Shown in pieces: positions 1 to 64,000 of a stretch of DNA of 64,000 nt. A program made the translations under genes and the position numbers. The stretch is from an uncultured Litoreibacter sp. (lineage in GTDB: Bacteria > Pseudomonadota > Alphaproteobacteria > Rhodobacterales > Rhodobacteraceae), in the NCBI GenBank assembly GCA_947494435.1, contig CANLUY010000002.1:372001-436000 (forward strand), given 5' to 3'. Below the pieces are notes generated by a model that ran no database searches, was not told the origin of the DNA, and saw only the letters and a program-made list of their open reading frames with translations. Every line of letters starts with the position of its first letter. The stretch's first letter is position 1.

Positions 1-118
1 AGGCGGCCAAAGTGACGGTGAAAGTGACCCCCGCGCAGGCCTGACGCCCTGCGGAATTCATCAAGCCGGGAAGCAATGCGCCCAGAAAGGGTAGGGCGAC
101 GACAAGGAAGAGGGACAC
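1..118 (-). CDS. mrpA: Mrp-type monovalent cation/H+ antiporter subunit A, N-terminal fragment
   Basis: Only the first 39 codons lie in the window; the gene runs off the left edge. The reverse strand reads VSLFLVVALPFLGALLPGLM and onward, which resembles the first membrane helix of MrpA/PhaA, the large NuoL-like subunit of the multi-subunit Na+(K+)/H+ antiporter. The start is GTG, with an AGGAG ribosome-binding site six bases upstream. A NuoL-type protein is the main alternative, but the short leader and the LPFLGALLP stretch suit MrpA better. The rest of the mrp operon should lie to the left. Confidence 0.6.
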   Translation of the reverse strand, partial: MSLFLVVALPFLGALLPGLMNSAGRQACAGVTFTVTLAA

Positions 119-180
119 GCGAACTCCTGATCAAATGGCTTGAGGTAACCCTCTATCTGGTTCAGAATCTGTTCATTCTC

Positions 181-248
181 AAGTGAAACCGTCACTTTGG
201 GTTGCACAAAGATGCGGATTATAGTGTCGCAGGGTCAAGTGTCTGACC
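181..248. promoter_or_regulatory. Divergent intergenic region with two short inverted repeats
   Basis: The 255 bases between the leftward antiporter gene and the rightward AbrB-family gene contain AAGTGA-AACCG-TCACTT (181-197) and GGTCA-AGTGTC-TGACC (233-248). Both are exact short dyads of the kind bound by dimeric repressors. No regulator is encoded beside them and I cannot assign one. Arms this short also arise by chance. Confidence 0.25.
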
Positions 249-373
249 TGATACCAACCGAACCCACCGATGAGAGCTGCGGTAAACTGGGCAACAGCTA
301 TGCACAAACAGAGGCTGGAAACTCTGCCTTGTGCCTTCCATAATCAAGCCATTCCGGCAAAGGCACTGTCCTC

Positions 374-1390
374 ATGATCCTCCGCATAGGTCTTGCACTG
401 GCGATCGCCGCCTCGGGCGTTGCGGTTTTCCTACTTTTGAATTTACCGCTCCCTTGGCTGTTGGGGCCGATGTTTGCATGTCTGATTGCGGCACTTGGTG
501 GGCTGAAGCTTAAGGGCCCTGTATTTCTAGGCGATGCGATGCGAACAGTCTTGGGTGTGGCTGTTGGCGCATCTATTACACCTGACGTGGTTGCGCGCCT
601 GCCTGACATGGCTGTCTCTATCGCACTTATTCCGCCGTTCATTTTGCTCATTGGGCTCGTCGGGTATCCGTACTTCCGGCGGGTCTGTGGTTTTGATAAC
701 GCGACAAGCTATTATGGTGCGATGCCCGGTGGTTTGCAGGATATGCTGGTCTTCGGAGAAGAAGCGGGTGGCAACGTACGACACCTGTCTTTGATCCATG
801 CAACCAGGGTTTTGATCGTTGTTTCAGCTTTGCCGCTTGTTTTGACCTATGTGCTTGGTCGCTCGCTTGATCTGCCGATTGGCGCGCCTGCCGCACAGCT
901 TCCGTTCCATGAGTTGGCACTGATGGTTGCCATTGCCTTGTTTGGTTGGTGGGCGGCGAAGCGGGTAGGCTTGTTTGGTGCTTCAATACTTGGCCCAATG
1001 ATTTTGGCGGCGATTGCGAGCCTGACAGGGCTCATTCATTCACGCCCGCCCATGGAGGCGATTCTCGCCGCACAATTCTTCATCGGGCTGAGTGTGGGTG
1101 TGAAATACGTTGGCATCACGTGGTCTGAATTGCGTCGCGTTGTTGTCGCGGCGGTTGGATACACAGTGCTGATTGGCGTTCTGGCAGTTGTCTTCGCCGA
1201 AGGCGTCGTTCTGTTAGGGCTTGCGCCGCAAGCCGAAGCTTTGCTTGCGTTTTCTCCGGGTGGGCAAGCTGAAATGACGGTTCTGGCTATCGTCGCAGGT
1301 GCCGATATCGCCTATGTCGTGACGCATCATCTGACGCGGATTGTAGTGGTGATCATCGGGGCGCCCGTCATGCAAAAATGGCTCCGCTAA
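374..1390 (+). CDS. AbrB-family integral membrane protein
   Basis: A 338-residue, almost wholly hydrophobic protein with about ten predicted membrane segments. It has the duplicated layout of the COG3180 family, often labelled 'AbrB family transcriptional regulator' or 'putative ammonia monooxygenase'. The N-terminal stretch LPLPWLLGPM and a similar GASILGPM stretch in the second half are the repeated family signatures. The label is historical: nothing here suggests DNA binding or ammonia oxidation, and a transport role is more likely. It appears to be a single-gene unit. The ATG at 374 has only a weak upstream AAAGG. Confidence 0.8.
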   Translation: MILRIGLALAIAASGVAVFLLLNLPLPWLLGPMFACLIAALGGLKLKGPVFLGDAMRTVLGVAVGASITPDVVARLPDMAVSIALIPPFILLIGLVGYPYFRRVCGFDNATSYYGAMPGGLQDMLVFGEEAGGNVRHLSLIHATRVLIVVSALPLVLTYVLGRSLDLPIGAPAAQLPFHELALMVAIALFGWWAAKRVGLFGASILGPMILAAIASLTGLIHSRPPMEAILAAQFFIGLSVGVKYVGITWSELRRVVVAAVGYTVLIGVLAVVFAEGVVLLGLAPQAEALLAFSPGGQAEMTVLAIVAGADIAYVVTHHLTRIVVVIIGAPVMQKWLR

Positions 1391-1415
1391 ATGAGTCTTG
1401 TTTTGTGTGCGAACG

Positions 1416-1421
1416 TATACT
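1416..1421 (+). promoter_or_regulatory. Candidate -10 box of the gcv operon
   Basis: TATACT lies just upstream of the glycine riboswitch, so a transcript starting about seven bases downstream would begin almost at the aptamer. No convincing -35 box is visible at the right spacing, so the assignment rests on position and the -10 match. Confidence 0.4.
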
Positions 1422-1436
1422 AGCGTCCGCTGCATC

Positions 1437-1592
1437 ACGTCGGGAGAACCAGTTTGACTGGTGCCGAAGGAGCAACCGCCCCGGAAACTCTCAGGCCAAA
1501 GGACCGCCGTGATGACGACGACACTCTGGAGAGAGATGCGTGTCACGCATCCGCCGAAGGGATAGCGATCTCAGGCGAAAGGACAGAGGGGG
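1437..1592 (+). promoter_or_regulatory. Tandem glycine riboswitch (gcvT element)
   Basis: Two consecutive glycine aptamers precede gcvT. The first (about 1439-1508) contains GGGAGA, GCCGAAGGAGCAA and CTCTCAGGCCAAAGGACCG. The second (about 1525-1590) contains GGAGAG, GCCGAAGGGATAGCG and CTCAGGCGAAAGGACAGAGG. These are the conserved core elements of the gcvT RNA motif, and the two aptamers are joined by a short linker as in cooperative tandem switches. In known cases glycine binding turns on the cleavage operon, and the genes downstream here are gcvT, gcvH and gcvP. Confidence 0.95.
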
Positions 1593-1639
1593 CATCACGC
1601 GCAAGCCCAGCTTGCGTCCCTGTGGTGCCGCTTGATTTT
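1591..1639 (+). terminator. Hairpin after the riboswitch, likely expression platform
   Basis: GGCATCAC (1591-1598) pairs with GTGGTGCC (1622-1629), and an inner CGCAAG/CTTGCG stem extends the structure. The run TTTT follows at 1636-1639. It begins at the end of the second aptamer, as expected for a transcription-terminating expression platform. The T tract is short, so translational control or a simple stabilising hairpin is possible. Confidence 0.5.
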
Positions 1640-1680
1640 CCGATGAAATCTTGCAGGCTTTGAAGAAGGCTGACCGGCTG

Positions 1681-2805
1681 ATGTCTGAACTCAAAAAGAC
1701 CCCGCTGCACGCATTGCATTTGGAGCTTGGCGCAAAGATGGTGCCCTTCGCGGGCTATGATATGCCAGTGCAATACGACCTTGGCGTCATGAAGGAACAC
1801 CAGCACACGCGTGAAAAGGCCGGCCTATTTGACGTCAGCCATATGGGTCAGGTTATTGTACAAGGCGCGTCATACGAGGCTGCCGCCCTTGGGCTCGAGA
1901 GATTGATACCAGCCGACATACTTGGCTTGACGGAGAACCGGCAGCGGTACGGCTTTTTCACCAATGAATCCGGTGGGATTGAAGACGACCTAATGTTTGC
2001 AAACCGAGGCGATCATATTTTTGTGGTCGTCAACGCCGCATGCAAAGAGGCGGACATTGCGCATTTGAAAGCGGCACTTGAATCCGTGCTCAGCGTTACG
2101 GAGATCACGGACCGTGCTTTGATCGCCTTGCAAGGGCCTGCATCAGAGCATGTATTGGCCAGCTTCGATGACAGGGCTGCGGATATGCGCTTCATGGATG
2201 TCGCCACGCTTGATCTGAACGGGACTGAGGCATGGGTGTCTCGGTCCGGGTATACTGGCGAGGATGGATATGAGATTTCCTTGCCGCAAGACGCCGTTGA
2301 AGGTTTCGCCCGTGCGTTACTGGCGCATGATGGCGTCGAAGCCATCGGCCTCGGAGCACGGGATTCCCTGCGCCTTGAAGCGGGCTTATGTCTATACGGT
2401 CAAGATATGGACGGCGAACTAAATCCGGTTGAAGCGTCGCTGTCATGGGCCATCCAGAAGGTCCGCCGCACAGGTGGCGCGCGGGCGGGGGGCTTTCCTG
2501 GGGCAGACGTCATTTTGCCAGCGCTTGAACGCGGCCCTCACAGACACCGTGTTGGTTTGTTGCCTGAAGGTCGTGCCCCGATGCGGCAAGGCGTGCCTTT
2601 ATTTGAGGCTGAGGAAGGTGGCAGCCAGATTGGATTTGTCACATCAGGCGGGTTTGGGCCGACCATTGGCGCACCTGTCGCGATGGGCATTGTCGCGGAC
2701 AGTCTGCACATACCTGGCACGCGTCTTTATGGCGAATTGCGAGGCAAGCGCTTGCCACTGACGGTCGCCAAAATGCCGTTCACACCAGCAAACTTCAAAA
2801 GATAA
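1681..2805 (+). CDS. gcvT: Glycine cleavage system T protein (aminomethyltransferase)
   Basis: A 374-residue protein that moves the methylene group from the lipoyl arm of GcvH to tetrahydrofolate, releasing ammonia. The N-terminus (MSELKKTPLHALHLELGAKM, then VPFAGYDMPVQY) and FDVSHMGQ are typical of GcvT, as is the SRSGYTGEDGYEI segment of the folate-binding domain; length matches the family. An upstream TTG at 1651 is in frame, but the ATG at 1681 fits the family N-terminus and has a GAAGG sequence upstream. It is the first gene under the glycine riboswitch and leads into gcvH after 18 bases. Confidence 0.95.
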   Translation: MSELKKTPLHALHLELGAKMVPFAGYDMPVQYDLGVMKEHQHTREKAGLFDVSHMGQVIVQGASYEAAALGLERLIPADILGLTENRQRYGFFTNESGGIEDDLMFANRGDHIFVVVNAACKEADIAHLKAALESVLSVTEITDRALIALQGPASEHVLASFDDRAADMRFMDVATLDLNGTEAWVSRSGYTGEDGYEISLPQDAVEGFARALLAHDGVEAIGLGARDSLRLEAGLCLYGQDMDGELNPVEASLSWAIQKVRRTGGARAGGFPGADVILPALERGPHRHRVGLLPEGRAPMRQGVPLFEAEEGGSQIGFVTSGGFGPTIGAPVAMGIVADSLHIPGTRLYGELRGKRLPLTVAKMPFTPANFKR

Positions 2806-2823
2806 GCAAGAGGGAGAAGAAGA

Positions 2824-3183
2824 ATGAAATTCACGGAAGAGCATGAGTGGCTCCGAGAAGAGGGCGAGTTGATCATCGTTGGCATTACAGAGCACGCAGC
2901 AACCCAACTAGGTGACATTGTGTTCGTGGAACTGCCTGACGTCGGCGATACGGTGTCGAAAGATGATGAAGTGGTTGTCATCGAAAGCGTCAAAGCCGCG
3001 TCTGACATTCTGGCTCCGCTTGATGGCGAGATTGTCGAGGTCAACGAAGCGTTGGCCGACGCGCCTGCGACTGTCAATGAAGACGCGATGGAGGGCGGCT
3101 GGTTCTTCAAAATAAAGCCATCTGACCTCAGCCCGATGGACGACTATTTGGACGAGGCGGCTTACAAAAAGCTGATCGGCTGA
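2824..3183 (+). CDS. gcvH: Glycine cleavage system H protein
   Basis: A 119-residue lipoyl carrier protein that shuttles the aminomethyl intermediate between GcvP, GcvT and lipoamide dehydrogenase. The biotinyl/lipoyl fold is clear, and Lys-57 in ESVKAAS is the expected lipoylation site. A GAGGGAGAAG ribosome-binding site precedes the ATG. The stop codon overlaps the start of the next gene (TGATG), which implies coupled translation. Confidence 0.97.
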   Translation: MKFTEEHEWLREEGELIIVGITEHAATQLGDIVFVELPDVGDTVSKDDEVVVIESVKAASDILAPLDGEIVEVNEALADAPATVNEDAMEGGWFFKIKPSDLSPMDDYLDEAAYKKLIG

Positions 3184-3536
3184 TGGCCGTTGTGCGCATC
3201 GTTGCCGACCTTCCGGCCTCTGATCCCGGCAAGACAGCTGCGTGGTATGCCGCGCTGCTGGGCTTGGATGTGAAGATGGATATGGGATGGATCGTCACAT
3301 TAGGCGCAGAGGCACATGCCCCGATCCAAATAAGCATCGCAAGCGAAGGTGGGGCCGGAACGCCGGTCCCGCATCTGTCCATTGAAGTCGACAATTTGGA
3401 TGCTGTGCATGCCAAAGCGGCCGAGATGGGCGTGGACATCACCTATCCCCTGACCACCGAGCCTTGGGGCGTGCGCCGGTTTTTCGTCGCTGATCCAGAA
3501 GGTCGTATCCTCAACATTCTTTCTCACACCGACTAG
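3183..3536 (+). CDS. VOC-superfamily (glyoxalase/bleomycin-resistance fold) protein
   Basis: A 117-residue single-domain protein with the beta-alpha-beta-beta-beta pattern of the VOC family. It contains a [17 protein letters not shown] opening segment and the ending [17 protein letters not shown], typical of these proteins. The family includes glyoxalases, dioxygenases and metal-dependent resistance proteins, so the substrate is unknown. It overlaps gcvH by one base and sits 16 bases before gcvP, inside the glycine-riboswitch transcript. That placement suggests co-expression with glycine cleavage but does not prove a role in it. Confidence 0.85.
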
Positions 3537-3552
3537 CCACTCGGAGCCCGCC

Positions 3553-6396
3553 ATGAGTTTCACACCCACCGACTATCTGCCCTATGATTTCGCCAACCGC
3601 CGCCATATCGGCCCGTCCCCTCAGGAAATGGCGGAGATGTTGCAGGTCGTCGGTGCCAAATCCCTCGATGCCTTGATCGACGACACGGTGCCCAAGATGA
3701 TCCGGCAGAAGCAGCCACTCGATTTCGGCAAGGCCAAGTCTGAGCGTGAATTGCTGCACCACATGAAGATCACTGCCGAGAAGAACAAAGTGCTGACCTC
3801 GCTCATTGGGCAGGGCTATCACGGCACAGTCACACCGCCCGCGATCCAGCGCAATATCCTTGAAAATCCCGCATGGTATACGGCCTATACGCCTTATCAG
3901 CCTGAGATTTCGCAAGGCCGTCTTGAGGCGTTGTTGAACTTCCAAACGATGGTCTCCGACCTTACCGGACTTGAGATCGCCAATGCCTCCTTGCTGGATG
4001 AAGCCACAGCCTGTGCCGAAGCGATGACTATGGCGCAGCGTGTCGGCAAGTCCAAAGCTCAAGGCTTCTTCATCGACGAGAATTGCCACCCGCAAAACAT
4101 CGCCGTCATGAAAACTCGCGCGGCCCCTCTGGGGATCGAGATCACCGTGGGCAACCCCGACGACTTGGACGCAAGCCAAGTGTTCGGCGCGATCTTCCAG
4201 TATCCCGGCACGCACGGCCATATCAGCGATTTCACGGATGTCATCGCCAAGCTGCATGAACAGAAAGCCATCGGCATTATCTCGGCGGACCCGCTGTCGC
4301 TGACGCTTCTGAAAGAACCCGGCGCGATGGGCGCGGATATCGCCGTCGGCACCACGCAGCGCTTCGGCGTGCCTGTGGGGTATGGCGGCCCGCACGCCGC
4401 CTATATGGCAACGAAAGCCAACTACGCACGTAACATGCCGGGTCGCATCGTGGGCGTCTCCATCGACAGCCATGGTAACCGCGCCTACCGGCTGTCCTTG
4501 CAAACGCGCGAGCAGCATATCCGTCGTGAGAAAGCCACGTCGAATGTCTGCACCGCACAAGCCTTGCTTGCAGTGATGGCCGGCTTCTATGCAGTATTCC
4601 ATGGGCCTGAAGGTCTCAAAGCGATTGCCCAGCGAATTCATCGCAAAACCGGTCGCCTTGCCGAAGGGCTAAAACAAGCAGGCTTCGATGTCCGTCCCGC
4701 GAGCTATTTCGACACAATCACCGTAGATGTCGGCCCGCTACAAGCTGCCGTAATGAAGTCTGCGGTCGACGAGGGCATAAACCTGCGCAAAGTGGGCGAC
4801 ACTAAGCTTGGCATCACATTGGACGAGCGCACCCGTCCCGAGACCATTGAAGCCGTCTGGCGCGCCTTTGGTATCACCCGCGAAGACAAGGACTATACTC
4901 CGCATTACCACATGCCGGAGAAGCTGATACGCACATCCGATTTCCTAACTCACCCCGTTTTCCACATGAACCGGGCGGAGACGGAGATGATGCGCTACAT
5001 GCGTCGCCTCGCGGATCGTGACCTTGCGCTGGATCGCGCCATGATCCCGCTGGGCTCTTGCACGATGAAGCTGAATTCCGCGGCTGAGATGATGCCCGTG
5101 ACATGGGATGAATTCTCGCTCCTGCACCCGTTCGTGCCGAAAGACCAAGCGGCGGGGTATACGGAAATGATCGAGGATCTCTCCGCCAAACTGTGCGATG
5201 TCACCGGCTATGACGCGATCTCCATGCAGCCAAACTCCGGAGCGCAGGGCGAATATGCGGGGCTTTTGACGATTGCGGCCTATCACCGGGCGAAAGGCCA
5301 AGGCCATCGCAACATCTGCCTGATCCCCATGAGCGCGCATGGCACCAATCCGGCCTCCGCGCAAATGGTGGGCTGGAAGGTTGTACCCGTTAAATCGGCT
5401 GAGAATGGCGATATCGACCTTGAGGATTTCAAAGCCAAAGCAACCGAGCATGCCGAGAGCCTTGCGGGCTGCATGATCACATATCCCTCCACCCATGGCG
5501 TGTTTGAAGAGACCGTGATCGAAGTATGCAAGATCACCCATGAAAATGGCGGGCAGGTCTATATTGACGGCGCCAACATGAACGCGATGGTAGGTCTGTC
5601 GCGCCCCGGCGATCTTGGCGGTGATGTCAGCCATCTGAACCTGCACAAGACCTTCTGCATCCCGCATGGTGGCGGTGGCCCTGGCATGGGACCCATTGGC
5701 GTCAAAGCACATCTGACAGCACACCTACCAGGTGATCCGAACTCGGGCGAGGGCGCAGTTAGTGCTGCACCCTACGGGTCCCCGTCGCTTTTGCCGATCT
5801 CGTGGGCCTATTGCCTGATGATGGGCGGAGAAGGGCTGACGCAAGCCACACGCGTTGCGATCCTAAACGCTAACTACATTGCGAAGCGCCTCGAGGGCGC
5901 GTTCGACGTGCTCTATAAAGGACCGTCAGGTCGCGTCGCGCATGAGTGCATTATCGACACGCGGCCTTTCAACGAGATCATGCATATCACTGTCGATGAC
6001 ATTGCCAAGCGGCTCAGCGATTGTGGCTTCCACGCGCCGACCATGTCATGGCCTGTCGCAGGCACGTTGATGGTGGAGCCGACGGAGTCGGAAACGAAAG
6101 CTGAATTGGACCGGTTTTGTGACGCCATGCTAGGCATCCGCGAAGAAATTCGCGCGATTGAGCGCGGCGATATGGACCCAGAAAACAACCCATTGAAAAA
6201 TGCACCGCACACGATGGAAGACCTCGTCAAAGAGTGGGATCGTCCCTATACGCGCGAGACCGGGTGTTTTCCTGCAGGTGCGTTTCGGGTCGACAAATAC
6301 TGGCCACCAGTGAACCGCGTGGACAATGTCTGGGGGGATCGAAACTTGACCTGCACCTGTCCGCCGATGAGCGATTACGCCGAGGCCGCAGAGTAA
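3553..6396 (+). CDS. gcvP: Glycine dehydrogenase (decarboxylating), P protein
   Basis: A 947-residue single-chain P protein that decarboxylates glycine and loads the aminomethyl group on GcvH. Both halves of the fused alpha/beta form are present: an N-terminal half with [11 protein letters not shown] and a C-terminal half with the pyridoxal-phosphate segment [20 protein letters not shown], in which Lys-699 should bind PLP. Length equals the usual one-gene P protein. It is the last gene of the gcv transcript. No clear terminator follows before the puc promoter, although GCCGCA/TGCGGC arms can pair loosely about ten bases after the stop. Confidence 0.97.
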
Positions 6397-6514
6397 AGCC
6401 GCATTAGATCCTTACGAAAACGAGAAAGTGCGGCAGGTGGAAACGCATTGCCGCGCCTTACTTTTGTGCGTTTTGAAAGCGTCTCCCTACCTATAAATGG
6501 GTAACGCTCAGAAA

Positions 6515-6558
6515 TGTAACAAAAATTGGACAGTTGTGTGTGTCATTAATAAATTACA
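6515..6558. promoter_or_regulatory. Tandem PpsR/CrtJ-type binding sites upstream of pucB
   Basis: Two copies of TGT-N12-ACA occur at 6515-6532 and 6541-6558, separated by eight bases. TGTN12ACA is the established recognition sequence of the redox/light repressor PpsR (CrtJ) in purple bacteria, and tandem sites eight bases apart are the classical arrangement at Rhodobacter promoters such as bchC and puc. The pair ends 123 bases before the pucB start, in the 285-base gap after gcvP. I infer aerobic and light repression of the antenna operon. The regulator gene is not in the window. Confidence 0.8.
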
Positions 6559-6681
6559 TATTTGATATGTGGTGCTGCTTGCCGGGACTATCCCTTTTTG
6601 CAGCCCATATTTCTCGTTGGTAGGGGGTCAGACTGGACCATTTCTCTTCCAGCACAACAGCAAGGATACGGAGGGACTTTT

Positions 6682-6840
6682 ATGTCTTCAAATGATCCTG
6701 ACAAGGTTTGGCCAACTGGTCTGAACCTGCGTGAAGCCGAAGAGCTTCACAGCTACCTCATCGACGGCACGCGCGTCTTTGGTGGGATTGCACTCCTAGC
6801 TCACATTCTCGTCGCTATTTCGACGCCGTGGCTAGGGTAG
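6682..6840 (+). CDS. pucB: Light-harvesting 2 (B800-850-type) complex beta chain
   Basis: A 52-residue single-helix antenna apoprotein. The segment [20 protein letters not shown], followed by [13 protein letters not shown], is the LH2 beta signature. His-41 should be the ligand of the B850-type bacteriochlorophyll, and His-23 lies at the membrane interface as in other beta chains. The ATG at 6682 has a strong GGAGGG site; an in-frame start further upstream would add about 40 unrelated residues. It is followed after 12 bases by pucA. Confidence 0.96.
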
Positions 6841-6852
6841 GGAGGTTACACA

Positions 6853-7170
6853 ATGAACAACGCTAAAATGTGGCTCGTCGTGAAACCAACCGTCGGTGTT
6901 CCATTGTTCCTGTCAGGCGTGGCTGTCGGGTCTTTTGCGGTCCACGTGGCCGTATTGTCGAACACCACTTGGGTATCGGACTTCCTTTCCGGTCAAGAGC
7001 TTGGTTCAGGGGACGCATCCGCCTCGTTGATCATCGACGAGACAGACGCCAACACGGCCAAGGCATCCTACGCCCTTCCGAAAACGGATGGCGCACAGGA
7101 AATTCTGGTGACTATGCCAGACGGAACCCAAAGACGGGCTGTCCTTCAGCCTCCGGGAGAATCTCTCTAG
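6853..7170 (+). CDS. pucA: Light-harvesting 2 complex alpha chain with C-terminal extension
   Basis: Residues 1-47 form a normal LH2 alpha chain: MNNAKMWLVVKPTVGVP, a membrane helix with the bacteriochlorophyll-ligating His-31, and TTW at 38-40. Positions 44 and 45, which hold Tyr and Trp/Tyr in B800-850 proteins, are Phe and Leu here, as in the B800-820 (LH3) alpha chain of Rhodoblastus acidophilus 7050. Usual alpha chains end near residue 54-60, but this one continues to 105. The added periplasmic tail is acidic and includes a KTDGAQEILVTMPDGTQRR segment. The ribosome-binding site GGAGG is good. Confidence 0.93.
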   Translation: MNNAKMWLVVKPTVGVPLFLSGVAVGSFAVHVAVLSNTTWVSDFLSGQELGSGDASASLIIDETDANTAKASYALPKTDGAQEILVTMPDGTQRRAVLQPPGESL

Positions 7171-7222
7171 CCGAGAGGACCTCCAAGAACTCGCCGATCC
7201 CAATCAGGGGCCGGTTCGTCGG

Positions 7223-7241
7223 GTGCCGTTTTATGCGGCAC
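7223..7241 (+). repeat. Intercistronic hairpin between pucA and pucC
   Basis: GTGCCG-N7-CGGCAC forms a six-base-pair stem in the 150-base gap after pucA. There is no T tract, so it is not a standard terminator. In Rhodobacter puc and puf operons such hairpins protect the antenna mRNA segment and set a high antenna-to-downstream ratio; I infer the same here. Confidence 0.45.
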
Positions 7242-7320
7242 AGCTAGCCAAGGGACGGCTCCCGACAAACATTTCAGGACGGCTCGCAATCGCGATGTCC
7301 GTACCATGAAGGCGCATACG

Positions 7321-8748
7321 ATGTTGAACTATCGAAAATTTGCCATTGGCAAACTGGCGCAAATTGGTCCCCGTTATCTGCCCTTTGCAGACGTGGCCTC
7401 TGAAGATGTGCCGCTCTCGCGCCTTCTTCGCCTCTCTCTGTTTCAAGTCACGGTCGGTATGGCTTTGGTGCTGCTCGTCGGCACGCTGAACCGCGTGATG
7501 ATTGTGGAGCTGGACGTTCCTGCCGCCCTTGTGGGCATCATGATTTCCCTGCCTCTGCTCTTCGCCCCGTTTCGCACACTGATCGGGTTCAAGTCCGATA
7601 CATTCTCGTCGGCCTTCGGGTGGCGGCGCGTGCCGTTCATCTGGAAAGGCACCATGCTGCAGTTTGGCGGCTTCGCGATCATGCCATTCGCCTTGCTGGT
7701 TCTGTCGGGCTATGGCGACGCCGTCGATGCGCCGCGTTGGATCGGCTACGGCTCTGCCGCTCTGGCGTTTCTGCTGGTGGGCGCAGGTGTGCACATGGTG
7801 CAGACCGTGGGGCTGGCACTGGCCACCGATCTGGTGCCCGAGGAAGACCAACCCAATGTGGTGGGACTGATGTATGTGATGCTGTTAGTCGGAATGATCG
7901 TCAGCGCGTTCATCTTCGGTGCCCTGCTCGAAAACTACACGCCCGGCCGCCTGATCCAATGTATCCAAGGGGCTGCGGTCGTGACCATCGTGCTCAACGC
8001 TGCAGCGATGTGGAAGCAAGAGGGACGCAACCGCGAACGCGCAATGGCGAGCCTTGAAAACAGACCAAAACCGCAATTTGCCGATAGCTGGCAGCAATTT
8101 ATTGCGGGGCAAGGCGCGATGCGCCTGCTTGTGGTGATTGCATTCGGCACGCTGGGCTTTGGCATGGCGGATGTCTTGCTCGAACCTTACGGCGGACAGG
8201 TTCTGAACATGTCTGTCGCGCAAACAACGAAATTGACCGCTGTGTTGGCGGCAGGAAGCCTTGTTGGCTTCGCACTTGCCTCCCGGGTGCTGAGTCGGGG
8301 GGCAAGCCCTGTGAACATGTCTTTCTATGGGGCGCTTGTCGGTCTGCCTGCTTTCGCGGCAATTATTGCATCTGCGCAAGTTGATGCCCCGATGCTTTTT
8401 GTCGGCGCGACGCTGGCGGCTGGTTTTGGGGCGGGGCTGTTTGGCCATGGCACACTGACAGCCACGATGCGCAACGCGCCTAAAGATCAAATTGGTTTGA
8501 GCCTTGGTGCCTGGGGCGCTGTGCAAGCCACGTCGGCGGGTATTGGCGTCGCGATGGGCGGGATCATTCGTGATATCGTCGTATCACTTCCCGGTGCTGC
8601 GACTTTTGCACCCGAAACCGCGTACACCCCCGTTTTCGTGCTTGAGATCATCTGCCTGCTCGCAGCTTTGATCGCACTTTATCCGCTCATGAGAAAAATA
8701 ACTCGAACTCGACCACTTCAAACCTATCTTCAATCGAAACGAACATAG
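7321..8748 (+). CDS. pucC: PucC, BCD-family MFS-type LH2 assembly protein
   Basis: About 475 residues with some twelve membrane segments, belonging to the PucC/LhaA/Bch2 family of light-harvesting assembly factors. Hallmarks are YLPFADVASEDVPLSRLLRL, the LNRVMIVEL segment after helix 1 and FGWRRVPFIWKG between helices 2 and 3. The protein is needed for LH2 formation and is thought to handle bacteriochlorophyll or apoprotein insertion in the cytoplasmic membrane. ATG at 7321 has AAGG at suitable spacing; an in-frame ATG at 7306 would add five residues. It sits in the expected pucBAC order. Confidence 0.94.
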   Translation: MLNYRKFAIGKLAQIGPRYLPFADVASEDVPLSRLLRLSLFQVTVGMALVLLVGTLNRVMIVELDVPAALVGIMISLPLLFAPFRTLIGFKSDTFSSAFGWRRVPFIWKGTMLQFGGFAIMPFALLVLSGYGDAVDAPRWIGYGSAALAFLLVGAGVHMVQTVGLALATDLVPEEDQPNVVGLMYVMLLVGMIVSAFIFGALLENYTPGRLIQCIQGAAVVTIVLNAAAMWKQEGRNRERAMASLENRPKPQFADSWQQFIAGQGAMRLLVVIAFGTLGFGMADVLLEPYGGQVLNMSVAQTTKLTAVLAAGSLVGFALASRVLSRGASPVNMSFYGALVGLPAFAAIIASAQVDAPMLFVGATLAAGFGAGLFGHGTLTATMRNAPKDQIGLSLGAWGAVQATSAGIGVAMGGIIRDIVVSLPGAATFAPETAYTPVFVLEIICLLAALIALYPLMRKITRTRPLQTYLQSKRT

Positions 8749-8766
8749 GTACAGACAGCAAAATAT

Positions 8767-8785
8767 GCCGGTGCGGCGCACCGGC
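8767..8785 (+). repeat. GC-rich hairpin between pucC and the downstream repeat-protein gene
   Basis: GCCGGTGC-GGC-GCACCGGC is a perfect eight-base-pair stem located 18 bases after pucC. No T run follows and the next gene's GGAGGA site lies 13 bases downstream, so an RNA-stability or processing role is likelier than termination. Confidence 0.4.
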
Positions 8786-8805
8786 CAGCATAGACTGGAG
8801 GACCC

Positions 8806-9438
8806 ATGACAACAGTGATCACACGGCTTTACGCCGACGCAAAAACAGCGAATGCCGCAATGTCCGATCTGCAAGCCGCGGGACTTCGCGACGATATGGT
8901 CGATATGATCGGTGCAGGGTCCGATGCGGCAGATGAAATGGCCGCCGCGCGGGTTCCGGATGATGCAGCTGCGAAATATGCTGAAAAGCTGAAGGGCACC
9001 GCGAGCCTAGTCGTGGCACGCGTCCCACTCATGCCGCCTGGTGCTGCGATGGCCGCGATGGCGATTGTGGACGGCCACGACTCAGTGAATGCCGGCGTTG
9101 CAAACCAGAATGCTTATATCCGAGAGCAGACCGATTACTCGCTGTTTAAGCCGAGACTGAAGCATGGCCACATCATTGGTCATGATCTGACGCCCGGCTA
9201 CAGTGAGCGCTACGGCCTTGTTACCGAAGCCTTTGGCCTGCGCCACCTCAAGCCGCACCGAACGAAACGGTCGGCGATTGAAGGCGGCGGTTTCAAGTCT
9301 GGTCTGTTCTGGCCGATGCCGCTGCTGAAAAAGAAGGAAGGCTCTAACTCGGCGATCTCCGGTGGCGCGCATATGTCAAAATTCTTCTGGCCAATGCCGC
9401 TCATCTCACGGCGTCAGGCCTCGGCAAAAGTCAGCTAG
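8806..9438 (+). CDS. Unrecognised protein with two C-terminal FWPMPL repeats, end of the puc operon
   Basis: A 210-residue protein of unknown function. Residues 1-75 look like a small alpha/beta domain, beginning TTVITRLYADAKTANAAMSD and reminiscent of the DUF1269/YflT stress-protein fold. A helical Ala/Met-rich segment follows at 77-90. The C-terminus has two roughly 26-residue repeats, each with a GG and then FWPMPL (168-173 and 194-199) and a basic tail, LKKK or ISRR. No signal peptide is evident. It lies 57 bases after pucC with a strong GGAGGA site and ends in the operon terminator, so it is probably co-transcribed with LH2 genes. Confidence 0.75.
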   Translation: MTTVITRLYADAKTANAAMSDLQAAGLRDDMVDMIGAGSDAADEMAAARVPDDAAAKYAEKLKGTASLVVARVPLMPPGAAMAAMAIVDGHDSVNAGVANQNAYIREQTDYSLFKPRLKHGHIIGHDLTPGYSERYGLVTEAFGLRHLKPHRTKRSAIEGGGFKSGLFWPMPLLKKKEGSNSAISGGAHMSKFFWPMPLISRRQASAKVS

Positions 9439-9460
9439 GAGATCACAGAACTAAGCGAAG

Positions 9461-9497
9461 AGCCGCCTTTCAAAGAGGCGGCTTTTTCTGTTTTTAG
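9461..9497 (+). terminator. Rho-independent terminator of the puc operon
   Basis: AGCCGCCTT-TCAAAG-AGGCGGCT forms an eight-to-nine-base-pair GC-rich stem followed by TTTTCTGTTTTT. It stands 22 bases after the FWPMPL-repeat gene. Confidence 0.9.
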
Positions 9498-9554
9498 GCG
9501 GTTTGGAATCATGTCAATCATATCCTGCTTTCTGTTTTTCTCGTCAGGAGAAAA

Positions 9555-9629
9555 TTAACGTTCTGATAAATAATGTTAAAATTCTACTAAAGTTTTAGTT
9601 TGACAGAATTGTGATCTGCTGCCTAACGT
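9555..9629 (+). promoter_or_regulatory. Promoter region of the glycerol-type importer with an inverted repeat
   Basis: TTGACA at 9600-9605 is a perfect -35 box, with a weak candidate -10 box TAACGT at 9624-9629 (18-base spacer). Just upstream, TTAACGTT (9555-9562) and AATGTTAA (9572-9579) form an inverted repeat with one mismatch and a nine-base gap, a plausible regulator site. No regulator gene for the importer lies next to it. Confidence 0.4.
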
Positions 9630-9680
9630 AATGGCAGTCGGCAAAAACCGGCTCACAGAAAAATTTAGGGAGGAGACAAG

Positions 9681-11414
9681 ATGCGCAAGTATCTGCTCTC
9701 CGCAGTAGCGGCATCTGCCGTGATTGCGGGGCATGGAACTGCTTTTGCCGACGCGGCAGCAGCTCAGAAATGGATTGATTCCGAATTCCAACCATCGACG
9801 CTCAGCAAAGACGAGCAAATGTCCGAGATGCAGTGGTTTATTGACGCCGCGCAGCCTTACGCGGGGATGGAGATCAACGTCCTCTCAGAGGGTATTCCAA
9901 CTCACGGCTACGAGTCTGAAGTTCTAACCAAAGCTTTTGAGGAAATCACTGGCATCAAGGTCAACCACCAGATCCTCGGTGAGGGCGAAGTGGTGCAGGC
10001 TGTGCAAACACAGATGCAAACCAAGCGGAACCTCTATGATGGCTACGTGAACGACAGTGACTTGATCGGTACCCACTCGCGCCTGCAGTTGGCTTATAAC
10101 CTGACCGACCAGATGGCGGGTGACTGGGCAGGGACCACGTCGCCCACACTGGACCTTGAAGACTTTATGGGTAGCCAGTTCACGACCGGCCCTGATGGTG
10201 ATCTGTATCAATTGCCAGACCAGCAATTCGCAAACCTGTATTGGTTCCGCAAAGACTGGTTTGACGATGAAGCGAACAAAGCCGCATTTAAGGAAAAATA
10301 CGGTTATGATCTCGGTGTTCCTGTCAACTGGTCCGCCTATGAGGACATCGCGGAGTTCTTCTCCAAAGATGTGAAAGAAGTCGATGGCATCGAAATTTAC
10401 GGCCACATGGACTACGGCAAACGCGCGCCTGATCTTGGGTGGCGTATGACCGACGCGTGGCTGTCGATGGCGGGCACTGGCTCCAAAGGCGAGCCGAACG
10501 GTGTTCCAATCGACGAATGGGGCATCCGCATGGAAGCCGGCTCTTGCAACCCAGCGGGCGCCTCCGTCTCTCGCGGTGGTGCAGCCAATGGTCCAGCAGC
10601 GGTCTACGCGATCCGCAAATGGGATGAATGGCTGCGCAACTATGCACCTCCAGGTGCGGCATCCTATGACTTCTATCAGTCCTTGCCTGCTTTGGCGCAG
10701 GGCAACGTGGCCCAGCAAATCTTCTGGTACACTGCCTTTACCGCCGACATGGTGAAGCCGAAATCTGAAGGCAACAACACGGTCGATGATGACGGCAATC
10801 CATTATGGCGCATGGCACCGTCACCGCATGGTCCATATTGGGAAGAAGGCCAGAAGGTCGGCTACCAAGATGTGGGTTCCTGGACATTCCTGAAATCCAC
10901 ACCGTCTGATCGTGCGCAAGCGGCCTGGCTCTATGCCCAGTTCGTGACCTCCAAAACGGTCGACGTGAAGAAGTCCCATGTGGGTCTGACCTTCATCCGT
11001 GACAGCACAGTCAACCATGACAGCTTCACGGAACGCGCACCAAAACTGGGTGGTCTGGTGGAATTCTACCGCTCCCCCGACCGCGTCGCATGGTCGCCAA
11101 CCGGCATCAACGTGCCTGACTATCCGAAGCTCGCTCAAATCTGGTGGCAGCAAATCGGTGACGTGAACTCCGGTGCGTTCACACCACAGCAAGCGATGGA
11201 CCGTCTGGCTGAAGAAATGGACATCACCATGGCACGGATGCAGGCAGCTGACGAAGCGGCCAATGTCTACGGCGGCTGCGGCCCACGCCTGAACGAGGAA
11301 AAAGACGCCTCCGAATGGCTCGGCAAAGGTGGCGCGAAGGCCAAACTGGACAACGAAAAACCACAAGGCGAGACCGTCAACTACGACGAACTTGTGGCTC
11401 GCTGGAACCAGTAA
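9681..11414 (+). CDS. glpV: Periplasmic substrate-binding protein of a glycerol-type ABC importer
   Basis: A 577-residue extracellular solute-binding protein (family 1) with a clear signal peptide, MRKYLLSAVAASAVIAGHG, cleaved near AFA-DA. It is longer than typical sugar-binding proteins. The gene set around it, two ATPases, two permeases and a DUF2160 membrane protein, is that of the glycerol importer GlpSTPQUV described in Rhizobium leguminosarum. I therefore infer glycerol or a related small polyol as ligand. The binding protein is encoded first here and has a GGGAGGAG site. A 103-base gap separates it from the ATPase genes, allowing differential expression. Confidence 0.75.
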   Translation: MRKYLLSAVAASAVIAGHGTAFADAAAAQKWIDSEFQPSTLSKDEQMSEMQWFIDAAQPYAGMEINVLSEGIPTHGYESEVLTKAFEEITGIKVNHQILGEGEVVQAVQTQMQTKRNLYDGYVNDSDLIGTHSRLQLAYNLTDQMAGDWAGTTSPTLDLEDFMGSQFTTGPDGDLYQLPDQQFANLYWFRKDWFDDEANKAAFKEKYGYDLGVPVNWSAYEDIAEFFSKDVKEVDGIEIYGHMDYGKRAPDLGWRMTDAWLSMAGTGSKGEPNGVPIDEWGIRMEAGSCNPAGASVSRGGAANGPAAVYAIRKWDEWLRNYAPPGAASYDFYQSLPALAQGNVAQQIFWYTAFTADMVKPKSEGNNTVDDDGNPLWRMAPSPHGPYWEEGQKVGYQDVGSWTFLKSTPSDRAQAAWLYAQFVTSKTVDVKKSHVGLTFIRDSTVNHDSFTERAPKLGGLVEFYRSPDRVAWSPTGINVPDYPKLAQIWWQQIGDVNSGAFTPQQAMDRLAEEMDITMARMQAADEAANVYGGCGPRLNEEKDASEWLGKGGAKAKLDNEKPQGETVNYDELVARWNQ

Positions 11415-11517
11415 GCTCCCCGTCGGCCCTGTGTGTGAGTGCGCAGGGCCGACATTTGGCCGGGGTCTCTTCCGAGCTCCGGCCCTTTAAGACCCTCCGC
11501 ACAAGCAGGACGACCCA

Positions 11518-12582
11518 ATGACCGTTGAGCTCAAACAAGCCAGCAAAGTGACCCGCGGGATCACCCATATCAAACCGACATCCCTCGTGCTGGAAACCGG
11601 CCATTTCAATGTGCTGCTGGGCCAGACCGGATCGGGCAAAACCTCCCTGATCAAGTTGATGGCGGGGCTGGACCAATTGGCCTCTGGCCAGATTTTCATG
11701 GACGGCGTCGATGTCTCGAAACTGTCCACCCAGAAACGCAACATCTCTCTCGTGCATCAGTTCTTCGTGAACTATCCGCAGATGACGGTCTATGACAACA
11801 TTGCCTCCCCCTTGAAGGTCGCAGGCATGGTCAAGTCCGAAATCGAGGGTCGGGTAGAAGAAGCCGCGAAGATCCTACAGTTAGAACCCATGCTCAAGCG
11901 CCGCCCGCAAGAGCTGTCCGGCGGCCAACAACAACGCTGCGCGCTGGCCCGCGCCATTGCTAAGGAAAGCCGTGCTGTTTTTCTGGACGAGCCGCTGGCG
12001 AACCTCGATTACAAACTCCGCGAAGAACTGCGCGAACAATTGCCCGAACTTTTCGCGGGCAGGGGCGCCGTCGTGGTCTACGCCACCTCCGAGCCCGAAG
12101 AGGCGCTGCTTTTAGGCGGCAAAACCGCGCTGATGGATGATGGGGTTGTCACGCAATTCGGCACGACTGCAGACATCTACCGCAAGCCTGAGAACCTGAC
12201 CGCCGCGCGTGTGTTCAGCGATCCGCCGATCAACTCCGCCGAGATCGTCAAAGCAGGCTCGCAAGCGCGCCTGAAAACCGGTGTCACATGGAACATGGCG
12301 GGCCCTGCCGCTGATCTGCCCGATGGCGTCTACACTGTCGCTGTCCGCCCGCATCACGTCACACCCGTTGCTGCCACATCAAAAGACGTGGCGCTCAACG
12401 GCACGGTGCAGGTGACCGAGCTTTCCGGCTCCGAATCCAGCGCGCATTTCCAGATGGGCGAGGATGGCTGGGTCTCGCTCGCCCACGGCGTGCATCCCTA
12501 TGAGATCGGTGAAGAGCACGCGTTCTACATGGACGCATCACGCTGTTTCTACTTCGCCCCTGACGGAAGGCTCGTCGCGTAA
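11518..12582 (+). CDS. glpS: ABC importer ATPase, GlpS-like
   Basis: A 354-residue ATPase of the MalK/UgpC type: nucleotide-binding domain to about residue 235, then an OB-like regulatory domain. Walker A is GQTGSGKT (35-42), the signature LSGGQ is intact (133-137) and Walker B ends in Asp-157/Glu-158. The switch histidine is missing: the H-loop reads YATSEPEEA with Ser-191 where THD is expected. This defect is complementary to that of the next ATPase. Its stop codon overlaps the next start (TAATG). Confidence 0.8.
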   Translation: MTVELKQASKVTRGITHIKPTSLVLETGHFNVLLGQTGSGKTSLIKLMAGLDQLASGQIFMDGVDVSKLSTQKRNISLVHQFFVNYPQMTVYDNIASPLKVAGMVKSEIEGRVEEAAKILQLEPMLKRRPQELSGGQQQRCALARAIAKESRAVFLDEPLANLDYKLREELREQLPELFAGRGAVVVYATSEPEEALLLGGKTALMDDGVVTQFGTTADIYRKPENLTAARVFSDPPINSAEIVKAGSQARLKTGVTWNMAGPAADLPDGVYTVAVRPHHVTPVAATSKDVALNGTVQVTELSGSESSAHFQMGEDGWVSLAHGVHPYEIGEEHAFYMDASRCFYFAPDGRLVA

Positions 12583-13655
12583 TGGCCAAGATCACCCTGA
12601 AAAACCTGCGCCATTCCTACCTGCCGCACCCCAAAGGCGCGGAGGATTTCGCGCTGAAGGAAATCGACCTCGACTGGCAAGACGGCGGCGCCTATGCGCT
12701 GCTTGGGCCCTCGGGCTGCGGCAAGTCCACACTGCTCAACATCATCTCCGGCCTGTTGCACCCGTCCGAGGGCCGCATCCTGTTCGACGACAAAGATGTG
12801 ACCGACCTGCCGCCAGACCAACGCAACATCGCGCAAGTCTTCCAGTTCCCGGTGATCTACGACACGATGACCGTCTACGACAATCTGGCCTTCCCCCTGC
12901 GCAATCGCGGCGTCGCCGCCGCCCGCGTTGACGAGCGTGTCCGCGAGATTGCGGAGATGCTGGAAGTGACTGAGATGCTCGGCACCCGCGCCTCGCATCT
13001 GTCTCCTGATAACAAGCAGAAGATTTCCATGGGCAGGGGTCTTGTGCGCGACGACGTGAATGTCGTGATGTTTGACGAGCCACTGACGGTGATCGACCCG
13101 CACCTGAAATGGAAACTCCGCTCCAAGCTGAAAGAGCTGCATCAGCGCGTCAAAGCGACGATGATCTACGTCACCCACGACCAGACCGAAGCCTTAACCT
13201 TCGCCGACCAAGTTGTCGTCATGCAAGAGGGTGAAGTCGTCCAAATCGGTACACCCGTCGAGCTGTTCGAGCGTCCGCAACACACATTCGTCGGCCACTT
13301 CATCGGCTCGCCGGGTATGAATGTCCTCGACGCGTCTGAAGCAAATGGCAAAGTTAGCTTTGAGGGGCAAGCCATTGCTGTTGAAGGGAAAGTGACGGGG
13401 CAGGGTGGTGCGACCCAAGTCGGCATCCGCCCTGAATTCGTTTCCCTCAGCAACGCAGGGCTTGAGGCCCGCGTTCGTAAGGTTTCTGACATCGGAAGAC
13501 ACTCAGTGGTCGAGGCTATGGTCGGCGACACCTCCGTCAAAGCCGTTGTCGAAGGCGACGCCCCAACCCAAGGCGAGGCTGTGCATCTGGCCTTCCGCCA
13601 AGACCAAACCCGCCTCTACCGTGACGGCTGGATCGCAACGGAGGCAAGCGCATGA
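12582..13655 (+). CDS. glpT: ABC importer ATPase, GlpT-like
   Basis: A 357-residue MalK-type ATPase with Walker A GPSGCGKST (42-50), Walker B Asp-165/Glu-166 and an intact H-loop YVTHDQTEA (His-199). The ABC signature is degenerate: LSPDNKQ at 140-146 instead of LSGGQQQ, and the D-loop reads LTVIDP. It should pair with the preceding ATPase to form one good and one degenerate ATP site. The symbol follows the rhizobial glycerol operon and is unrelated to the E. coli glycerol-3-phosphate permease GlpT. It overlaps the permease gene by ATGA. Confidence 0.8.
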   Translation: MAKITLKNLRHSYLPHPKGAEDFALKEIDLDWQDGGAYALLGPSGCGKSTLLNIISGLLHPSEGRILFDDKDVTDLPPDQRNIAQVFQFPVIYDTMTVYDNLAFPLRNRGVAAARVDERVREIAEMLEVTEMLGTRASHLSPDNKQKISMGRGLVRDDVNVVMFDEPLTVIDPHLKWKLRSKLKELHQRVKATMIYVTHDQTEALTFADQVVVMQEGEVVQIGTPVELFERPQHTFVGHFIGSPGMNVLDASEANGKVSFEGQAIAVEGKVTGQGGATQVGIRPEFVSLSNAGLEARVRKVSDIGRHSVVEAMVGDTSVKAVVEGDAPTQGEAVHLAFRQDQTRLYRDGWIATEASA

Positions 13656-14515
13656 AAACCGAAAACCAAAAAGCGTGGTTCTTCGTGCTGCCGGTGCTTT
13701 TGCTGGTCGCCTTCAACGCGCTGATCCCGATCATGACGGTGGTCAACTACTCCGTCCAGGAAACCTTCGGCGACAACCTGTTCTTCTGGGAAGGCCTCGG
13801 CTGGTTCGAACAAATCCTGCGTTCAGATCGCTTCCACGCAGCGCTTGGACGTCAATTTCTGTTCACTTTCCTGATCCTCATCATCGAGGTCCCGCTGGGC
13901 ATCATCATCGCGCTGTCAATGCCCAAGAAGGGCATTTGGGTGCCGGTCTGCCTCGTCACCATGGCGCTGCCCATGCTCATCCCATGGAACGTCGTAGGCG
14001 CGATGTGGAACATCTTCACGCTGCCCGATATCGGCTTGCTGGGTTACTTCATCAATAACACGCTCGGCATCGAATATAACATGACCCGCAGCCCCGTGGC
14101 CGCTTGGGTGACCATCATCACGATGGATGTCTGGCACTGGACCTCGCTGGTTGTACTGCTCAGCTATGCAGGCCTCGTCTCCATCCCTGACGCGTACTAT
14201 CAAGCCGCCAAAATCGACGGGGCGAGCCCTTGGAAAGTCTTCCGCTACATCCAGCTGCCCAAGATGAAAACCGTGCTGACCATCGCGATCCTTCTCAGGT
14301 TCATGGACAGCTTCAACATCTACACAGAGCCCTTCGTGCTGACGGGTGGCGGACCGGGCAACTCGACCACTTTGCTGTCGATTGACCTTGTCAAAATCGC
14401 CCTCGGCCAGTTCGACCTTGGCCCTGCCGCGGCGATGAGCCTGATCTACTTCGCGATCACGCTTCTGGTCTCATGGCTCTTCTACACTCTTATGACCAAG
14501 GACGACGCGAAATGA
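13652..14515 (+). CDS. glpP: ABC importer permease, GlpP-like
   Basis: A 287-residue sugar-type (MalF/UgpA-like) permease with six membrane segments. The coupling-helix motif YYQAAKIDGASPWKVFRYIQ, with the EAA-loop pattern and invariant Gly, contacts the ATPases. The last helix region includes FVLTGGGPGNST, typical of the first permease of such pairs. Start and stop overlap neighbouring genes by ATGA, so translation is coupled along the operon. Confidence 0.85.
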   Translation: MKTENQKAWFFVLPVLLLVAFNALIPIMTVVNYSVQETFGDNLFFWEGLGWFEQILRSDRFHAALGRQFLFTFLILIIEVPLGIIIALSMPKKGIWVPVCLVTMALPMLIPWNVVGAMWNIFTLPDIGLLGYFINNTLGIEYNMTRSPVAAWVTIITMDVWHWTSLVVLLSYAGLVSIPDAYYQAAKIDGASPWKVFRYIQLPKMKTVLTIAILLRFMDSFNIYTEPFVLTGGGPGNSTTLLSIDLVKIALGQFDLGPAAAMSLIYFAITLLVSWLFYTLMTKDDAK

Positions 14516-15309
14516 GCAAAAGGTCCATCATTCCAATCCTCTACATCTTGTTCCTGATGCTGCCGATCTATTGGCTGGTTGCGATGAGCTTCAAGACCAC
14601 GAACGAGATCCTCTCAGGCTTCAGCCTGTTCCCTCAGACCTTCACGCTGGAGAATTACAAAGTCATCTTCACCGACCCAAGCTGGTACTGGGGCTATATC
14701 AACTCGATCATCTACGTCTCGCTCAACACCGTAATCTCGATCACCGTCGCCCTGCCAGCTGCCTATGCGTTCTCCCGCTACAGCTTCCTCGGGGACAAGA
14801 CACTGTTCTTCTGGCTGCTCACCAACCGCATGGCCCCGGCAGCCGTTTTCGCGCTGCCCTTCTTCCAGCTCTACTCCTCCGTCGGGCTGTTCGACACACA
14901 CCTCGCCGTGGCGCTTGCGCATTGCCTGTTCAACATCCCGCTCGCGGTCTGGATCCTCGAAGGTTTTATGGGTGGCGTGCCGAAGGAACTGGACGAGACC
15001 GCCTATGTCGACGGCTACTCCTTCCCGCGCTTCTTCGTGACGATCTTCTTGCCCACGATCAAAGCCGGGGTTGGCGTCGCGGCCTTCTTCTGCTTCATGT
15101 TCTCATGGGTCGAATTGCTGCTGGCCAAAACGCTCACCGCCGTCGCCGCTAAGCCCATCGCGGCCACCATGACCAAAACGGCATCTTCCGCAGGCTACGA
15201 ACTCGGCCTGCTCGCCGCCGCCGGAACGCTGACCATCATCCCCGGCGCAATTGTCATTTACTTTGTACGAAACTACATCGCCAAAGGCTTCGCTTTGGGG
15301 AGGGTGTAA
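14512..15309 (+). CDS. glpQ: ABC importer permease, GlpQ-like
   Basis: A 265-residue MalG/UgpE-like permease and partner of the preceding permease. It has six membrane segments and the coupling motif ELDETAYVDGYSFPRFF. The start is taken at 14512 (ATGA overlap with the upstream stop), giving MSKRSIIPILYILFLMLPIY; an in-frame ATG at 14473 would place 13 extra residues inside the previous gene. The name follows the rhizobial operon and does not mean the phosphodiesterase GlpQ. Confidence 0.82.
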   Translation: MSKRSIIPILYILFLMLPIYWLVAMSFKTTNEILSGFSLFPQTFTLENYKVIFTDPSWYWGYINSIIYVSLNTVISITVALPAAYAFSRYSFLGDKTLFFWLLTNRMAPAAVFALPFFQLYSSVGLFDTHLAVALAHCLFNIPLAVWILEGFMGGVPKELDETAYVDGYSFPRFFVTIFLPTIKAGVGVAAFFCFMFSWVELLLAKTLTAVAAKPIAATMTKTASSAGYELGLLAAAGTLTIIPGAIVIYFVRNYIAKGFALGRV

Positions 15310-15310
15310 C

Positions 15311-15589
15311 ATGCTCAGCTGGATGGCCTGGACCTGGCCCACGGGTCTGTTCTTCATCGGTCTCTTCACCGCCATGGCAATCATCACCGTGATCGAGATC
15401 AAAAAACCCGGGACATCTGAGCGCAAAGGCGCTTTGGGCCTCACTACAACGCGGGGCGACCGGCTGTTCCTGACCATGCTGGGCTCTGCCTATATTTTCC
15501 TCGCATGGCTCGGCCTGATGGGGGAGCCGCTTTGGTGGCCGCTGGGCATATCACTCGCTTGGGGCGTGTTTTGCTTTTGGAAAGTTTGA
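15311..15589 (+). CDS. glpU: DUF2160 membrane protein of the glycerol importer operon
   Basis: A 92-residue protein with two or three membrane helices (MLSWMAWTWPTGLFFIGLF, then IFLAWLGLMGEPLWWPLGI). DUF2160 proteins accompany this type of ABC system and correspond to GlpU of the rhizobial glycerol operon. Biochemical role is unknown; an accessory of the permease is a reasonable guess. It begins one base after the second permease stop and is the last gene of the run, with no obvious terminator. Confidence 0.75.
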   Translation: MLSWMAWTWPTGLFFIGLFTAMAIITVIEIKKPGTSERKGALGLTTTRGDRLFLTMLGSAYIFLAWLGLMGEPLWWPLGISLAWGVFCFWKV

Positions 15590-15669
15590 GAATCTATTTT
15601 GAGAAACGAAAGCTTTAGTATTAACCTCTCCCCCATAACGAGTGGGCGGATACGCGCGATTGGGACGGT

Positions 15670-16065
15670 ATGAGACAAAAGAAGAAAAGTGATCTGCTGA
15701 CAGAGGTAGAGCTGGAGTTCATGAATGAACTTTGGGCTTTGGGGGAGGGGACCGTGCGGGACGTGCTGGACCAACTGCCGGAAGGCCGCAATCTTGCCTA
15801 TACCTCTGCCGCCACCATCCTGCGCATTTTGGAACAGAAAGAGTTTGTGACCAGCCGGAAGGATGGCAAACGCCATGTGTTTGTCCCGATGCTGGCCAAA
15901 GACGCGTATCAGACCCGCTCACTGAAAGACCTCTCGATGAAGCTGTTTGACGACACGCCTGCCTCCCTCGTGGCGCGGCTGGTCGATGATGCAGATTTGA
16001 GCGAAGAGGCGTTGGGGCAAATCCGGGCACTTGTGGATCGGAGGTTGAAAAATGATACCGGGTGA
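15670..16065 (+). CDS. BlaI/MecI/CopY-family transcriptional repressor
   Basis: A 131-residue winged-helix repressor. The segment LTEVELEFMNELWALGEGTV and the recognition region YTSAATILRILEQKEFV are typical of BlaI/MecI. Such repressors are usually inactivated by cleavage or release through a membrane metallopeptidase encoded next door, and here the following gene overlaps by 14 bases and encodes an M56 peptidase. Target genes are unknown, and I see no TACA-N-TGTA operator upstream. No beta-lactamase gene lies nearby. Confidence 0.85.
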   Translation: MRQKKKSDLLTEVELEFMNELWALGEGTVRDVLDQLPEGRNLAYTSAATILRILEQKEFVTSRKDGKRHVFVPMLAKDAYQTRSLKDLSMKLFDDTPASLVARLVDDADLSEEALGQIRALVDRRLKNDTG

Positions 16066-17197
16066 CGCTCTTTTAGACGCTTTCCTCAATGCCAATATCC
16101 TATTCCTTGTGGCGTTTGCCCTCTGGCGCACCGCCCGTTTCGCGCTGGATCGCACCGGCCTGAAACACGCTTACACAACGCAATTAAAATTGTTGAACAC
16201 CGTCTTCTTAGTCATTGTATTCTCACCATTTTTGATCGTTGGCCTGACCTCATTGCAAACAGTGATCCTAGGCCAAGGCGTCAACGTGACGCTGTCTGAC
16301 ATGGTCGTCGCCTATTACCTCAATGGCGGGTTCGAGATGAAAGCCAGCGAGTTCGAACGGCTTCTATCCATGCGCGACACGTTCACCACCGATGTCATGC
16401 GCGCCGGAAGCTGGGTCGCGCTGTTTGCCATTTCCGCCTTTTTCATCGGGCTGGCCATTGGCACGGTGCGCTTGGTCTTTTCGATGTTTTGCCTGCACAA
16501 AATTGTATTCGCTAGTTATGCTTGGCGCAGTTTTGGCCGTGTACATTTGCGGCTTTCTGATCGCACTTTGGTGCCGTTTTCCACCCGCGGGTGGCGCAAC
16601 TACTATGTCGTGATCCCGTCCCATATGCTGACCAATGCCGAAGAACTCAACGTCTCCGTCGCGCATGAATTCCAGCATCTGCGTCAAGGCGATATTGAAT
16701 GGGAAATCCTGCTTGAAGCGCTCAAACCCTTCTTCTTTCTCAACCCCGCTTACCATGCATGGAAACGTCAGGTCGAAGATCTGCGTGAGCTTAGCTGTGA
16801 TCAACAAGTCCTGACCTCTGGCCGGATCGGAATCAAAGCCTATTGCGATACGTTGCTCAGCGTGTGTCAGCAAACCCTGCGCCGCGACCGCACTTTTGTG
16901 GTGGCTGTCCCCAAGGTGACGCTGGTCACCGCCGACCGCTCAGCCCTGCGCGACGGCAAGATGAGCTTCCTTGAACAGCGCATCACCACGCTTTTTGATG
17001 CGCGCAGCCTGCGCTATCCCAAGCTGGTTTATGCAGCGATGGTGTTGCCTTTACTGGCTGCGGTCATGCTGACGGCCCTGGCCATTCAAAGCCCCGGCGA
17101 TTGGAGCCATGACCGTCTGATGCTCTCAACGGTGGTGAATCTAGAACGGTTGGATGAGATTAACCGCCTTTCGACCTTCGGTAGGGTCCGCAACTAA
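16052..17197 (+). CDS. M56-family membrane metallopeptidase (BlaR1-like, no sensor domain)
   Basis: A 381-residue membrane protein with helices near residues 13-30, 45-75, 120-147 and 340-365. A cytoplasmic zinc-peptidase domain holds HEFQH (His-205, Glu-206, His-209), and ELSCDQQVL near 247 probably supplies the third ligand. This is the BlaR1/MecR1 architecture, but the chain ends shortly after the last helix without the penicillin-binding sensor domain. It probably cleaves or controls the BlaI-type repressor encoded just upstream in response to an unknown envelope signal. Confidence 0.8.
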   Translation: MIPGDALLDAFLNANILFLVAFALWRTARFALDRTGLKHAYTTQLKLLNTVFLVIVFSPFLIVGLTSLQTVILGQGVNVTLSDMVVAYYLNGGFEMKASEFERLLSMRDTFTTDVMRAGSWVALFAISAFFIGLAIGTVRLVFSMFCLHKIVFASYAWRSFGRVHLRLSDRTLVPFSTRGWRNYYVVIPSHMLTNAEELNVSVAHEFQHLRQGDIEWEILLEALKPFFFLNPAYHAWKRQVEDLRELSCDQQVLTSGRIGIKAYCDTLLSVCQQTLRRDRTFVVAVPKVTLVTADRSALRDGKMSFLEQRITTLFDARSLRYPKLVYAAMVLPLLAAVMLTALAIQSPGDWSHDRLMLSTVVNLERLDEINRLSTFGRVRN

Positions 17198-17269
17198 CGT
17201 ATACATTAACGACTTGCTCTCGGGCTGAGATCGGAGTTCACTGGCACGAACCAATGCGCCGGAGGCCCC

Positions 17270-17560
17270 ATGTTTGCAGTCACAGTCACCTTCACGATTC
17301 CGCTTGAAAAAATGCATGATTTCCTGCCGCTGATGCTGGCAAATGCCCAATCCTCGTTACAGGATGAACCGGGATGCCATCAGTTCGACGTTTGCACAGA
17401 CCCCGATCAACCCGGACAAGTTTTTCTCTATGAGCTCTATACAGACGAGGCGGCATTCGAAACCCATCAAACAATGCCGCATTACGGCGCCTTTGGCGAA
17501 GCGGCAGGCAGCATGATCGAGGATAAAGTCGTCAAGACATTCTCTCAGGTCGCGCAATGA
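17270..17560 (+). CDS. ABM-domain protein, putative quinol monooxygenase
   Basis: A 96-residue single antibiotic-biosynthesis-monooxygenase (YgiN-like) domain: MFAVTVTFTIPLEKMHDFLP, then an EPGCHQFDV stretch and FLYELYTDEAAFETH, all family hallmarks. Members act as small cofactor-free oxygenases or simply bind small molecules. It has a GGAGG site and its stop overlaps the following lactonase-like gene (ATGA), which suggests one functional unit. Confidence 0.8.
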   Translation: MFAVTVTFTIPLEKMHDFLPLMLANAQSSLQDEPGCHQFDVCTDPDQPGQVFLYELYTDEAAFETHQTMPHYGAFGEAAGSMIEDKVVKTFSQVAQ

Positions 17561-18351
17561 GCAGCTGGGAGGTCTTCGCGGTCAAATACGCCGACCGTAA
17601 CGCGCGCACGCGTGCCGACAGCTTCATCTTCGATGACAACCACGACGCCCCGCATGCCATGGATTACTTCATGTGGGTTCTACGCCGCGGCGATGAGATC
17701 ATCCTTGTCGATACAGGCTATGACCAGCCCGAAGCCGACACGCGTGACCGTCCCATCATCCTTGATCCGCGCGAGGCTTTGAAGCCACTGGGAATTAAAG
17801 CGGAAGACATCACTCAGCTGATCATCACCCATTTGCATTACGATCATGCAGGGGGGCTGCATCTCTTTCCGAACGCCAAGATCCACCTGCAAGCGGCTGA
17901 AATGGCCTACGCTACAGGTCCCTGCATGTGCCACGGCACTCTGCAAATGCCTTTTACCGCTGACCATATCTGCGAAGCCGTCAAACGTGTCTATTCCGGT
18001 CGCTGCATCTTCCACGAAGGTGAAGGCGAGGTCGCCGGCGGAGTGACAGTCCATTGCCTTGGCGGTCATTCTAGGGGCTTGCAAGCCGTCCGCGTGCGCA
18101 CGGAGGCAGGCTGGTTGTGTCTTGCCTCAGATGCCACGCATTACTACGAAAATGTGTTTGAAAAGAAGCCGTTCCCTATCGTCGTTGATATGGAAGACAT
18201 GCTGCGCGGCTTTGACACGCTGCACACACTCGCCTCAGAACGTTCACTGATCATTCCCGGTCATGACCCTTTGATACGAGAGATGTTCCCGAGCCAACAC
18301 GCCGATCACATCTTCCGTCTTGATCGTGGTCCAGACCAGTGGACGCTCTGA
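17557..18351 (+). CDS. Metallo-beta-lactamase-fold hydrolase, N-acyl-homoserine-lactonase-like
   Basis: A 264-residue MBL-fold enzyme with the dinuclear metal motif HLHYDHAGG (His-92, His-94, Asp-96, His-97), a later histidine in GGHSRG and an Asp in LASDATH. It groups with AttM/AiiA-type lactonases by layout. The substrate could be a homoserine lactone or another lactone or ester. Pairing with an ABM monooxygenase suggests that it may process an oxygenated ring product instead of a quorum signal. It has no signal peptide. Confidence 0.75.
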   Translation: MSSWEVFAVKYADRNARTRADSFIFDDNHDAPHAMDYFMWVLRRGDEIILVDTGYDQPEADTRDRPIILDPREALKPLGIKAEDITQLIITHLHYDHAGGLHLFPNAKIHLQAAEMAYATGPCMCHGTLQMPFTADHICEAVKRVYSGRCIFHEGEGEVAGGVTVHCLGGHSRGLQAVRVRTEAGWLCLASDATHYYENVFEKKPFPIVVDMEDMLRGFDTLHTLASERSLIIPGHDPLIREMFPSQHADHIFRLDRGPDQWTL

Positions 18352-18507
18352 TCTGTTGCGCGTCCCACTAGGCCTGCGTGCGGCGATTTAACTCTGCTCT
18401 TACCAAACCATCTTAACCGTCTGTTCACGCTGACGGGCAGGGTGGCCGTGGCGCATTCCCATCACGATTGCACGCCTGCGCCACCGGCGGGCATGAAGAG
18501 AGGCAAT

Positions 18508-18834
18508 ATGGAACATCACATGGATCACATGTCCCTGCCGATGGTCTTTGGGCTGATCGGCGTCGCTTATCTGTTGGTAAACGTGACGCTGTTTCTGTCA
18601 GAGGCATATATCTGGCAGCGAAAAGTGAAACTGAAAGCCAAAGGCAAAACCAGCTTTGGCGAAGATGCCGTTAATGCGGGGCTGGCAATGGCTGCAGCGC
18701 ATTTGTTTCATGCAGGGTTGATGACGCTGGTGCCAATGACCAACTACGCGTTTATCGCATGGTCTTTGACGCTGACCATTGCTGGGATCACTGGCTACAG
18801 CCTTAAACGGGCGACGTATCTCGATAGTTTTTAG
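18508..18834 (+). CDS. Small membrane protein with His/Met-rich N-terminus
   Basis: A 108-residue protein with three predicted helices (VFGLIGVAYLLVNVTLFL, a central Ala-rich helix and FIAWSLTLTIAGITGYS). The N-terminus MEHHMDHM is rich in His and Met, which could bind metal. I do not recognise the family. GAAGAGAGG precedes the ATG at 18508; an in-frame GTG at 18442 and an ATG at 18493 are alternatives. It appears to stand alone and is followed by a strong terminator. Confidence 0.65.
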   Translation: MEHHMDHMSLPMVFGLIGVAYLLVNVTLFLSEAYIWQRKVKLKAKGKTSFGEDAVNAGLAMAAAHLFHAGLMTLVPMTNYAFIAWSLTLTIAGITGYSLKRATYLDSF

Positions 18835-18840
18835 GCATAA

Positions 18841-18880
18841 AATCCTGCGGCGCGTTTTGCGGCACGCCGCAGGAATTTTC
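18841..18880 (+). terminator. Rho-independent terminator
   Basis: TCCTGCGGCG (18843-18852) pairs perfectly with CGCCGCAGGA (18865-18874) and is followed by ATTTTC. It separates the small membrane-protein gene from the pyrimidine locus. Confidence 0.85.
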
Positions 18881-18893
18881 AAAACGACTAAAA

Positions 18894-18909
18894 TTTACCA
18901 TTTGATAAA
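18894..18909. promoter_or_regulatory. RutR-like operator upstream of preT
   Basis: TTTACCATTTGATAAA matches the E. coli RutR consensus TTGACCANNTGGTCAA at 11 of 14 defined positions and is itself a near-perfect dyad. It lies 58 bases before the preT start. A RutR-like TetR regulator is encoded within the same locus, and a second match lies in front of the ureidopropionase gene. Confidence 0.55.
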
Positions 18910-18967
18910 AAAAGAATCTGTGCCAAGCTGAGAAAAATCCAGCGACCATTCAATTGATGGAGGCACA

Positions 18968-20311
18968 ATGCCGAATAGCCAGATGACACCGGGAGTTGTT
19001 CCGGGCCGCGTTTCAGATGATCAGTTGGCAGACAACTTTTCGGACTTGCACGCACCATTCCTGGGACATGAGGCCGCTGTGGCGTCTGACCGATGCTACT
19101 TCTGTTACGACGCGCCCTGTGTGATGGCTTGCCCGACCGACATCGACATTCCTTTGTTCATCCGCCAAATCCAGACGGGCACACCCGAGGCTGCTGCAAA
19201 AACAATTCTCCAGCAGAATATTCTGGGCGGCATGTGCGCCCGCGTTTGTCCGACGGAAACACTTTGCGAACAAGTTTGCGTTCGTGAAGTAGCTGAAGGC
19301 AAACCGGTTGAGATCGGACGTCTTCAGCGCTTCGCCACTGACTCGCTAATGGCAAAAAACTCTCATCCGTTTAAGCGGGCGGAGCCAACTGGCAAAAGGA
19401 TTGCAGTGGTAGGGGCGGGGCCAGCAGGCTTGGCCTGCGCACATCGTCTGGCGATGCATGGGCACGAGGTCACGCTTTACGATGCGCGGCCTAAGGCAGG
19501 CGGTCTGAACGAGTTTGGGATCGCCGCTTACAAGTCGACCGACGATTTCGCCGCGCGCGAAGTGGATTGGCTGATGCAGATCGGCGGTATCACCTTGGAA
19601 TTGGGCAAAGGTCTTGGCGCTGGTCTATCGCTCGAAACACTACAGAACAACAATGATGCCGTCTTCCTGGGCATCGGTCTGGGCGGCGTGAACTCCCTGC
19701 GCGCCGCCGGTGAGGAAAGGGACGGTGTCGGCGACGCCGTCTCTTTCATCGCAGAGCTACGGCAAACGGATGACTTGAGCACATTACCCGTTGGTCGCAA
19801 CGTCGTTGTCATCGGTGGAGGCATGACCGCGGTGGACGCCGCCGTACAATCCAAGTTGCTCGGCGCGGAAAACGTGACCATCGCTTATCGGCGTGGTCGA
19901 GACGGGATGAGCGCCTCACGTTATGAGCAAGACCTCGCGGCCTCTCATGGCGTGAATTTCGTATTTAATGCGCAACCCAAAGAAGTGCATGGAAATGGCA
20001 CGGCAGCCGAGGTTGAGTTTGAATACACCTCCTCCAAAAATGGCACGCTTAAAGGGACGGGTGAAACCTTCTGCATTAAGGCCGACCAAGTTTTCAAAGC
20101 CATTGGGCAAACGCTGGAAGATGCGCCGGATGGCTTAGAGGTTGAGGGTGGCAAGATCGCCGTGAGCGGCGCGGGGCAGACCTCACTGTCTGGCGTCTGG
20201 GCTGGGGGCGATTGCGCCACCGGTGGTGATGACTTGACCGTAACGGCCGTCGCTGAAGGCCGAGATGCAGCAGAAGATATTCATTCCGCGTTAATGGCGG
20301 CAGGAGGATAG
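18968..20311 (+). CDS. preT: NAD-dependent dihydropyrimidine dehydrogenase, PreT-like subunit
   Basis: A 447-residue FAD/NAD(P) oxidoreductase with N-terminal iron-sulfur cysteines (CYFCYDAPCVMACP and CARVCPTETLCEQVC), an FAD site VVGAGPAGLACAHRL and a second nucleotide site VVVIGGGMTAVDAA. This is the GltD-like subunit that passes electrons between NAD(H) and the PreA subunit in the first, reductive step of uracil/thymine degradation. A GGAGG site precedes the ATG. preA starts one base after its stop, as expected for a two-subunit enzyme. Confidence 0.93.
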   Translation: MPNSQMTPGVVPGRVSDDQLADNFSDLHAPFLGHEAAVASDRCYFCYDAPCVMACPTDIDIPLFIRQIQTGTPEAAAKTILQQNILGGMCARVCPTETLCEQVCVREVAEGKPVEIGRLQRFATDSLMAKNSHPFKRAEPTGKRIAVVGAGPAGLACAHRLAMHGHEVTLYDARPKAGGLNEFGIAAYKSTDDFAAREVDWLMQIGGITLELGKGLGAGLSLETLQNNNDAVFLGIGLGGVNSLRAAGEERDGVGDAVSFIAELRQTDDLSTLPVGRNVVVIGGGMTAVDAAVQSKLLGAENVTIAYRRGRDGMSASRYEQDLAASHGVNFVFNAQPKEVHGNGTAAEVEFEYTSSKNGTLKGTGETFCIKADQVFKAIGQTLEDAPDGLEVEGGKIAVSGAGQTSLSGVWAGGDCATGGDDLTVTAVAEGRDAAEDIHSALMAAGG

Positions 20312-20312
20312 C

Positions 20313-21617
20313 ATGGCAGATCTGACCAGCACGTTTATAGGCATCAAAAGCCCGAACCCTTTCTGGCTCGCGTCCGCACCGCCAACGGACAAAGAGTATA
20401 ACGTCCGCCGTGCCTTTGAGGCTGGATGGGGCGGTGTTGTCTGGAAAACTCTCGGCGAAGAAGGCCCACCCGTTGTTAACGTCAACGGTCCACGCTATGG
20501 GGCAATTTACGGAGCAGACCGGCGTTTGCTTGGACTCAATAATATCGAACTCATTACCGATCGTCCTCTGCAAACCAATCTGCGTGAGATCAAGGCGGTC
20601 AAGCGCGACTATCCAGATCGCGCGATGATCGTATCGCTCATGGTGCCCTGTGAGGAACACGCGTGGAAAGCTATTCTGCCCGTGGTTGAAGAAACCGGCG
20701 CTGATGGCATTGAGCTGAATTTTGGGTGTCCGCACGGGATGTCTGAACGCGGCATGGGGGCGGCCGTTGGCCAAGTTCCTGAATATATCGAAATGGTCGC
20801 GCGCTGGTGCAAACAAAACACCCGCATGCCGGTTATCGTAAAGCTGACGCCGAACATCACCGACATTCGTAAACCAGCGGAGGCAGCAATGCGCGGTGGT
20901 GCTGATGCTGTCTCTTTGATCAATACGATCAACTCAATCACGTCTGTAAATCTTGATACAATGAGCCCCGAGCCCTCCATTGACGGAAAAGGGTCTCACG
21001 GCGGGTACTGTGGCCCCGCTGTGAAGCCGATTGCGATGTCGATGGTGTCAGAGATTGCGCGAAATCCGGCGACACGAGACCTTCCGATCTCTGGAATTGG
21101 TGGTGTGACGACGTGGCGTGATGCGGCAGAGTTTATGTCGCTTGGTTGTGGAAACGTTCAGGTGTGTACGGCGGTCATGACATATGGCTTCAAGATCGTT
21201 TCAGAGATGATTTCCGGGCTTTCTGATTGGATGGATGAAAAAGGGCATACGTCTACTGCGGATTTCGTGGGCCAAGCCGTGCCTAACGTGACGGATTGGC
21301 AATATTTGAACCTTAACTACGTCGCAAAAGCCAAAATCGACCAAGAGGCCTGTATCTCTTGCGGGCGCTGTTATGCGGCCTGTGAGGATACGTCGCATCA
21401 AGCGATTTCAATGTCTGCGGATAGAACGTTTGAAGTGATCGACGCGGAATGCGTGGCATGCAACTTGTGCGTTGATGTTTGCCCGGTTGAGGATTGTATC
21501 TCAATGGTGCCGATGGAGCCGGGACAAACCGATCCACGCACGGGTAAGGTCGTCGAAAAGGAATACGCGAATTGGACGACCCACCCGAACAATCCCGGTG
21601 CCGTAGCCGCAGAATAG
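20313..21617 (+). CDS. preA: NAD-dependent dihydropyrimidine dehydrogenase, PreA subunit
   Basis: A 434-residue protein: a dihydroorotate-dehydrogenase-like FMN barrel (about 1-320) with LNFGCPHGMSERGMG and VIVKLTPNITDI, then two 4Fe-4S motifs (CISCGRCYAAC and CVACNLCVDVCPVEDC). It reduces uracil or thymine to the dihydro form. In the active-site loop it has GAAVGQ where mammalian enzyme has a catalytic cysteine (LACGQ, from memory); bacterial PreA proteins commonly share this. A strong AGGAGGA site links it to preT. It converges on the regulator gene 23 bases away. Confidence 0.95.
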   Translation: MADLTSTFIGIKSPNPFWLASAPPTDKEYNVRRAFEAGWGGVVWKTLGEEGPPVVNVNGPRYGAIYGADRRLLGLNNIELITDRPLQTNLREIKAVKRDYPDRAMIVSLMVPCEEHAWKAILPVVEETGADGIELNFGCPHGMSERGMGAAVGQVPEYIEMVARWCKQNTRMPVIVKLTPNITDIRKPAEAAMRGGADAVSLINTINSITSVNLDTMSPEPSIDGKGSHGGYCGPAVKPIAMSMVSEIARNPATRDLPISGIGGVTTWRDAAEFMSLGCGNVQVCTAVMTYGFKIVSEMISGLSDWMDEKGHTSTADFVGQAVPNVTDWQYLNLNYVAKAKIDQEACISCGRCYAACEDTSHQAISMSADRTFEVIDAECVACNLCVDVCPVEDCISMVPMEPGQTDPRTGKVVEKEYANWTTHPNNPGAVAAE

Positions 21618-21640
21618 GTATTGGTTTTGGCTTAGGTGCG

Positions 21641-22261
21641 TCAGACCCGCAGTAGTCGAGTGAACAGCTGCGTCAGGTAAGTCTCCGCGTTGTCGAACGG
21701 ATCTTCCTTGCCCAAGACAGCGCGGACCTGCACGTCAAAATCGGCGTAATGCTGCGTCAGGGACCAAATCGAAAAGATAAGGTGATGCGGATGCACGTCT
21801 GCGATTTTGCCCTCTGCAATCCATTTCCGGATCACAACGCATTTTTCGTCAACAAGTTGCTTCAGACTCCCCGATAGTTCTGTTTCTATTTGAGGCGCGC
21901 CTTGGATGATTTCATTCGCAAAAAGCCGGCTTTCTCGCGGGAAATTGCGGCTCATATCCAGTTTGCGCCGGACATACCCAATCAGCTCTTCGACGGGTTC
22001 ACCATCGGCATCCATTTCATTCAGCGGATCGAGCCATGTTTCCAGCAGAGTCTCCAAAAGCTCGCGGTAGATCGCTTCCTTTGAAGGGAAATAGTAGAGT
22101 AAATTTGGCTTTGACAGACCTGCTTCCGTCGCAATCTGATCAACGGTTGAGCCACGGTACCCGAATGTTGAAAATACTTTCAGCGCCGCTGCACGAATGG
22201 CGACACGATTGCGTTGTTGAATGCGCGTTTCTGGGCGTTCTGGCTTGGATCCGAATGACAT
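21641..22261 (-). CDS. rutR: TetR-family regulator, RutR-like
   Basis: A 206-residue TetR regulator. The helix-turn-helix IATEAGLSKPNLLYYFPSKE and the C-terminal HLIFSIWSLTQHYADFDVQV are strikingly like E. coli RutR, the uracil/thymine-responsive regulator of pyrimidine degradation. The gene faces preA and diverges from the ureidopropionase gene, with RutR-like palindromes in both target promoters. I infer that it represses the locus until pyrimidine is bound. The gene symbol is by similarity; the alpha-proteobacterial form may be named differently. Confidence 0.82.
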   Translation of the reverse strand: MSFGSKPERPETRIQQRNRVAIRAAALKVFSTFGYRGSTVDQIATEAGLSKPNLLYYFPSKEAIYRELLETLLETWLDPLNEMDADGEPVEELIGYVRRKLDMSRNFPRESRLFANEIIQGAPQIETELSGSLKQLVDEKCVVIRKWIAEGKIADVHPHHLIFSIWSLTQHYADFDVQVRAVLGKEDPFDNAETYLTQLFTRLLRV

Positions 22262-22360
22262 GTTGTTTTCCCAATGCTCAACAAAGTGGCAGCTACTGAA
22301 AAATTCGGCAAAAGGCCATCCGTTTTTCTTGACGGATCATGTCCCTCTGATAGCGTATGT

Positions 22361-22376
22361 TTTACCAGTCGGTCAA
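22361..22376. promoter_or_regulatory. RutR-like operator before the ureidopropionase gene
   Basis: TTTACCAGTCGGTCAA matches TTGACCANNTGGTCAA at 12 of 14 defined positions. It lies in the 158-base divergent region, 44 bases before the ATG. A TTGACG box at 22329-22334 could be the -35 element, so the operator would cover the -10/start region and block transcription. Confidence 0.6.
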
Positions 22377-22419
22377 ATTATGACTGAAGCATACCAACGA
22401 ACATCTAATGGGGGATGTC

Positions 22420-23670
22420 ATGCCAGCACCAGGCGAAAATCTGAAGATCGACGGAGCGCGCCTTTGGGACAGTCTCATGGAAATGGCAAAAATCGGTCCC
22501 GGCATTGCTGGTGGTAACAACCGCCAAACCTTGACCGATGAAGACGGCGAGGGGCGCGCTTTATTTCATAAATGGTGTGAAGCTGCTGGGTGCAACATGG
22601 GGCTGGATCAGATGGGCAACATGTTCGCCCGTCGTGAAGGTACGGACCCGGATGCGTTGCCGGTATATGTTGGTTCTCACCTCGATACGCAGCCGACAGG
22701 CGGTAAGTATGACGGCGTTCTTGGGGTGCTCGGTGGGTTGGAAATTATCCGCTCACTCAACGATCTGAACATAAAGACCAAACATCCCATTGTTGTCACC
22801 AATTTTACGAATGAAGAGGGGACGCGCTACGCGCCGGCCATGCTGTCATCGGGAGTCTTTGCCGGAATTCATACACAAGACTGGGCGTATGGGCGTGAAG
22901 ATGCGGATGGTAAGAAATTCGGTGATGAGCTGAAACGCATCGGCTGGCGTGGTGAAGAAGAAGTCGGCGCGCGCAAAATGCACGCTTTCTTTGAATTGCA
23001 CATTGAGCAAGGCCCGATCCTCGAAGCAGAAAACACCGAAGTTGGCGTTGTCACCCACGGTCAGGGCCTCAGTTGGACACAGCTAACGATCACTGGCAAG
23101 GACAGCCACACCGGCTCAACGCCTATGCCGATGCGCAAAAACGCGGGCCTCGGGATGGCCCGTATTTTGGATAAGGTTGACCAGATTGCCTTGAGCCACG
23201 CGCCGCATGCCGTTGGGGCGGCAGGCCATATCGATGTCTTTCCGAACTCCCGAAATGTGATCCCGGGCAAAGTCGTGTTCACGGTCGATTTCAGATCACC
23301 AGAGCTGAGTGTGATTGAAGATATGGAAAGCCGTTTGAAAGTTGAGGCTGAAAAGATCTGCAACGACATGGGGCTTGGCCTAGAAATGGAGAAAGTCGGT
23401 GGCTTTGATCCGGTCGCCTTTGATGAAGGCTGTGTGACGGCCGTTCGGCAGGCTGCTGAGCGCTTGGGGTACAGTCATATGAACCTGATTTCCGGTGCTG
23501 GTCATGATGCGTGTTGGATCAACCGAGTGGCCCCAACAGCAATGGTGATGTGCCCTTGTGTCGATGGCCTTAGCCATAATGAAGCAGAAGAGATCAGCCC
23601 AGAGTGGGCCGCAGCGGGGGCCAACGTCTTGTTTCATGCCGTTGTCGAGACAGCAGAGATTGTCGGGTGA
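22420..23670 (+). CDS. Zn-dependent amidohydrolase, beta-ureidopropionase type
   Basis: A 416-residue M20-like enzyme of the hydantoinase/carbamoylase family. Metal ligands are visible in VGSHLDTQPTGGKYDG, NEEGTR, HIEQGP and SGAGHDACWI. In this context it should hydrolyse N-carbamoyl-beta-alanine (or the 2-methyl form from thymine) to the beta-amino acid, CO2 and ammonia, the last step of reductive pyrimidine degradation. The start is placed at 22420 with GGGGG just upstream; ATG 22408 is in frame. It begins a rightward run that includes dihydropyrimidinase and an importer. Confidence 0.9.
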   Translation: MPAPGENLKIDGARLWDSLMEMAKIGPGIAGGNNRQTLTDEDGEGRALFHKWCEAAGCNMGLDQMGNMFARREGTDPDALPVYVGSHLDTQPTGGKYDGVLGVLGGLEIIRSLNDLNIKTKHPIVVTNFTNEEGTRYAPAMLSSGVFAGIHTQDWAYGREDADGKKFGDELKRIGWRGEEEVGARKMHAFFELHIEQGPILEAENTEVGVVTHGQGLSWTQLTITGKDSHTGSTPMPMRKNAGLGMARILDKVDQIALSHAPHAVGAAGHIDVFPNSRNVIPGKVVFTVDFRSPELSVIEDMESRLKVEAEKICNDMGLGLEMEKVGGFDPVAFDEGCVTAVRQAAERLGYSHMNLISGAGHDACWINRVAPTAMVMCPCVDGLSHNEAEEISPEWAAAGANVLFHAVVETAEIVG

Positions 23671-23739
23671 TCAGAATTGAACCTACTGGTGCATGCATCA
23701 CAGCTGTGCCTAAAGTGCCCGCATGTACCAAAGCAATTT

Positions 23740-24474
23740 ATGGATGAAGCTGTGACAAGATGGTTTGGCACGTTTAGGCGGATCGCGGTCAACGGTGTTG
23801 GATTGGCCCTTTTGGCTGCGTGTTCGGCCCCTGCGCCACCGATCTCCATCCGGCCGGGCATTGGGCAGGCGGTGAATCTCGATGCAATCCGACCTCCGTC
23901 TGGGGCAGGATATCGCTACGCATTGGAAGCGGATGGTGTTGCTTCACCCATTGCACTCCAGCTCAGGTCTCAACGGCGCAGCGCGAAAGTATACGACTAC
24001 ACCGGCAACATGATCATCCAATTGCCTGATGTCCCCGAAACCGCCAATTTGGAAGAAGTCGGCGCGGCTTTGGCGCAAGCGTTGAAACTAGAAGACCTGA
24101 ATATAGAAATTCGCGGAAATACGCTTCGCTTTCCGGTAAAACTGCGCACTGACAACAGGTTCAGGTCGCTTGCGTCAGACCTGGTTTTAATGCGGAGCAA
24201 ATACGCACCCCATGATTGCTTTGCTGTGATTGGGACCTGTCGCTACACGGCCTCGCAAGGACAGCGATCCATCGCATTGGTGGCTGAAACATCAGAAAAG
24301 AATGGTGTGTGGAAAACCGTCACGAAACCGGACCCCACAAAACGGCAGTCAGGGCAGCCGGGCGGGGCGCAAACACTGATTTATTCCATCGACAGAAACG
24401 CGGTCTTGATTGACATGATCTTGTCCCAGACCGATCAGGGGCAGCGCTCCTCCGTCGTGTTTCGTCGACAATAG
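23740..24474 (+). CDS. Putative lipoprotein inside the pyrimidine operon
   Basis: About 244 residues with a lipobox LALLAACSAP (Cys-28), so probably anchored to a membrane. The remainder is a mixed alpha/beta sequence with no family I recognise. Two cysteines in HDCFAVIGTCRY could form a disulfide. The ATG at 23740 has no good ribosome-binding site; GTG 23752 or TTG 23677 are alternatives. It sits between ureidopropionase and dihydropyrimidinase, so it is likely co-transcribed, but no link to pyrimidine use is obvious from the sequence. Confidence 0.65.
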   Translation: MDEAVTRWFGTFRRIAVNGVGLALLAACSAPAPPISIRPGIGQAVNLDAIRPPSGAGYRYALEADGVASPIALQLRSQRRSAKVYDYTGNMIIQLPDVPETANLEEVGAALAQALKLEDLNIEIRGNTLRFPVKLRTDNRFRSLASDLVLMRSKYAPHDCFAVIGTCRYTASQGQRSIALVAETSEKNGVWKTVTKPDPTKRQSGQPGGAQTLIYSIDRNAVLIDMILSQTDQGQRSSVVFRRQ

Positions 24475-24497
24475 CCGAACAAAAGAGGAGACGTATC

Positions 24498-25961
24498 ATG
24501 AGTAAGGTCATTAAAGGCGGCACGATTGTCACTGCGGATCGTAGCTGGGATGCCGATGTTCTGATCGAAGGCGAAAAGATCGCCATGATTGGCGAAAACT
24601 TGAACGGCGACGAAGTCATTGATGCCGAAGGCGCTTATGTCATTCCCGGTGGCATTGACCCGCATACGCACCTTGAAATGCCCTTCATGGGCACGACCGC
24701 TGCCGAAACTTTTGAAAGCGGGACCTTTGCCGCTGCTGCTGGTGGCACAACAATGTTGGTTGATTTCTGCCTGCCCGGTGAAGACGGGTCACTGCTCAAC
24801 GCAATCGATGACTGGGACCGGAAATCCAAAGATCAGATTTGCTGTGATATCTCTTACCACATGGCCATCACCGGTTGGAATGAGACTGTTTTCAACGAGA
24901 TGCAAGACGTTGTTCAGAAGCGCGGTATCAACACATTCAAACACTTCATGGCCTATAAAGGCGCATTGATGGTTGAAGATGACGAGATGTATGCCTCCTT
25001 CAAGCGTTGTGCAGATCTCGGTGCCTTGCCACTCGTTCATGCGGAAAATGGTGACATTGTTCAGGAACTTCAGCAGAAATATATGGCTGAAGGCATCACC
25101 GGCCCTGAGGGCCATGCCTATTCGCGCCCGCCCGAAGTGGAGGGGGAAGCTGCCAACCGAGCGATCATGATTGCAGATGCAGCCGGCTGTCCGCTGTATA
25201 TCGTGCATGTGTCTTGTGAGCAGGCACATGAAGCGATCCGCCGTGCCCGCCAAAAGGGGATGCGCGTCTATGGCGAGCCGCTGATCCAACACCTGACGCT
25301 GGATGAGAGTGAATATTTTGATAAAGACTGGCAATACGCGGCGCGCCGCGTCATGTCCCCACCGTTCCGATCTAAAGACCATCAAGCATCGCTCTGGGCG
25401 GGGTTGAGTTCAGGCTCTTTGCAAGTTGTGGCCACAGATCACGCCGCTTTTACAGATAAGCAGAAGCAAATGGGGCTCGATAATTTTACTATGATCCCCA
25501 ACGGCACAGGTGGTCTTGAAGAGCGGATGGCGATGCTGTGGACAATGGGGGTCGAGACAGGGCGCCTCACCCCTGAAGAGTTTGTCGCCGCAACCTCTAC
25601 GAACATCGCCAAGATCTTAAATATCTACCCGTTGAAAGGTGGAATTGCCGTAGGAGGGGATGCCGACATCGTTGTTTGGGATCCGACCATCAGCAAAAAA
25701 GTGTCGGTCTCAACGCAGAAATCTATCATTGATTACAACGTGTTCGATGGCATGACGGTAACGGCGCAGCCCCGATTTACCCTGTCGCGTGGCGATGTGA
25801 TTTGGGCATATGGGCAGAACTCACAACCTCAACCCGGGCGCGGTAAGTTCATCAACCGTCCACCCTTTGCCAGCAGCGCCAAGGCACTCAGCAAGTGGAA
25901 GGCCCTGAACACGCCTCGCAAGATTGAGCGCGACCCTATGAATATCCCGTCTGGTGTCTAA
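24498..25961 (+). CDS. Dihydropyrimidinase (D-hydantoinase)
   Basis: A 487-residue cyclic amidohydrolase that opens dihydrouracil/dihydrothymine to the N-carbamoyl beta-amino acid. It shows DPHTHLEMP (His-56, His-58), the carboxylated-lysine segment FKHFMAYKG (Lys-154) and VHAENGD, followed by YIVHVSCEQA and the ATDHAAF metal aspartate region. Length is normal. An AGAGGAG site precedes the ATG. Symbols used for this gene vary (hydA, pydB, dht), so none is given. Confidence 0.95.
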   Translation: MSKVIKGGTIVTADRSWDADVLIEGEKIAMIGENLNGDEVIDAEGAYVIPGGIDPHTHLEMPFMGTTAAETFESGTFAAAAGGTTMLVDFCLPGEDGSLLNAIDDWDRKSKDQICCDISYHMAITGWNETVFNEMQDVVQKRGINTFKHFMAYKGALMVEDDEMYASFKRCADLGALPLVHAENGDIVQELQQKYMAEGITGPEGHAYSRPPEVEGEAANRAIMIADAAGCPLYIVHVSCEQAHEAIRRARQKGMRVYGEPLIQHLTLDESEYFDKDWQYAARRVMSPPFRSKDHQASLWAGLSSGSLQVVATDHAAFTDKQKQMGLDNFTMIPNGTGGLEERMAMLWTMGVETGRLTPEEFVAATSTNIAKILNIYPLKGGIAVGGDADIVVWDPTISKKVSVSTQKSIIDYNVFDGMTVTAQPRFTLSRGDVIWAYGQNSQPQPGRGKFINRPPFASSAKALSKWKALNTPRKIERDPMNIPSGV

Positions 25962-26076
25962 AACTGCATGCGAAGCCTAAACAAAACTGTGGTAAATGCC
26001 CTTATTGGGTCAAAGATTTGCCCTAATCCCCTGAAAAATTCCGGCCAACATTGGAATTTTGATGAGGAATTTAATC

Positions 26077-26247
26077 ATGAGTGCACGACTGATTCGACCT
26101 ATGCTCGTGGTCGCACTGGCCTTCCTGGCTCTCGCAGCCTTGGTCAACGACGTGGCACTGGCCGACGCGATGTTCATCTTTGCAGCATTTTCAATTGGTG
26201 GTGTTTGGGCCAAATACAGTCAAGCGGCTCCGACGACGACGCTGTAA
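26077..26247 (+). CDS. 56-residue two-helix membrane protein
   Basis: A tiny hydrophobic protein, MSARLIRPMLVVALAFLALA and onward, with a second helix around AMFIFAAFSIGGVWA. TGAGG precedes the ATG at 26077 by nine bases; an upstream in-frame ATG at 26062 would add five residues. It lies 28 bases before the importer ATPase gene. I do not recognise it, and it could be an accessory to the transporter or unrelated. Confidence 0.5.
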   Translation: MSARLIRPMLVVALAFLALAALVNDVALADAMFIFAAFSIGGVWAKYSQAAPTTTL

Positions 26248-26274
26248 TACCACCTACGGCGGGGCCTGCTTAGA

Positions 26275-27069
26275 ATGGCCCCAGATACTTCAAACCCCGT
26301 GATTAAGGCAGAGGCTCTTGATTTAACATTTCAGACCAATGATGGGCCGGTTCACGCGCTCAAAGACGTGTCCCTTGATATTCACAAGGGCGACTTCGTC
26401 AGTTTCATTGGTCCCTCTGGATGTGGCAAGACCACCTTCTTGCGCTGCATCGCTGGTTTGGAGCACCCAACCGGTGGATCGTTGTCGGTCAACGGCATGA
26501 CACCTGAGGCAGCACGTCAGGCAAGAGCCTATGGATACGTCTTCCAAGCTGCAGGCCTTTACCCATGGCGTACAATCGCGCGTAATATTTCGTTGCCGCT
26601 TGAAATCATGGGGTATTCAAAAGCCGATCAGAAACAACGCGTAGAAAGTGTTCTCGACCTCGTCGAGCTATCAGGATTTGGTAGCAAGTTTCCATGGCAA
26701 CTGTCTGGCGGTATGCAGCAACGCGCGTCAATCGCGCGTGCGTTGTCATTTGATGCGGATATCCTGCTTATGGATGAACCCTTCGGGGCGCTTGATGAGA
26801 TCGTGCGCGATCACTTGAATGAGCAGTTGCTGGCGCTTTGGGCCAGAACCGAAAAGACAATTGGGTTCGTGACGCACTCTATTCCTGAGGCGGTCTATCT
26901 TTCGACAAAGATCGTTGTGATGAGCCCACGCCCTGGTCGTATCGCAGACGTCATTGAAAGCTCGCTACCAAGACAACGACCGCTTGATATCCGCGATAGC
27001 AAGGAGTTCATTGATATCGCGCATCGCGTGCGCGAAGGATTGAGGGCAGGGCACGCTGATGATGCATAA
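26275..27069 (+). CDS. ABC importer ATPase (SsuB/TauB/ThiZ type) for pyrimidine-like substrate
   Basis: A 264-residue ATPase with Walker A GPSGCGKTT, signature LSGGMQQR, Walker B ILLMDEPFGALDE and H-loop THSIPEAVYL. The GGMQQR signature and single-domain length place it with the sulfonate/nitrate/HMP-type importers. It is followed by two permeases and an NMT1-type binding protein, and the location after dihydropyrimidinase implies uptake of uracil, thymine or another pyrimidine. Confidence 0.88.
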   Translation: MAPDTSNPVIKAEALDLTFQTNDGPVHALKDVSLDIHKGDFVSFIGPSGCGKTTFLRCIAGLEHPTGGSLSVNGMTPEAARQARAYGYVFQAAGLYPWRTIARNISLPLEIMGYSKADQKQRVESVLDLVELSGFGSKFPWQLSGGMQQRASIARALSFDADILLMDEPFGALDEIVRDHLNEQLLALWARTEKTIGFVTHSIPEAVYLSTKIVVMSPRPGRIADVIESSLPRQRPLDIRDSKEFIDIAHRVREGLRAGHADDA

Positions 27070-27099
27070 GCCAACGTCCGCAATGCGTGGTCAATCTTG

Positions 27100-28011
27100 A
27101 TGCGCGCGGTGATCCCTGTTCTGACAGTGATCGCGGCGATTGTTGCGCTTTGGTATGTCGCGGTCGTTCCGATGAACATCAAAGAGACGCTGACACAGCT
27201 GGAACGCGGTGGGGCCGAAGTGACGCCCCCGTCTGCTCAAGACCGTCGGGATATGGGGCATATCGCACTGGTCGCTAAAAACAGTTTTGCGGCCAGCGCC
27301 ACCTTGTCACAGGACAGACCTAGGCTGCCTGCGCCACATCAAGTGGCAAGCGAGCTCTGGGACAGCACGGTTGATAAGAAAGTCACCTCGAAACGTAATC
27401 TTGTTTATCACGGGTGGATCACACTATCCGCTACACTGCTTGGCTTCGCCATCGGAACCGGCCTTGGAATACTTCTAGCCGTTGGGATCGTTCATAGTCG
27501 TGTGATGGACAAATCGGTTATGCCGTGGGCCATCGTTAGCCAAACTATTCCAATCATCGCATTGGCCCCGATGATCGTAGTGGTTCTGTACTCAGTCGGT
27601 CTGCAGGGGCTGTTTCCAAAGGCCGTGATCTCTGCCTATCTTAGCTTCTTTCCGGTTGTCGTCGGAATGGTCAAAGGGTTGCGATCTCCTGATCAGATGC
27701 AGCTTGATTTGCTCAAAACTTACAATGCGAATACAAATCAGGGGTTTTGGAAACTGAGGTTACCAGCCTCAATGCCTTACCTCTTTGCGTCTTTGAAAAT
27801 CGCCGTGGCGGCGGCGATGGTTGGTGCAATTGTGGGCGAGTTGCCCGTGCAAGGCGGTGGCCTTGGCAATCGCATGTTGACCGGAAGTTACTACGGCCAG
27901 ACTATTCAGATCTGGTCTGCTTTGTTTGCTGCGGCAATTCTTGCGGCGACCCTTGTCGCGGCTATCAGCCTTATTCAACGAGGAACGCTCAAGCGGATGG
28001 GGTTGTCATGA
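27100..28011 (+). CDS. ABC importer permease 1 (BPD type)
   Basis: A 303-residue permease. It differs from its partner in having an N-terminal helix followed by a long periplasmic segment (about residues 25-100) before the core helices that begin TLLGFAIGTGLGILLAVGI. The coupling region near KTYNANTNQGFWKLRLPASM and PYLFASLKIA is typical of SsuC/TauC-like permeases. Start ATG 27100 is preferred to TTG 27097. It overlaps the next gene by ATGA. Confidence 0.85.
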   Translation: MRAVIPVLTVIAAIVALWYVAVVPMNIKETLTQLERGGAEVTPPSAQDRRDMGHIALVAKNSFAASATLSQDRPRLPAPHQVASELWDSTVDKKVTSKRNLVYHGWITLSATLLGFAIGTGLGILLAVGIVHSRVMDKSVMPWAIVSQTIPIIALAPMIVVVLYSVGLQGLFPKAVISAYLSFFPVVVGMVKGLRSPDQMQLDLLKTYNANTNQGFWKLRLPASMPYLFASLKIAVAAAMVGAIVGELPVQGGGLGNRMLTGSYYGQTIQIWSALFAAAILAATLVAAISLIQRGTLKRMGLS

Positions 28012-28850
28012 TGTATCTCATTGCGGCAGTCGTGATTTGGCTCGGTCTTTGGGCTCTGAATGCAAAATTGGCGAATGGACCCAATAGTGACGGTCGAATG
28101 ATCTCACTCGCTGTTCCTGTTATCTTCGGTCTGACGCTATTGATCCTCTGGGAACTTGCAGTGCGTGGCTTAGAAGTCCCGTTGGTGATACTGCCTCCCC
28201 CCAGTTTGATCGCGCAGACATTTGCATCGCAACTGCCGATACTTTGGGCCGACTTCGTGCAGACTTTCATCAAAGGAGCGTTGAGCGGGTATGTCATTGG
28301 GTGTGCTGCAGCGTTCATCACCGCGATCCTTGTTGACCGTTACAGGATTCTAAAACTTGGTTTGCTGCCCGTTGGTAATTTCATGGCAGCACTTCCAATC
28401 GTGGGGACAGCACCGATCCTCGTGATGTGGTTTGGTTTTGACTGGCACTCAAAAGCGGCTGTTGTCGTGGTCATGGTGTTTTTTCCGATGCTCGTGAACA
28501 CGGTCGCAGGCTTGTCGGAGACAACATCAATGCAGCGCGACCTGATGCGCACTTACGGGTCTTCCTACATGCAAGGCTTAGTCAAACTGCGTTTACCGGC
28601 CGCGATGCCTTTCATTTTCAACGGGCTGAAAATTTCGTCAACGCTGGCATTGGTCGGGGCCATTGTCGCGGAATTCTTTGGCTCACCGACGCTCGGTATG
28701 GGCTTTCGTATATCCACGTCTGTGGGCCAACTGGCCCTTGATATGGTCTGGGCGGAGATCGTCAGCGCCGCCTTGGCCGGTTCCTTATTTTACGGCATCA
28801 TTGCCGCAATAGAGAAGAGGGTGACCTTTTGGCATCCTTCACAACGATAA
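28008..28850 (+). CDS. ABC importer permease 2 (BPD type)
   Basis: A 280-residue permease of the SsuC/TauC family with about six helices and the coupling motif MRTYGSSYMQGLVKLRLPAA. ATG codons at 28008 and 28011 are both possible; the first overlaps the upstream stop as ATGA. Together with permease 1 it should form the heterodimeric membrane channel of the pyrimidine-type importer. Confidence 0.85.
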   Translation: MMYLIAAVVIWLGLWALNAKLANGPNSDGRMISLAVPVIFGLTLLILWELAVRGLEVPLVILPPPSLIAQTFASQLPILWADFVQTFIKGALSGYVIGCAAAFITAILVDRYRILKLGLLPVGNFMAALPIVGTAPILVMWFGFDWHSKAAVVVVMVFFPMLVNTVAGLSETTSMQRDLMRTYGSSYMQGLVKLRLPAAMPFIFNGLKISSTLALVGAIVAEFFGSPTLGMGFRISTSVGQLALDMVWAEIVSAALAGSLFYGIIAAIEKRVTFWHPSQR

Positions 28851-28876
28851 CCAAAATCCAACTGGGGAGACTACAC

Positions 28877-29878
28877 ATGAAAAAGCTACTCACATCGGCA
28901 GCCATGGCCTTGGCACTGGCCAGCACACCGCAACTCGCGGCTGCAGACGGCCACGCAAACTCGGTCAAACTGCAATTGCAATGGGTCACCCAAGCGCAAT
29001 TTGCGGGCTACTACGTTGCGCTTGATAAAGGGTTTTACGAGGAAGAAGGCCTCGAGGTTGAAATCCTCGCAGGCGGACCGGATATTGCACCTCCACAGGT
29101 TCTTGCAGGCGGCGGCGCAGACGTGATGCTGAACTGGATGCCCTCCGCTTTGGCCGCACGTGAAAAAGGCTTGCCAGTGGTCAATATCGCGCAGCCTTTC
29201 AAGTCATCCGGCTTGATGCTGACCTGTTGGAAGGACACGGGCATTACCAGCCCACAGGACTTCAAAGGTAAGACGATTGGCGTTTGGTTCTTCGGCAATG
29301 AGTACCCGTTCCTGAGCTGGATGAGCCAAGAAGGTATTCCGACAGATGGTGGTGAAGATGGCGTCACGGTCCTGAAGCAGGGTTTCAACGTTGATCCGCT
29401 TTTGCAACGCCAAGCTGATTGCATCTCTACAATGACTTACAATGAATATGGTCAGGTGCTGGACGCAGGCGTCAGCGAGGACGAGCTGGTGACTTTTAAA
29501 TATGAAGAGCAAGGCGTGGCGACATTAGAAGATGGCATCTATGCGCTGGAAGAAAACCTAGCTGATCCTGTCTTCAAAGACAAAATGGTCCGCTTTGTGC
29601 GTGCTTCCATGAAAGGTTGGAAATACGCGGAATCCAACCCAGATGAGGCCGCAGGTATTGTGTTGGATAACGATGAAACTGGGGCCCAAACAGAAGCGCA
29701 TCAGGTGCGTATGATGGGCGAGATCGCAAAGCTGACAGCGGGATCGAACGGTGCACTTGATGAAGCTGACTTCAATCGCACCGTTGCAACTCTGCTTGCT
29801 GGGGGGTCTGATCCGGTGATTACGAAAGAGCCCGAAGGGGCTTGGACGTCTGAGATTACCGATGCTGCGCTGAACTAA
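28877..29878 (+). CDS. NMT1/THI5-type substrate-binding protein
   Basis: A 333-residue periplasmic protein with signal peptide MKKLLTSAAMALALASTPQL and a mature start near AAADGH. The fold opening VKLQLQWVTQAQFAGYYVAL and KGFYEEEGLEVEI is characteristic of the NMT1/ThiY group, whose members bind pyrimidines such as HMP. The central stretch VGVWFFGNEYPF-like (TIGVWFFGNEYPFLSWM) fits. Linked to pyrimidine catabolic genes, it probably binds uracil, thymine or a derivative. A GGGGAGA site precedes the ATG, and a terminator follows the stop. Confidence 0.88.
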   Translation: MKKLLTSAAMALALASTPQLAAADGHANSVKLQLQWVTQAQFAGYYVALDKGFYEEEGLEVEILAGGPDIAPPQVLAGGGADVMLNWMPSALAAREKGLPVVNIAQPFKSSGLMLTCWKDTGITSPQDFKGKTIGVWFFGNEYPFLSWMSQEGIPTDGGEDGVTVLKQGFNVDPLLQRQADCISTMTYNEYGQVLDAGVSEDELVTFKYEEQGVATLEDGIYALEENLADPVFKDKMVRFVRASMKGWKYAESNPDEAAGIVLDNDETGAQTEAHQVRMMGEIAKLTAGSNGALDEADFNRTVATLLAGGSDPVITKEPEGAWTSEITDAALN

Positions 29879-29896
29879 GCTTGCGTCTTGATCAAA

Positions 29897-29930
29897 AAGA
29901 AAGCGCGCCCTCAATAGCGCGCGCTTTTGC
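29897..29930. terminator. Terminator between convergent genes
   Basis: AAAGCGCGC and GCGCGCTTTT form a GC-rich stem with A and T tracts on the two sides, so it can act in both directions. It ends the pyrimidine importer operon and the leftward VPLPA-CTERM gene. Confidence 0.85.
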
Positions 29931-29940
29931 ATTGTCTGAT

Positions 29941-30558
29941 CTATTTGGCTTTGTTTCGGCGGCGCGCTGCGAAGCCGAATGCCAACATCCCGGCACCCAG
30001 CAGCGGTAAACTGGCCGGCACCGGCACTGGTGTCACATTGAACGAAATATTGTCGAACCCGGCCGAGCCGTTTTGGTCCAGCTGACCTGACGCAATGTCA
30101 TCAATGTCCAAGTAGAACGAAGTGATCCCTGCGCCGGTGATCGTCAGGAATTCAGCACCAGTGTTGTTCTGGAAACTCGATGTACCGACTACCGCATTGT
30201 TGCTGTCAAACGCTGTGAGTGTAATGACGTCGGTATCAAATCTGTTCACGTCCCCTGCGCCAATTTGAAGGAAGTCGACGGCGCTTGCAAAAAAGCCGGC
30301 GACATCATCGCCTTGGAAGTTGACTGGGCTTGGAGCGAACGCAACGATGCCTTGCGTCGCGGGCGGGTTCTGTAAAAACCCACGATCATCAAAGCCGATA
30401 TCGCGGTCCAGTGTAAGCCCGCCGCCAATGTCTGTTCCAGCGACGACACGATCACCTCTCGAGAAGCTCTCGAAATCAATTGTGACGATTGCGGCTTGAG
30501 TTGGCGCGGCAACTGAGATCGCGCTTGCGGCAACTGCAGTCTTTATTGTCAGTAACAC
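29941..30558 (-). CDS. Secreted VPLPA-CTERM sorting-domain protein
   Basis: A 205-residue protein with an N-terminal signal peptide ending near PTQA-AIV, a central beta-rich domain and the tripartite C-terminal tail VPVPASLPLLGAGMLAFGFA followed by ARRRNK. That tail is the VPLPA-CTERM variant of the PEP-CTERM sorting signal, recognised by exosortase in Rhodobacterales. Such proteins are usually surface or matrix proteins made with exopolysaccharide. The GTG start has GAGAGGAAG upstream. The exosortase gene is not in this window. Confidence 0.85.
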   Translation of the reverse strand: MLLTIKTAVAASAISVAAPTQAAIVTIDFESFSRGDRVVAGTDIGGGLTLDRDIGFDDRGFLQNPPATQGIVAFAPSPVNFQGDDVAGFFASAVDFLQIGAGDVNRFDTDVITLTAFDSNNAVVGTSSFQNNTGAEFLTITGAGITSFYLDIDDIASGQLDQNGSAGFDNISFNVTPVPVPASLPLLGAGMLAFGFAARRRNKAK

Positions 30559-30763
30559 TTTTTACTTCCTCTCATATTAGACGGGAGAAGACCCCATCAG
30601 GTACGGAACGCACTGGCTGCTGAGAAAGTTTCACAAACTGTTAGGTTTTTTCGTCGTAAGGCCTTCGCTTACGGTGCTGAGGGCAAGCGTTAGAGGAGGA
30701 CCGCGTGCCTATGAACAGGGGCCGCATTTTCTCTCAGAATGTCAAAAATGCTGGGTCGGTCTA

Positions 30764-31732
30764 CTACCCCTGGTGCATCATGATCTGTTTCCAGATCGCA
30801 ACCTCGTCAAACAGAGTAAATTCATGGCGTAATCCGTTTGGACCAAATTCCGCTTGCGTCATACCCATCACATGCAACGTGGCGCCAGTAGGTGTGCCAA
30901 ACATTCCATAGCCGTCATGTTTGCCGGTCAGCGACCAACGAAGTGCCGCGCGCGGTGGCATCATCGGATCGTCTCGTCCGATGACGTGATGGATCTCAAA
31001 CTTCGCAGAAGGAAAAGCGGCCCGAAGTGGCAACCATGCTCGGTCTGCTCCTTGATGCGAAATGCTGTCACGTGCCCCGGGGTGGTGGATGTGGCACGCG
31101 CGATCATATTCAGCTGGGATGACCGCAAAGTCTTTGTCCATAATACGTGACAGAATATCGCTTAGCCGCTGTCCCCATTCATTGTCGTTGCCTTTTGACG
31201 TGTAACCGCCATTCACGTCCTGATCCGGTGTAAACGGCCGCACGCAGGCCTCCGGCCCGCCTTCGCGTTCAATCATCTTCCTTGTGAACTTCTTCACATC
31301 TTTACCAAGCTGTTTCACAATCCCGGATACATCACGGATCAGCCATTCGTCGTAGATCGCGTTGTCTTTCGCTGCACAATCGGCAATCGCGCGGATCACG
31401 AAACGTTTGCCTGTCGGTTTGCCAAAAGAGCCATGGCCGAGATGAGTTCCGGTGGTCAAAATACGGTGCGATGAAAGAAAGCCGCTTTCCTCATCGCCCG
31501 ACCAGATGACGTCCTCACCCATTAACTCCCGATCAGGGAATTCCGCTAAAGTGGCCATGGTGCCGTCGATGACATTTTGGTTTCCCGTCACAAGACCGGA
31601 AGGGAACCGCATCGGCAAATCCTTTGCGTAATAATGGTGCAATGTCGCGAGACCGCGATCTTCCCAAATCTCGCGGGTGATCTTCAAGATATAGTCTGGC
31701 AGGTCTTTGAACTCGTTTGAGAAGCCTCTCAT
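30764..31732 (-). CDS. Two-domain NTF2/SnoaL-fold protein (B)
   Basis: About 322 residues made of two SnoaL-like halves. The first contains REIWEDRGLATLHHYYAKDL, and the second begins near the middle and ends with an LRHEFTLFDEVAIWKQIM segment. SnoaL folds include cyclases, isomerases and hydratases, and the substrate is unknown. The start at 31732 overlaps the LacI-family stop as ATGA; an in-frame ATG at 31741 is also open. It is the last gene of the leftward unit headed by the HpsN-like dehydrogenase. Confidence 0.75.
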   Translation of the reverse strand: MRGFSNEFKDLPDYILKITREIWEDRGLATLHHYYAKDLPMRFPSGLVTGNQNVIDGTMATLAEFPDRELMGEDVIWSGDEESGFLSSHRILTTGTHLGHGSFGKPTGKRFVIRAIADCAAKDNAIYDEWLIRDVSGIVKQLGKDVKKFTRKMIEREGGPEACVRPFTPDQDVNGGYTSKGNDNEWGQRLSDILSRIMDKDFAVIPAEYDRACHIHHPGARDSISHQGADRAWLPLRAAFPSAKFEIHHVIGRDDPMMPPRAALRWSLTGKHDGYGMFGTPTGATLHVMGMTQAEFGPNGLRHEFTLFDEVAIWKQIMMHQG

Positions 31733-32748
31733 TCGCTCCATCCCTTTGGTATACGTGCGGACCGCCTGATGATCAGTGGCCCGTCGATTTCAACTTGTTT
31801 TGGGGTTAGGTCTTTGCCTTCGATCTGCGCGATCAACTGGTCGACCACTGCATCAACCATCCGGTTTGCAGGTTGACGGACTGTTGTCAGCTCAAAGCTG
31901 GGCCAGGCGGACATAGCAACGTCATCATACCCAACAATTGAAACATCTGTGCCAATCTCGATATCAAGCTCTGTTTGAAGCGTTTCGATGACTGAAAAGG
32001 CCATATGGTCGTTTCCAACAAAAATAGCATCAGGCGTTCTGGAGGTTGCGAACAAACTGCGCGTCGCCGCAGCTGCGGCCTCGCGCGAGAAGAGGCCGTC
32101 CACAACTGTCGGAGCAGAATGCCCATGCTCCGCCATCACTTCAAGAAATCCTGCGCATCGATCATAGCCCGTCGATGCGCCTTGCCAGCCAGAAATATGG
32201 GCGATCCGCTGATGTTGTCCCGCGATCAAAAACTCCGCCACTTTTCGTCCGCCCTGATGGTTGGCAGAAGTCACGGAACTGATCGTTTGGTCACTGTGCC
32301 CGCGGTTAAAGAGGATAAGCGGCACACCTTCTTCCAACAAACGCTCTGTCAAAGCTGATGACGCCGATACAGAGGCGAGGATTATGCCATCCACTTGATG
32401 ATCAAGCAGATCATGCACAACACCATCGACATCACTTGCATGGTTAGCCGCCATGAAAATCATGATGTTATAGCCGCGCTCTTTCAGCGTCCGGCTCATC
32501 TTCTCTAGAGCCTCGGTGTAGAAGGGATTATCGAGATAGGCGACGATCAAACCGATTGTCATCGACTGACCTGTAATCAATGAACGTGCCAAGGTATTGG
32601 GGCGGTAGCCGAGATCATGTGCCGCATTCCGCACTTTCTCTTCCAAAGCGGCGGAGACTTTCACACCCGGCGTGAACACTCGACTGACTGTGGGTTGGCT
32701 GACCCCGGCCGCACGCGCGACATCTTGGCTGGTGACCTTAGGTGGCAT
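31729..32748 (-). CDS. LacI-family transcriptional regulator
   Basis: A 339-residue regulator. The N-terminal helix-turn-helix is VTSQDVARAAGVSQPTVSRV and the hinge RPNTLARSL, followed by a periplasmic-binding-protein-like effector domain with VGYDDVAMSAWPSFELTTVR. The start MPPKVT at 32748 lies one base after the upstream stop; longer in-frame readings overlap that gene. It is embedded in the operon it presumably controls, and a perfect palindrome stands at the operon's head. Confidence 0.92.
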   Translation of the reverse strand: MPPKVTSQDVARAAGVSQPTVSRVFTPGVKVSAALEEKVRNAAHDLGYRPNTLARSLITGQSMTIGLIVAYLDNPFYTEALEKMSRTLKERGYNIMIFMAANHASDVDGVVHDLLDHQVDGIILASVSASSALTERLLEEGVPLILFNRGHSDQTISSVTSANHQGGRKVAEFLIAGQHQRIAHISGWQGASTGYDRCAGFLEVMAEHGHSAPTVVDGLFSREAAAAATRSLFATSRTPDAIFVGNDHMAFSVIETLQTELDIEIGTDVSIVGYDDVAMSAWPSFELTTVRQPANRMVDAVVDQLIAQIEGKDLTPKQVEIDGPLIIRRSARIPKGWSE

Positions 32749-32749
32749 G

Positions 32750-33769
32750 TCAGGGGCGTCTCGCTTTGTTGAACTCTCGCAGTCGTGCGAAAACATCGAC
32801 GCCGATCTGCCGGTATAGGTCAAGTATATCAACAAGAACCCAGTTCTCGCGGATCAAATCATTCTCAATGCGCCAAAAATCCAAAGAGCGGAGTTCTACA
32901 GCTTTGCCCGCTGGCGCGATGCCCATCCAGCCATCGCCTGTGAGTGAAAGTTTCATATCTGGCCACCCTGTTACGGCGACATAGTTGCCTTCTGCAAAGA
33001 AGTGGTAGTCAATCCCATCGAGGTCCTGTCCACGGTCGGGCATTCCGTTGAGAAACGGAATTTGGTGCCAGTTGCGAAATCCCTTGATTCCACGCGCCGT
33101 TCCTATCCCGGCGGGGCCATACCATGACATGCGGGGGTGCCAGAAGCGCTCCAGTTGCATCACTTCGGGGTCACCTTGGGACGGGTGTTTCCCCAAATGA
33201 TCTAGCATGTCCCCAACGATCTTTAATGACTTTTCGGAACATTCCTGATCGTGCGGGCCAAGCCCGTCTTGCGTTGCGGGGGAGGGGGTTAGCCATTCTC
33301 GTCCTAAAGAAGGGGCCATTGGCCAAGCGCCCGCCTGCATCATCAACTCTGGGATGTCCCAGATCATCTGCATTTCGACGACTTGGTTGTCCTCAATGCG
33401 ATAATATTCGTGAAATCGCATATGGGCCTGATGACCCGTCGGTGGGATGTCGAGAAAAGACTTTTCGAAACTGCCCGTGAAATATCCACCACAGCCGATC
33501 CAGCGGGCACCTTGCGCCGTCATTCCGTCCACAACAATCCAGTCACGGCGTTCCAGATCCGGGAAAGCTTCGTAAAGCAGTGCGAGAGTTGCCGCGTAAT
33601 AGGCATCCGGACCAACAACATCCCCAAACGGATGGCACAGATGCAAATCTGCGTCTGGTTGCATCACGCCCGCCAAAGCGATCTTTACCGCCTTAGGGTC
33701 GAAATCATACATCGCCGCACGCAGCTCGTTGATCAAACCGCGTGCTTTGTTGGTGTCGGGGTTGTTCAC
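32750..33769 (-). CDS. Two-domain NTF2/SnoaL-fold protein (A)
   Basis: A 339-residue protein, also a tandem of SnoaL-like domains. The first half carries HEYYRIEDNQVVEMQMIWD, a typical SnoaL strand pair, and the second half carries a similar RIENDLIRENWVLVDILDLY. It is related in layout but not closely similar to the other two-domain protein of this unit. The start is GTG, immediately after the stop of the dehydrogenase gene. A catabolic isomerase or dehydratase role is possible but unproven. Confidence 0.75.
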   Translation of the reverse strand: MNNPDTNKARGLINELRAAMYDFDPKAVKIALAGVMQPDADLHLCHPFGDVVGPDAYYAATLALLYEAFPDLERRDWIVVDGMTAQGARWIGCGGYFTGSFEKSFLDIPPTGHQAHMRFHEYYRIEDNQVVEMQMIWDIPELMMQAGAWPMAPSLGREWLTPSPATQDGLGPHDQECSEKSLKIVGDMLDHLGKHPSQGDPEVMQLERFWHPRMSWYGPAGIGTARGIKGFRNWHQIPFLNGMPDRGQDLDGIDYHFFAEGNYVAVTGWPDMKLSLTGDGWMGIAPAGKAVELRSLDFWRIENDLIRENWVLVDILDLYRQIGVDVFARLREFNKARRP

Positions 33770-35098
33770 TTACTCAGCCGCATCCTTGTACGGAGCAGGG
33801 CCACCATAAGGCACGTTCAACCCACCATAGCGGCGCACGCGCAGGTTCGCTTGCTCAGCATGACCGACAAACCCTTCCAGCAAGCAGAGACGGGAGCAAT
33901 ATGCGCCAATATCAGCTGCAGCTTGGTCCGTGGTGACCTTTTGATAACTATGGGTTTTGAGATATTTCCCAACCCATAGACCGCCGGTATACCGGCCTGC
34001 CTTCTTGGTTGGCAGCGTATGGTTTGTCCCAATGACCTTGTCGCCATTCGCTACATTTGTGCGAGGGCCTAGGAACAAAGCCCCATAGCATGTCATTTTT
34101 TCAAGGAACCAGTCGTCGCGGTCTGTCATTACTTGCACATGTTCCGAAGCGATATCGTCGGCCACTTCAAGCATTTCTTCATATGTGTCGCACAGGATGA
34201 TCTCACCGTAATCCTCCCAGGATTTCGACGCTGTATCTGCGGTAGGGATGATCTTCAAAATGCGCTCAATTTCCGACATCGTATTGTCCGCCAGTTTCCG
34301 CGAATTTGTTACCAACACAGCTGGCGAATTATATCCGTGTTCCGCTTGCCCCAGCAAATCAGTGGCGCATAGCTCGCCGTCCACCGTGTCATCCGCGATC
34401 ACCATGGTTTCTGTCGGGCCGGCAAACAGATCAATTCCAACGCGGCCGAACAGTTGTCGTTTGGCTTCGGCCACAAAAGCGTTGCCAGGACCGACAAGCA
34501 TGTGAACAGGGTCAATCGTCTCCGTGCCGAGGGCCATCGCCCCGATCCCTTGAATGCCGCCAAGTACGTAAATTTCATGTGCACCACCAAGATGCATCGC
34601 TGCAATTACCGCCGGGTTCGGTTCGCCTTTGAACGGTGGCGTGCACGCAATGATGCGTGGAACGCCAGCGACAGACGCCGTTGCCACTGACATATGGGCA
34701 GAGGCGACCATAGGAAATTTGCCACCGGGTACGTAACAGCCGACAGACTGAACGGGAATGTTTTTGTGGCCGAGGATCACCCCCGGCATCGGTTCAACTT
34801 CTATGTCCAGCATCGAGTCGCGTTGCGCCTGCGCAAAGGCGCGGACCTGCTCTTGTGCGAATTTAATGTCGGCCATGTCGCGATCAGAGACTTTGGCCAT
34901 CAGAGCCTCGATATCTGCTTCGGACAGTTTGAAGCTGTCAGGCGTGTAATTGTCGAATTTAGCAGATAACTCGCGCACTGCCGTGTCACCGCGCGCATCG
35001 ATGTCCTTCAATGTGGCTTCCACGACTTGGCGCACCTGAGCGTCATCATCTTGCCGATCTGCTTCTGATTTCCCGCGTTTTAGATATTCGATGGCCAT
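33770..35098 (-). CDS. Histidinol-dehydrogenase-family enzyme, HpsN-like (sulfopropanediol 3-dehydrogenase type)
   Basis: A 442-residue zinc- and NAD-dependent dehydrogenase. Candidate zinc and catalytic residues are visible in [20 protein letters not shown] and [11 protein letters not shown]. Sequence and gene context differ from biosynthetic HisD and resemble HpsN, which oxidises 2,3-dihydroxypropane-1-sulfonate in roseobacters; there is no his operon nearby. The start ATG at 35098 has GGAGGAAA nine bases upstream; ATG 35113 is in frame but lacks a site. It is the first gene of the leftward unit with two SnoaL proteins and a LacI regulator. Substrate assignment is tentative. Confidence 0.78.
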
Positions 35099-35144
35099 GA
35101 CTGTTTCCTCCACTACGGTGCCTGACGATAAGTTTTAGCAGGTG

Positions 35145-35158
35145 TGAATACGTATTCA
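35145..35158. promoter_or_regulatory. Perfect palindrome, probable LacI-family operator
   Basis: TGAATACGTATTCA is an exact 14-base palindrome with a central CG, the usual form of LacI/GalR-family operators. It is 47 bases upstream of the HpsN-like gene. On the reverse strand TTGAAT overlaps its edge and is followed after 16 bases by TAAAAC, which could be the -35 and -10 boxes, so bound regulator would block the promoter. Confidence 0.6.
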
Positions 35159-35340
35159 AGTTTATTCAGGAGAGTTGTTGATGTCGCGACAGAGAGCGCA
35201 AACCCGCGTCGAAATGACGTGCAGTGCTGCCCGTAACCAACGAAGTTGTGACTGTCGCAGGGCAACGGGTCGCACCACAAGAACTTGACCTTCGCCACAC
35301 GCTTAGCTCATTACAAACCTATGCAATTTAGGTATAACCC

Positions 35341-37320
35341 ATGATCCCTGAACTTGGCCAATTTGCCCTCGCGCTCGCATTGATGGCCGCGTTGGTGCAG
35401 TCTCTTTTGCCAATTATTGGTGCGACAAGAGGCGATCGCACATGGATGGAAAGCGCGCAAACGACGGCAGTTGTTCAAGCTCTGCTCGTTGCATTTGCTT
35501 TCGGTGCACTGATGCACGCTTATATCATCAGTGACTTCACTGTTTTGAATGTGGTTGAGAATTCCCATTCCTTGAAGCCGATGCTTTACAAAGTAGCCGG
35601 GACATGGGGAAACCACGAAGGTTCCTTGCTGCTTTGGGTGCTCATATTGGCACTTTTCGGTGCCGCAGTCGCGGTTTTCGCGTCAAACATACCACTCGCG
35701 TTGAAAGCACGCACGCTCTCAGTACAGGCTTGGATCTCGGTCGGGTTTCTGAGCTTTCTCATTCTGACATCAAATCCGTTTGAGCGCGTGTTCCCACCTC
35801 CGCTTGATGGACAGGACTTGAATCCGCTGCTTCAGGACTTTGGCCTCGCGATCCATCCACCGCTTCTTTACATCGGATATGTCGGTTTCTCGATTGTGTT
35901 TTCGTTTGCGGTCGCCGCTCTGATCGAAGGGCGCGTGGATCCGGCTTGGGCGCGCTGGGTTAGACCGTGGACGCTTGCTGCATGGACCTCGCTCACTGGA
36001 GGCATCGCCCTTGGATCCTGGTGGGCTTATTACGAGCTTGGGTGGGGCGGCTGGTGGTTCTGGGACCCTGTCGAAAACGTCTCTTTCATGCCGTGGCTCG
36101 CCGGCACTGCGCTGCTGCACTCCGCAATTGTGACGGAGAAAAGAGACACGTTCAAAGCGTGGACCATTCTTTTGGCGATCCTCACCTTCTCTTTGTCCTT
36201 GCTCGGGACGTTCATCGTCCGGTCGGGTTTGTTGACATCTGTGCACGCGTTCGCCGTTGATCCGGAACGAGGTGTCTATATCCTAGGGCTCTTAGCGGTC
36301 TCTATTCTTGGCTCGCTTGCGTTGTTTGCTTGGCGTGCCCCGGCGATGGAAAGCGGGGGGCTTTTTGCGCCGATCTCGCGAGAAGCTGGGTTGTTGATCA
36401 ACAACCTTTTGATTGCGACGGCCTGCGCGACTGTTCTGTTTGGAACCCTCTATCCATTGTTTCTTGAGGCCATCACCAACGAGAAAATCTCGGTCGGACC
36501 ACCGTTCTTCAATGCGTCTTTCATACCGATCACACTGCCGTTGATTATCGTCATGGGCATCGGTCCGCATCTCAGTTGGAAACGTGCGGATTTGCCGGGC
36601 GTTCTTGCGCGATTGAAGTGGTTGGCCGTCATTGTGTTGCTAGCGACGCTTGTCATCTTGTGGATTGCAAATGGGGGGCCATTGCTGGCCGTTATCTCAA
36701 TGGGGATCGCGGTTTGGCTGATTGGCGCGACGCTTCAGGATTGGGCAAGACGGGCAAAGCTGTTCCAACCCGGAGCTTGGGCACGGATCAGGCGCCAACC
36801 CCGTGCAAGCCATGGTATGACGATGGCTCATTTGGGGCTGGGTGTGCTGATGATGGGCGCGATTGGGTCGAGTGCTTGGAAAAGTGACACGGTTGCCTTT
36901 GCCGAGAAAGGAACGATTGTTCCGATCGCTGGCTTCGAGATCATTTTTGAGGGCATTGAGCAGGTGCGGGGGCCGAACTACATCGCTCAGGTCGCAAGCC
37001 TGAAGGTCACTCAGGATGGTGAGTACATCACAAACCTCTATCCAGAGCGCCGTGTTTACCCAGTTGCGGGAAGTACCACGACTGAAAGTGATATTCGGCA
37101 GACATTGGCAGGTGATCTTTACGTCTCCATCGCCGAACCGGCTTCTGAGGATGCTGCGGGTCTGTGGACGCTGCGGTTGATTTACGAACCGTTGGTCAAC
37201 TTTCTTTGGATCGGGTCCGTCATGCTGGTTCTAGGAGGGGCACTGTCACTGTCAGATCGACGGTTGCGGGTCGGTGCGCCACGCCGCGCCGTTCCTACAA
37301 ACGCAACGCCAGCAGAGTAA
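35341..37320 (+). CDS. ccmF: Cytochrome c-type biogenesis protein CcmF
   Basis: A 659-residue membrane protein of system I cytochrome c maturation, which with CcmH attaches heme to apocytochrome. It has about 15 helices, the tryptophan-rich WWD domain (WWAYYELGWGGWWFWDPVEN) and flanking conserved histidines (for example KVAGTWGNHEGS and LAIHPPLLYIG). Length is standard. It heads the run ccmF-ccmG-ccmH-ccmI; ccmABCDE are not in the window. Confidence 0.96.
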   Translation: MIPELGQFALALALMAALVQSLLPIIGATRGDRTWMESAQTTAVVQALLVAFAFGALMHAYIISDFTVLNVVENSHSLKPMLYKVAGTWGNHEGSLLLWVLILALFGAAVAVFASNIPLALKARTLSVQAWISVGFLSFLILTSNPFERVFPPPLDGQDLNPLLQDFGLAIHPPLLYIGYVGFSIVFSFAVAALIEGRVDPAWARWVRPWTLAAWTSLTGGIALGSWWAYYELGWGGWWFWDPVENVSFMPWLAGTALLHSAIVTEKRDTFKAWTILLAILTFSLSLLGTFIVRSGLLTSVHAFAVDPERGVYILGLLAVSILGSLALFAWRAPAMESGGLFAPISREAGLLINNLLIATACATVLFGTLYPLFLEAITNEKISVGPPFFNASFIPITLPLIIVMGIGPHLSWKRADLPGVLARLKWLAVIVLLATLVILWIANGGPLLAVISMGIAVWLIGATLQDWARRAKLFQPGAWARIRRQPRASHGMTMAHLGLGVLMMGAIGSSAWKSDTVAFAEKGTIVPIAGFEIIFEGIEQVRGPNYIAQVASLKVTQDGEYITNLYPERRVYPVAGSTTTESDIRQTLAGDLYVSIAEPASEDAAGLWTLRLIYEPLVNFLWIGSVMLVLGGALSLSDRRLRVGAPRRAVPTNATPAE

Positions 37321-37324
37321 TCCA

Positions 37325-37870
37325 TTGAAACGTGTCCTCTTTCTTTTGCCGCTTGTTTTGGCTGTCGTGATTGGCGGCTTTGCGCTTTGGGGTTTGTCCG
37401 GCGGACGTGACCCGGCACAGATTCCGTCTGCGCTGATCTCCAAGCCGGTGCCTGATGTGACGCTACCGCCAATTGAAGGGATCGCTACCCCGGGTCTCAG
37501 CAAGGCTGACTTGCAAGGGCAAGGGCTGACTTTGGTGAACGTCTTCGCAAGTTGGTGTGGACCATGTCGTGCCGAGCATCCAATTCTGACGCGCATGACC
37601 GCGGAGCAAGACCTGCGCATTGTTGCGATCAACTACAAAGACAAACCGGAAGCAGCGGTCGCTTGGCTTGAAGAGTTGGGCAATCCCTATGAGTTGATCG
37701 GATCAGACTACTCTGGGCGTGGTGGGATTGAGTGGGGCGTCACTGGCGTCCCTGAAACATTTATCGTCAGCAATGACGGGATCGTTCTCTATCGCTTCCC
37801 TGGGCCCGTTGTTGGAGACGGACAAAGACGGTTCCAAGACGCGCTTGATGCGGCGAGGGCTGCAGAATGA
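37325..37870 (+). CDS. ccmG: Thiol:disulfide interchange protein CcmG/DsbE
   Basis: A 181-residue membrane-anchored thioredoxin-like protein that keeps apocytochrome cysteines reduced for heme attachment. It has an N-terminal signal anchor LFLLPLVLAVVIGGFALWG and the active site NVFASWCGPCRAEHP (Cys-78, Cys-81). The only sensible start in the 4-base gap after ccmF is TTG at 37325 (reading MKRVLF); longer frames overlap ccmF. It overlaps ccmH by ATGA. Confidence 0.93.
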   Translation: MKRVLFLLPLVLAVVIGGFALWGLSGGRDPAQIPSALISKPVPDVTLPPIEGIATPGLSKADLQGQGLTLVNVFASWCGPCRAEHPILTRMTAEQDLRIVAINYKDKPEAAVAWLEELGNPYELIGSDYSGRGGIEWGVTGVPETFIVSNDGIVLYRFPGPVVGDGQRRFQDALDAARAAE

Positions 37871-38316
37871 AGCGTATTCTGTTGAGCCTCATCCTTCTTG
37901 CGTCACCGGTGTTTGCCGTTGAGCCTGATGAAGTGCTCGATGATCCGGTTCTCGAAGAACGTGCGCGCGTGATCAGTGCCGAAGTGCGGTGCGTCGTGTG
38001 CCAGAACGAACCCATTGATAGCTCAAACGCGGGCGTTGCGCGTGACTTGCGCATTATCATTCGGGAGCGTCTTGTGGCGGGCGACACTAACGAAGAGGTG
38101 TTTGAATATCTCGTGCTGCGTTACGGTGACTTCGTCTTGTTCAATCCGCCATGGAAACCCTCAACCTACGCGCTTTGGTTGGGGCCATTCGTGATACTGA
38201 TTTTTGGGTTTGGCGCGGTGGTTCTCACGCTGACGCGAAAAAAAGCAGTGCCTGCCGCCACGCTTTCGGCTGCAGAACAGGAAGAGCTCGAAAAGCTTCG
38301 GAGTGATAGATCATGA
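37867..38316 (+). CDS. ccmH: Cytochrome c-type biogenesis protein CcmH (Ccl2)
   Basis: A 149-residue periplasmic, membrane-tethered thiol protein with signal peptide MKRILLSLILLASPVFA. The RCVVC motif (Cys-42, Cys-45) reduces or presents the CXXCH heme motif, and a C-terminal helix ALWLGPFVILIFGFGAVVL anchors it. This is the short form matching the N-terminal half of E. coli CcmH; the other half is the separate next gene, ccmI. Confidence 0.94.
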   Translation: MKRILLSLILLASPVFAVEPDEVLDDPVLEERARVISAEVRCVVCQNEPIDSSNAGVARDLRIIIRERLVAGDTNEEVFEYLVLRYGDFVLFNPPWKPSTYALWLGPFVILIFGFGAVVLTLTRKKAVPAATLSAAEQEELEKLRSDRS

Positions 38317-39455
38317 TCTGGGCTGTTGCTGCGATTATGGCTTTGTCCGTTGCCGTTGGTCTGCTGTGGCCATTAGGCTCGAAGGCGAGCGTAAGATCAG
38401 GCCGTGTTTCAAAGACAATGGCGATCTACGAAGACCAATTATCAGAAGTCGAGCGCGATCAAGAGCGTGGATTGATCACCGCAAGTGAAGCACAAGCAGC
38501 GCAGGTTGAGATCAAGCGCCGGATGCTTGGCGCCGGTGAGGATGAAGCGCCGGTCGCTGAGCGCTCTGGTAAAGGTGGTATTATCGCCAGCGCGCTGTTT
38601 GTCCCAGTTGCAGCCTTCGCGCTCTACACCCAAATCGGTGCGCCAAATGTGCCGACCGTGCCCTTTGCTGAGCGTGCAGACGAACAACGCGACGCAGCCC
38701 AGTTGCAAACCCTACTTGGGGAGTTGAAGTCAAGATTGGAATCTGATCCGGAGGGTGGTGAGACGCGCGGTTGGACATTGCTGGCGACGACATTGATGAA
38801 CCAAAACCGCTACAGTGAAGCTGCTGATGCATTTTCGAAATTGATTGATCGCGATGACGCGACATCCGCTACGTTTTCGCAATATGCTGAAGCGTTGATT
38901 TTAGCTGAGAACGGCACTGTTACACCGCTAGCAGGTCGGATTATTGCGAAGTCTGCAGAACTCGATCCGACCAATCCTGCGGCGACCTACTATAGCGCGA
39001 TAGAACAAGATCAGGCAGGTAACTCCGCTCAGGCGCGCGCGTTGTTGCTGGATAGGATCGCAGAAGAGGGGCAGCCAGCCCCTTGGATGCCGACTTTCCT
39101 AACCCTTGCTAATAATATTGGGACGCAATTGGGGGAAGAGCCAGTCACGTTGCCGGAGTTTGAGACCCCCTCGGGTCCGAAACAAGATGACATTGAAGCG
39201 GCGTCCGAGATGTCGGAAGAGGATCGTGAAGCCTTCATCCGGACGATGGTCGACGGACTGGAAGAACGCCTTCAAGATGAGCCGGAGAACCTTGATGGCT
39301 GGCTTCAGCTTGCACGGTCTTTGATGGTTCTGGGCGAACAAGATCGCGCGTTGGCAGCGCTCAAGTCGGCGCAACCTCTGGTGTCAAACCTTCCGGCAGA
39401 TGATCCGCGGCGTCTGACGGTTGAAACCGGTTTGGCGCAGTTAGGATTCGACTAG
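38313..39455 (+). CDS. ccmI: Cytochrome c maturation protein CcmI (Cyc1-type TPR protein)
   Basis: A 380-residue protein with two N-terminal membrane helices (IWAVAAIMALSVAVGLLWPL and about residues 88-105) and a C-terminal TPR region (for example GWTLLATTLMNQNRYSEAAD and DGWLQLARSLMVLGEQDRAL). It is the apocytochrome chaperone of system I in alphaproteobacteria. Its stop shares the four bases CTAG with the stop of the convergent DsbD-like gene. Confidence 0.92.
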   Translation: MIWAVAAIMALSVAVGLLWPLGSKASVRSGRVSKTMAIYEDQLSEVERDQERGLITASEAQAAQVEIKRRMLGAGEDEAPVAERSGKGGIIASALFVPVAAFALYTQIGAPNVPTVPFAERADEQRDAAQLQTLLGELKSRLESDPEGGETRGWTLLATTLMNQNRYSEAADAFSKLIDRDDATSATFSQYAEALILAENGTVTPLAGRIIAKSAELDPTNPAATYYSAIEQDQAGNSAQARALLLDRIAEEGQPAPWMPTFLTLANNIGTQLGEEPVTLPEFETPSGPKQDDIEAASEMSEEDREAFIRTMVDGLEERLQDEPENLDGWLQLARSLMVLGEQDRALAALKSAQPLVSNLPADDPRRLTVETGLAQLGFD

Positions 39456-41509
39456 CCATCAGCGTCTTCGAACGCCTTACTGACGATCGCAGAGGTCAGA
39501 AGTTCAGGAAGAGGGATACCGTTCGGCGCAGTCGGTCCGTAGACGATATTGAACGGAATACCAAATCGCCCGTTAGCCTTTAGATAGCTCAGAATTGTTT
39601 CATCTGGGCGTGTCCAATCGCCTCGCATCGCAACAACATCGTCTTGGGTCAACAGGTCAGCGACGGGTGACCGATCCAATACAAGAGCCTTGTTCGCTTT
39701 GCAGCTCAGGCACCAATCAGCTGTGACATCTACAAATACTGTCTTGCCTTCCGCAACCAGCGTAGAAATGTCGTCCGGTCCAAAGGCAACCCAGCCTGCG
39801 TCAGTAGAAACCGCCGGTGCGGTCGGTCTTGTGATAGCGGCAGGCAGGCCTAGTGCGATGCCAAGGGTGGCTGCGACCAATGCAATTCTTGTTTTTCCTG
39901 AGCGCAAGATTGCAAGAACAAGAACGGCTCCAACCAAACAAGCTGCGGTCAAGGCCATTGCAAATGGACCGATGACGCCCGAGATCACGGAAAGCAACCA
40001 TATCGCAGTTGCGATCAGTAATGCCCCCATCACCCATTTCAACTGGTTCATCCAAGCGCCGGGTTTGGGCAACAGACCCACTGAACTTGGCCAGATCGCG
40101 ACAAGTATGTAGGGCAAAGCCAAGCCCAGTCCCAAAGCTGTGAAAATCACCATTGTCTGAACGCTAGATCCAGCTAGCGCGAAAGTGACTGCGGTTCCCA
40201 AGAAGGGTGCTGAACAAGGTGTTGCCAACACGGCAGCAAGTGCACCAATCGAAAAGTCACCCAAAAGGCTCCCGTTGGTGCCGGTGCCTGCAAGCTTTGT
40301 ATTCATCGACTGCGGCAAAGAGATCTCAAAAAGGCCGAACAGATTTGCGGCAAATAGCGTGATGATCGCTGTAATCGTGATCAGGAAATAGGGATTCTGA
40401 AATTGGATACCCCAACCAATTGCCCCGCCTCCGGCCCGAATGCCCAGAAGTATTGAAGCCAAGACCCACATGAATGCCAGCACACCAAGTGCAGACATCA
40501 AAAACCCTGTGCGCACGCGGGCAGGGCTTTGGTCCGCTGCTTTCAGTACAGAAGCAAATTTTATGGTTAGAACCGGCAGGACGCAGGGCATGAAGTTCAA
40601 AATTACACCACCGACGAAAGCCAGAAGAAAGAACCATCCGAGATTGGAAGCCGTGCCGCTATCCGTCTCAACGATGCCGCCGAGCTCTGGTACAAAAGCG
40701 GCAGCACGTGTTTGATCTGTGACAACCAATTCGAGCGGAGGCGGATCAGCAGGTGCGCCGAGGATTTCAAAGCTGACGGTTGCAGATTTTCCACCCTCGT
40801 TCAGCGCGATCTTAGGTGGTCCGAAGGCCCCATCGAGCCCTAGGTCAGGAATGACACTTAAACCGTTAAAAGGCGCTTCTGATCGCAGCGCGATGGCAAG
40901 TCGTGCTGCATCCAAGTCAAGCGAGGTTGCTTCTATCTTGATGTCACTCACTGCTCCATCGACCGGAAGAGTATTGACGGCGTCAGCAATCAACGCGCCG
41001 GAAGACCGATCAATGGCATTGCCTGGCGGAAGGACGACTGTCAGCTCAAATATTTCCGGAACGCAAAGCTCTGCACACACCAACAGGTTGAACGTCCCTT
41101 TCGCCACAAGCGTTTCGCCGGGCGTCTCCATTTGGAGTTTAATCGGGAACGTGACCGCATGCTCATAGCCATAATTTTCAATCTCAAAAGCAGAGAACCG
41201 TTTTGGAGCAGGCCACATGAGCGTGCTGTCTTTAAGATTTGCAGAACCTGTCCAGTCAATCTCTACAGGATATCCCACGGCACCGGGAGAGCGCCAATAG
41301 GTCTTCCAACCGTCTGCCAATTCAACATGTAACGCGGCAGAGATACTCTCCGCACCGGTCGCGACACCGTTTTCGGCGGTGATTAAACGTGCTGTAATCC
41401 GCTCGCTGACATAGGCGGGCGAACTGGCAGCCATAGCAGTCACACTCATCAAAATGAGTGCCGCAAAACCCAGACAAATTTGACGAAGCAGGACCATATT
41501 AGCTTTCAT
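39452..41509 (-). CDS. DsbD/ScsB-like thiol:disulfide interchange protein
   Basis: About 685 residues in three parts: a signal peptide and periplasmic N-terminal domain with ELCVPE, a membrane domain of about eight helices with paired cysteines (NFMPCVLPVL and LATPCSAPFLG), and a C-terminal thioredoxin-like domain with TADWCLSCK. It moves electrons from cytoplasmic thioredoxin to periplasmic thiol proteins. ATG 41509 gives a clean signal peptide (MKANMVLLRQICLGFAALIL); ATG 41497 is also possible. It diverges from a DsbA/ScsC-like gene and lies beside ccm genes, a natural client set. Confidence 0.88.
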   Translation of the reverse strand: MKANMVLLRQICLGFAALILMSVTAMAASSPAYVSERITARLITAENGVATGAESISAALHVELADGWKTYWRSPGAVGYPVEIDWTGSANLKDSTLMWPAPKRFSAFEIENYGYEHAVTFPIKLQMETPGETLVAKGTFNLLVCAELCVPEIFELTVVLPPGNAIDRSSGALIADAVNTLPVDGAVSDIKIEATSLDLDAARLAIALRSEAPFNGLSVIPDLGLDGAFGPPKIALNEGGKSATVSFEILGAPADPPPLELVVTDQTRAAAFVPELGGIVETDSGTASNLGWFFLLAFVGGVILNFMPCVLPVLTIKFASVLKAADQSPARVRTGFLMSALGVLAFMWVLASILLGIRAGGGAIGWGIQFQNPYFLITITAIITLFAANLFGLFEISLPQSMNTKLAGTGTNGSLLGDFSIGALAAVLATPCSAPFLGTAVTFALAGSSVQTMVIFTALGLGLALPYILVAIWPSSVGLLPKPGAWMNQLKWVMGALLIATAIWLLSVISGVIGPFAMALTAACLVGAVLVLAILRSGKTRIALVAATLGIALGLPAAITRPTAPAVSTDAGWVAFGPDDISTLVAEGKTVFVDVTADWCLSCKANKALVLDRSPVADLLTQDDVVAMRGDWTRPDETILSYLKANGRFGIPFNIVYGPTAPNGIPLPELLTSAIVSKAFEDADG

Positions 41510-41686
41510 GAGCGCACGCGTTGCCTCACTTGGGCGAGGACACGGAACAAGGTCAATCAACAAGCTTGTGAAAGCAAGTGGAAGGCCACAACATCACTGG
41601 CCTGTGATCGTCGTCGGTTTGACAATCACGTGACTGGACCGCACTGTCGCCCGATTGATGTGTTCAACGACCCCAAGGATATCAAG

Positions 41687-42403
41687 ATGTATCGGACGAC
41701 GCTCGCCGCAGCGACTGCCCTCGCGCTGACATTGCCGCTTCAGGCGCAGCAGATGAACGAAGCGGAACTGAAAGAGTTAATTCTGAACACTATTCGCGAC
41801 AATCCTGAGATCGTGATGGAAGCCATTGAAACGCTTCAAGAACGACAAGCGCTCGCAGAGGCTGCAGCTGCGTCGCAGGCCCTTGAAACTCAGCAGGCCG
41901 CGTTGACCAACGACCCCAACGCTCCTGTCTTGGGGAACCCGGACGGGGACATCACGATTGTGGAGTTCTTTGACTATAATTGCGGATATTGTCGCCGCGT
42001 ATTCCCGGCGGTCAAAGAGCTAGTCGCCACAGATGGCAATATTCGTGTTGTAATGCGCGAATGGCCAATTCTAGGCGAGGAAAGTGTGTTCGCCGCACGA
42101 GCCGCTTTGGCGTCACGGAAACAAGGTAAATACGAAGAGTTTCATAACGCATTGATGGGTAATGCCGGTCGGGCGTCGCAGGCAAATGTTCTGAGCATCG
42201 CTGACGAGTTAGGTATGGATATCGACCAGCTTCGCGCTGATATGGAGAGTGCGGAAGTAGAGGCCCACATCGCCACCAGCCGACAATTGACGCAAGCGCT
42301 CGGGCTCAATGGAACCCCTGCATTTGTCTTCGGTGATCAGCTTGTGCCCGGTGCTATTGAACTCGAACAGATGAAAGAGCTAGTTTCTTCTCTGCGCGGT
42401 TAA
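41687..42403 (+). CDS. DsbA-family thiol oxidoreductase, ScsC/Com1-like
   Basis: A 238-residue secreted protein with signal peptide MYRTTLAAATALALTLPLQA. A helical N-terminal stretch (residues 24-70, NEAELKELILNTIRDNPEIV) precedes a DsbA fold with CGYC (Cys-99, Cys-102) and the cis-proline region LNGTPAFVFGD. The N-terminal helix is like the oligomerisation helix of ScsC/Com1 isomerases, and its divergent neighbour is ScsB/DsbD-like. It could be a disulfide isomerase kept reduced by that partner instead of an oxidase. Confidence 0.85.
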   Translation: MYRTTLAAATALALTLPLQAQQMNEAELKELILNTIRDNPEIVMEAIETLQERQALAEAAAASQALETQQAALTNDPNAPVLGNPDGDITIVEFFDYNCGYCRRVFPAVKELVATDGNIRVVMREWPILGEESVFAARAALASRKQGKYEEFHNALMGNAGRASQANVLSIADELGMDIDQLRADMESAEVEAHIATSRQLTQALGLNGTPAFVFGDQLVPGAIELEQMKELVSSLRG

Positions 42404-43761
42404 GCGTTCACGATCAGGTCGCTGATTTCTTTGACTTTCGCGTCAAGCAGGGCGCGGTCTCCTTTAGCCTCAACGTTTAGGCGCAAGACTGGTTCGGTGT
42501 TTGATTGCCGCAAATTCACGCGCCACTCACCCATATCAAGTGAGACACCATCAAGGCGATCCACGTCCTTCGCTTGAGGGACATATGCTGCCTCAAAAGC
42601 GTCAATTGCAGGTTGTTTGTCATCGAGCTTGAAGTTGATCTCACCGGAGGACGGGAAGCGCGCTTGCATGTCAGCGACAAGTGCGGACAGCGGTTGGCCA
42701 GTCCGGCACATATGCTCAGCCACCAGCAACCAAGGGATCATACCGCTGTCGCAATACATGAAGTCACGGAAATAGTGGTGCGCGGACATCTCGCCACCAT
42801 AGACGGCGTCGACCTCCCGCATTTTTGCCTTGATATGTGAGTGCCCAGATTGGGACGCGACCGCCTCGCCGCCGCCAGCTTCTACAAGGTCAAGCAGAGC
42901 CCAAATGACCCTCGGGTCATGAATAATTTTCGCTCCAGGATTTTTGGGTAAAAAGGCGGAAGCGAGAAGCCCAACAACATACTCGCCATCAATGAATGTG
43001 CCTGTTTCATCAAAGAAGAAACAGCGATCAAAATCACCGTCCCAAGCCACGCCGATATCAGCGCCCTCGGCGCGTACGCGATCTGCTGTTTGCGCACGGT
43101 TTTCCTCAAGGAGTGGGTTAGGAATACCGTTCGGGAAAGCACTGTCTGGTGTGTGATTGTGCCGAATGAACTCAAACGGTGCGCCAGCTGCTGCAAGTTT
43201 TTCTGCAATAACGTCAAAGGTCGGGCCCGCCACCCCGTTGCCCGCGTTAACAACAATTTTTAATGGTTTTAGTGCACCGATGTCGCCAAACCCGACAACG
43301 CAATCGGCATATGCATCGCGTGGATTGCGTACTTCCAGGGCACCGCGCTGCTTTGCAGGACCAAAGTCATTCTTTGTCGCAAGCGCGTTGATGTCGCCTA
43401 AACCGTCAAGGGCAGAGATCGGGCGCGAGCCTGACCGAACCATCTTGATACCGTTGTAATCAATCGGATTGTGGGAGGCGGTTACCATCAATCCACCGTC
43501 TGCGGAGTAGTGGCTCGTCGCAAAATAGACCTCTTCGGTCCCACATAGGCCGATGTCGATGACATTGACGCCTTCGTCGCGCAAACCCTCGCTTAAGGCG
43601 TTCGCAAGTTCGGGGGAGGTTGGGCGTATGTCGTACCCAATCACAACTGATGCGGGCGTCATAGCAACAGCAAAGCCACGCCCGATCCGATACGCGATAT
43701 CGGTGTTCAACTCGTCGCCCAATTTGCCGCGTACGTCGTAGCTTTTGAAACAGGTCAGCAT
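42400..43761 (-). CDS. Phosphomannomutase/phosphoglucomutase
   Basis: About 453 residues of the alpha-D-phosphohexomutase family, close to ManB/CpsG. The phosphoserine loop is TASHNPIDYNG, the metal site is DGDFDR (VAWDGDFDRCFFFD) and the sugar loop GEMSAHHYF. It interconverts mannose-6-P and mannose-1-P (or the glucose pair) for GDP-mannose and polysaccharide synthesis. The ATG at 43761 has GAGGA nine bases upstream; GTG 43767 gives the longer family-like MTMLTCF start. Its stop shares TTAA with the convergent dsbA-like gene. Confidence 0.93.
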   Translation of the reverse strand: MLTCFKSYDVRGKLGDELNTDIAYRIGRGFAVAMTPASVVIGYDIRPTSPELANALSEGLRDEGVNVIDIGLCGTEEVYFATSHYSADGGLMVTASHNPIDYNGIKMVRSGSRPISALDGLGDINALATKNDFGPAKQRGALEVRNPRDAYADCVVGFGDIGALKPLKIVVNAGNGVAGPTFDVIAEKLAAAGAPFEFIRHNHTPDSAFPNGIPNPLLEENRAQTADRVRAEGADIGVAWDGDFDRCFFFDETGTFIDGEYVVGLLASAFLPKNPGAKIIHDPRVIWALLDLVEAGGGEAVASQSGHSHIKAKMREVDAVYGGEMSAHHYFRDFMYCDSGMIPWLLVAEHMCRTGQPLSALVADMQARFPSSGEINFKLDDKQPAIDAFEAAYVPQAKDVDRLDGVSLDMGEWRVNLRQSNTEPVLRLNVEAKGDRALLDAKVKEISDLIVNA

Positions 43762-43847
43762 TGTCACTCGTCCTCAGTTTATTTTCGCACTGAGTACTAG
43801 GTCTCGGGCGCCCACCCAAGTGTTTCTTTGATATGAAATCTGTGAAA

Positions 43848-45269
43848 CTAGTTTCGATCGTCAGGAAGCATATCCTTTAACCGGAAATATGCGATCCTTT
43901 CCACTTGGCGGCAGGCTTCGTCAAATTCGGCTTCGCTTGTGTTTGCAATCCGCGCCTGGAACGCTTCCAATATCGAAGATTTGGTGTGGTCTCGAACCGC
44001 AATTATGAAGGGGAATCCATGTTTTACGGTGTATTCTTCATTCAATTCTGTGAAAGTTGTGCGCTCTTGATCTGTCAGCGCGTCTAACCCTGCAGAGGAT
44101 TGCTCTGCCGTGCTCTCTGACGTCAATTGCTTGGCAGCTGCAAGCTTACCCGCCAGGTCCGGATGGGCATCAAGCACATCAAGGCGCTTAGGTGCCGGTG
44201 CTGCGCGAAAGGCCCTGACCATTGCGGCGTGTAAACCATTCGCGCAGTCATGAGCCGGCCCAAGCTCAAGTTTATAAGCGTCTTCTGCGACCCAAGGCGA
44301 GTGCTCAAAGATACTGCCGTAAAGGTTTACGAAAGTCGTTTTGTCCATCATCGAAGGTCGTGTGAGCGGCGTAGGTGGATGGGCAGCGGCCCAATGATCG
44401 GCGATTTGCTCGCGCGTCGCAAACCAGACACCGTCGTGGCCATTTGCATATTCAAGGAAACGCTTCAACGCTTGCACACGACCAGGGCGACCGACCAAGC
44501 GGCAATGTAAACCGACTGACATCATCTTAGCGGCACCTTCAACCCCCTCTGCATACAAAGCATCAAACGTATCGCGCAGGTAGGATTCAAACTGATCGCC
44601 TGAGTTGAACCCTTGTGGGGTCGCAAATCGCATATCGTTGCAATCCAATGTGTAAGGGACGACCAATTGATCTTCGCCGTCGAACCTTACCCAATATGGC
44701 AAATCATCTGCGTAACTATCGGCGCAATAGGCGAACCCGCCATCTTCCGCGACCAGTCGCATGGTGTTTTCGGAGCAGCGCCCAGTATACCAACCGCGCG
44801 GTCGGCTGCCTGTGATCTCAGTGTGCAATGCGATTGCCTGTTTTAGGTGGTCGCGCTCTTCTTCTTCGGTGAAGTCCTTATATTCAATCCACTTCAAGCC
44901 GTGGCTCGCAATTTCCCAACCGGCATCTTGCATGGCCATCACTTGTTCGGGACTGCGCGCCAATGAGGTTGCGACGCCGTACACCGTGATTGGTAGGTCT
45001 TTCAAAAGGCGATGAAGACGCCAGAAACCAGCGCGTGCACCGTACTCGTAAATTGATTCCATGTTCCAATGACGCTGGGCGTCCCATGCCGATGCACCGA
45101 CGATTTCGGACAGGAAAGCTTCAGAAGCTTTATCCCCATGCAGGATATTGTTTTCCCCGCCTTCTTCATAATTGAGCACAATCTGAATGGCGATCTTCGC
45201 GCCGCCCGGCCACATTGGGTCTGGGGTAAGTCGGCCGTAGCCGCGCATGTCTCTTGGATATCTGGTCAT
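43848..45269 (-). CDS. PuuE-type allantoinase fused to OHCU decarboxylase
   Basis: A 473-residue fusion. Residues 1 to about 300 are a polysaccharide-deacetylase-fold allantoinase (PuuE type) with LNYEEGGENNILHG, EIASHGLKWIEY and RPRGWYTGRCSENT. Residues from about 310 to the end are a UraD-type 2-oxo-4-hydroxy-4-carboxy-5-ureidoimidazoline decarboxylase with FVNLYGSIFEHSPWVAEDAY, LDAHPDLAGKLA and NEEYTVKHGFPFIIAVR. The two activities are consecutive-but-one steps from urate to allantoate. No other purine gene lies in the window. A start ATG at 45269 fits family N-termini. Confidence 0.9.
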   Translation of the reverse strand: MTRYPRDMRGYGRLTPDPMWPGGAKIAIQIVLNYEEGGENNILHGDKASEAFLSEIVGASAWDAQRHWNMESIYEYGARAGFWRLHRLLKDLPITVYGVATSLARSPEQVMAMQDAGWEIASHGLKWIEYKDFTEEEERDHLKQAIALHTEITGSRPRGWYTGRCSENTMRLVAEDGGFAYCADSYADDLPYWVRFDGEDQLVVPYTLDCNDMRFATPQGFNSGDQFESYLRDTFDALYAEGVEGAAKMMSVGLHCRLVGRPGRVQALKRFLEYANGHDGVWFATREQIADHWAAAHPPTPLTRPSMMDKTTFVNLYGSIFEHSPWVAEDAYKLELGPAHDCANGLHAAMVRAFRAAPAPKRLDVLDAHPDLAGKLAAAKQLTSESTAEQSSAGLDALTDQERTTFTELNEEYTVKHGFPFIIAVRDHTKSSILEAFQARIANTSEAEFDEACRQVERIAYFRLKDMLPDDRN

Positions 45270-45308
45270 AGCCTAAGCATTAGGCAAAACCGGCCGATGG
45301 GCCAAGTC

Positions 45309-46127
45309 TTAAGCGATGCGCGTCCGCAGAGAGACCTTCAAAAATGTCAGAATAAACAAAGCTGTCAAAATAAGAACAATTGTTGGGGCAGGGGCTGAAT
45401 CTATGAAGAAGCTTAGGTAAATACCTGAAAAACTTGAAAAGACAGCCACTACGACGGAGACGCATAGCATTTGTCCAAACCGTCTTGTGATCAGGAAGGC
45501 AATCGCGCCTGGTCCCACTAAAAATGCGATGGCAAGGATGATCCCAACTGCGGTCAACGCGGCGACAACGGTCAAAGAAATAACCGCGAGTAAGCCAAAG
45601 TGGAGCAATCGAATGTTGAGGCCCAACGCGCGAGCCTGTTGTTCGTCAAAAGCATGCAGCAGAAGGTCTCTCCAAAACAGCAACAACAGGCCAGTGACTA
45701 TGATGGCAATTGTGCCTGTTAGCCAAAGATCAGAAGGCCCCACGCCAAGCATGTTGCCAAAGAGGATGTGATCAAGATGCACGTCACTTTCGATCTTGGT
45801 GTAGAGCACAATTCCCAAACCAAACATGGAAGAGAAGACGACACCCATCACCGTGTCGCGTTTCACGCGGGAATTCTCGTCAATCCAGCCTGTTAGAAGC
45901 GCGCAGACCATGCCCGCCACAAATGCACCAATGAGCAGGGGGATGCCGATGACGTAGGCCAAAACGACGCCCGGTAGGACTGCATGGCTTATGGCATCTC
46001 CCATCAAGGACCAGCCTTTGAGCACAAGAAAGCATGACAACAGAGCGGCGGGGACAGATAGCATGATCGAAATGAGAAATGCGTCCTGCATGAAGCGAAA
46101 TTGGAAAGGCAACATAAGCTCTTCCAC
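45309..46127 (-). CDS. sitD: Manganese/iron ABC importer permease SitD-like
   Basis: A 272-residue ABC-3 family permease with about eight helices; ISHAVLPGVVLAYVIGIPLL is the family signature. It is paired with the upstream permease, which has the same layout. The GTG at 46127 overlaps the upstream stop (TAGTG), but ATG 46115 has GGAAG upstream and may be the real start. It is the last gene of the sitABCD unit. Confidence 0.85.
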   Translation of the reverse strand: MEELMLPFQFRFMQDAFLISIMLSVPAALLSCFLVLKGWSLMGDAISHAVLPGVVLAYVIGIPLLIGAFVAGMVCALLTGWIDENSRVKRDTVMGVVFSSMFGLGIVLYTKIESDVHLDHILFGNMLGVGPSDLWLTGTIAIIVTGLLLLFWRDLLLHAFDEQQARALGLNIRLLHFGLLAVISLTVVAALTAVGIILAIAFLVGPGAIAFLITRRFGQMLCVSVVVAVFSSFSGIYLSFFIDSAPAPTIVLILTALFILTFLKVSLRTRIA

Positions 46128-46972
46128 TAGACCGTCTCCGCTGCGCGCCTGCGGGTCGCAAGCATTCCGTGTTTTGGGGCGAAGAAGAAGGCGAGACCGA
46201 ATATCAGGGCTTGCAGGCAGACGATCACTCCGCCCGTCGCACCATCAAGGAAGTAGCTGATATACGCTCCAACAAAGGACGTCGCCGCGCCAATCGTAAC
46301 CGAGACAACAAGCAGGCGCGGAAAGCGATCCGTGAGTAGATAGGCCGTCGCACCGGGCGTCACGACCATCGCTATCACAAGAAACGCGCCAACGGTTTGT
46401 AAGGCGGCAACTGTGCTGGCGCTGAGTAAGACAAAGAACAACAGCTTAAGGCGTTCGGGGTTTAACCCAATTGACCGCGCGTGGTTTTCGTCGAAGAAAG
46501 TCACCATAAGGTCTTTCCATTTCGCCAAAAGGATTGCGAGCGACACGACGCCTATGATGACCAATTGCACAATGTCAGACGGTGAAATGGCGAGGATGTT
46601 GCCTAGAATAATGGTCTGAATATTTATTGATGTCGGCGACAATGACACCATGAATAGGCCCAGCCCAAAAAAGCTGGTAAAAATCAGGCCAATAATTGTG
46701 TCCTCTTTCAAGCCAGTGCGTTGGTTCAAAAACAACATCGCTGCTCCTGCCAAGCCACCAGCAAAGAAGGCACCAAGTGAGAAGGGCAAGCCGAGCAAAT
46801 AAGCGCCCGCGACGCCGGGGACGATAGAGTGGGACAGAGCATCCCCGATCAACGACCATCCTTTGAGCATGAGATATGCTGACAGAAATGCGCATACACC
46901 GCCAACCAACGCTGAGACCCACATGGCATTGACCATGTAGCTGTAGGTAAAGGGCTCAAGCAGGCTAGTCAT
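46127..46972 (-). CDS. sitC: Manganese/iron ABC importer permease SitC-like
   Basis: A 281-residue ABC-3 family permease with [20 protein letters not shown] near the second helix and [20 protein letters not shown] in the coupling region. The start ATG at 46972 lies within the last codons of the ATPase gene; an in-frame start at 46996 is less likely. Two non-identical permeases plus one ATPase are typical of SitABCD/MntABCD of the Rhizobiales and Rhodobacterales. Confidence 0.87.
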
Positions 46973-47825
46973 CTGCCTTTTCCTTATCCTCGTCATGGTG
47001 GTCGTAGATCACGAATGGGCGTTCATCATCTGAGATCACAGTAAGACGACGTGTGTCCTCGTCATCCTCGTGCAAGTCTGCGCCCTGCATCACGAAGTGA
47101 CGCAGAACACCGCCAAAGGCCAACTCGAGATTATCGCGCGTAAATATTTCCTCGGTTCGTCCATATGCGAGAACCGTCCCTTTGATCAGGATCGTGCGAT
47201 CACAAAACTCAGGAACTGATCCGAGGTTGTGGGTGGAGACCAACATCACCCGACCTTCCTCACGCATTTCGCGCAAGAGCTTGATGATCTCATCCTCGGT
47301 TTGGACATCAACGCCAGTAAACGGCTCGTCAAGCAAAATGACACGACTGTCTTGTGCCAAAGCACGCGCAAGGAAAACCCGTTTCTTTTGACCGCCAGAC
47401 AGCTCACCAATTTGACGTTTGCGAAAGTCCGACATACCGACACGGTCCAGCGCCTTTTCAACCGCGCGGTGGTCGGCAGGCTTTGGCAGACGTAGAAAAC
47501 CCATATGACCATAGCGGCCCATCATGACGACATCCTCGACAAGCACGGGAAACGACCAGTCAACTTCTTCAGCTTGGGGCACGTAGGCCACGACATTAGA
47601 TTTAAGTGCGTCACCGACCGTGCCGCCAAGAACTGTGATGTCGCCGGTTGCGGTGGGGACAAATCCCATGATCGCCTTGAAAAGTGTAGATTTTCCCGAG
47701 CCGTTCACACCAACGAGCGCGGCAATTGTTCCCGTCGGCAGCTCAAAGGAGGCATCGCGCAGGGCGGTGTGCCCGTTGCGATAGGTGACTGTGATGCCTT
47801 GGGCGCAAAGGCCGGTTCCATTCAC
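46965..47825 (-). CDS. sitB: Manganese/iron ABC importer ATPase SitB-like
   Basis: A 286-residue ATPase with Walker [10 protein letters not shown], signature LSGGQKKR, Walker [13 protein letters not shown] and H-loop STHNLGSV. The C-terminal tail is acidic and His-containing ([15 protein letters not shown]), perhaps metal binding. The GTG start overlaps the sitA stop by GTGA, so translation is coupled. Confidence 0.9.
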
Positions 47826-48697
47826 TCTGTCAGGCCTTTTGCCACGATGCTGACGGTTTCACGCAATAGGTCGATATATGTCGGTACAGGTCCGTCGGCT
47901 GCGCTGAGACTGTCAACGTAAAGGGCGCCGCCATATCTAGCGCCTGTTTCTCGTGCGACCTGTTCGGCGGGTGCGGATGAGACTGTGGACTCGGAAAAAA
48001 CGACCGGAATGTTGTTCTCTCTGACCGTATCTATGACTGCGCGCACCTGACTTGGTGTGCCTTGTTGATCAGCATTGATTGGCCATAGGTAGAGTTCTTT
48101 CAAGCCAAGGTCACGCGCGAGGTAGGAAAACGCACCTTCCGACGTGACCAACCAACGATCCTCTTCAGGAACGGCTTTAATTGCATCTTTTAAAGGGCTG
48201 AGAACGCTCAATATCTCTTGTTTATAGGTTTCAGCATTTGCGAGATAAACATCAGCGTTTTTCGGATTATTGTCGGCAAAAGCTTTCGCGATATTGTCGA
48301 CATAGATCACTGCGGCGTTAACAGACATCCATGCATGAGGGTTGGGCTTGCCGCTATAGGGGCCTTTTGCAATACCCATAGGTTCCACCCCGTCGGAAAC
48401 GACCGCAGATGGGACATCGCGTAGATTTCGAAAGAACTGCTCGAACCACAATTCTAGGTTGAGCCCGTTCCACAAAACCAAATCTGCATCCTGGGCTTTG
48501 AGGATGTCGCGAGGTGTCGGGGCATAGTTATGAATCTCGGCACCGGGTTTTGTGATGCTTTCGACTGTCGCGACATCACCGGCAACATTTCGGGCCATGT
48601 CCGCAATCACTGTGAAGGTGGTGACAGCTTTGAATTTGTCGTCAGCAAAGGCGGGTACGGCTACAAGAAGCGATACGGCAAACAGCAGATGTTTCAT
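47822..48697 (-). CDS. sitA: Metal-binding lipoprotein-type periplasmic protein SitA-like
   Basis: A 291-residue cluster A-I (ZnuA/SitA) metal-binding protein with signal peptide [20 protein letters not shown]. Expected metal ligands are His near [11 protein letters not shown], His in [10 protein letters not shown], Glu in [12 protein letters not shown] and Asp in [19 protein letters not shown]. There is no His-rich loop, which favours Mn(II)/Fe(II) over zinc. It is the first gene of the operon, below two Fur/Mur-like boxes. Confidence 0.9.
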
Positions 48698-48731
48698 AAC
48701 AATCCCATATTGAGTGCATCAGCAGTCAATA

Positions 48732-48777
48732 TGAGAATCATTCGCAAGAAGTCAAGCTAGTTGAGAGTCGTTCGCAA
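48732..48777. promoter_or_regulatory. Two Fur/Mur-like boxes upstream of sitA
   Basis: TGAGAATCATTCGCAA (48732-48747) and TGAGAGTCGTTCGCAA (48762-48777) differ at two positions and are spaced exactly 30 bases apart, about three helix turns. They resemble the alphaproteobacterial Mur/Fur sites that control sit operons by manganese. They lie 35-80 bases upstream of the sitA start. Confidence 0.65.
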
Positions 48778-48789
48778 CAAGGTGATTTG

Positions 48790-49323
48790 CTACCCGTTCT
48801 CTTCGCGGTCGATCAGCTGGTTCCGCGTGAATTGCTTCGGAATTTTACCAGCGACCCCTCTTTCAAAGTCGGGGTCTTGTGGAAGACATCCGATTCCGCA
48901 GAGCTGTTTGACCAAACCGCGCTCTGGCAGGATTATCCAGAAACGTCCCCCGGGAGTGGACACAAATCCGATCACGCCCTCGTCGCTATCTGCATCAAAG
49001 TCATCAACCGATGGGACTTCTGCGTCAGCTTCGTAATCGTAGGATCCATGTGTGTGATAGGATGCGAGCACTTCAATATCATTGCTACGGAAATTGCGTG
49101 GAAGGCAGCTGTCTTGGCGACCTTTGCGAGGTCTCGTTACAACGAGACTTCCAGCAGAGTTTCGGCCAATCATGCCGCAATATTCACGGTTTGCGCTAAA
49201 AGAGTTGTTCTGAATACCTGCGAGGGTCACTCTTGCCGCTTCGATTAGTTTTGCGTCTTGGGCCTGCGCGGGCAATGCCCCCATCATTAGAGTGGCGATG
49301 GCGGCAACGTATTTTAGTGTCAT
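48790..49323 (-). CDS. Secreted DUF4329-like protein with JAMM-type motif
   Basis: A 177-residue protein with signal peptide MTLKYVAAIATLMMGALPAQ ending at AQA. The mature part contains REYCGMIGRN (Glu-47), SYHTHGSYD (His-90, His-92) and PSVDDF (Ser-105, Asp-108), the pattern of the JAB/JAMM zinc metallopeptidase site, E...HxH...SxxD. It resembles DUF4329 proteins. Four cysteines (49, 73, 142, 146) could make disulfides. It lies upstream of the sit operon on the same strand but is separated by the metal boxes, so it is probably a separate unit. Confidence 0.7.
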   Translation of the reverse strand: MTLKYVAAIATLMMGALPAQAQDAKLIEAARVTLAGIQNNSFSANREYCGMIGRNSAGSLVVTRPRKGRQDSCLPRNFRSNDIEVLASYHTHGSYDYEADAEVPSVDDFDADSDEGVIGFVSTPGGRFWIILPERGLVKQLCGIGCLPQDPDFERGVAGKIPKQFTRNQLIDREENG

Positions 49324-49429
49324 GAAATCCTCGGGGTCTGCTCGGTTAGGTTTATTAATCGAAACTCTATTCGGGACCGGCGAACTCTGTCAAAACACAG
49401 ATGATGTGCGCACGAAAAAAGAGGTTGAA

Positions 49430-50119
49430 ATGACAGATTATGTGATCACCCCGCCAAGCAGGCCGAGCCTTCGCGTCCACGACAGTACGCAGCGCTTCCC
49501 GATCCGCAGAGTTTTCTGTGTCGGGCGCAACTATGAGGCGCATATCCGCGAGTTGGGCAATGACACCCGAGAGTTGCCAGTCTTCTTCATGAAACCAGCC
49601 GATGCTGTCTTCGACCCAGCTCAAATCATGCCGTTTCCGAAAGCTACGGATGATCTGCATCACGAAGTTGAACTGGTTGTCGCGCTTGGACAGGGAGGCA
49701 GCCACCTATCACCGGATGAGGCCTTGAAGACGGTTTGGGGCGCATCCGTCGGGATAGATCTAACACGTCGTGATGTTCAAGCCGTTGCGAAATCCAAAGG
49801 ATTGCCATGGGATATGGCCAAAGGATTTGACGATTCTGCCCCCATCGCACAGCTTGTAAAGTTGCAGGACGTGAAAAGCCTGACGAACGGCTCAATTTGG
49901 TTGAACGTGAATGGAGATGTGAGACAAAGCGGTGATCTGGCTGAAATGATCTGGCCCGTCGCAGACTGCATCGCACACCTTTCCAATTTGGTAGAACTTG
50001 CTGCTGGCGACTTAATCATGACTGGGACACCTGCCGGTGTGTCTCAACTCAAGCCCGGCGATGTCGTCACTGCGGGCGTTGACGGGTTGCCGAGCCTGAC
50101 GCTGCGGGTCGCCACTTAA
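49430..50119 (+). CDS. Fumarylacetoacetate hydrolase (FAH) family protein
   Basis: A 229-residue FAH-fold protein with VFCVGRNYEAH, FMKPADAV, HHEVELVVALG and TGTPAGVSQLKPGD, the standard motifs and metal-binding glutamates. The family includes acylpyruvases, oxaloacetate decarboxylases and isomerases of aromatic degradation; the closest layout is the acylpyruvate hydrolase/FAHD1 group. The ATG at 49430 fits the family start, and in-frame upstream codons add an unrelated 46 residues. Its stop shares TTAA with the next, convergent gene. Confidence 0.88.
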   Translation: MTDYVITPPSRPSLRVHDSTQRFPIRRVFCVGRNYEAHIRELGNDTRELPVFFMKPADAVFDPAQIMPFPKATDDLHHEVELVVALGQGGSHLSPDEALKTVWGASVGIDLTRRDVQAVAKSKGLPWDMAKGFDDSAPIAQLVKLQDVKSLTNGSIWLNVNGDVRQSGDLAEMIWPVADCIAHLSNLVELAAGDLIMTGTPAGVSQLKPGDVVTAGVDGLPSLTLRVAT

Positions 50120-50913
50120 CGTCTGTACAAAATCGGGAACCAGTCTTCGCGCAGCTTTTGCCCCTCCGTCATATCGTGACCTGGGAAGGGTGGCGATGTC
50201 GGACCGGGGCGTTCGGTATAGCGCGCGTCGTCGCCCACGAGACGCAAAGAAAACGCGCGTCGTCGATCCGCAGCCTCATTTCCTCGTGCGCCGTGTAAGA
50301 CATTGAAATTGAATGCCACAGCGTCACCAGGCTCCATCTGATATTCGCGAATGTCCATGCCTTCCGCATCGGGATCAGGAACGGGCATATAGTCATCAGG
50401 ATTTGGGTAGAATGACGATTCAGAAAGCCAGCGTGTTGGCAATACGGGTTTTTCCCAAAGATGAGACCCCGCAACGCAGCGCAGAGAGGCTTCACGTACC
50501 GGGTCAAGAGGCACCCAGAAGGAGACGTTTTGTTGACCGCTCACAAAATAATACGGCCCGTCACTGTGCCATGGCGTGGGTTTCGACGTGCCGGGTTCTT
50601 TGACGAGAATGTGGTCGTGAAACAGCTGCGTTGTGTTTGACCGCATCAAGTCGGCAGCAACCTCTGCAGCCGGACCTTGGCGAATAACCTCTTCGAATGC
50701 GCCGATCCTTTGCCAATTGCAGTAATCATCAAAAAAGCGACCCACTTCGCCATCTTTGAGGTTCTCAGCCGCATATGGCCCGGGGTTAGCCATGTTTGCT
50801 TCTACCCCCGCCTTCATTGTCTCAATGTAGTCTCGAAACAAACCCTTTATCAGTACGACACCGTCCTCTTGGAAAGCATCTATATCAGCCTGCGTGATGA
50901 GTGGATGTGGCAT
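50116..50913 (-). CDS. Phytanoyl-CoA dioxygenase (PhyH) family protein
   Basis: A 265-residue non-heme Fe(II)/2-oxoglutarate dioxygenase. Iron ligands are probably His/Asp in WHSDGPYYF and His in LHGARGNE, with the 2-oxoglutarate arginine in RRRAFSLRL. Members hydroxylate very diverse substrates, and the neighbours do not fix one. It is a single leftward gene sharing its last four bases with the FAH-family gene. Confidence 0.88.
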   Translation of the reverse strand: MPHPLITQADIDAFQEDGVVLIKGLFRDYIETMKAGVEANMANPGPYAAENLKDGEVGRFFDDYCNWQRIGAFEEVIRQGPAAEVAADLMRSNTTQLFHDHILVKEPGTSKPTPWHSDGPYYFVSGQQNVSFWVPLDPVREASLRCVAGSHLWEKPVLPTRWLSESSFYPNPDDYMPVPDPDAEGMDIREYQMEPGDAVAFNFNVLHGARGNEAADRRRAFSLRLVGDDARYTERPGPTSPPFPGHDMTEGQKLREDWFPILYRR

Positions 50914-51012
50914 CGTCTTTTACCTTGTCTACGTTGGCTGCAGATTAGGCAGCAATGCGTTGTGTTCAAGGGCTCTCTTTAATTGGCTGCAGTCAAGTGT
51001 TAGGTGCCCGGT

Positions 51013-52017
51013 ATGAGTAGGACGCCAGCACAAAAGGCGGCGCGGCTTTCTGTTGCGCCGATGATGGATTGGACGGATCGACATTGTCGATTTTTCCATC
51101 GCCAGATGAGTGCGCGCAGTTTGCTCTATACAGAAATGGTGACGGCGCCAGCTTTGGTGCGTGGTGGTGCTCTGCACTTGCTAGAGTACTCAGACGCTGA
51201 ACATCCCGTGGCACTTCAGCTTGGTGGGTCTGACCCGAAAGAGCTTGCCGAAGCTGCAAAAATCGGTGCCGATCACGGATATGACGAAATCAATCTAAAC
51301 GTAGGATGCCCGTCGGATAGGGTTCAGTCCGGGTGCTTTGGCGCTGTACTGATGGAGCAGCCTGCCTTGGTTGCGGAGTGTGTCGCGGCAATGATCCGCG
51401 CTCAGCCAGTCGAGGTTACCGTGAAGTGCCGTATCGGGGTCGATGATCAAGACGCGTCGGAGGTGCTGCCTGACTTTTTGCAGCGCATTTCTGACGCAGG
51501 CGTCACGCGGGTCTCTATTCATGCACGGAAGGCTTGGCTGAAGGGATTAAGCCCGAAGGAAAACCGCGACATTCCTCCCTTAGATTATCCTCTGGTTCAT
51601 AAGATGAAGGACCAGTTCGCTGGGATGCATGTATCTACCAATGGTGGACTGGCGACCCTAGATGCGGCGGAGCTACAATTAGATCATCTTGATGGCGTTA
51701 TGATTGGGCGGGCGGCATATCATCAGCCTTGGGATATTCTTGGCGACGCAGATCGCCGGCTCTTTGGGGCACAGAACCCGCTTGGGGAACCCGCAGATGC
51801 AGCACGCGCGATGTTGCCTTATATTGAAGCACACATGTCCGCAGGTGGCCGATTGCATCAAGTGACCCGGCATATGCTTGGGTTGTTTGCGGGCAAACCC
51901 GGTGCACGTGGGTGGCGGCGCACCCTGTCTGAGGGCGCACCGAAGAAAGGCGCAGGGCCGGAACTGGTCTTAGAGGCTCTGAGTTGTGTCGAAACGCAGG
52001 TTCACGCAGCGCAATGA
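51013..52017 (+). CDS. dusA: tRNA-dihydrouridine synthase A
   Basis: A 334-residue flavoprotein that reduces uridine 20/20a in tRNA. Features: VAPMMDWTDRHCRFFHR at the N-terminus, the catalytic-cysteine region NLNVGCPSDRVQSGCFGAVL and VSIHARKAWLKGLSPKENR, the last being diagnostic of DusA. ATG 51013 is preferred, with TTAGGTG upstream; GTG 51004 is in frame. The following gene overlaps by ATGA. Confidence 0.95.
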   Translation: MSRTPAQKAARLSVAPMMDWTDRHCRFFHRQMSARSLLYTEMVTAPALVRGGALHLLEYSDAEHPVALQLGGSDPKELAEAAKIGADHGYDEINLNVGCPSDRVQSGCFGAVLMEQPALVAECVAAMIRAQPVEVTVKCRIGVDDQDASEVLPDFLQRISDAGVTRVSIHARKAWLKGLSPKENRDIPPLDYPLVHKMKDQFAGMHVSTNGGLATLDAAELQLDHLDGVMIGRAAYHQPWDILGDADRRLFGAQNPLGEPADAARAMLPYIEAHMSAGGRLHQVTRHMLGLFAGKPGARGWRRTLSEGAPKKGAGPELVLEALSCVETQVHAAQ

Positions 52018-52799
52018 AGGCGAGGGACGCTTTCGAGACAGTTGGTTGGTGCCGTTTTGGACGCGACCCGAAATTATTGAACTGGGTGGATACGGTTTTC
52101 GATGCAGCGGTGGAAACAACGCAAGACCCAGAGATGATTGCTGAGTGGCTGCGATGTGGGGATACGTGGTTTGCAGGCGTGAACGCCCTGCCAAATGATC
52201 CAAAAGGGAAAGTCGCTGACGGCCCTGCGCTGAGCGGGATGGCTGTTAATTTCATTGAAGAATTGTTTGGTCCTTTGAAGCTCGATCCAGCGCAAATCTC
52301 TGTAATCTATCCGGGCTATCCTAGACCCATGGAAGAGGAGACCCCCGCCGCGTTTCGGTTTCGTCAGGATCGTGATGCTGCACATGTTGATGGATTGTTG
52401 CCCATAGGTGCTGAGCGCAGGCGGCATTTGCAGGAGCCGCACAGCTATGTTTTGGGCGTGCCGCTAACGTCCACGAGCGAAGGGGCAAGCCCATTGGTCG
52501 TTTGGGAGGGTAGCCATCAGATAATGCGCCGCGCCTTCCGATCAGCGCTTCACGCTTTACCACCAATGGACTGGTCGGACGTTGATTTGACGGACACATA
52601 CCAAGAGGCACGTCGCAAATGCTTTGCGGAATGCCGGCGGGTCGTCGTGCATGCGCAACCCGGTGAAGCTTATTTGATCCACCGACTGGCTCTACACGGC
52701 GTTGCAAAATGGGAAGAGGGAGCGGTCGCACCGCCCGAAGGGCGCATGATTGCGTATTTCAGGCCGGAACTGGACGATATTGCTAGCTGGATAGTGTGA
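52014..52799 (+). CDS. 2-oxoglutarate/Fe(II)-dioxygenase-like protein downstream of dusA
   Basis: A 261-residue protein of uncertain family. It contains an HVDG segment after FRFRQDRDAA, a later HAQPGEAYLIHRLALHGVAKW and a terminal RMIAYFRPEL, the HxD...H...R arrangement of phytanoyl-CoA-dioxygenase-like enzymes. Its ATGA overlap with dusA implies translation coupled to a tRNA-modifying enzyme, but no RNA-binding feature is obvious. The function is unknown. Confidence 0.7.
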   Translation: MKARDAFETVGWCRFGRDPKLLNWVDTVFDAAVETTQDPEMIAEWLRCGDTWFAGVNALPNDPKGKVADGPALSGMAVNFIEELFGPLKLDPAQISVIYPGYPRPMEEETPAAFRFRQDRDAAHVDGLLPIGAERRRHLQEPHSYVLGVPLTSTSEGASPLVVWEGSHQIMRRAFRSALHALPPMDWSDVDLTDTYQEARRKCFAECRRVVVHAQPGEAYLIHRLALHGVAKWEEGAVAPPEGRMIAYFRPELDDIASWIV

Positions 52800-52851
52800 T
52801 CCAAAGGAGTTTCCTGGTGCACCCTCATGATGCCTTGCTTGTCTTTCGCTG

Positions 52852-53082
52852 TTAGCGCTTCAGACGTGCCGCGCGGCCACCGCGCCGCTGCTGTAGTCGG
52901 CTTGCACGAGATGGGAGTTCTTTGATGAGGTCTGAGCGTTCCGCATTCGACATTCCTGACCATGCACCAATCTCGTCAATTGTGCGCAGGCACCCAGTGC
53001 AAATCCGCTCTGTCGGGTGCACGACGCAGATTTTGATGCAGGGGCTTTCGACCTCGTCGCGTTTCCAAAGATCGTCCATCAA
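52852..53082 (-). CDS. DUF1289 family protein
   Basis: A 76-residue protein with the DUF1289 signature [19 protein letters not shown], whose cysteines likely bind a metal or Fe-S cluster, followed by [16 protein letters not shown]. The C-terminus is very basic ([13 protein letters not shown]). The start overlaps the ruvX stop by four bases, so the two are an operon. Function is not established. Confidence 0.88.
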
Positions 53083-53561
53083 AATCCCTGCCTGATATGG
53101 TGTATGCGGTCTAGCGCGCCTTGTAGGATAAACCCAGCGGCGACGTGATCAATGACCTCGCCGCGACGTTTTCGTGACGTATCCGCCTCAAGCAGGGCGC
53201 GCTCGGCGGCGACAGTTGAAAGACGCTCGTCCCAATAGACGATCGGCAGCGCGGTCAGGCGCGATAGATTGCGGGCAAATGCCTGCGTAGATTGTACCCG
53301 TGGCCCGTCGGAGCCATCCATGTTCAAAGGGAGACCCAAAACAAGACCGCCAATTTGGCGCTTGTCCGTGAGGGCGAGAAGGGCTTCAGCGTCTTTGGTG
53401 AATTTTGTCCGCTTAATAGTTTCCAAAGGCGTTGCAACAGTTTGCATAAGATCACTGACTGCGACGCCGATTGTTTTGGTACCCAGATCAAGCCCGGCTA
53501 ACGGTGCCATCGCGCCAGTGGCCTGCGCAAAATCTGAAATATCTTCGAAAATTTCGCCCAA
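53079..53561 (-). CDS. ruvX: RuvX/YqgF-type Holliday junction resolvase-like protein
   Basis: A 160-residue RNase H-fold protein with [44 protein letters not shown] and the C-terminal [14 protein letters not shown], the conserved YqgF motifs and acidic residues. It is implicated in rRNA 5'-end maturation and as a putative resolvase. The start appears to be TTG at 53561, giving a short N-terminal leader like other Rhodobacteraceae RuvX; ATG at 53510 would be the short form. Confidence 0.9.
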
Positions 53562-53750
53562 AATCCATCACCCCTTGTTGCCGTCACCTAGTCATGCACG
53601 CAAAGCCTTGTCCAGTGGGTGCCATCGTTAAAATCCGACCGCTGCGCGCTTGCATGTCGCATGTTGGATCTGTTGTGTCGCGCGGACAGGACCGCTTTTA
53701 TGTAACCTGTCGCAAAACGCTTAAATCGACCTCTGCCGGGACCCGTCTCT

Positions 53751-54995
53751 ATGAAACGCTACTCTGCCTTTGCTATTGCCCGTGAGGCCACTCGTTATCA
53801 TCAGGGGTGGGAGAGGGCATGGGCGTCGCCAGACCCCAAGAAACGCTATGATGCAATCATCATCGGCGCAGGTGGTCATGGTTTGGCCTCAGCGTATTAC
53901 CTTGGCAAAAACTTTGGAATCACCAACGTCGCAGTGATCGAAAAAGGCTGGTTGGGTGGCGGTAATACGGGGCGCAATACGACAATCATCCGCTCCAACT
54001 ATCTTCAAGACCCGTCTGCTGCGATCTATGAAAAAGCTCGGTCTCTCTATGAGACGATGAGCCAGGACTTGAATTACAATGTCATGTTCTCCCCGCGTGG
54101 TGTGATCATGCTGGCGCAGACCCATCACGAAGTGAGGGGCTATCAGCGCACCGCACATGCCAATGCGTTGCAGGGGGTGACGACCGAATGGATTAACTCT
54201 GCGCGTGTCAAAGAATTGTGCCCGATCATGAACATCGAGGGGCCACGATATCCGGTGCTGGGCGGCTTGTGGCAGGCGCGCGGAGGCACAGCGCGCCATG
54301 ATGCCGTCGCTTGGGGATATGCACGGGCATGCTCAGATATGGGCATGGATATCTTGCAGAAATGCGAAGTCACGGGCGTCATGTCTGAAGGCGGGAAAGT
54401 CAAAGGTGTGGCAACTTCACGGGGTGACATACTCTGCGACAAGCTCGGCATCGTTGTTGCGGGTAATTCGGGTCATGTCGCTGAGATGGCCGGTTTCCGG
54501 TTGCCGCTGGAATCGGTAGCGCTTCAGGCTTTGGTGTCTGAACCGATCAAACCCTGCATGGATATCGTAGTCATGGCAAACACAGTCCATGGCTATCTAT
54601 CGCAATCCGACAAAGGCGAGATGGTGATCGGCGGCGGGACGGACAGCTACAACAACTACACGCAACGAGGCTCTTTCCATCATGTGGAAGAAACCGTGCG
54701 CGCGCTGATTGAGACCTTTCCAATCCTGTCGCGCCTAAAGATGCTGCGCCAATGGGGTGGGATCGTTGATGTAACGGGAGATCGCTCACCGATTTTGTCA
54801 AAAACTCCGCTGGAGGGATGTTTCATCAACTGTGGCTGGGGCACCGGTGGATTTAAGGCGATCCCTGGATCCGGTTGGGGCTTTGCAGAGCTTATGGCGA
54901 AGGGCTACTCACCACTGACGTCAGAGTTCGGCCTCGATAGATTCAAAGAAGGTCGTTTTATCGACGAGTCTGTTGCTGCCGGGGTCGCGCATTAA
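53751..54995 (+). CDS. soxB: Sarcosine oxidase beta subunit
   Basis: A 414-residue flavoprotein of heterotetrameric sarcosine oxidase, which oxidatively demethylates sarcosine to glycine with the methyl carbon passed to tetrahydrofolate. The dinucleotide site is IIIGAGGHGLASAYYL (residues 36-51). His-183 in GGTARHDAVAW is at the place where, by family knowledge, FMN is covalently attached. WGGIVDVTGDRSPI and the glycine-rich C-terminus are typical. It starts the sox operon, but two small genes and hairpins separate it from soxD. Confidence 0.95.
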   Translation: MKRYSAFAIAREATRYHQGWERAWASPDPKKRYDAIIIGAGGHGLASAYYLGKNFGITNVAVIEKGWLGGGNTGRNTTIIRSNYLQDPSAAIYEKARSLYETMSQDLNYNVMFSPRGVIMLAQTHHEVRGYQRTAHANALQGVTTEWINSARVKELCPIMNIEGPRYPVLGGLWQARGGTARHDAVAWGYARACSDMGMDILQKCEVTGVMSEGGKVKGVATSRGDILCDKLGIVVAGNSGHVAEMAGFRLPLESVALQALVSEPIKPCMDIVVMANTVHGYLSQSDKGEMVIGGGTDSYNNYTQRGSFHHVEETVRALIETFPILSRLKMLRQWGGIVDVTGDRSPILSKTPLEGCFINCGWGTGGFKAIPGSGWGFAELMAKGYSPLTSEFGLDRFKEGRFIDESVAAGVAH

Positions 54996-55130
54996 CATGG
55001 CAGTGCTCTTAGAAATCCGTTCCGGAACTGTATTACATCCGGCTGCTCTGGCTGTCGCAAAAGAAAATTGGAACCAAGTTGTCGCTGCAGACGTTTCCCT
55101 GTTGAAAACGAATACAAAAGGAGACGTCAC

Positions 55131-55385
55131 ATGGCACATGCCGACAACACAACAGACCGCACACATACAACAACCACAACGACGACCAACAGTGGCAATA
55201 CTGGAATGGGGTTCGTTATTGGGGCACTCGTCGTTGTCGTCGGTATCATGGCATATTTCATGCTTGCTGGCGGCCAAGCCGGTGGTGGCGATGACCTCAA
55301 CATTACGATCGAAGGTGCAGGCGCTGCTGTTGAAGGCGCTGCCGAGGCCGTCGAAGGCGCCGCAGCTTCTGCCGAAGGAAACTAA
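55131..55385 (+). CDS. 84-residue single-helix membrane protein in the sox operon (1)
   Basis: Starts MAHADNTTDRTH and then has a run of eight threonines broken only at its end, followed by one membrane helix (GFVIGALVVVVGIMAYFMLA) and an Ala/Glu/Gly-rich tail with repeats of VEGAAE. AAAAGGAG precedes the ATG. No family recognised; the low-complexity tail and single helix resemble small envelope or stress proteins. It lies 135 bases after soxB, and a terminator-like hairpin follows it. Confidence 0.65.
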   Translation: MAHADNTTDRTHTTTTTTTNSGNTGMGFVIGALVVVVGIMAYFMLAGGQAGGGDDLNITIEGAGAAVEGAAEAVEGAAASAEGN

Positions 55386-55415
55386 CCGTTCAGATACGCC
55401 TTGCGTATCAAACAA

Positions 55416-55456
55416 GGCCGCGTTCCCGCATTTTGCGTCCGGGTGCGCGGTCTTTT
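55416..55456 (+). terminator. Terminator-like hairpin after the first small sox-operon gene
   Basis: GGCCGCG (55416-55422) pairs with CGCGGTC (55446-55452, one G-T wobble) and is followed by TTTT. A further small perfect hairpin, GATACG-CCTTG-CGTATC, lies at 55393-55409. The loop is long, so partial termination is likelier than a full stop. Confidence 0.5.
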
Positions 55457-55574
55457 GCTGTCAAAATGCTTCTGATTTGGCCGAAACAGGCCCAAATTGG
55501 GCGGGGTTTTCCGCCTATGTTGAGGGCCCGAGCGGCGTGTCGGATTGTGGTGTTGCCAAACAGGAGAAAACACC

Positions 55575-55778
55575 ATGTCTGACTATACAACAAATGATGA
55601 AGGCTTGGGCGGTAAAGCTCTGGTCGTTGCTGCAGTACTCATTGGCCTCTTTATTCTGGCACTTGCCTTTATGGGCACCAGTGATGCGCCAAACCTACCT
55701 GCCGGCTTGGTTGACCCAGCCGCAACTGAAGGAGCGACCCCAGCGGTTGATCCAAACGCGCTTCCAGCTACGGAATAG
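55575..55778 (+). CDS. 67-residue single-helix membrane protein in the sox operon (2)
   Basis: MSDYTTNDEGLGGKALVVAA leads into a membrane helix (VLIGLFILALAFMG), then a Pro/Ala/Thr-rich, acidic tail. A CAGGAG site precedes the ATG. Its plan is the same as the first small gene (polar Thr-containing head, one helix, low-complexity acidic tail), although the sequences are not clearly homologous. A second terminator-like hairpin follows. Confidence 0.65.
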   Translation: MSDYTTNDEGLGGKALVVAAVLIGLFILALAFMGTSDAPNLPAGLVDPAATEGATPAVDPNALPATE

Positions 55779-55812
55779 CGCCCACCCACCACTCACTTCC
55801 CTTTATCCAAGT

Positions 55813-55841
55813 GGCAGTCGCAGCAATGCGGCTGCCATTTT
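55813..55841 (+). terminator. Terminator-like hairpin with GNRA loop before soxD
   Basis: GGCAGTCGCA pairs with TGCGGCTGCC (ten pairs, one wobble) around a GCAA tetraloop, followed by ATTTT. It stands between the second small gene and soxD, 22 bases before the soxD ATG. Confidence 0.6.
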
Positions 55842-55862
55842 GCGTGTTGAAAAGGTCCTGAC

Positions 55863-56192
55863 ATGCTGATCCTTCAATGTCCTTATTGCGGTATCAACGC
55901 TGACGAAACCGAACTTGCAGCTGGCGGACAGGCGCATATCAAGCGTGAAACCGTCGGGTCAGACGACAATGCTTTTGAGGATTACCTGTTTCGTAGGGTG
56001 AACCCAAAGGGCGTGCATTTCGAACGCTGGCGTCATGCGAATGGGTGCGGCAAGTGGTTCCACGCTGCCCGCTGCACGATGACGCTTGAGGTTTTTGGCA
56101 CCTATAAAGCGCAAACGTTTGAACCTCCGCAAAACATCAAAGACGCTATCTCTGCCAAGCGGCCGGGATGGAAATGGGGAGATTTCTCATGA
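55863..56192 (+). CDS. soxD: Sarcosine oxidase delta subunit
   Basis: A 109-residue zinc-binding subunit, MLILQCPYCG and onward. Cys-6, Cys-9, His-58 and Cys-62 (HANGCGKWF) are the expected zinc ligands, and HAARCTMTLEV is typical. It stabilises the alpha-beta complex. Its stop overlaps the soxA start (ATGA). Confidence 0.94.
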   Translation: MLILQCPYCGINADETELAAGGQAHIKRETVGSDDNAFEDYLFRRVNPKGVHFERWRHANGCGKWFHAARCTMTLEVFGTYKAQTFEPPQNIKDAISAKRPGWKWGDFS

Positions 56193-59100
56193 GTTCAAGA
56201 TTGTCTTCCGGCGGCAGATTGCTGGACCGCAGTACTTCTGTCGCTTTTGAATTCAACGGTCGTAAGTTGAAAGGCTATGCAGGCGACACACTGGCTTCTG
56301 CTCTGTTGGGCAATGATCAGATGCTTGTTGGACGGTCCTTCAAATATCACCGCCCGCGTGGAATTGTTGCAGCCGGGCCGGAAGAGCCCAACGCGCTGAT
56401 GAACCTTGGGAAGGGTGGGCATTTCGAACCAAACGCGCGTGCTACCACCACAGAGATTTTTCCCGGCCTCACAGCGCAATCGCAAAACCACTGGCCCTCG
56501 CTTGAAATGGATGTGGGTGTTTTGAACAACTACGCGTCACGCTTCATGCCAGCTGGATTTTACTACAAAACATTCATCCATCCGCGCGCTGCTTGGAAAC
56601 ACTTGTTTGAGCCGTTCATTCGAAAGGCTGCAGGTTTGGGCAAGGCACCCAAAGATCGCGACGCAGATACTTACGAGCACTTTTACAGCTTCGTAGATGT
56701 ACTGGTTGTCGGTGGCGGCATTGCAGGACTTCAGGCGGCAAAAAACGCTGGTGAAGCAGGTCTAAAGGTCCTTTTGCTTGAGCAAACCCCGCACTGGGGC
56801 GGCCGGGCGCCGGTGGACGGTGCAATCATAGACGGACAGCCTGCAGAGATATGGATCAGCAGCACGGTCCAAGCCCTTGAAAATATGCCAAATGTCACTT
56901 TACGCACCCGAACCATGGGGGCTGGGGTTTATGATCATGGCTATGCGCTTGGCTATGAGCGGTTAACGGACCATTTGGCCCCATCAACCGCACCGAGACA
57001 CAGGCTTTGGCGGATCCGAACGAAACAAATTATCACCGCGACCGGAGCACTGGAGCGGCCGTTATCGTTTGCGGGCAATGACATTCCTGGTGTGATGCTT
57101 GCGGCGTCCGTCCGTGACTACATTGTGAATCACGGTGTTTCCGCCGGTGACCGGACAGTCATTGTGACCAATAACGACGACGCATATCGCACGGCGCTTG
57201 TTTTGAAAGACGCAGGGCTTGATGTCCCAATGGTGATTGATGCGCGCCCGGACGGCGGTGGCCCTCTTATGGACGCTTGCAAAGAAAAAGGCATTCGGGT
57301 CGAAACCGGTAAAGCAATTGCAAAAGTCAAAGGTGGCAAACGCGTACAAGGGATCGTGCTTTGTTCCCAAGCGGGCGCTGGCGGGATGCTGGAAGAGGTT
57401 GCGTGCGACGCAGTGGCAATGTCTGGTGGCTGGTCACCTGTGGTGCATTTATGGTCCCACTGTGGTGGCAAACTCAACTGGGATGACAAGACCGCCTGTT
57501 TCCGACCTGATCACACACGCCCACCGCTTGGCGCTACGGGTGAAGGGTTCGTCACAGTTGCAGGAAGCGCGGATGGCGAACAAAGCTCAGGCGATTGTCT
57601 GAGCAACGCTGTGATGCGTACGAATGACGTGATTGAGGCGCTGGGGGCGAGCCCGCAGAGCACGACAGCGCCTCAAGCTGATACGGAACCAATGGCTGCG
57701 ATGGCTGCAGTTTGGAAGATGCCACAAGGGGCAGGGTATGAGCTGCGTTCAAAAATGTGGCTAGACTACCAGAACGATGTGAAAGTGTCTGATGTCCAGC
57801 TTGCAGCTCAAGAAGGTTTTGAAAGTGTTGAGCACACGAAGCGGTACACGACGCTTGGTATGGCTACGGATCAAGGTAAGTTAAGCAATATCAATGGGTT
57901 GGCGATCCTAGCTGATAGCTTGAATGCTGATATTCCGCAGGTCGGCACCACAACATTCCGCCCTCCGTACCATCCGATTTCTTTAGGTGCGATAGCGGGT
58001 GAGGCAAGCCGCGAGATTTTTCAGCCGATTGACAAGACGCCACTGCATGAATGGGGCGAAGCAAATGGTGCATATTGGGAACCAGTCGGCCATTGGCGGC
58101 GCGCCTATTGTTACCAAAAACCGGGCGAAAGCATCGAGGACGCGGTCAACCGTGAGGTTAAAGCGGTCCGCGACAGCCTAGGATTACTCGATGCTTCGAC
58201 ACTTGGAAAAATCATCGTCAAAGGGCCGGATGCAGGCAAGTTTCTTGACATGATGTACACCAACTTGATGTCGACCCTGAAGCCAGGGAAGTGTCGCTAT
58301 GGCTTGATGTGTACGGAGAACGGGTTTCTGACGGATGACGGTGTGGTTGCCCGCATCGACGACGACACTTGGCTTTGTCATACAACAACGGGCGGAGCCT
58401 CCCGGATCCACGGGCATATGGAAGAGTGGCTGCAGACTGAATGGTGGGATTGGAAAGTCTATACGGCAAATGTGACAGAGCAATTCGCGCAAGTTGCAGT
58501 TGTTGGCCCAAACGCCCGCAAGGTGCTGGAAAAGCTTGGAGGCATGGACGTTTCAAAAGACGCGCTCGGCTTTATGGAGTGGAAAGAGGGGAAGATTGGC
58601 GGCTTCGATGCGAGGGTCTTCCGCATCTCATTCTCCGGTGAGCTATCCTACGAGATTGCGGTGCCCGCAAGTCAGGGTCGCGCGTTTTGGGACGCTCTGT
58701 GGGACGCTGGCCAGGAGTTTAACGTCACGCCCTATGGTACTGAATGCCTTCATGTTTTACGCGCTGAAAAAGGTTTTATCATGATTGGCGATGAAACTGA
58801 TGGTACTGTCATTCCGCAAGACCTTGGGCTGAACTGGGCCTTGTCGAAAAAGAAAGAGGATTATTTAGGCAAGCGTGCCCAACAACGCGATCACATGACT
58901 GATCCCAATCGCTGGAAATTGGTTGGTTTGGAAAGCATTGATGGCTCGGTGATCCCGGATGGCGCGTATGCTGTCGGCACAGGTTTGAATGAAAATGGGC
59001 AGCGCAACACAGAAGGGCGCATCACGTCCACATACTACTCCGCCAATTTGAATAAAGGGATCGCTATGGGGTTGATCCTTAACGGTCCTGATCGAATGGG

Positions 59101-59200
59101 GGACGTAATCACATTTCCAAAGATCGATGGCTCTGAGGTGAAAGCCAAGATAGTTGATCCGGTCTTCTATGACAAAGACGGAGAAAAGCAAAATGTCTAA
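56189..59200 (+). CDS. soxA: Sarcosine oxidase alpha subunit
   Basis: A 1003-residue subunit. An N-terminal ferredoxin-like domain (about 1-110, with VGRSFKYHRPRGI) is followed by an NAD-binding region with VLVVGGGIAGLQAAKNAGEA and TRTKQIITATGALERPL, and a C-terminal GcvT-like folate domain (from about 620; GYELSY-like FSGELSYEIAVPASQG, and EKGFIMIGDETDGT). It supplies NAD and tetrahydrofolate sites. Start MSSRLSSGG at 56189 overlaps soxD; an in-frame ATG at 56168 adds seven residues. It overlaps soxG by eight bases. Confidence 0.95.
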   Translation: MSSRLSSGGRLLDRSTSVAFEFNGRKLKGYAGDTLASALLGNDQMLVGRSFKYHRPRGIVAAGPEEPNALMNLGKGGHFEPNARATTTEIFPGLTAQSQNHWPSLEMDVGVLNNYASRFMPAGFYYKTFIHPRAAWKHLFEPFIRKAAGLGKAPKDRDADTYEHFYSFVDVLVVGGGIAGLQAAKNAGEAGLKVLLLEQTPHWGGRAPVDGAIIDGQPAEIWISSTVQALENMPNVTLRTRTMGAGVYDHGYALGYERLTDHLAPSTAPRHRLWRIRTKQIITATGALERPLSFAGNDIPGVMLAASVRDYIVNHGVSAGDRTVIVTNNDDAYRTALVLKDAGLDVPMVIDARPDGGGPLMDACKEKGIRVETGKAIAKVKGGKRVQGIVLCSQAGAGGMLEEVACDAVAMSGGWSPVVHLWSHCGGKLNWDDKTACFRPDHTRPPLGATGEGFVTVAGSADGEQSSGDCLSNAVMRTNDVIEALGASPQSTTAPQADTEPMAAMAAVWKMPQGAGYELRSKMWLDYQNDVKVSDVQLAAQEGFESVEHTKRYTTLGMATDQGKLSNINGLAILADSLNADIPQVGTTTFRPPYHPISLGAIAGEASREIFQPIDKTPLHEWGEANGAYWEPVGHWRRAYCYQKPGESIEDAVNREVKAVRDSLGLLDASTLGKIIVKGPDAGKFLDMMYTNLMSTLKPGKCRYGLMCTENGFLTDDGVVARIDDDTWLCHTTTGGASRIHGHMEEWLQTEWWDWKVYTANVTEQFAQVAVVGPNARKVLEKLGGMDVSKDALGFMEWKEGKIGGFDARVFRISFSGELSYEIAVPASQGRAFWDALWDAGQEFNVTPYGTECLHVLRAEKGFIMIGDETDGTVIPQDLGLNWALSKKKEDYLGKRAQQRDHMTDPNRWKLVGLESIDGSVIPDGAYAVGTGLNENGQRNTEGRITSTYYSANLNKGIAMGLILNGPDRMGDVITFPKIDGSEVKAKIVDPVFYDKDGEKQNV

Positions 59201-59759
59201 CGCTGTCAGTGCATTGCAAGGCGTATCTCATGCAGGATACATCGATGTGGAAGAGATGGGGCTTCGGGGAATGGTCACGCTTAGGGGTGATCTGACATCG
59301 GCGAATGTGAAGATCGCTGTGAAGACGGTATTTGGCGTGTCCGTTCCGGACGTTACCAAATGCGCCTTGCAAGGTGAAACTGGCGCTGCATGGATGAGCC
59401 CGGATGAGCTACTGCTCTTGTGTCCGCATGAAAGAGCAGAGGAGTTGGTCGCTAGCCTGTCGGAAGCGCTGGCGGGGGAGCATGCCTTGGTCGTGAACGT
59501 CTCAGATGCACGTGCAGTGTTCCAGCTGCGGGGCGCTGCTGTCAGAGAGGTCATCGCGAAGCTTGCACCCGTGGACATGTCACCCAATGCGTTTCTGCTC
59601 GGTCACTTTCGCAGAAGCCGCATCGCGCAAACTCCTGCTGCGTTTTTCCTGCGTGATGAAACGACGATAGAGCTGATCTGTTTTCGGTCGGTTGCAGGTT
59701 ACATGTTCGACGTGTTGAAACGGGCATCGAGCCGCGGTTCAGAGGTAAATGCCCTCTAG
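59193..59759 (+). CDS. soxG: Sarcosine oxidase gamma subunit
   Basis: A 188-residue subunit with a short GcvT-like fold. It contains GAAWMSPDELLLLCP, LVVNVSDARAVFQLRG and FLLGHFRRSRIAQTPAAFFL, conserved in SoxG. It completes the heterotetramer and sits at the interface near the folate domain. The start MSNAV at 59193 lies inside the end of soxA; upstream in-frame starts would overlap further. No clear terminator follows. Confidence 0.92.
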   Translation: MSNAVSALQGVSHAGYIDVEEMGLRGMVTLRGDLTSANVKIAVKTVFGVSVPDVTKCALQGETGAAWMSPDELLLLCPHERAEELVASLSEALAGEHALVVNVSDARAVFQLRGAAVREVIAKLAPVDMSPNAFLLGHFRRSRIAQTPAAFFLRDETTIELICFRSVAGYMFDVLKRASSRGSEVNAL

Positions 59760-59876
59760 TATCGGCAGGTTTCCGCCAGCATTCGAAGCGTTTTTTCGCA
59801 ATATGACGTCGGCCTTGCCTCCTCAGGTCTAATACGCTTGACTGACCGTGTATTGGACATTGCCGAGGAACTTTTT

Positions 59877-60323
59877 ATGAGAAAATTTTGTGCAGCTGCA
59901 GTTATGGCGTTTAGCATGGTGGCCTTACCCTCCCAAATCATAGCTCAGACCTATCAATGCAATATCAAGCCTACCGGGAAATATAAACAGAACGCGACGG
60001 TGAACTCGAACTTCCGGTTCAGTTTCAATGGTGACAGCGTGAGTGTATCGGACAAATTTATCCGAGCGACGGGGAAGCGGACGGTTCGCGGGAAATTCGA
60101 TAGAAAAGTGCGTAATGATCTAATTTTTTCTTGGCGCGTAAATGGGGTTCCTCGCAAATTGATGCCTGAAGAATTGACGTGGTATCGACCGGCTGTGGAC
60201 TACCGCGGTCGCATTGACACGAAAACGCGGCGTGTTCGCGTTACAGCGAATTTCGTCCAACGTTATGGGGGCGGCAGCAGCGGAAGCAACATCCGAGGTG
60301 TCGGAAAATGCAAGCGGCTCTGA
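59877..60323 (+). CDS. Secreted protein of unknown function
   Basis: A 148-residue protein with a signal peptide (MRKFCAAAVMAFSMVALPSQ, cleaved near IIA-QTY). The mature part is strongly basic and beta-rich, with two cysteines (in YQCNIK and GKCKRL) at its two ends that could pair. I recognise no family. GAGGAA precedes the ATG. It lies alone between soxG and sodB. Confidence 0.65.
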   Translation: MRKFCAAAVMAFSMVALPSQIIAQTYQCNIKPTGKYKQNATVNSNFRFSFNGDSVSVSDKFIRATGKRTVRGKFDRKVRNDLIFSWRVNGVPRKLMPEELTWYRPAVDYRGRIDTKTRRVRVTANFVQRYGGGSSGSNIRGVGKCKRL

Positions 60324-60448
60324 TCGGCCGAAATTTGTCCCTGATGATCTTCTGAGTTCGACGCTGTTTCGCGTCTAGAGTCTTGACGCCGCGATACATC
60401 GCGCTCAGTTAGGTTTTGAAACTATCAAATGCAAAATAGGGGGCCCCA

Positions 60449-61048
60449 ATGGCTTTTGAACTTCCAGCACTTCCTTATGCCCATGACGCATTGGCCGATA
60501 ACGGCATGTCCAAGGAGACTTTGGAATATCACCATGACTTGCACCACAACGCCTATGTCACCAATGGCAACAAAGCGATTGAAGGGACTGAGTGGGCTGG
60601 TAAATCTCTCGAAGAGATCATTGTCGGAACATATGATGCGAATGCAGTTGCTCAGAATGGCATTTTTAACAACATTTCTCAACTTTGGAACCATAACCAA
60701 TTTTGGGAAATGATGGGGCCGGGTAAGTCATCCATTCCATCAGAACTCGAAGCAGCGCTGAAAGACAGTTTTGGTTCTGTAGACGAGTTCAAATCTCAGT
60801 TCTCTGCCGCAGGTGCTGGCCAGTTTGGCTCAGGCTGGTGCTGGCTGGTCAAAGACACTGATGGCGCATTGAAAGTCACCAAAACAGAGAACGGCGTAAA
60901 CCCGCTTTGCTTTGGTCAAACAGCGCTCTTGGGCTGTGACGTGTGGGAACATAGCTACTACATCGACTTCCGGAATAAGCGTCCAGACTACCTGACCAAC
61001 TTCCTCGATAAATTGGTCAACTGGGAAAACGTCGCATCGCGGATGTAA
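60449..61048 (+). CDS. sodB: Superoxide dismutase, iron type
   Basis: A 199-residue Fe/Mn superoxide dismutase. Metal ligands are His-28 (LEYHHDLHH), His-82 (WNHNQFW), Asp-164 and His-168 (DVWEHSY). GAGQFGSGW favours the iron form. It is cytoplasmic, with no signal peptide, and converts superoxide to peroxide and oxygen. A strong terminator follows within 25 bases. Confidence 0.96.
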   Translation: MAFELPALPYAHDALADNGMSKETLEYHHDLHHNAYVTNGNKAIEGTEWAGKSLEEIIVGTYDANAVAQNGIFNNISQLWNHNQFWEMMGPGKSSIPSELEAALKDSFGSVDEFKSQFSAAGAGQFGSGWCWLVKDTDGALKVTKTENGVNPLCFGQTALLGCDVWEHSYYIDFRNKRPDYLTNFLDKLVNWENVASRM

Positions 61049-61052
61049 CCTG

Positions 61053-61949
61053 TTGCGAGATATAATAAACACAAGCCTGCCTGATCCCGATCAGGCAGGC
61101 TTTTTTGCGCGACTCAAAAAGTATTGGACGGGAGCGTATCGCGGGATTTCCGTTGCGAGATACGAGATCGAGACCAGCAAGCTTGCGGCTAATGTGAGGC
61201 TGAAGATTGCCGTGGTCAGCGACATACATGGCGATACGCGGTTCATGCCACAGCCACGGATTGCGCAAATTGTAGAAATGACGAATGCGCTTGGTCCCGA
61301 TATAATTCACCTCGGCGGCGACCTGTCAGCTCAGCAAAATTTTGCTATGAGACCCCTTCCGTTGGAGGTCACTATCCAGACTTTGAGCCGTCTACATGCG
61401 CCGCTGGGTGCCTTCGCTGTCATGGGCAACCATGACTGGTGGGATGACCGTGCAACACAATCGGGCGATAAAAATGCGCCAGAAGCAACCGAATTACTAC
61501 GAGAAGCAGGTATCCGGGTTCTGAGTAATCAGTCCCAACAGATCGTTGTCACCGACCACGTTTGGGTATCCGGGCTTGAAAGCCAAATGGCCTTTGAAAA
61601 ACGGCCGGGTTACCACGAAGGTGCGGATGACCTTAAGAAAACGCTTAGAGACATTCCCAGCGATGCACTATCAATCCTCTTTGCCCACGAGCCTGACATT
61701 TTTGCTGAGCTGAACGCGGATGATCCAGTTGATCTAGTTCTGTCTGGGCACACACATGGAGGGCAGGTGCGTGTTTTTGGGCAAACGCCTGTCGTTCCTT
61801 CTAAATTTGGCAGCCGCTTCGCTCATGGTTTGTTTCAGGAAAATGGTAAAACCTTAATCGTCTCCGCTGGTTTGGGCTGTTCGAAATATCCGTTGAGGTT
61901 TGGGGTCATGCCCGAGATCGTTGAGGTCACCCTTAGAGGCCAAGCATAA
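61053..61949 (+). CDS. Metallophosphoesterase, YaeI-like
   Basis: About 298 residues with the calcineurin-type motifs VVSDIHGD, HLGGDLSAQ, MGNHDWWDD, FAHEPD and LSGHTHGGQVR. This is the membrane-associated YaeI/YkuE group, which acts on lipid-A-related or phospholipid substrates. The residues YWTGAYRGISVARYEIE before the first motif belong to the family N-terminus, so translation must start at or before about 61120. The only in-frame conventional start is TTG at 61053, which puts the sodB terminator hairpin inside the coding sequence. Confidence 0.85.
   Translation: MRDIINTSLPDPDQAGFFARLKKYWTGAYRGISVARYEIETSKLAANVRLKIAVVSDIHGDTRFMPQPRIAQIVEMTNALGPDIIHLGGDLSAQQNFAMRPLPLEVTIQTLSRLHAPLGAFAVMGNHDWWDDRATQSGDKNAPEATELLREAGIRVLSNQSQQIVVTDHVWVSGLESQMAFEKRPGYHEGADDLKKTLRDIPSDALSILFAHEPDIFAELNADDPVDLVLSGHTHGGQVRVFGQTPVVPSKFGSRFAHGLFQENGKTLIVSAGLGCSKYPLRFGVMPEIVEVTLRGQA
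61073..61106 (+). terminator. Rho-independent terminator of sodB, overlapping the next gene's start
   Basis: AAGCCTGCCTGAT pairs with ATCAGGCAGGCTT around CCCG and is followed by six T residues. It is one of the strongest terminators in the window. The reading frame of the metallophosphoesterase passes through it. Confidence 0.92.
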
Positions 61950-62072
61950 TCCAAAGAAGATGCCGCGTTCACGCCTTCACACCACACTTTGTTGCAGATT
62001 TCTGGCGGAGACGTGATTGGTGGAACGGAAGGGCCTCTGGCAAATGACAATCATCAATGTGGAGAAACTCAT

Positions 62073-62540
62073 ATGCGGTATGTCTTAGTTTTAGCTGCTA
62101 GCCTTTGGGGGCTCGTTGCACAGGCGCAGGATCTTGAGCCGCGCGATGGTTGGGTTGTAATGCCCACATCAAAATCATTCGACATTCTGGTCAAAGATGT
62201 CCGCACGGCCGCAAAAGCAAATAAGATGGGTGTCGTCACCCAAGCGGGTCCTACCAAAGCGGCCAAATCGCGGGGCATCACTATTCCGGGCAACCGGGTC
62301 ATCGGCATTTTTAACAACCGTTTTGCGGTCCGCATTCTGGAACATTCCACCGCTGCAATGATTGAAGCGCCGATCCGCATATACGTCACAGAAAATGCTG
62401 ATGAGACCGCAACGCTTTCTTACAAAAAGCCGACCTTCGTTTTTGGACCTTACTTTGAAGGCGCGGATGCTGATTTAAAAGTTGCGGCTGAAGAATTGGA
62501 TGTGATTTTCCTGTCGATTGCTGACGCCGCTGTGCAATAA
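62073..62540 (+). CDS. Secreted DUF302 family protein
   Basis: A 155-residue protein with signal peptide MRYVLVLAASLWGLVAQAQD and a single DUF302 domain (FDILVKDVRTAAKANKMGVV, then VIGIFNNRFAVRILEHSTAA and PIRIYVTENADETATLSYKK). The domain is found in many bacterial periplasmic proteins of unknown role. A TGGAGAAA site precedes the ATG at 62073; longer in-frame readings lack a signal peptide. Confidence 0.85.
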   Translation: MRYVLVLAASLWGLVAQAQDLEPRDGWVVMPTSKSFDILVKDVRTAAKANKMGVVTQAGPTKAAKSRGITIPGNRVIGIFNNRFAVRILEHSTAAMIEAPIRIYVTENADETATLSYKKPTFVFGPYFEGADADLKVAAEELDVIFLSIADAAVQ

Positions 62541-62569
62541 CCCGCCAAAGCTGAATGAAGGACCCCGAC

Positions 62570-64000
62570 ATGACACGTGCCATGCGAGCCGCCGATCTGG
62601 TAGCGCAAAGACTCTACGAGGCGGGGTGTCGCCACGCATTCGGCATGCCTGGCGGTGAAGTGCTGACACTCATCGACGCGCTAGAAAAAGCGGGCATCGA
62701 GTTCGTTTTGTGCAAGCATGAGAATGCGGCAGGGTTCATGGCAGAGGGTGCACATCACGTAAACGGTGCGCCCGGTATTCTCGTAGCGACTGTTGGGCCC
62801 GGAGCGATGAACGGCGTGAACGTCGTTGCGAATGCGCATCAAGATCGTGTGCCGTTGATCGTACTAACCGGGTGTGTCGACGCCGATGAAGCCCTTACCT
62901 ACACGCATCAGGTGCTAAATCACCGCGCGGTGTTTGAAGAGATCACAAAAGCAACGTTTACGCTGACTGCAGAGGGTGCAGATAATATTGCGGATCGCGC
63001 GGTAGGGATTTCGCGCGAAGGCCGGGAAGGACCCGTTCATATTGACGTACCAATCTCTGTTGCCGATGCCAAAGTCGCTCCGAAACCGCAACGCAGGCCA
63101 GCCGCTGCGACAGTTGCGCCTGTGGGTAATCAGCTGCAAATTGCACAAGGCTGGCTTTCAGTCGCGCGCCGCCCGGTCATTATCGCTGGGCTGGATGTGC
63201 TGAAAGACGAAAGTGCAGACGTTTTGCGTCATTTCGCGGAAAGACGCGGCATTCCGGTTATTACGACCTATAAAGCGAAGGGTGTCATCCCTGAGACCCA
63301 CGACTTGGCGCTGGGTGGGGCGGGGCTCTCTCCATTGGCTGACAAGCATCTACTACCGTTTGTTCAAGCATCGGACCTCGTGATTTGTGTCGGCTATGAC
63401 CCGATAGAGATGCGCCCGGGGTGGCGGGACATCTGGAACCCTGCCGAGACCAATGTGATTGATATCTCTGCCGTGCCCAATGACCATTACATGCACCAAG
63501 CCACAGTAAATTTTGTTGCAGATACTGGGGCGACACTGCAGGCACTGGATGTAGCTGACACACCAGATGTTTGGACCGGTGGCGAAGTATCTGCTGTCAA
63601 AAGGGCGCTATTGACGGCGTTCCCGGCAGATGATGACTGGGGTCCAGCGGCGGTGATTGATCAATGTCGCAGGGATCTGCCAGAAGACACGATTGCCACG
63701 GCGGACAGTGGGGCTCATCGGATTCTTCTCAGCCAGATGTGGACCTGTCATGCACCCAAGGGCCTTCTGCAATCCTCCGCTTTGTGCACGATGGGGTGTG
63801 CGATCCCGTTGGCGATGGGTGCGAAGTATGCTGATCCATCCCGGACTGTTGTCAGCTTTTCTGGTGACGCTGGCTTTCTGATGGTGGCTGGAGAGCTGAG
63901 CACCGCTGCTGAACACGGCCTCAACACAATATTTGTGGTGTTCGTCGATGCTTCGCTGGCGCTTATTGAATTGAAACAGCGGCAGCGCCAAATGGCTAAT
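62570..64000 (+). CDS. Thiamine-diphosphate-dependent enzyme, acetolactate-synthase-like (3' end outside window)
   Basis: The first 477 residues of an acetolactate synthase/benzoylformate decarboxylase-type protein; the gene runs past the right edge. The N-terminal pyrimidine-binding domain has HAFGMPGGEVLTLIDAL and the catalytic glutamate region KHENAAGFMAEG. The central domain follows, then the ThDP-binding region SFSGDAGFLMVAGELSTAAE. The usual GDG...NN motif is altered to GDA and FVDAS. The reaction cannot be told from sequence alone. GAAGGA precedes the ATG. Confidence 0.88.
   Translation, partial: MTRAMRAADLVAQRLYEAGCRHAFGMPGGEVLTLIDALEKAGIEFVLCKHENAAGFMAEGAHHVNGAPGILVATVGPGAMNGVNVVANAHQDRVPLIVLTGCVDADEALTYTHQVLNHRAVFEEITKATFTLTAEGADNIADRAVGISREGREGPVHIDVPISVADAKVAPKPQRRPAAATVAPVGNQLQIAQGWLSVARRPVIIAGLDVLKDESADVLRHFAERRGIPVITTYKAKGVIPETHDLALGGAGLSPLADKHLLPFVQASDLVICVGYDPIEMRPGWRDIWNPAETNVIDISAVPNDHYMHQATVNFVADTGATLQALDVADTPDVWTGGEVSAVKRALLTAFPADDDWGPAAVIDQCRRDLPEDTIATADSGAHRILLSQMWTCHAPKGLLQSSALCTMGCAIPLAMGAKYADPSRTVVSFSGDAGFLMVAGELSTAAEHGLNTIFVVFVDASLALIELKQRQRQMAN

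Follow-up and report, generated by a model that had tools for sequence, protein, structure and literature searches.

Among nine LH2 complexes compared in the literature (PMC9618040 section 8, Table 1), two hydrogen bonds to the C3-acetyl groups accompany a band at ~850 nm, one bond a band at ~825 nm and none a band at ~800 nm. The LH3 complex (B800-820) of Rbl. acidophilus 7050 (1IJD) has Phe44/Leu45 in its alpha chain and retains a single C3-acetyl bond, made by Tyr41 to the alpha pigment (PMC9618040 Table 1; PMC6988754). Replacement of Tyr41 by Val removes this last bond in PucD (PMC6988754), and the PucD-LH2 of Rps. palustris, with no bonds, absorbs at 803–804 nm (PMC9618040; PMC5783997). 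The latter complex (7ZE3, B800-803) is made in low light in a deletion strain (PMC9618040, PMC5783997). Its deposited alpha chain reads WVAKFMNG, i.e., V41/F44/M45, in agreement with PMC5783997, while the PNAS text prints Met-44/Phe-45.

The F44L45 motif has already been named for single-band (LH4-like) aerobic phototrophs (PMC12654162 section 11, with reference to a 2011 paper); in that section and in Table 2, the peripheral band of Dinoroseobacter shibae is placed at 804 nm and that of Roseobacter litoralis at 806 nm, and R. denitrificans is listed with a single ~800-nm band (PMC12654162). Since the motif is in print, the antenna described here, encoded within a 64-kb stretch of the genome of an uncultured Litoreibacter sp. 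(the window), would be a further case of the known ~805-nm type.

The puc operon of Litoreibacter and its alpha chain

The features of the locus are as follows (positions in the window).

6515..6532, + strand: box 1, TGT-N12-ACA, upstream of pucB (pattern search)
6541..6558, + strand: box 2, TGT-N12-ACA, upstream of pucB (pattern search)
6682..6840, + strand: pucB, LH2 beta chain, 52 aa (PF00556, 38.8 bits, cut-off 23)
6853..7170, + strand: pucA, LH2 alpha chain, 105 aa (ATG open reading frame, translation, alignment, PF00556)
6973..6975, + strand: Val41 codon, at the position of Tyr41, the one donor left in LH3 (sequence)
6982..6987, + strand: Phe44 and Leu45 codons (sequence)
6994..7167, + strand: PucA tail, residues 48–105, with a predicted beta-meander at 72–98 and the motif MPDGT at 88–92 (conservation; AlphaFold2 at low to middling confidence)
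7306..8748, + strand: pucC, LH2 assembly factor family, 480 aa (PF03209, 499.8 bits)
8806..9438, + strand: ORF-X, 210 aa, directly after pucC (conserved, without family match)

The PucA translation opens MNNAKMWLVVKPTVGVPLFLSGVAVGSFAVHVAVLSNTTWVSDFLSGQEL... and the chain is recognized as an LH2 alpha chain by its PF00556 match (49.5 bits, cut-off 23), His31, the ungapped alignment of residues 1–47 with the LH2 alpha chains of Rba. sphaeroides (7pbw) and Rps. palustris (7ze3, 7ze8, 7zcu), and its position with pucB before and pucC after it. Counted from Met1, it carries S27, H31, T38, T39, W40, V41, F44, and L45. The first-pass annotation had put Phe44/Leu45 in the LH2 numbering through a gap-free alignment with His31 and Thr38/Thr39/Trp40, and had considered the donors Tyr44 and Trp/Tyr45 lost; translation of 6853–7170 and comparison with the solved chains bear this out. 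It mentioned neither Val41, which matters for the subtype, nor the tail that follows Gly47. PucB ends in TPWLG, as does the Rba. sphaeroides-type sequence L062.

Boxes 1 and 2 lie 26 bp apart and are of a pattern which we take to be of the PpsR/CrtJ type, PpsR presumably being the regulator of such sites. Single boxes mean nothing, as the window contains nine against 13.6 expected. Of 80 upstream regions, that of the window among them, 61 have at least two boxes, against 0.3% of letter-shuffled regions, and boxes 25 or 26 bp apart were counted 59 times in this set.

The source genome (3.89 Mb, 12 contigs, 99.97% complete) gave four matches to the PF00556 profile, two in the puc operon and two on contig C6, where the pair (8057–8320) adjoins two PF00124 (reaction-centre) matches at 6156–7822 and is thus taken for pufBA, leaving one LH2. 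The possibility, raised in the first-pass annotation, of a second puc operon supplying the alpha chain was checked by this whole-genome PF00556 search, and none was found. Contig C6, which carries the puf genes, is 49.8 kb long (G000, L066–L068), and its first 20 kb partly match photosynthesis-gene plasmids of Sulfitobacter, Roseobacter and others at 72–79% identity.

The closest named match to PucA (77%) is from an uncultured Litoreibacter, and the same chain is encoded in G407, which belongs to the genus of the source genome (L069, L150). PucA shares V41/F44/L45 with three phototrophs of published spectra, D. shibae DFL 12 (G035, L011), R. denitrificans OCh 114 (G414, L164) and R. litoralis Och 149 (G417, L169). 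The LH2 of R. denitrificans, which absorbs at 806 nm, resembles that of Litoreibacter also in S27, in a long tail with PDGT and in the order pucB-pucA-pucC (L164/L174); the two PucA chains are ~68% identical over the match but differ at the ends of their tails, and of the two antennae that of R. denitrificans is the one with a published spectrum. D. shibae LH2 (804 nm) has the tail as well as the triad, and residues 11–21 of its alpha chain read PPAVGVPVFLG instead of KPTVGVPLFLS. The PucD-LH2 of Rps. palustris likewise has no donor at 41/44/45 (V/F/M), but differs in its 59-residue chain, in its gamma subunit and in being one of several puc pairs.

Among 394 genomes of the family a search with the whole of PucA matched 56, the source genome included; one of these matches (G189, E 7e-4, in a frame of 1354 aa) is probably spurious. 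In the 80 named loci, which are the best matches to an alignment led by Litoreibacter PucA so that the share of V41/F44/L45 is biased upward, the triads are V41/F44/L45 (74), Y41/Y44/L45 (4), Y41/Y44/M45 (1), and V41/Y44/L45 (1). A search across the class with the helix part matched 12 of 385 genomes, again with the source genome; besides that of Litoreibacter, 13 alpha chains were recovered with a query that itself has Phe44, 11 of them with Phe44 and three with Phe44/Leu45. Phe44 is not rare. One sequence from another family of the class (L209, G530) combines V41/F44/L45 with a tail containing TMPDGRT, which suggests a possible transfer between families.

Predicted colour and competing readings

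By analogy with solved LH2s, from which the ligand roles are assumed, PucA and PucB would form an ordinary LH2 ring in which the strongly coupled BChl a pair of B850 type would have alpha His31 and a beta His as ligands, and the B800 pigment would be held by alpha Met1 and a beta Arg. Val41/Phe44/Leu45 would leave no alpha side chain at these positions able to hydrogen-bond the C3-acetyls of the ring pigments, so that their site energies would rise and the ring band would merge with B800 into one band at ~803–806 nm. As Val41 stands in place of Tyr41, PucA matches the PucD pattern and not LH3, and the expected antenna is blue-shifted and of the known 804–806-nm kind instead of B800-820. The chain has no donor at 41, 44 or 45 (V/F/L), it shows the F44L45 motif by which LH4-like antennae have been described (PMC12654162 section 11), and by gene content its complex is the sole peripheral antenna. 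We are therefore confident, if short of certain, that the only puc operon of this Litoreibacter-like roseobacter encodes an LH4-like/PucD-like sole peripheral antenna with one band at ~803–806 nm; both this band position and the ring structure are what we infer from the genes.

The expectation of the first-pass annotation that the complex should absorb well below 850 nm stands, the same triad being present in three species with bands at ~800–806 nm. Its label "B800-820-like" has to be given up, as LH3 retains the Tyr41 bond and PucA has the Val41 of PucD. The likeness it drew to R. denitrificans holds for the triad and fails in calling the type unusual: V41/F44/L45 is the predominant triad of the relatives retrieved, and section 11 of PMC12654162 describes the motif.

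An engineered antenna complicates the assignment. The Tyr44Phe/Tyr45Leu mutant of Rba. sphaeroides reaches 826 nm only, the shift of 24 nm being given for 77 K (PMC9618040; residues from PMC6988754); its background has Ser27, and the Rba. sphaeroides chain (7pbw) has Leu41, also no donor. Hence F44/L45 alone does not explain 806 nm, which weakens the earlier idea that residues 44 and 45 set the colour by themselves, and another ~20 nm must have a different source, for which Val41, Asp43 or acetyl torsion are candidates.

The 826-nm band of this mutant, together with the Phe44/Leu45 that PucA has in common with LH3 of Rbl. acidophilus (PMC6988754, PMC9897067), could be taken for an LH3-like B800-820 antenna absorbing at ~820 nm. 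This is improbable, and the LH3-type assignment was dropped, since the Tyr41 bond kept in LH3 is replaced by Val41 in PucA and three species with V41/F44/L45 have published bands at ~800–806 nm; in addition, LH3 is the low-light counterpart to an 850-nm LH2 whose genes lie elsewhere in the genome, but this genome has one puc operon and no second one to replace in low light. A less unlikely reading, still doubtful in our judgment, is that the ring band is set mainly outside residues 41/44/45, for instance by Asp43 or the environment of the C13 keto group, so that the wavelength would be unreadable from the triad. That the mutant halts where it does (PMC9618040) is in keeping with such control, as is Asp43, invariant in all 48 sequences of alignment A2, which took 47 of the 80 named loci; in the seven relatives with Lys37/Tyr41/Tyr44 (see below) position 43 is Asp in three and Asn in four. 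A proposal of this kind, involving the C13 carbonyl and a serine, was reportedly made in a 2011 paper on R. denitrificans. Yet Ser27, which bonds the C13 keto group in Rba. sphaeroides, can be changed to Ala there without effect on B850 (PMC9618040), and it is present in 160 of the 162 PucA sequences compared (repeats included), among them those of 850-type, so that it is no explanation by itself; moreover, Table 1 of PMC9618040 orders its nine complexes by C3-acetyl bonds.

It is very improbable that the operon is silent or decaying and that no LH2 is made. A pucA match was found in only seven of 21 genomes of the genus, and the trait may thus be lost or gained often; in one relative, a genome from the ALOHA metagenome (L148), PucA has Trp40 changed to Arg and the PucC matches are weak and split, possibly a decaying puc operon. 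In Litoreibacter, on the other side, all four genes are open, paired boxes of regulatory type lie upstream, and the helix residues are strongly conserved among relatives.

The PucA tail and ORF-X

Litoreibacter PucA extends 58 residues beyond Gly47, and in its closest relatives this tail contains a conserved DG...A motif. A tail of this kind is present in all 80 named loci (chains of 94–119 aa), an outcome favoured by the use of the whole protein as query; in the wider set, 10 of 162 chains have 51–73 aa, nine of other types and L050 (V41/F44/L45, 66 aa). G91 and A96 are invariant in A2, where D90 is found in 47 of 48 sequences, and they are also invariant in the 74 tails of alignment A3, which took 73 of the 80 named loci. 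Nonsynonymous divergence (pN) rises from the helix (0.10) through the motif (0.33) and linker (0.45) to the end of the chain (0.56); only this ranking was used because synonymous sites are saturated (mean pS 0.67–0.72).

AlphaFold2 places strands at 72–76, 82–87 and 93–98, and a model of the tail alone has three strands in nearly the same places (mean pLDDT of the two models, 67.0 and 61.8). The C-terminus of LH2 alpha chains is on the periplasmic side, and consequently the modelled tail is likely a small periplasmic beta-meander. A role in assembly may be guessed at by analogy with the Rubrivivax extension, as excerpted from PMC5069747. No report of the tail was found in passages of PMC5069747, PMC6988754 and PMC9897067 from an open-licence literature search.

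Pfam gave no match in the Litoreibacter tail. When the weak tail models were compared with known folds, the best scores (VIA-align Z 2.6, Foldseek E 0.94) named no fold; given the weakness of these models this is no evidence of a new one. UipA, presumably a PepSY protein, ranked fifth in the fold search with an E of 1.4, which is not significant. Long PucA chains with Ala/Pro/Glu-rich repeats and a PepSY_2-like end are encoded at L056:2001-2873 (+) and L060:1197-2174 (-), the PepSY_2 match being over the cut-off in the former (E 5.8e-6) and under it in the latter (E 1.2e-4); L063 has a similar C-terminus. A PepSY origin of the tail, considered on account of the L056 and L060 ends, found no support when the 74 tails were compared by hhalign with three PepSY-type PucA ends (probability 0.2, E 0.33, 20 columns).

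ORF-X follows pucC on the same strand in 64 of the 76 loci with enough sequence (window included) and is absent there in the other 12. It was found in 40 of 394 family genomes, 39 of these being among the 56 with pucA (hypergeometric 3e-39, ignoring kinship). Searches of Pfam, NCBIfam and PDB sequences with the protein yielded nothing within the limits set, and a search of the open-licence literature found no report of a further puc gene. ORF-X is a candidate for an undescribed gene of the puc operon.

Residues 37, 41 and 44 in relatives

In seven relatives (L044, L046, L104, L121, L136, L142, and L147) Asn37/Val41/Phe44 is replaced by Lys37/Tyr41/Tyr44. Lys37 is present in all seven Tyr41/Tyr44 sequences, and of the 74 named V41/F44/L45 sequences 73 have Asn there and one has Ser. 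The PucA of L104 is the same as that of L022; those of L136 and L142 are one residue apart and may represent one event. Tateyamaria pelophila DSM 17270 (L084) has Tyr44 alone and keeps Val41; its predicted band would lie at about 820–825 nm. Of 117 sequences with a usable PucC, repeats removed, 101 are V41/F44/L45, six Y41/Y44/L45, one Y41/Y44/M45, one V41/Y44/L45 and eight of other types.

On a PucC tree of these 117 (L048, a broken or truncated case, forms a long branch) the switched state needs seven changes, of which well-supported branches force at least six, and it is spread over the tree as widely as shuffled labels are. AU tests rejected a single clade of the seven on PucC (77 sequences, p-AU 1.4e-6) and on PucB plus PucA without residues 37–46 (76 sequences, p 5e-5); both relied on quick trees and on a group defined by residues, but were chosen after the first PucC tree had been seen. 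The tree of PucB plus PucA without 37–46, a short alignment, needs six changes, only two forced by well-supported branches. Repeated PucA and PucC below 300 aa were left out of the trees, and the sets of 77 and 76 were further chosen for breadth.

In DNA encoding residues 1–36 the switched sequences are 0.76–0.88 identical to their PucC neighbours versus 0.74–0.79 to other Tyr41/Tyr44 sequences, a difference clear for L136, L142 and L046 and hardly so for L104 and L121. Over codons 37–46 they are nearer to other Tyr41/Tyr44 sequences (0.59–0.79) than to PucC neighbours (0.40–0.55), as shared residues alone would make them. Recent gene conversion of the block from one donor was rejected: at positions with the same residue, codons are identical in 61 of 115 cases in the block versus 263 of 588 in residues 1–36 and 47, which gives no clear indication of a tract shared recently. 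The block may have arisen by convergence or by an old exchange of a short tract.

Each of the eight genomes concerned (the seven and that of T. pelophila) has four PF00556 matches (completeness is given for three of the eight; G068 is 76% complete), as expected of one puc pair plus one puf pair, so that the seven seem to have no LH2 other than the switched form. In these relatives Tyr41 would be the donor to the alpha pigment and Tyr44 that to the beta pigment. Such a pair is absent from all nine complexes of PMC9618040 Table 1, and the bond rule applied to the sequences of the seven predicts a red shift. The passages of PMC5069747, PMC6988754 and PMC9897067 named above yielded no report of a Y41/Y44 pair in LH2, and the open-licence literature search found none of bacteriochlorophyll in Thetidibacter halocola, whose strain KMU-90 is among the Tyr41/Tyr44 relatives. 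The chances seem to us evenly divided that the LH2 alpha chain is a two-state colour switch between N37/V41/F44 (no bonds, ~805 nm) and K37/Y41/Y44, changed jointly while the rest of the operon goes with that of its neighbours, and returning the sole LH2 towards 830–850 nm.

Worth following up are ORF-X, the conserved tail and the possible switch described here. Close relatives that share the operon and tail and differ in having Tyr41/Tyr44 constitute a natural mutant series, and spectra of three or four of them would tell whether C3-acetyl bonds alone set the colour of LH2 or whether another factor supplies the ~20 nm separating the engineered 826-nm mutant from the natural 804–806-nm complexes.
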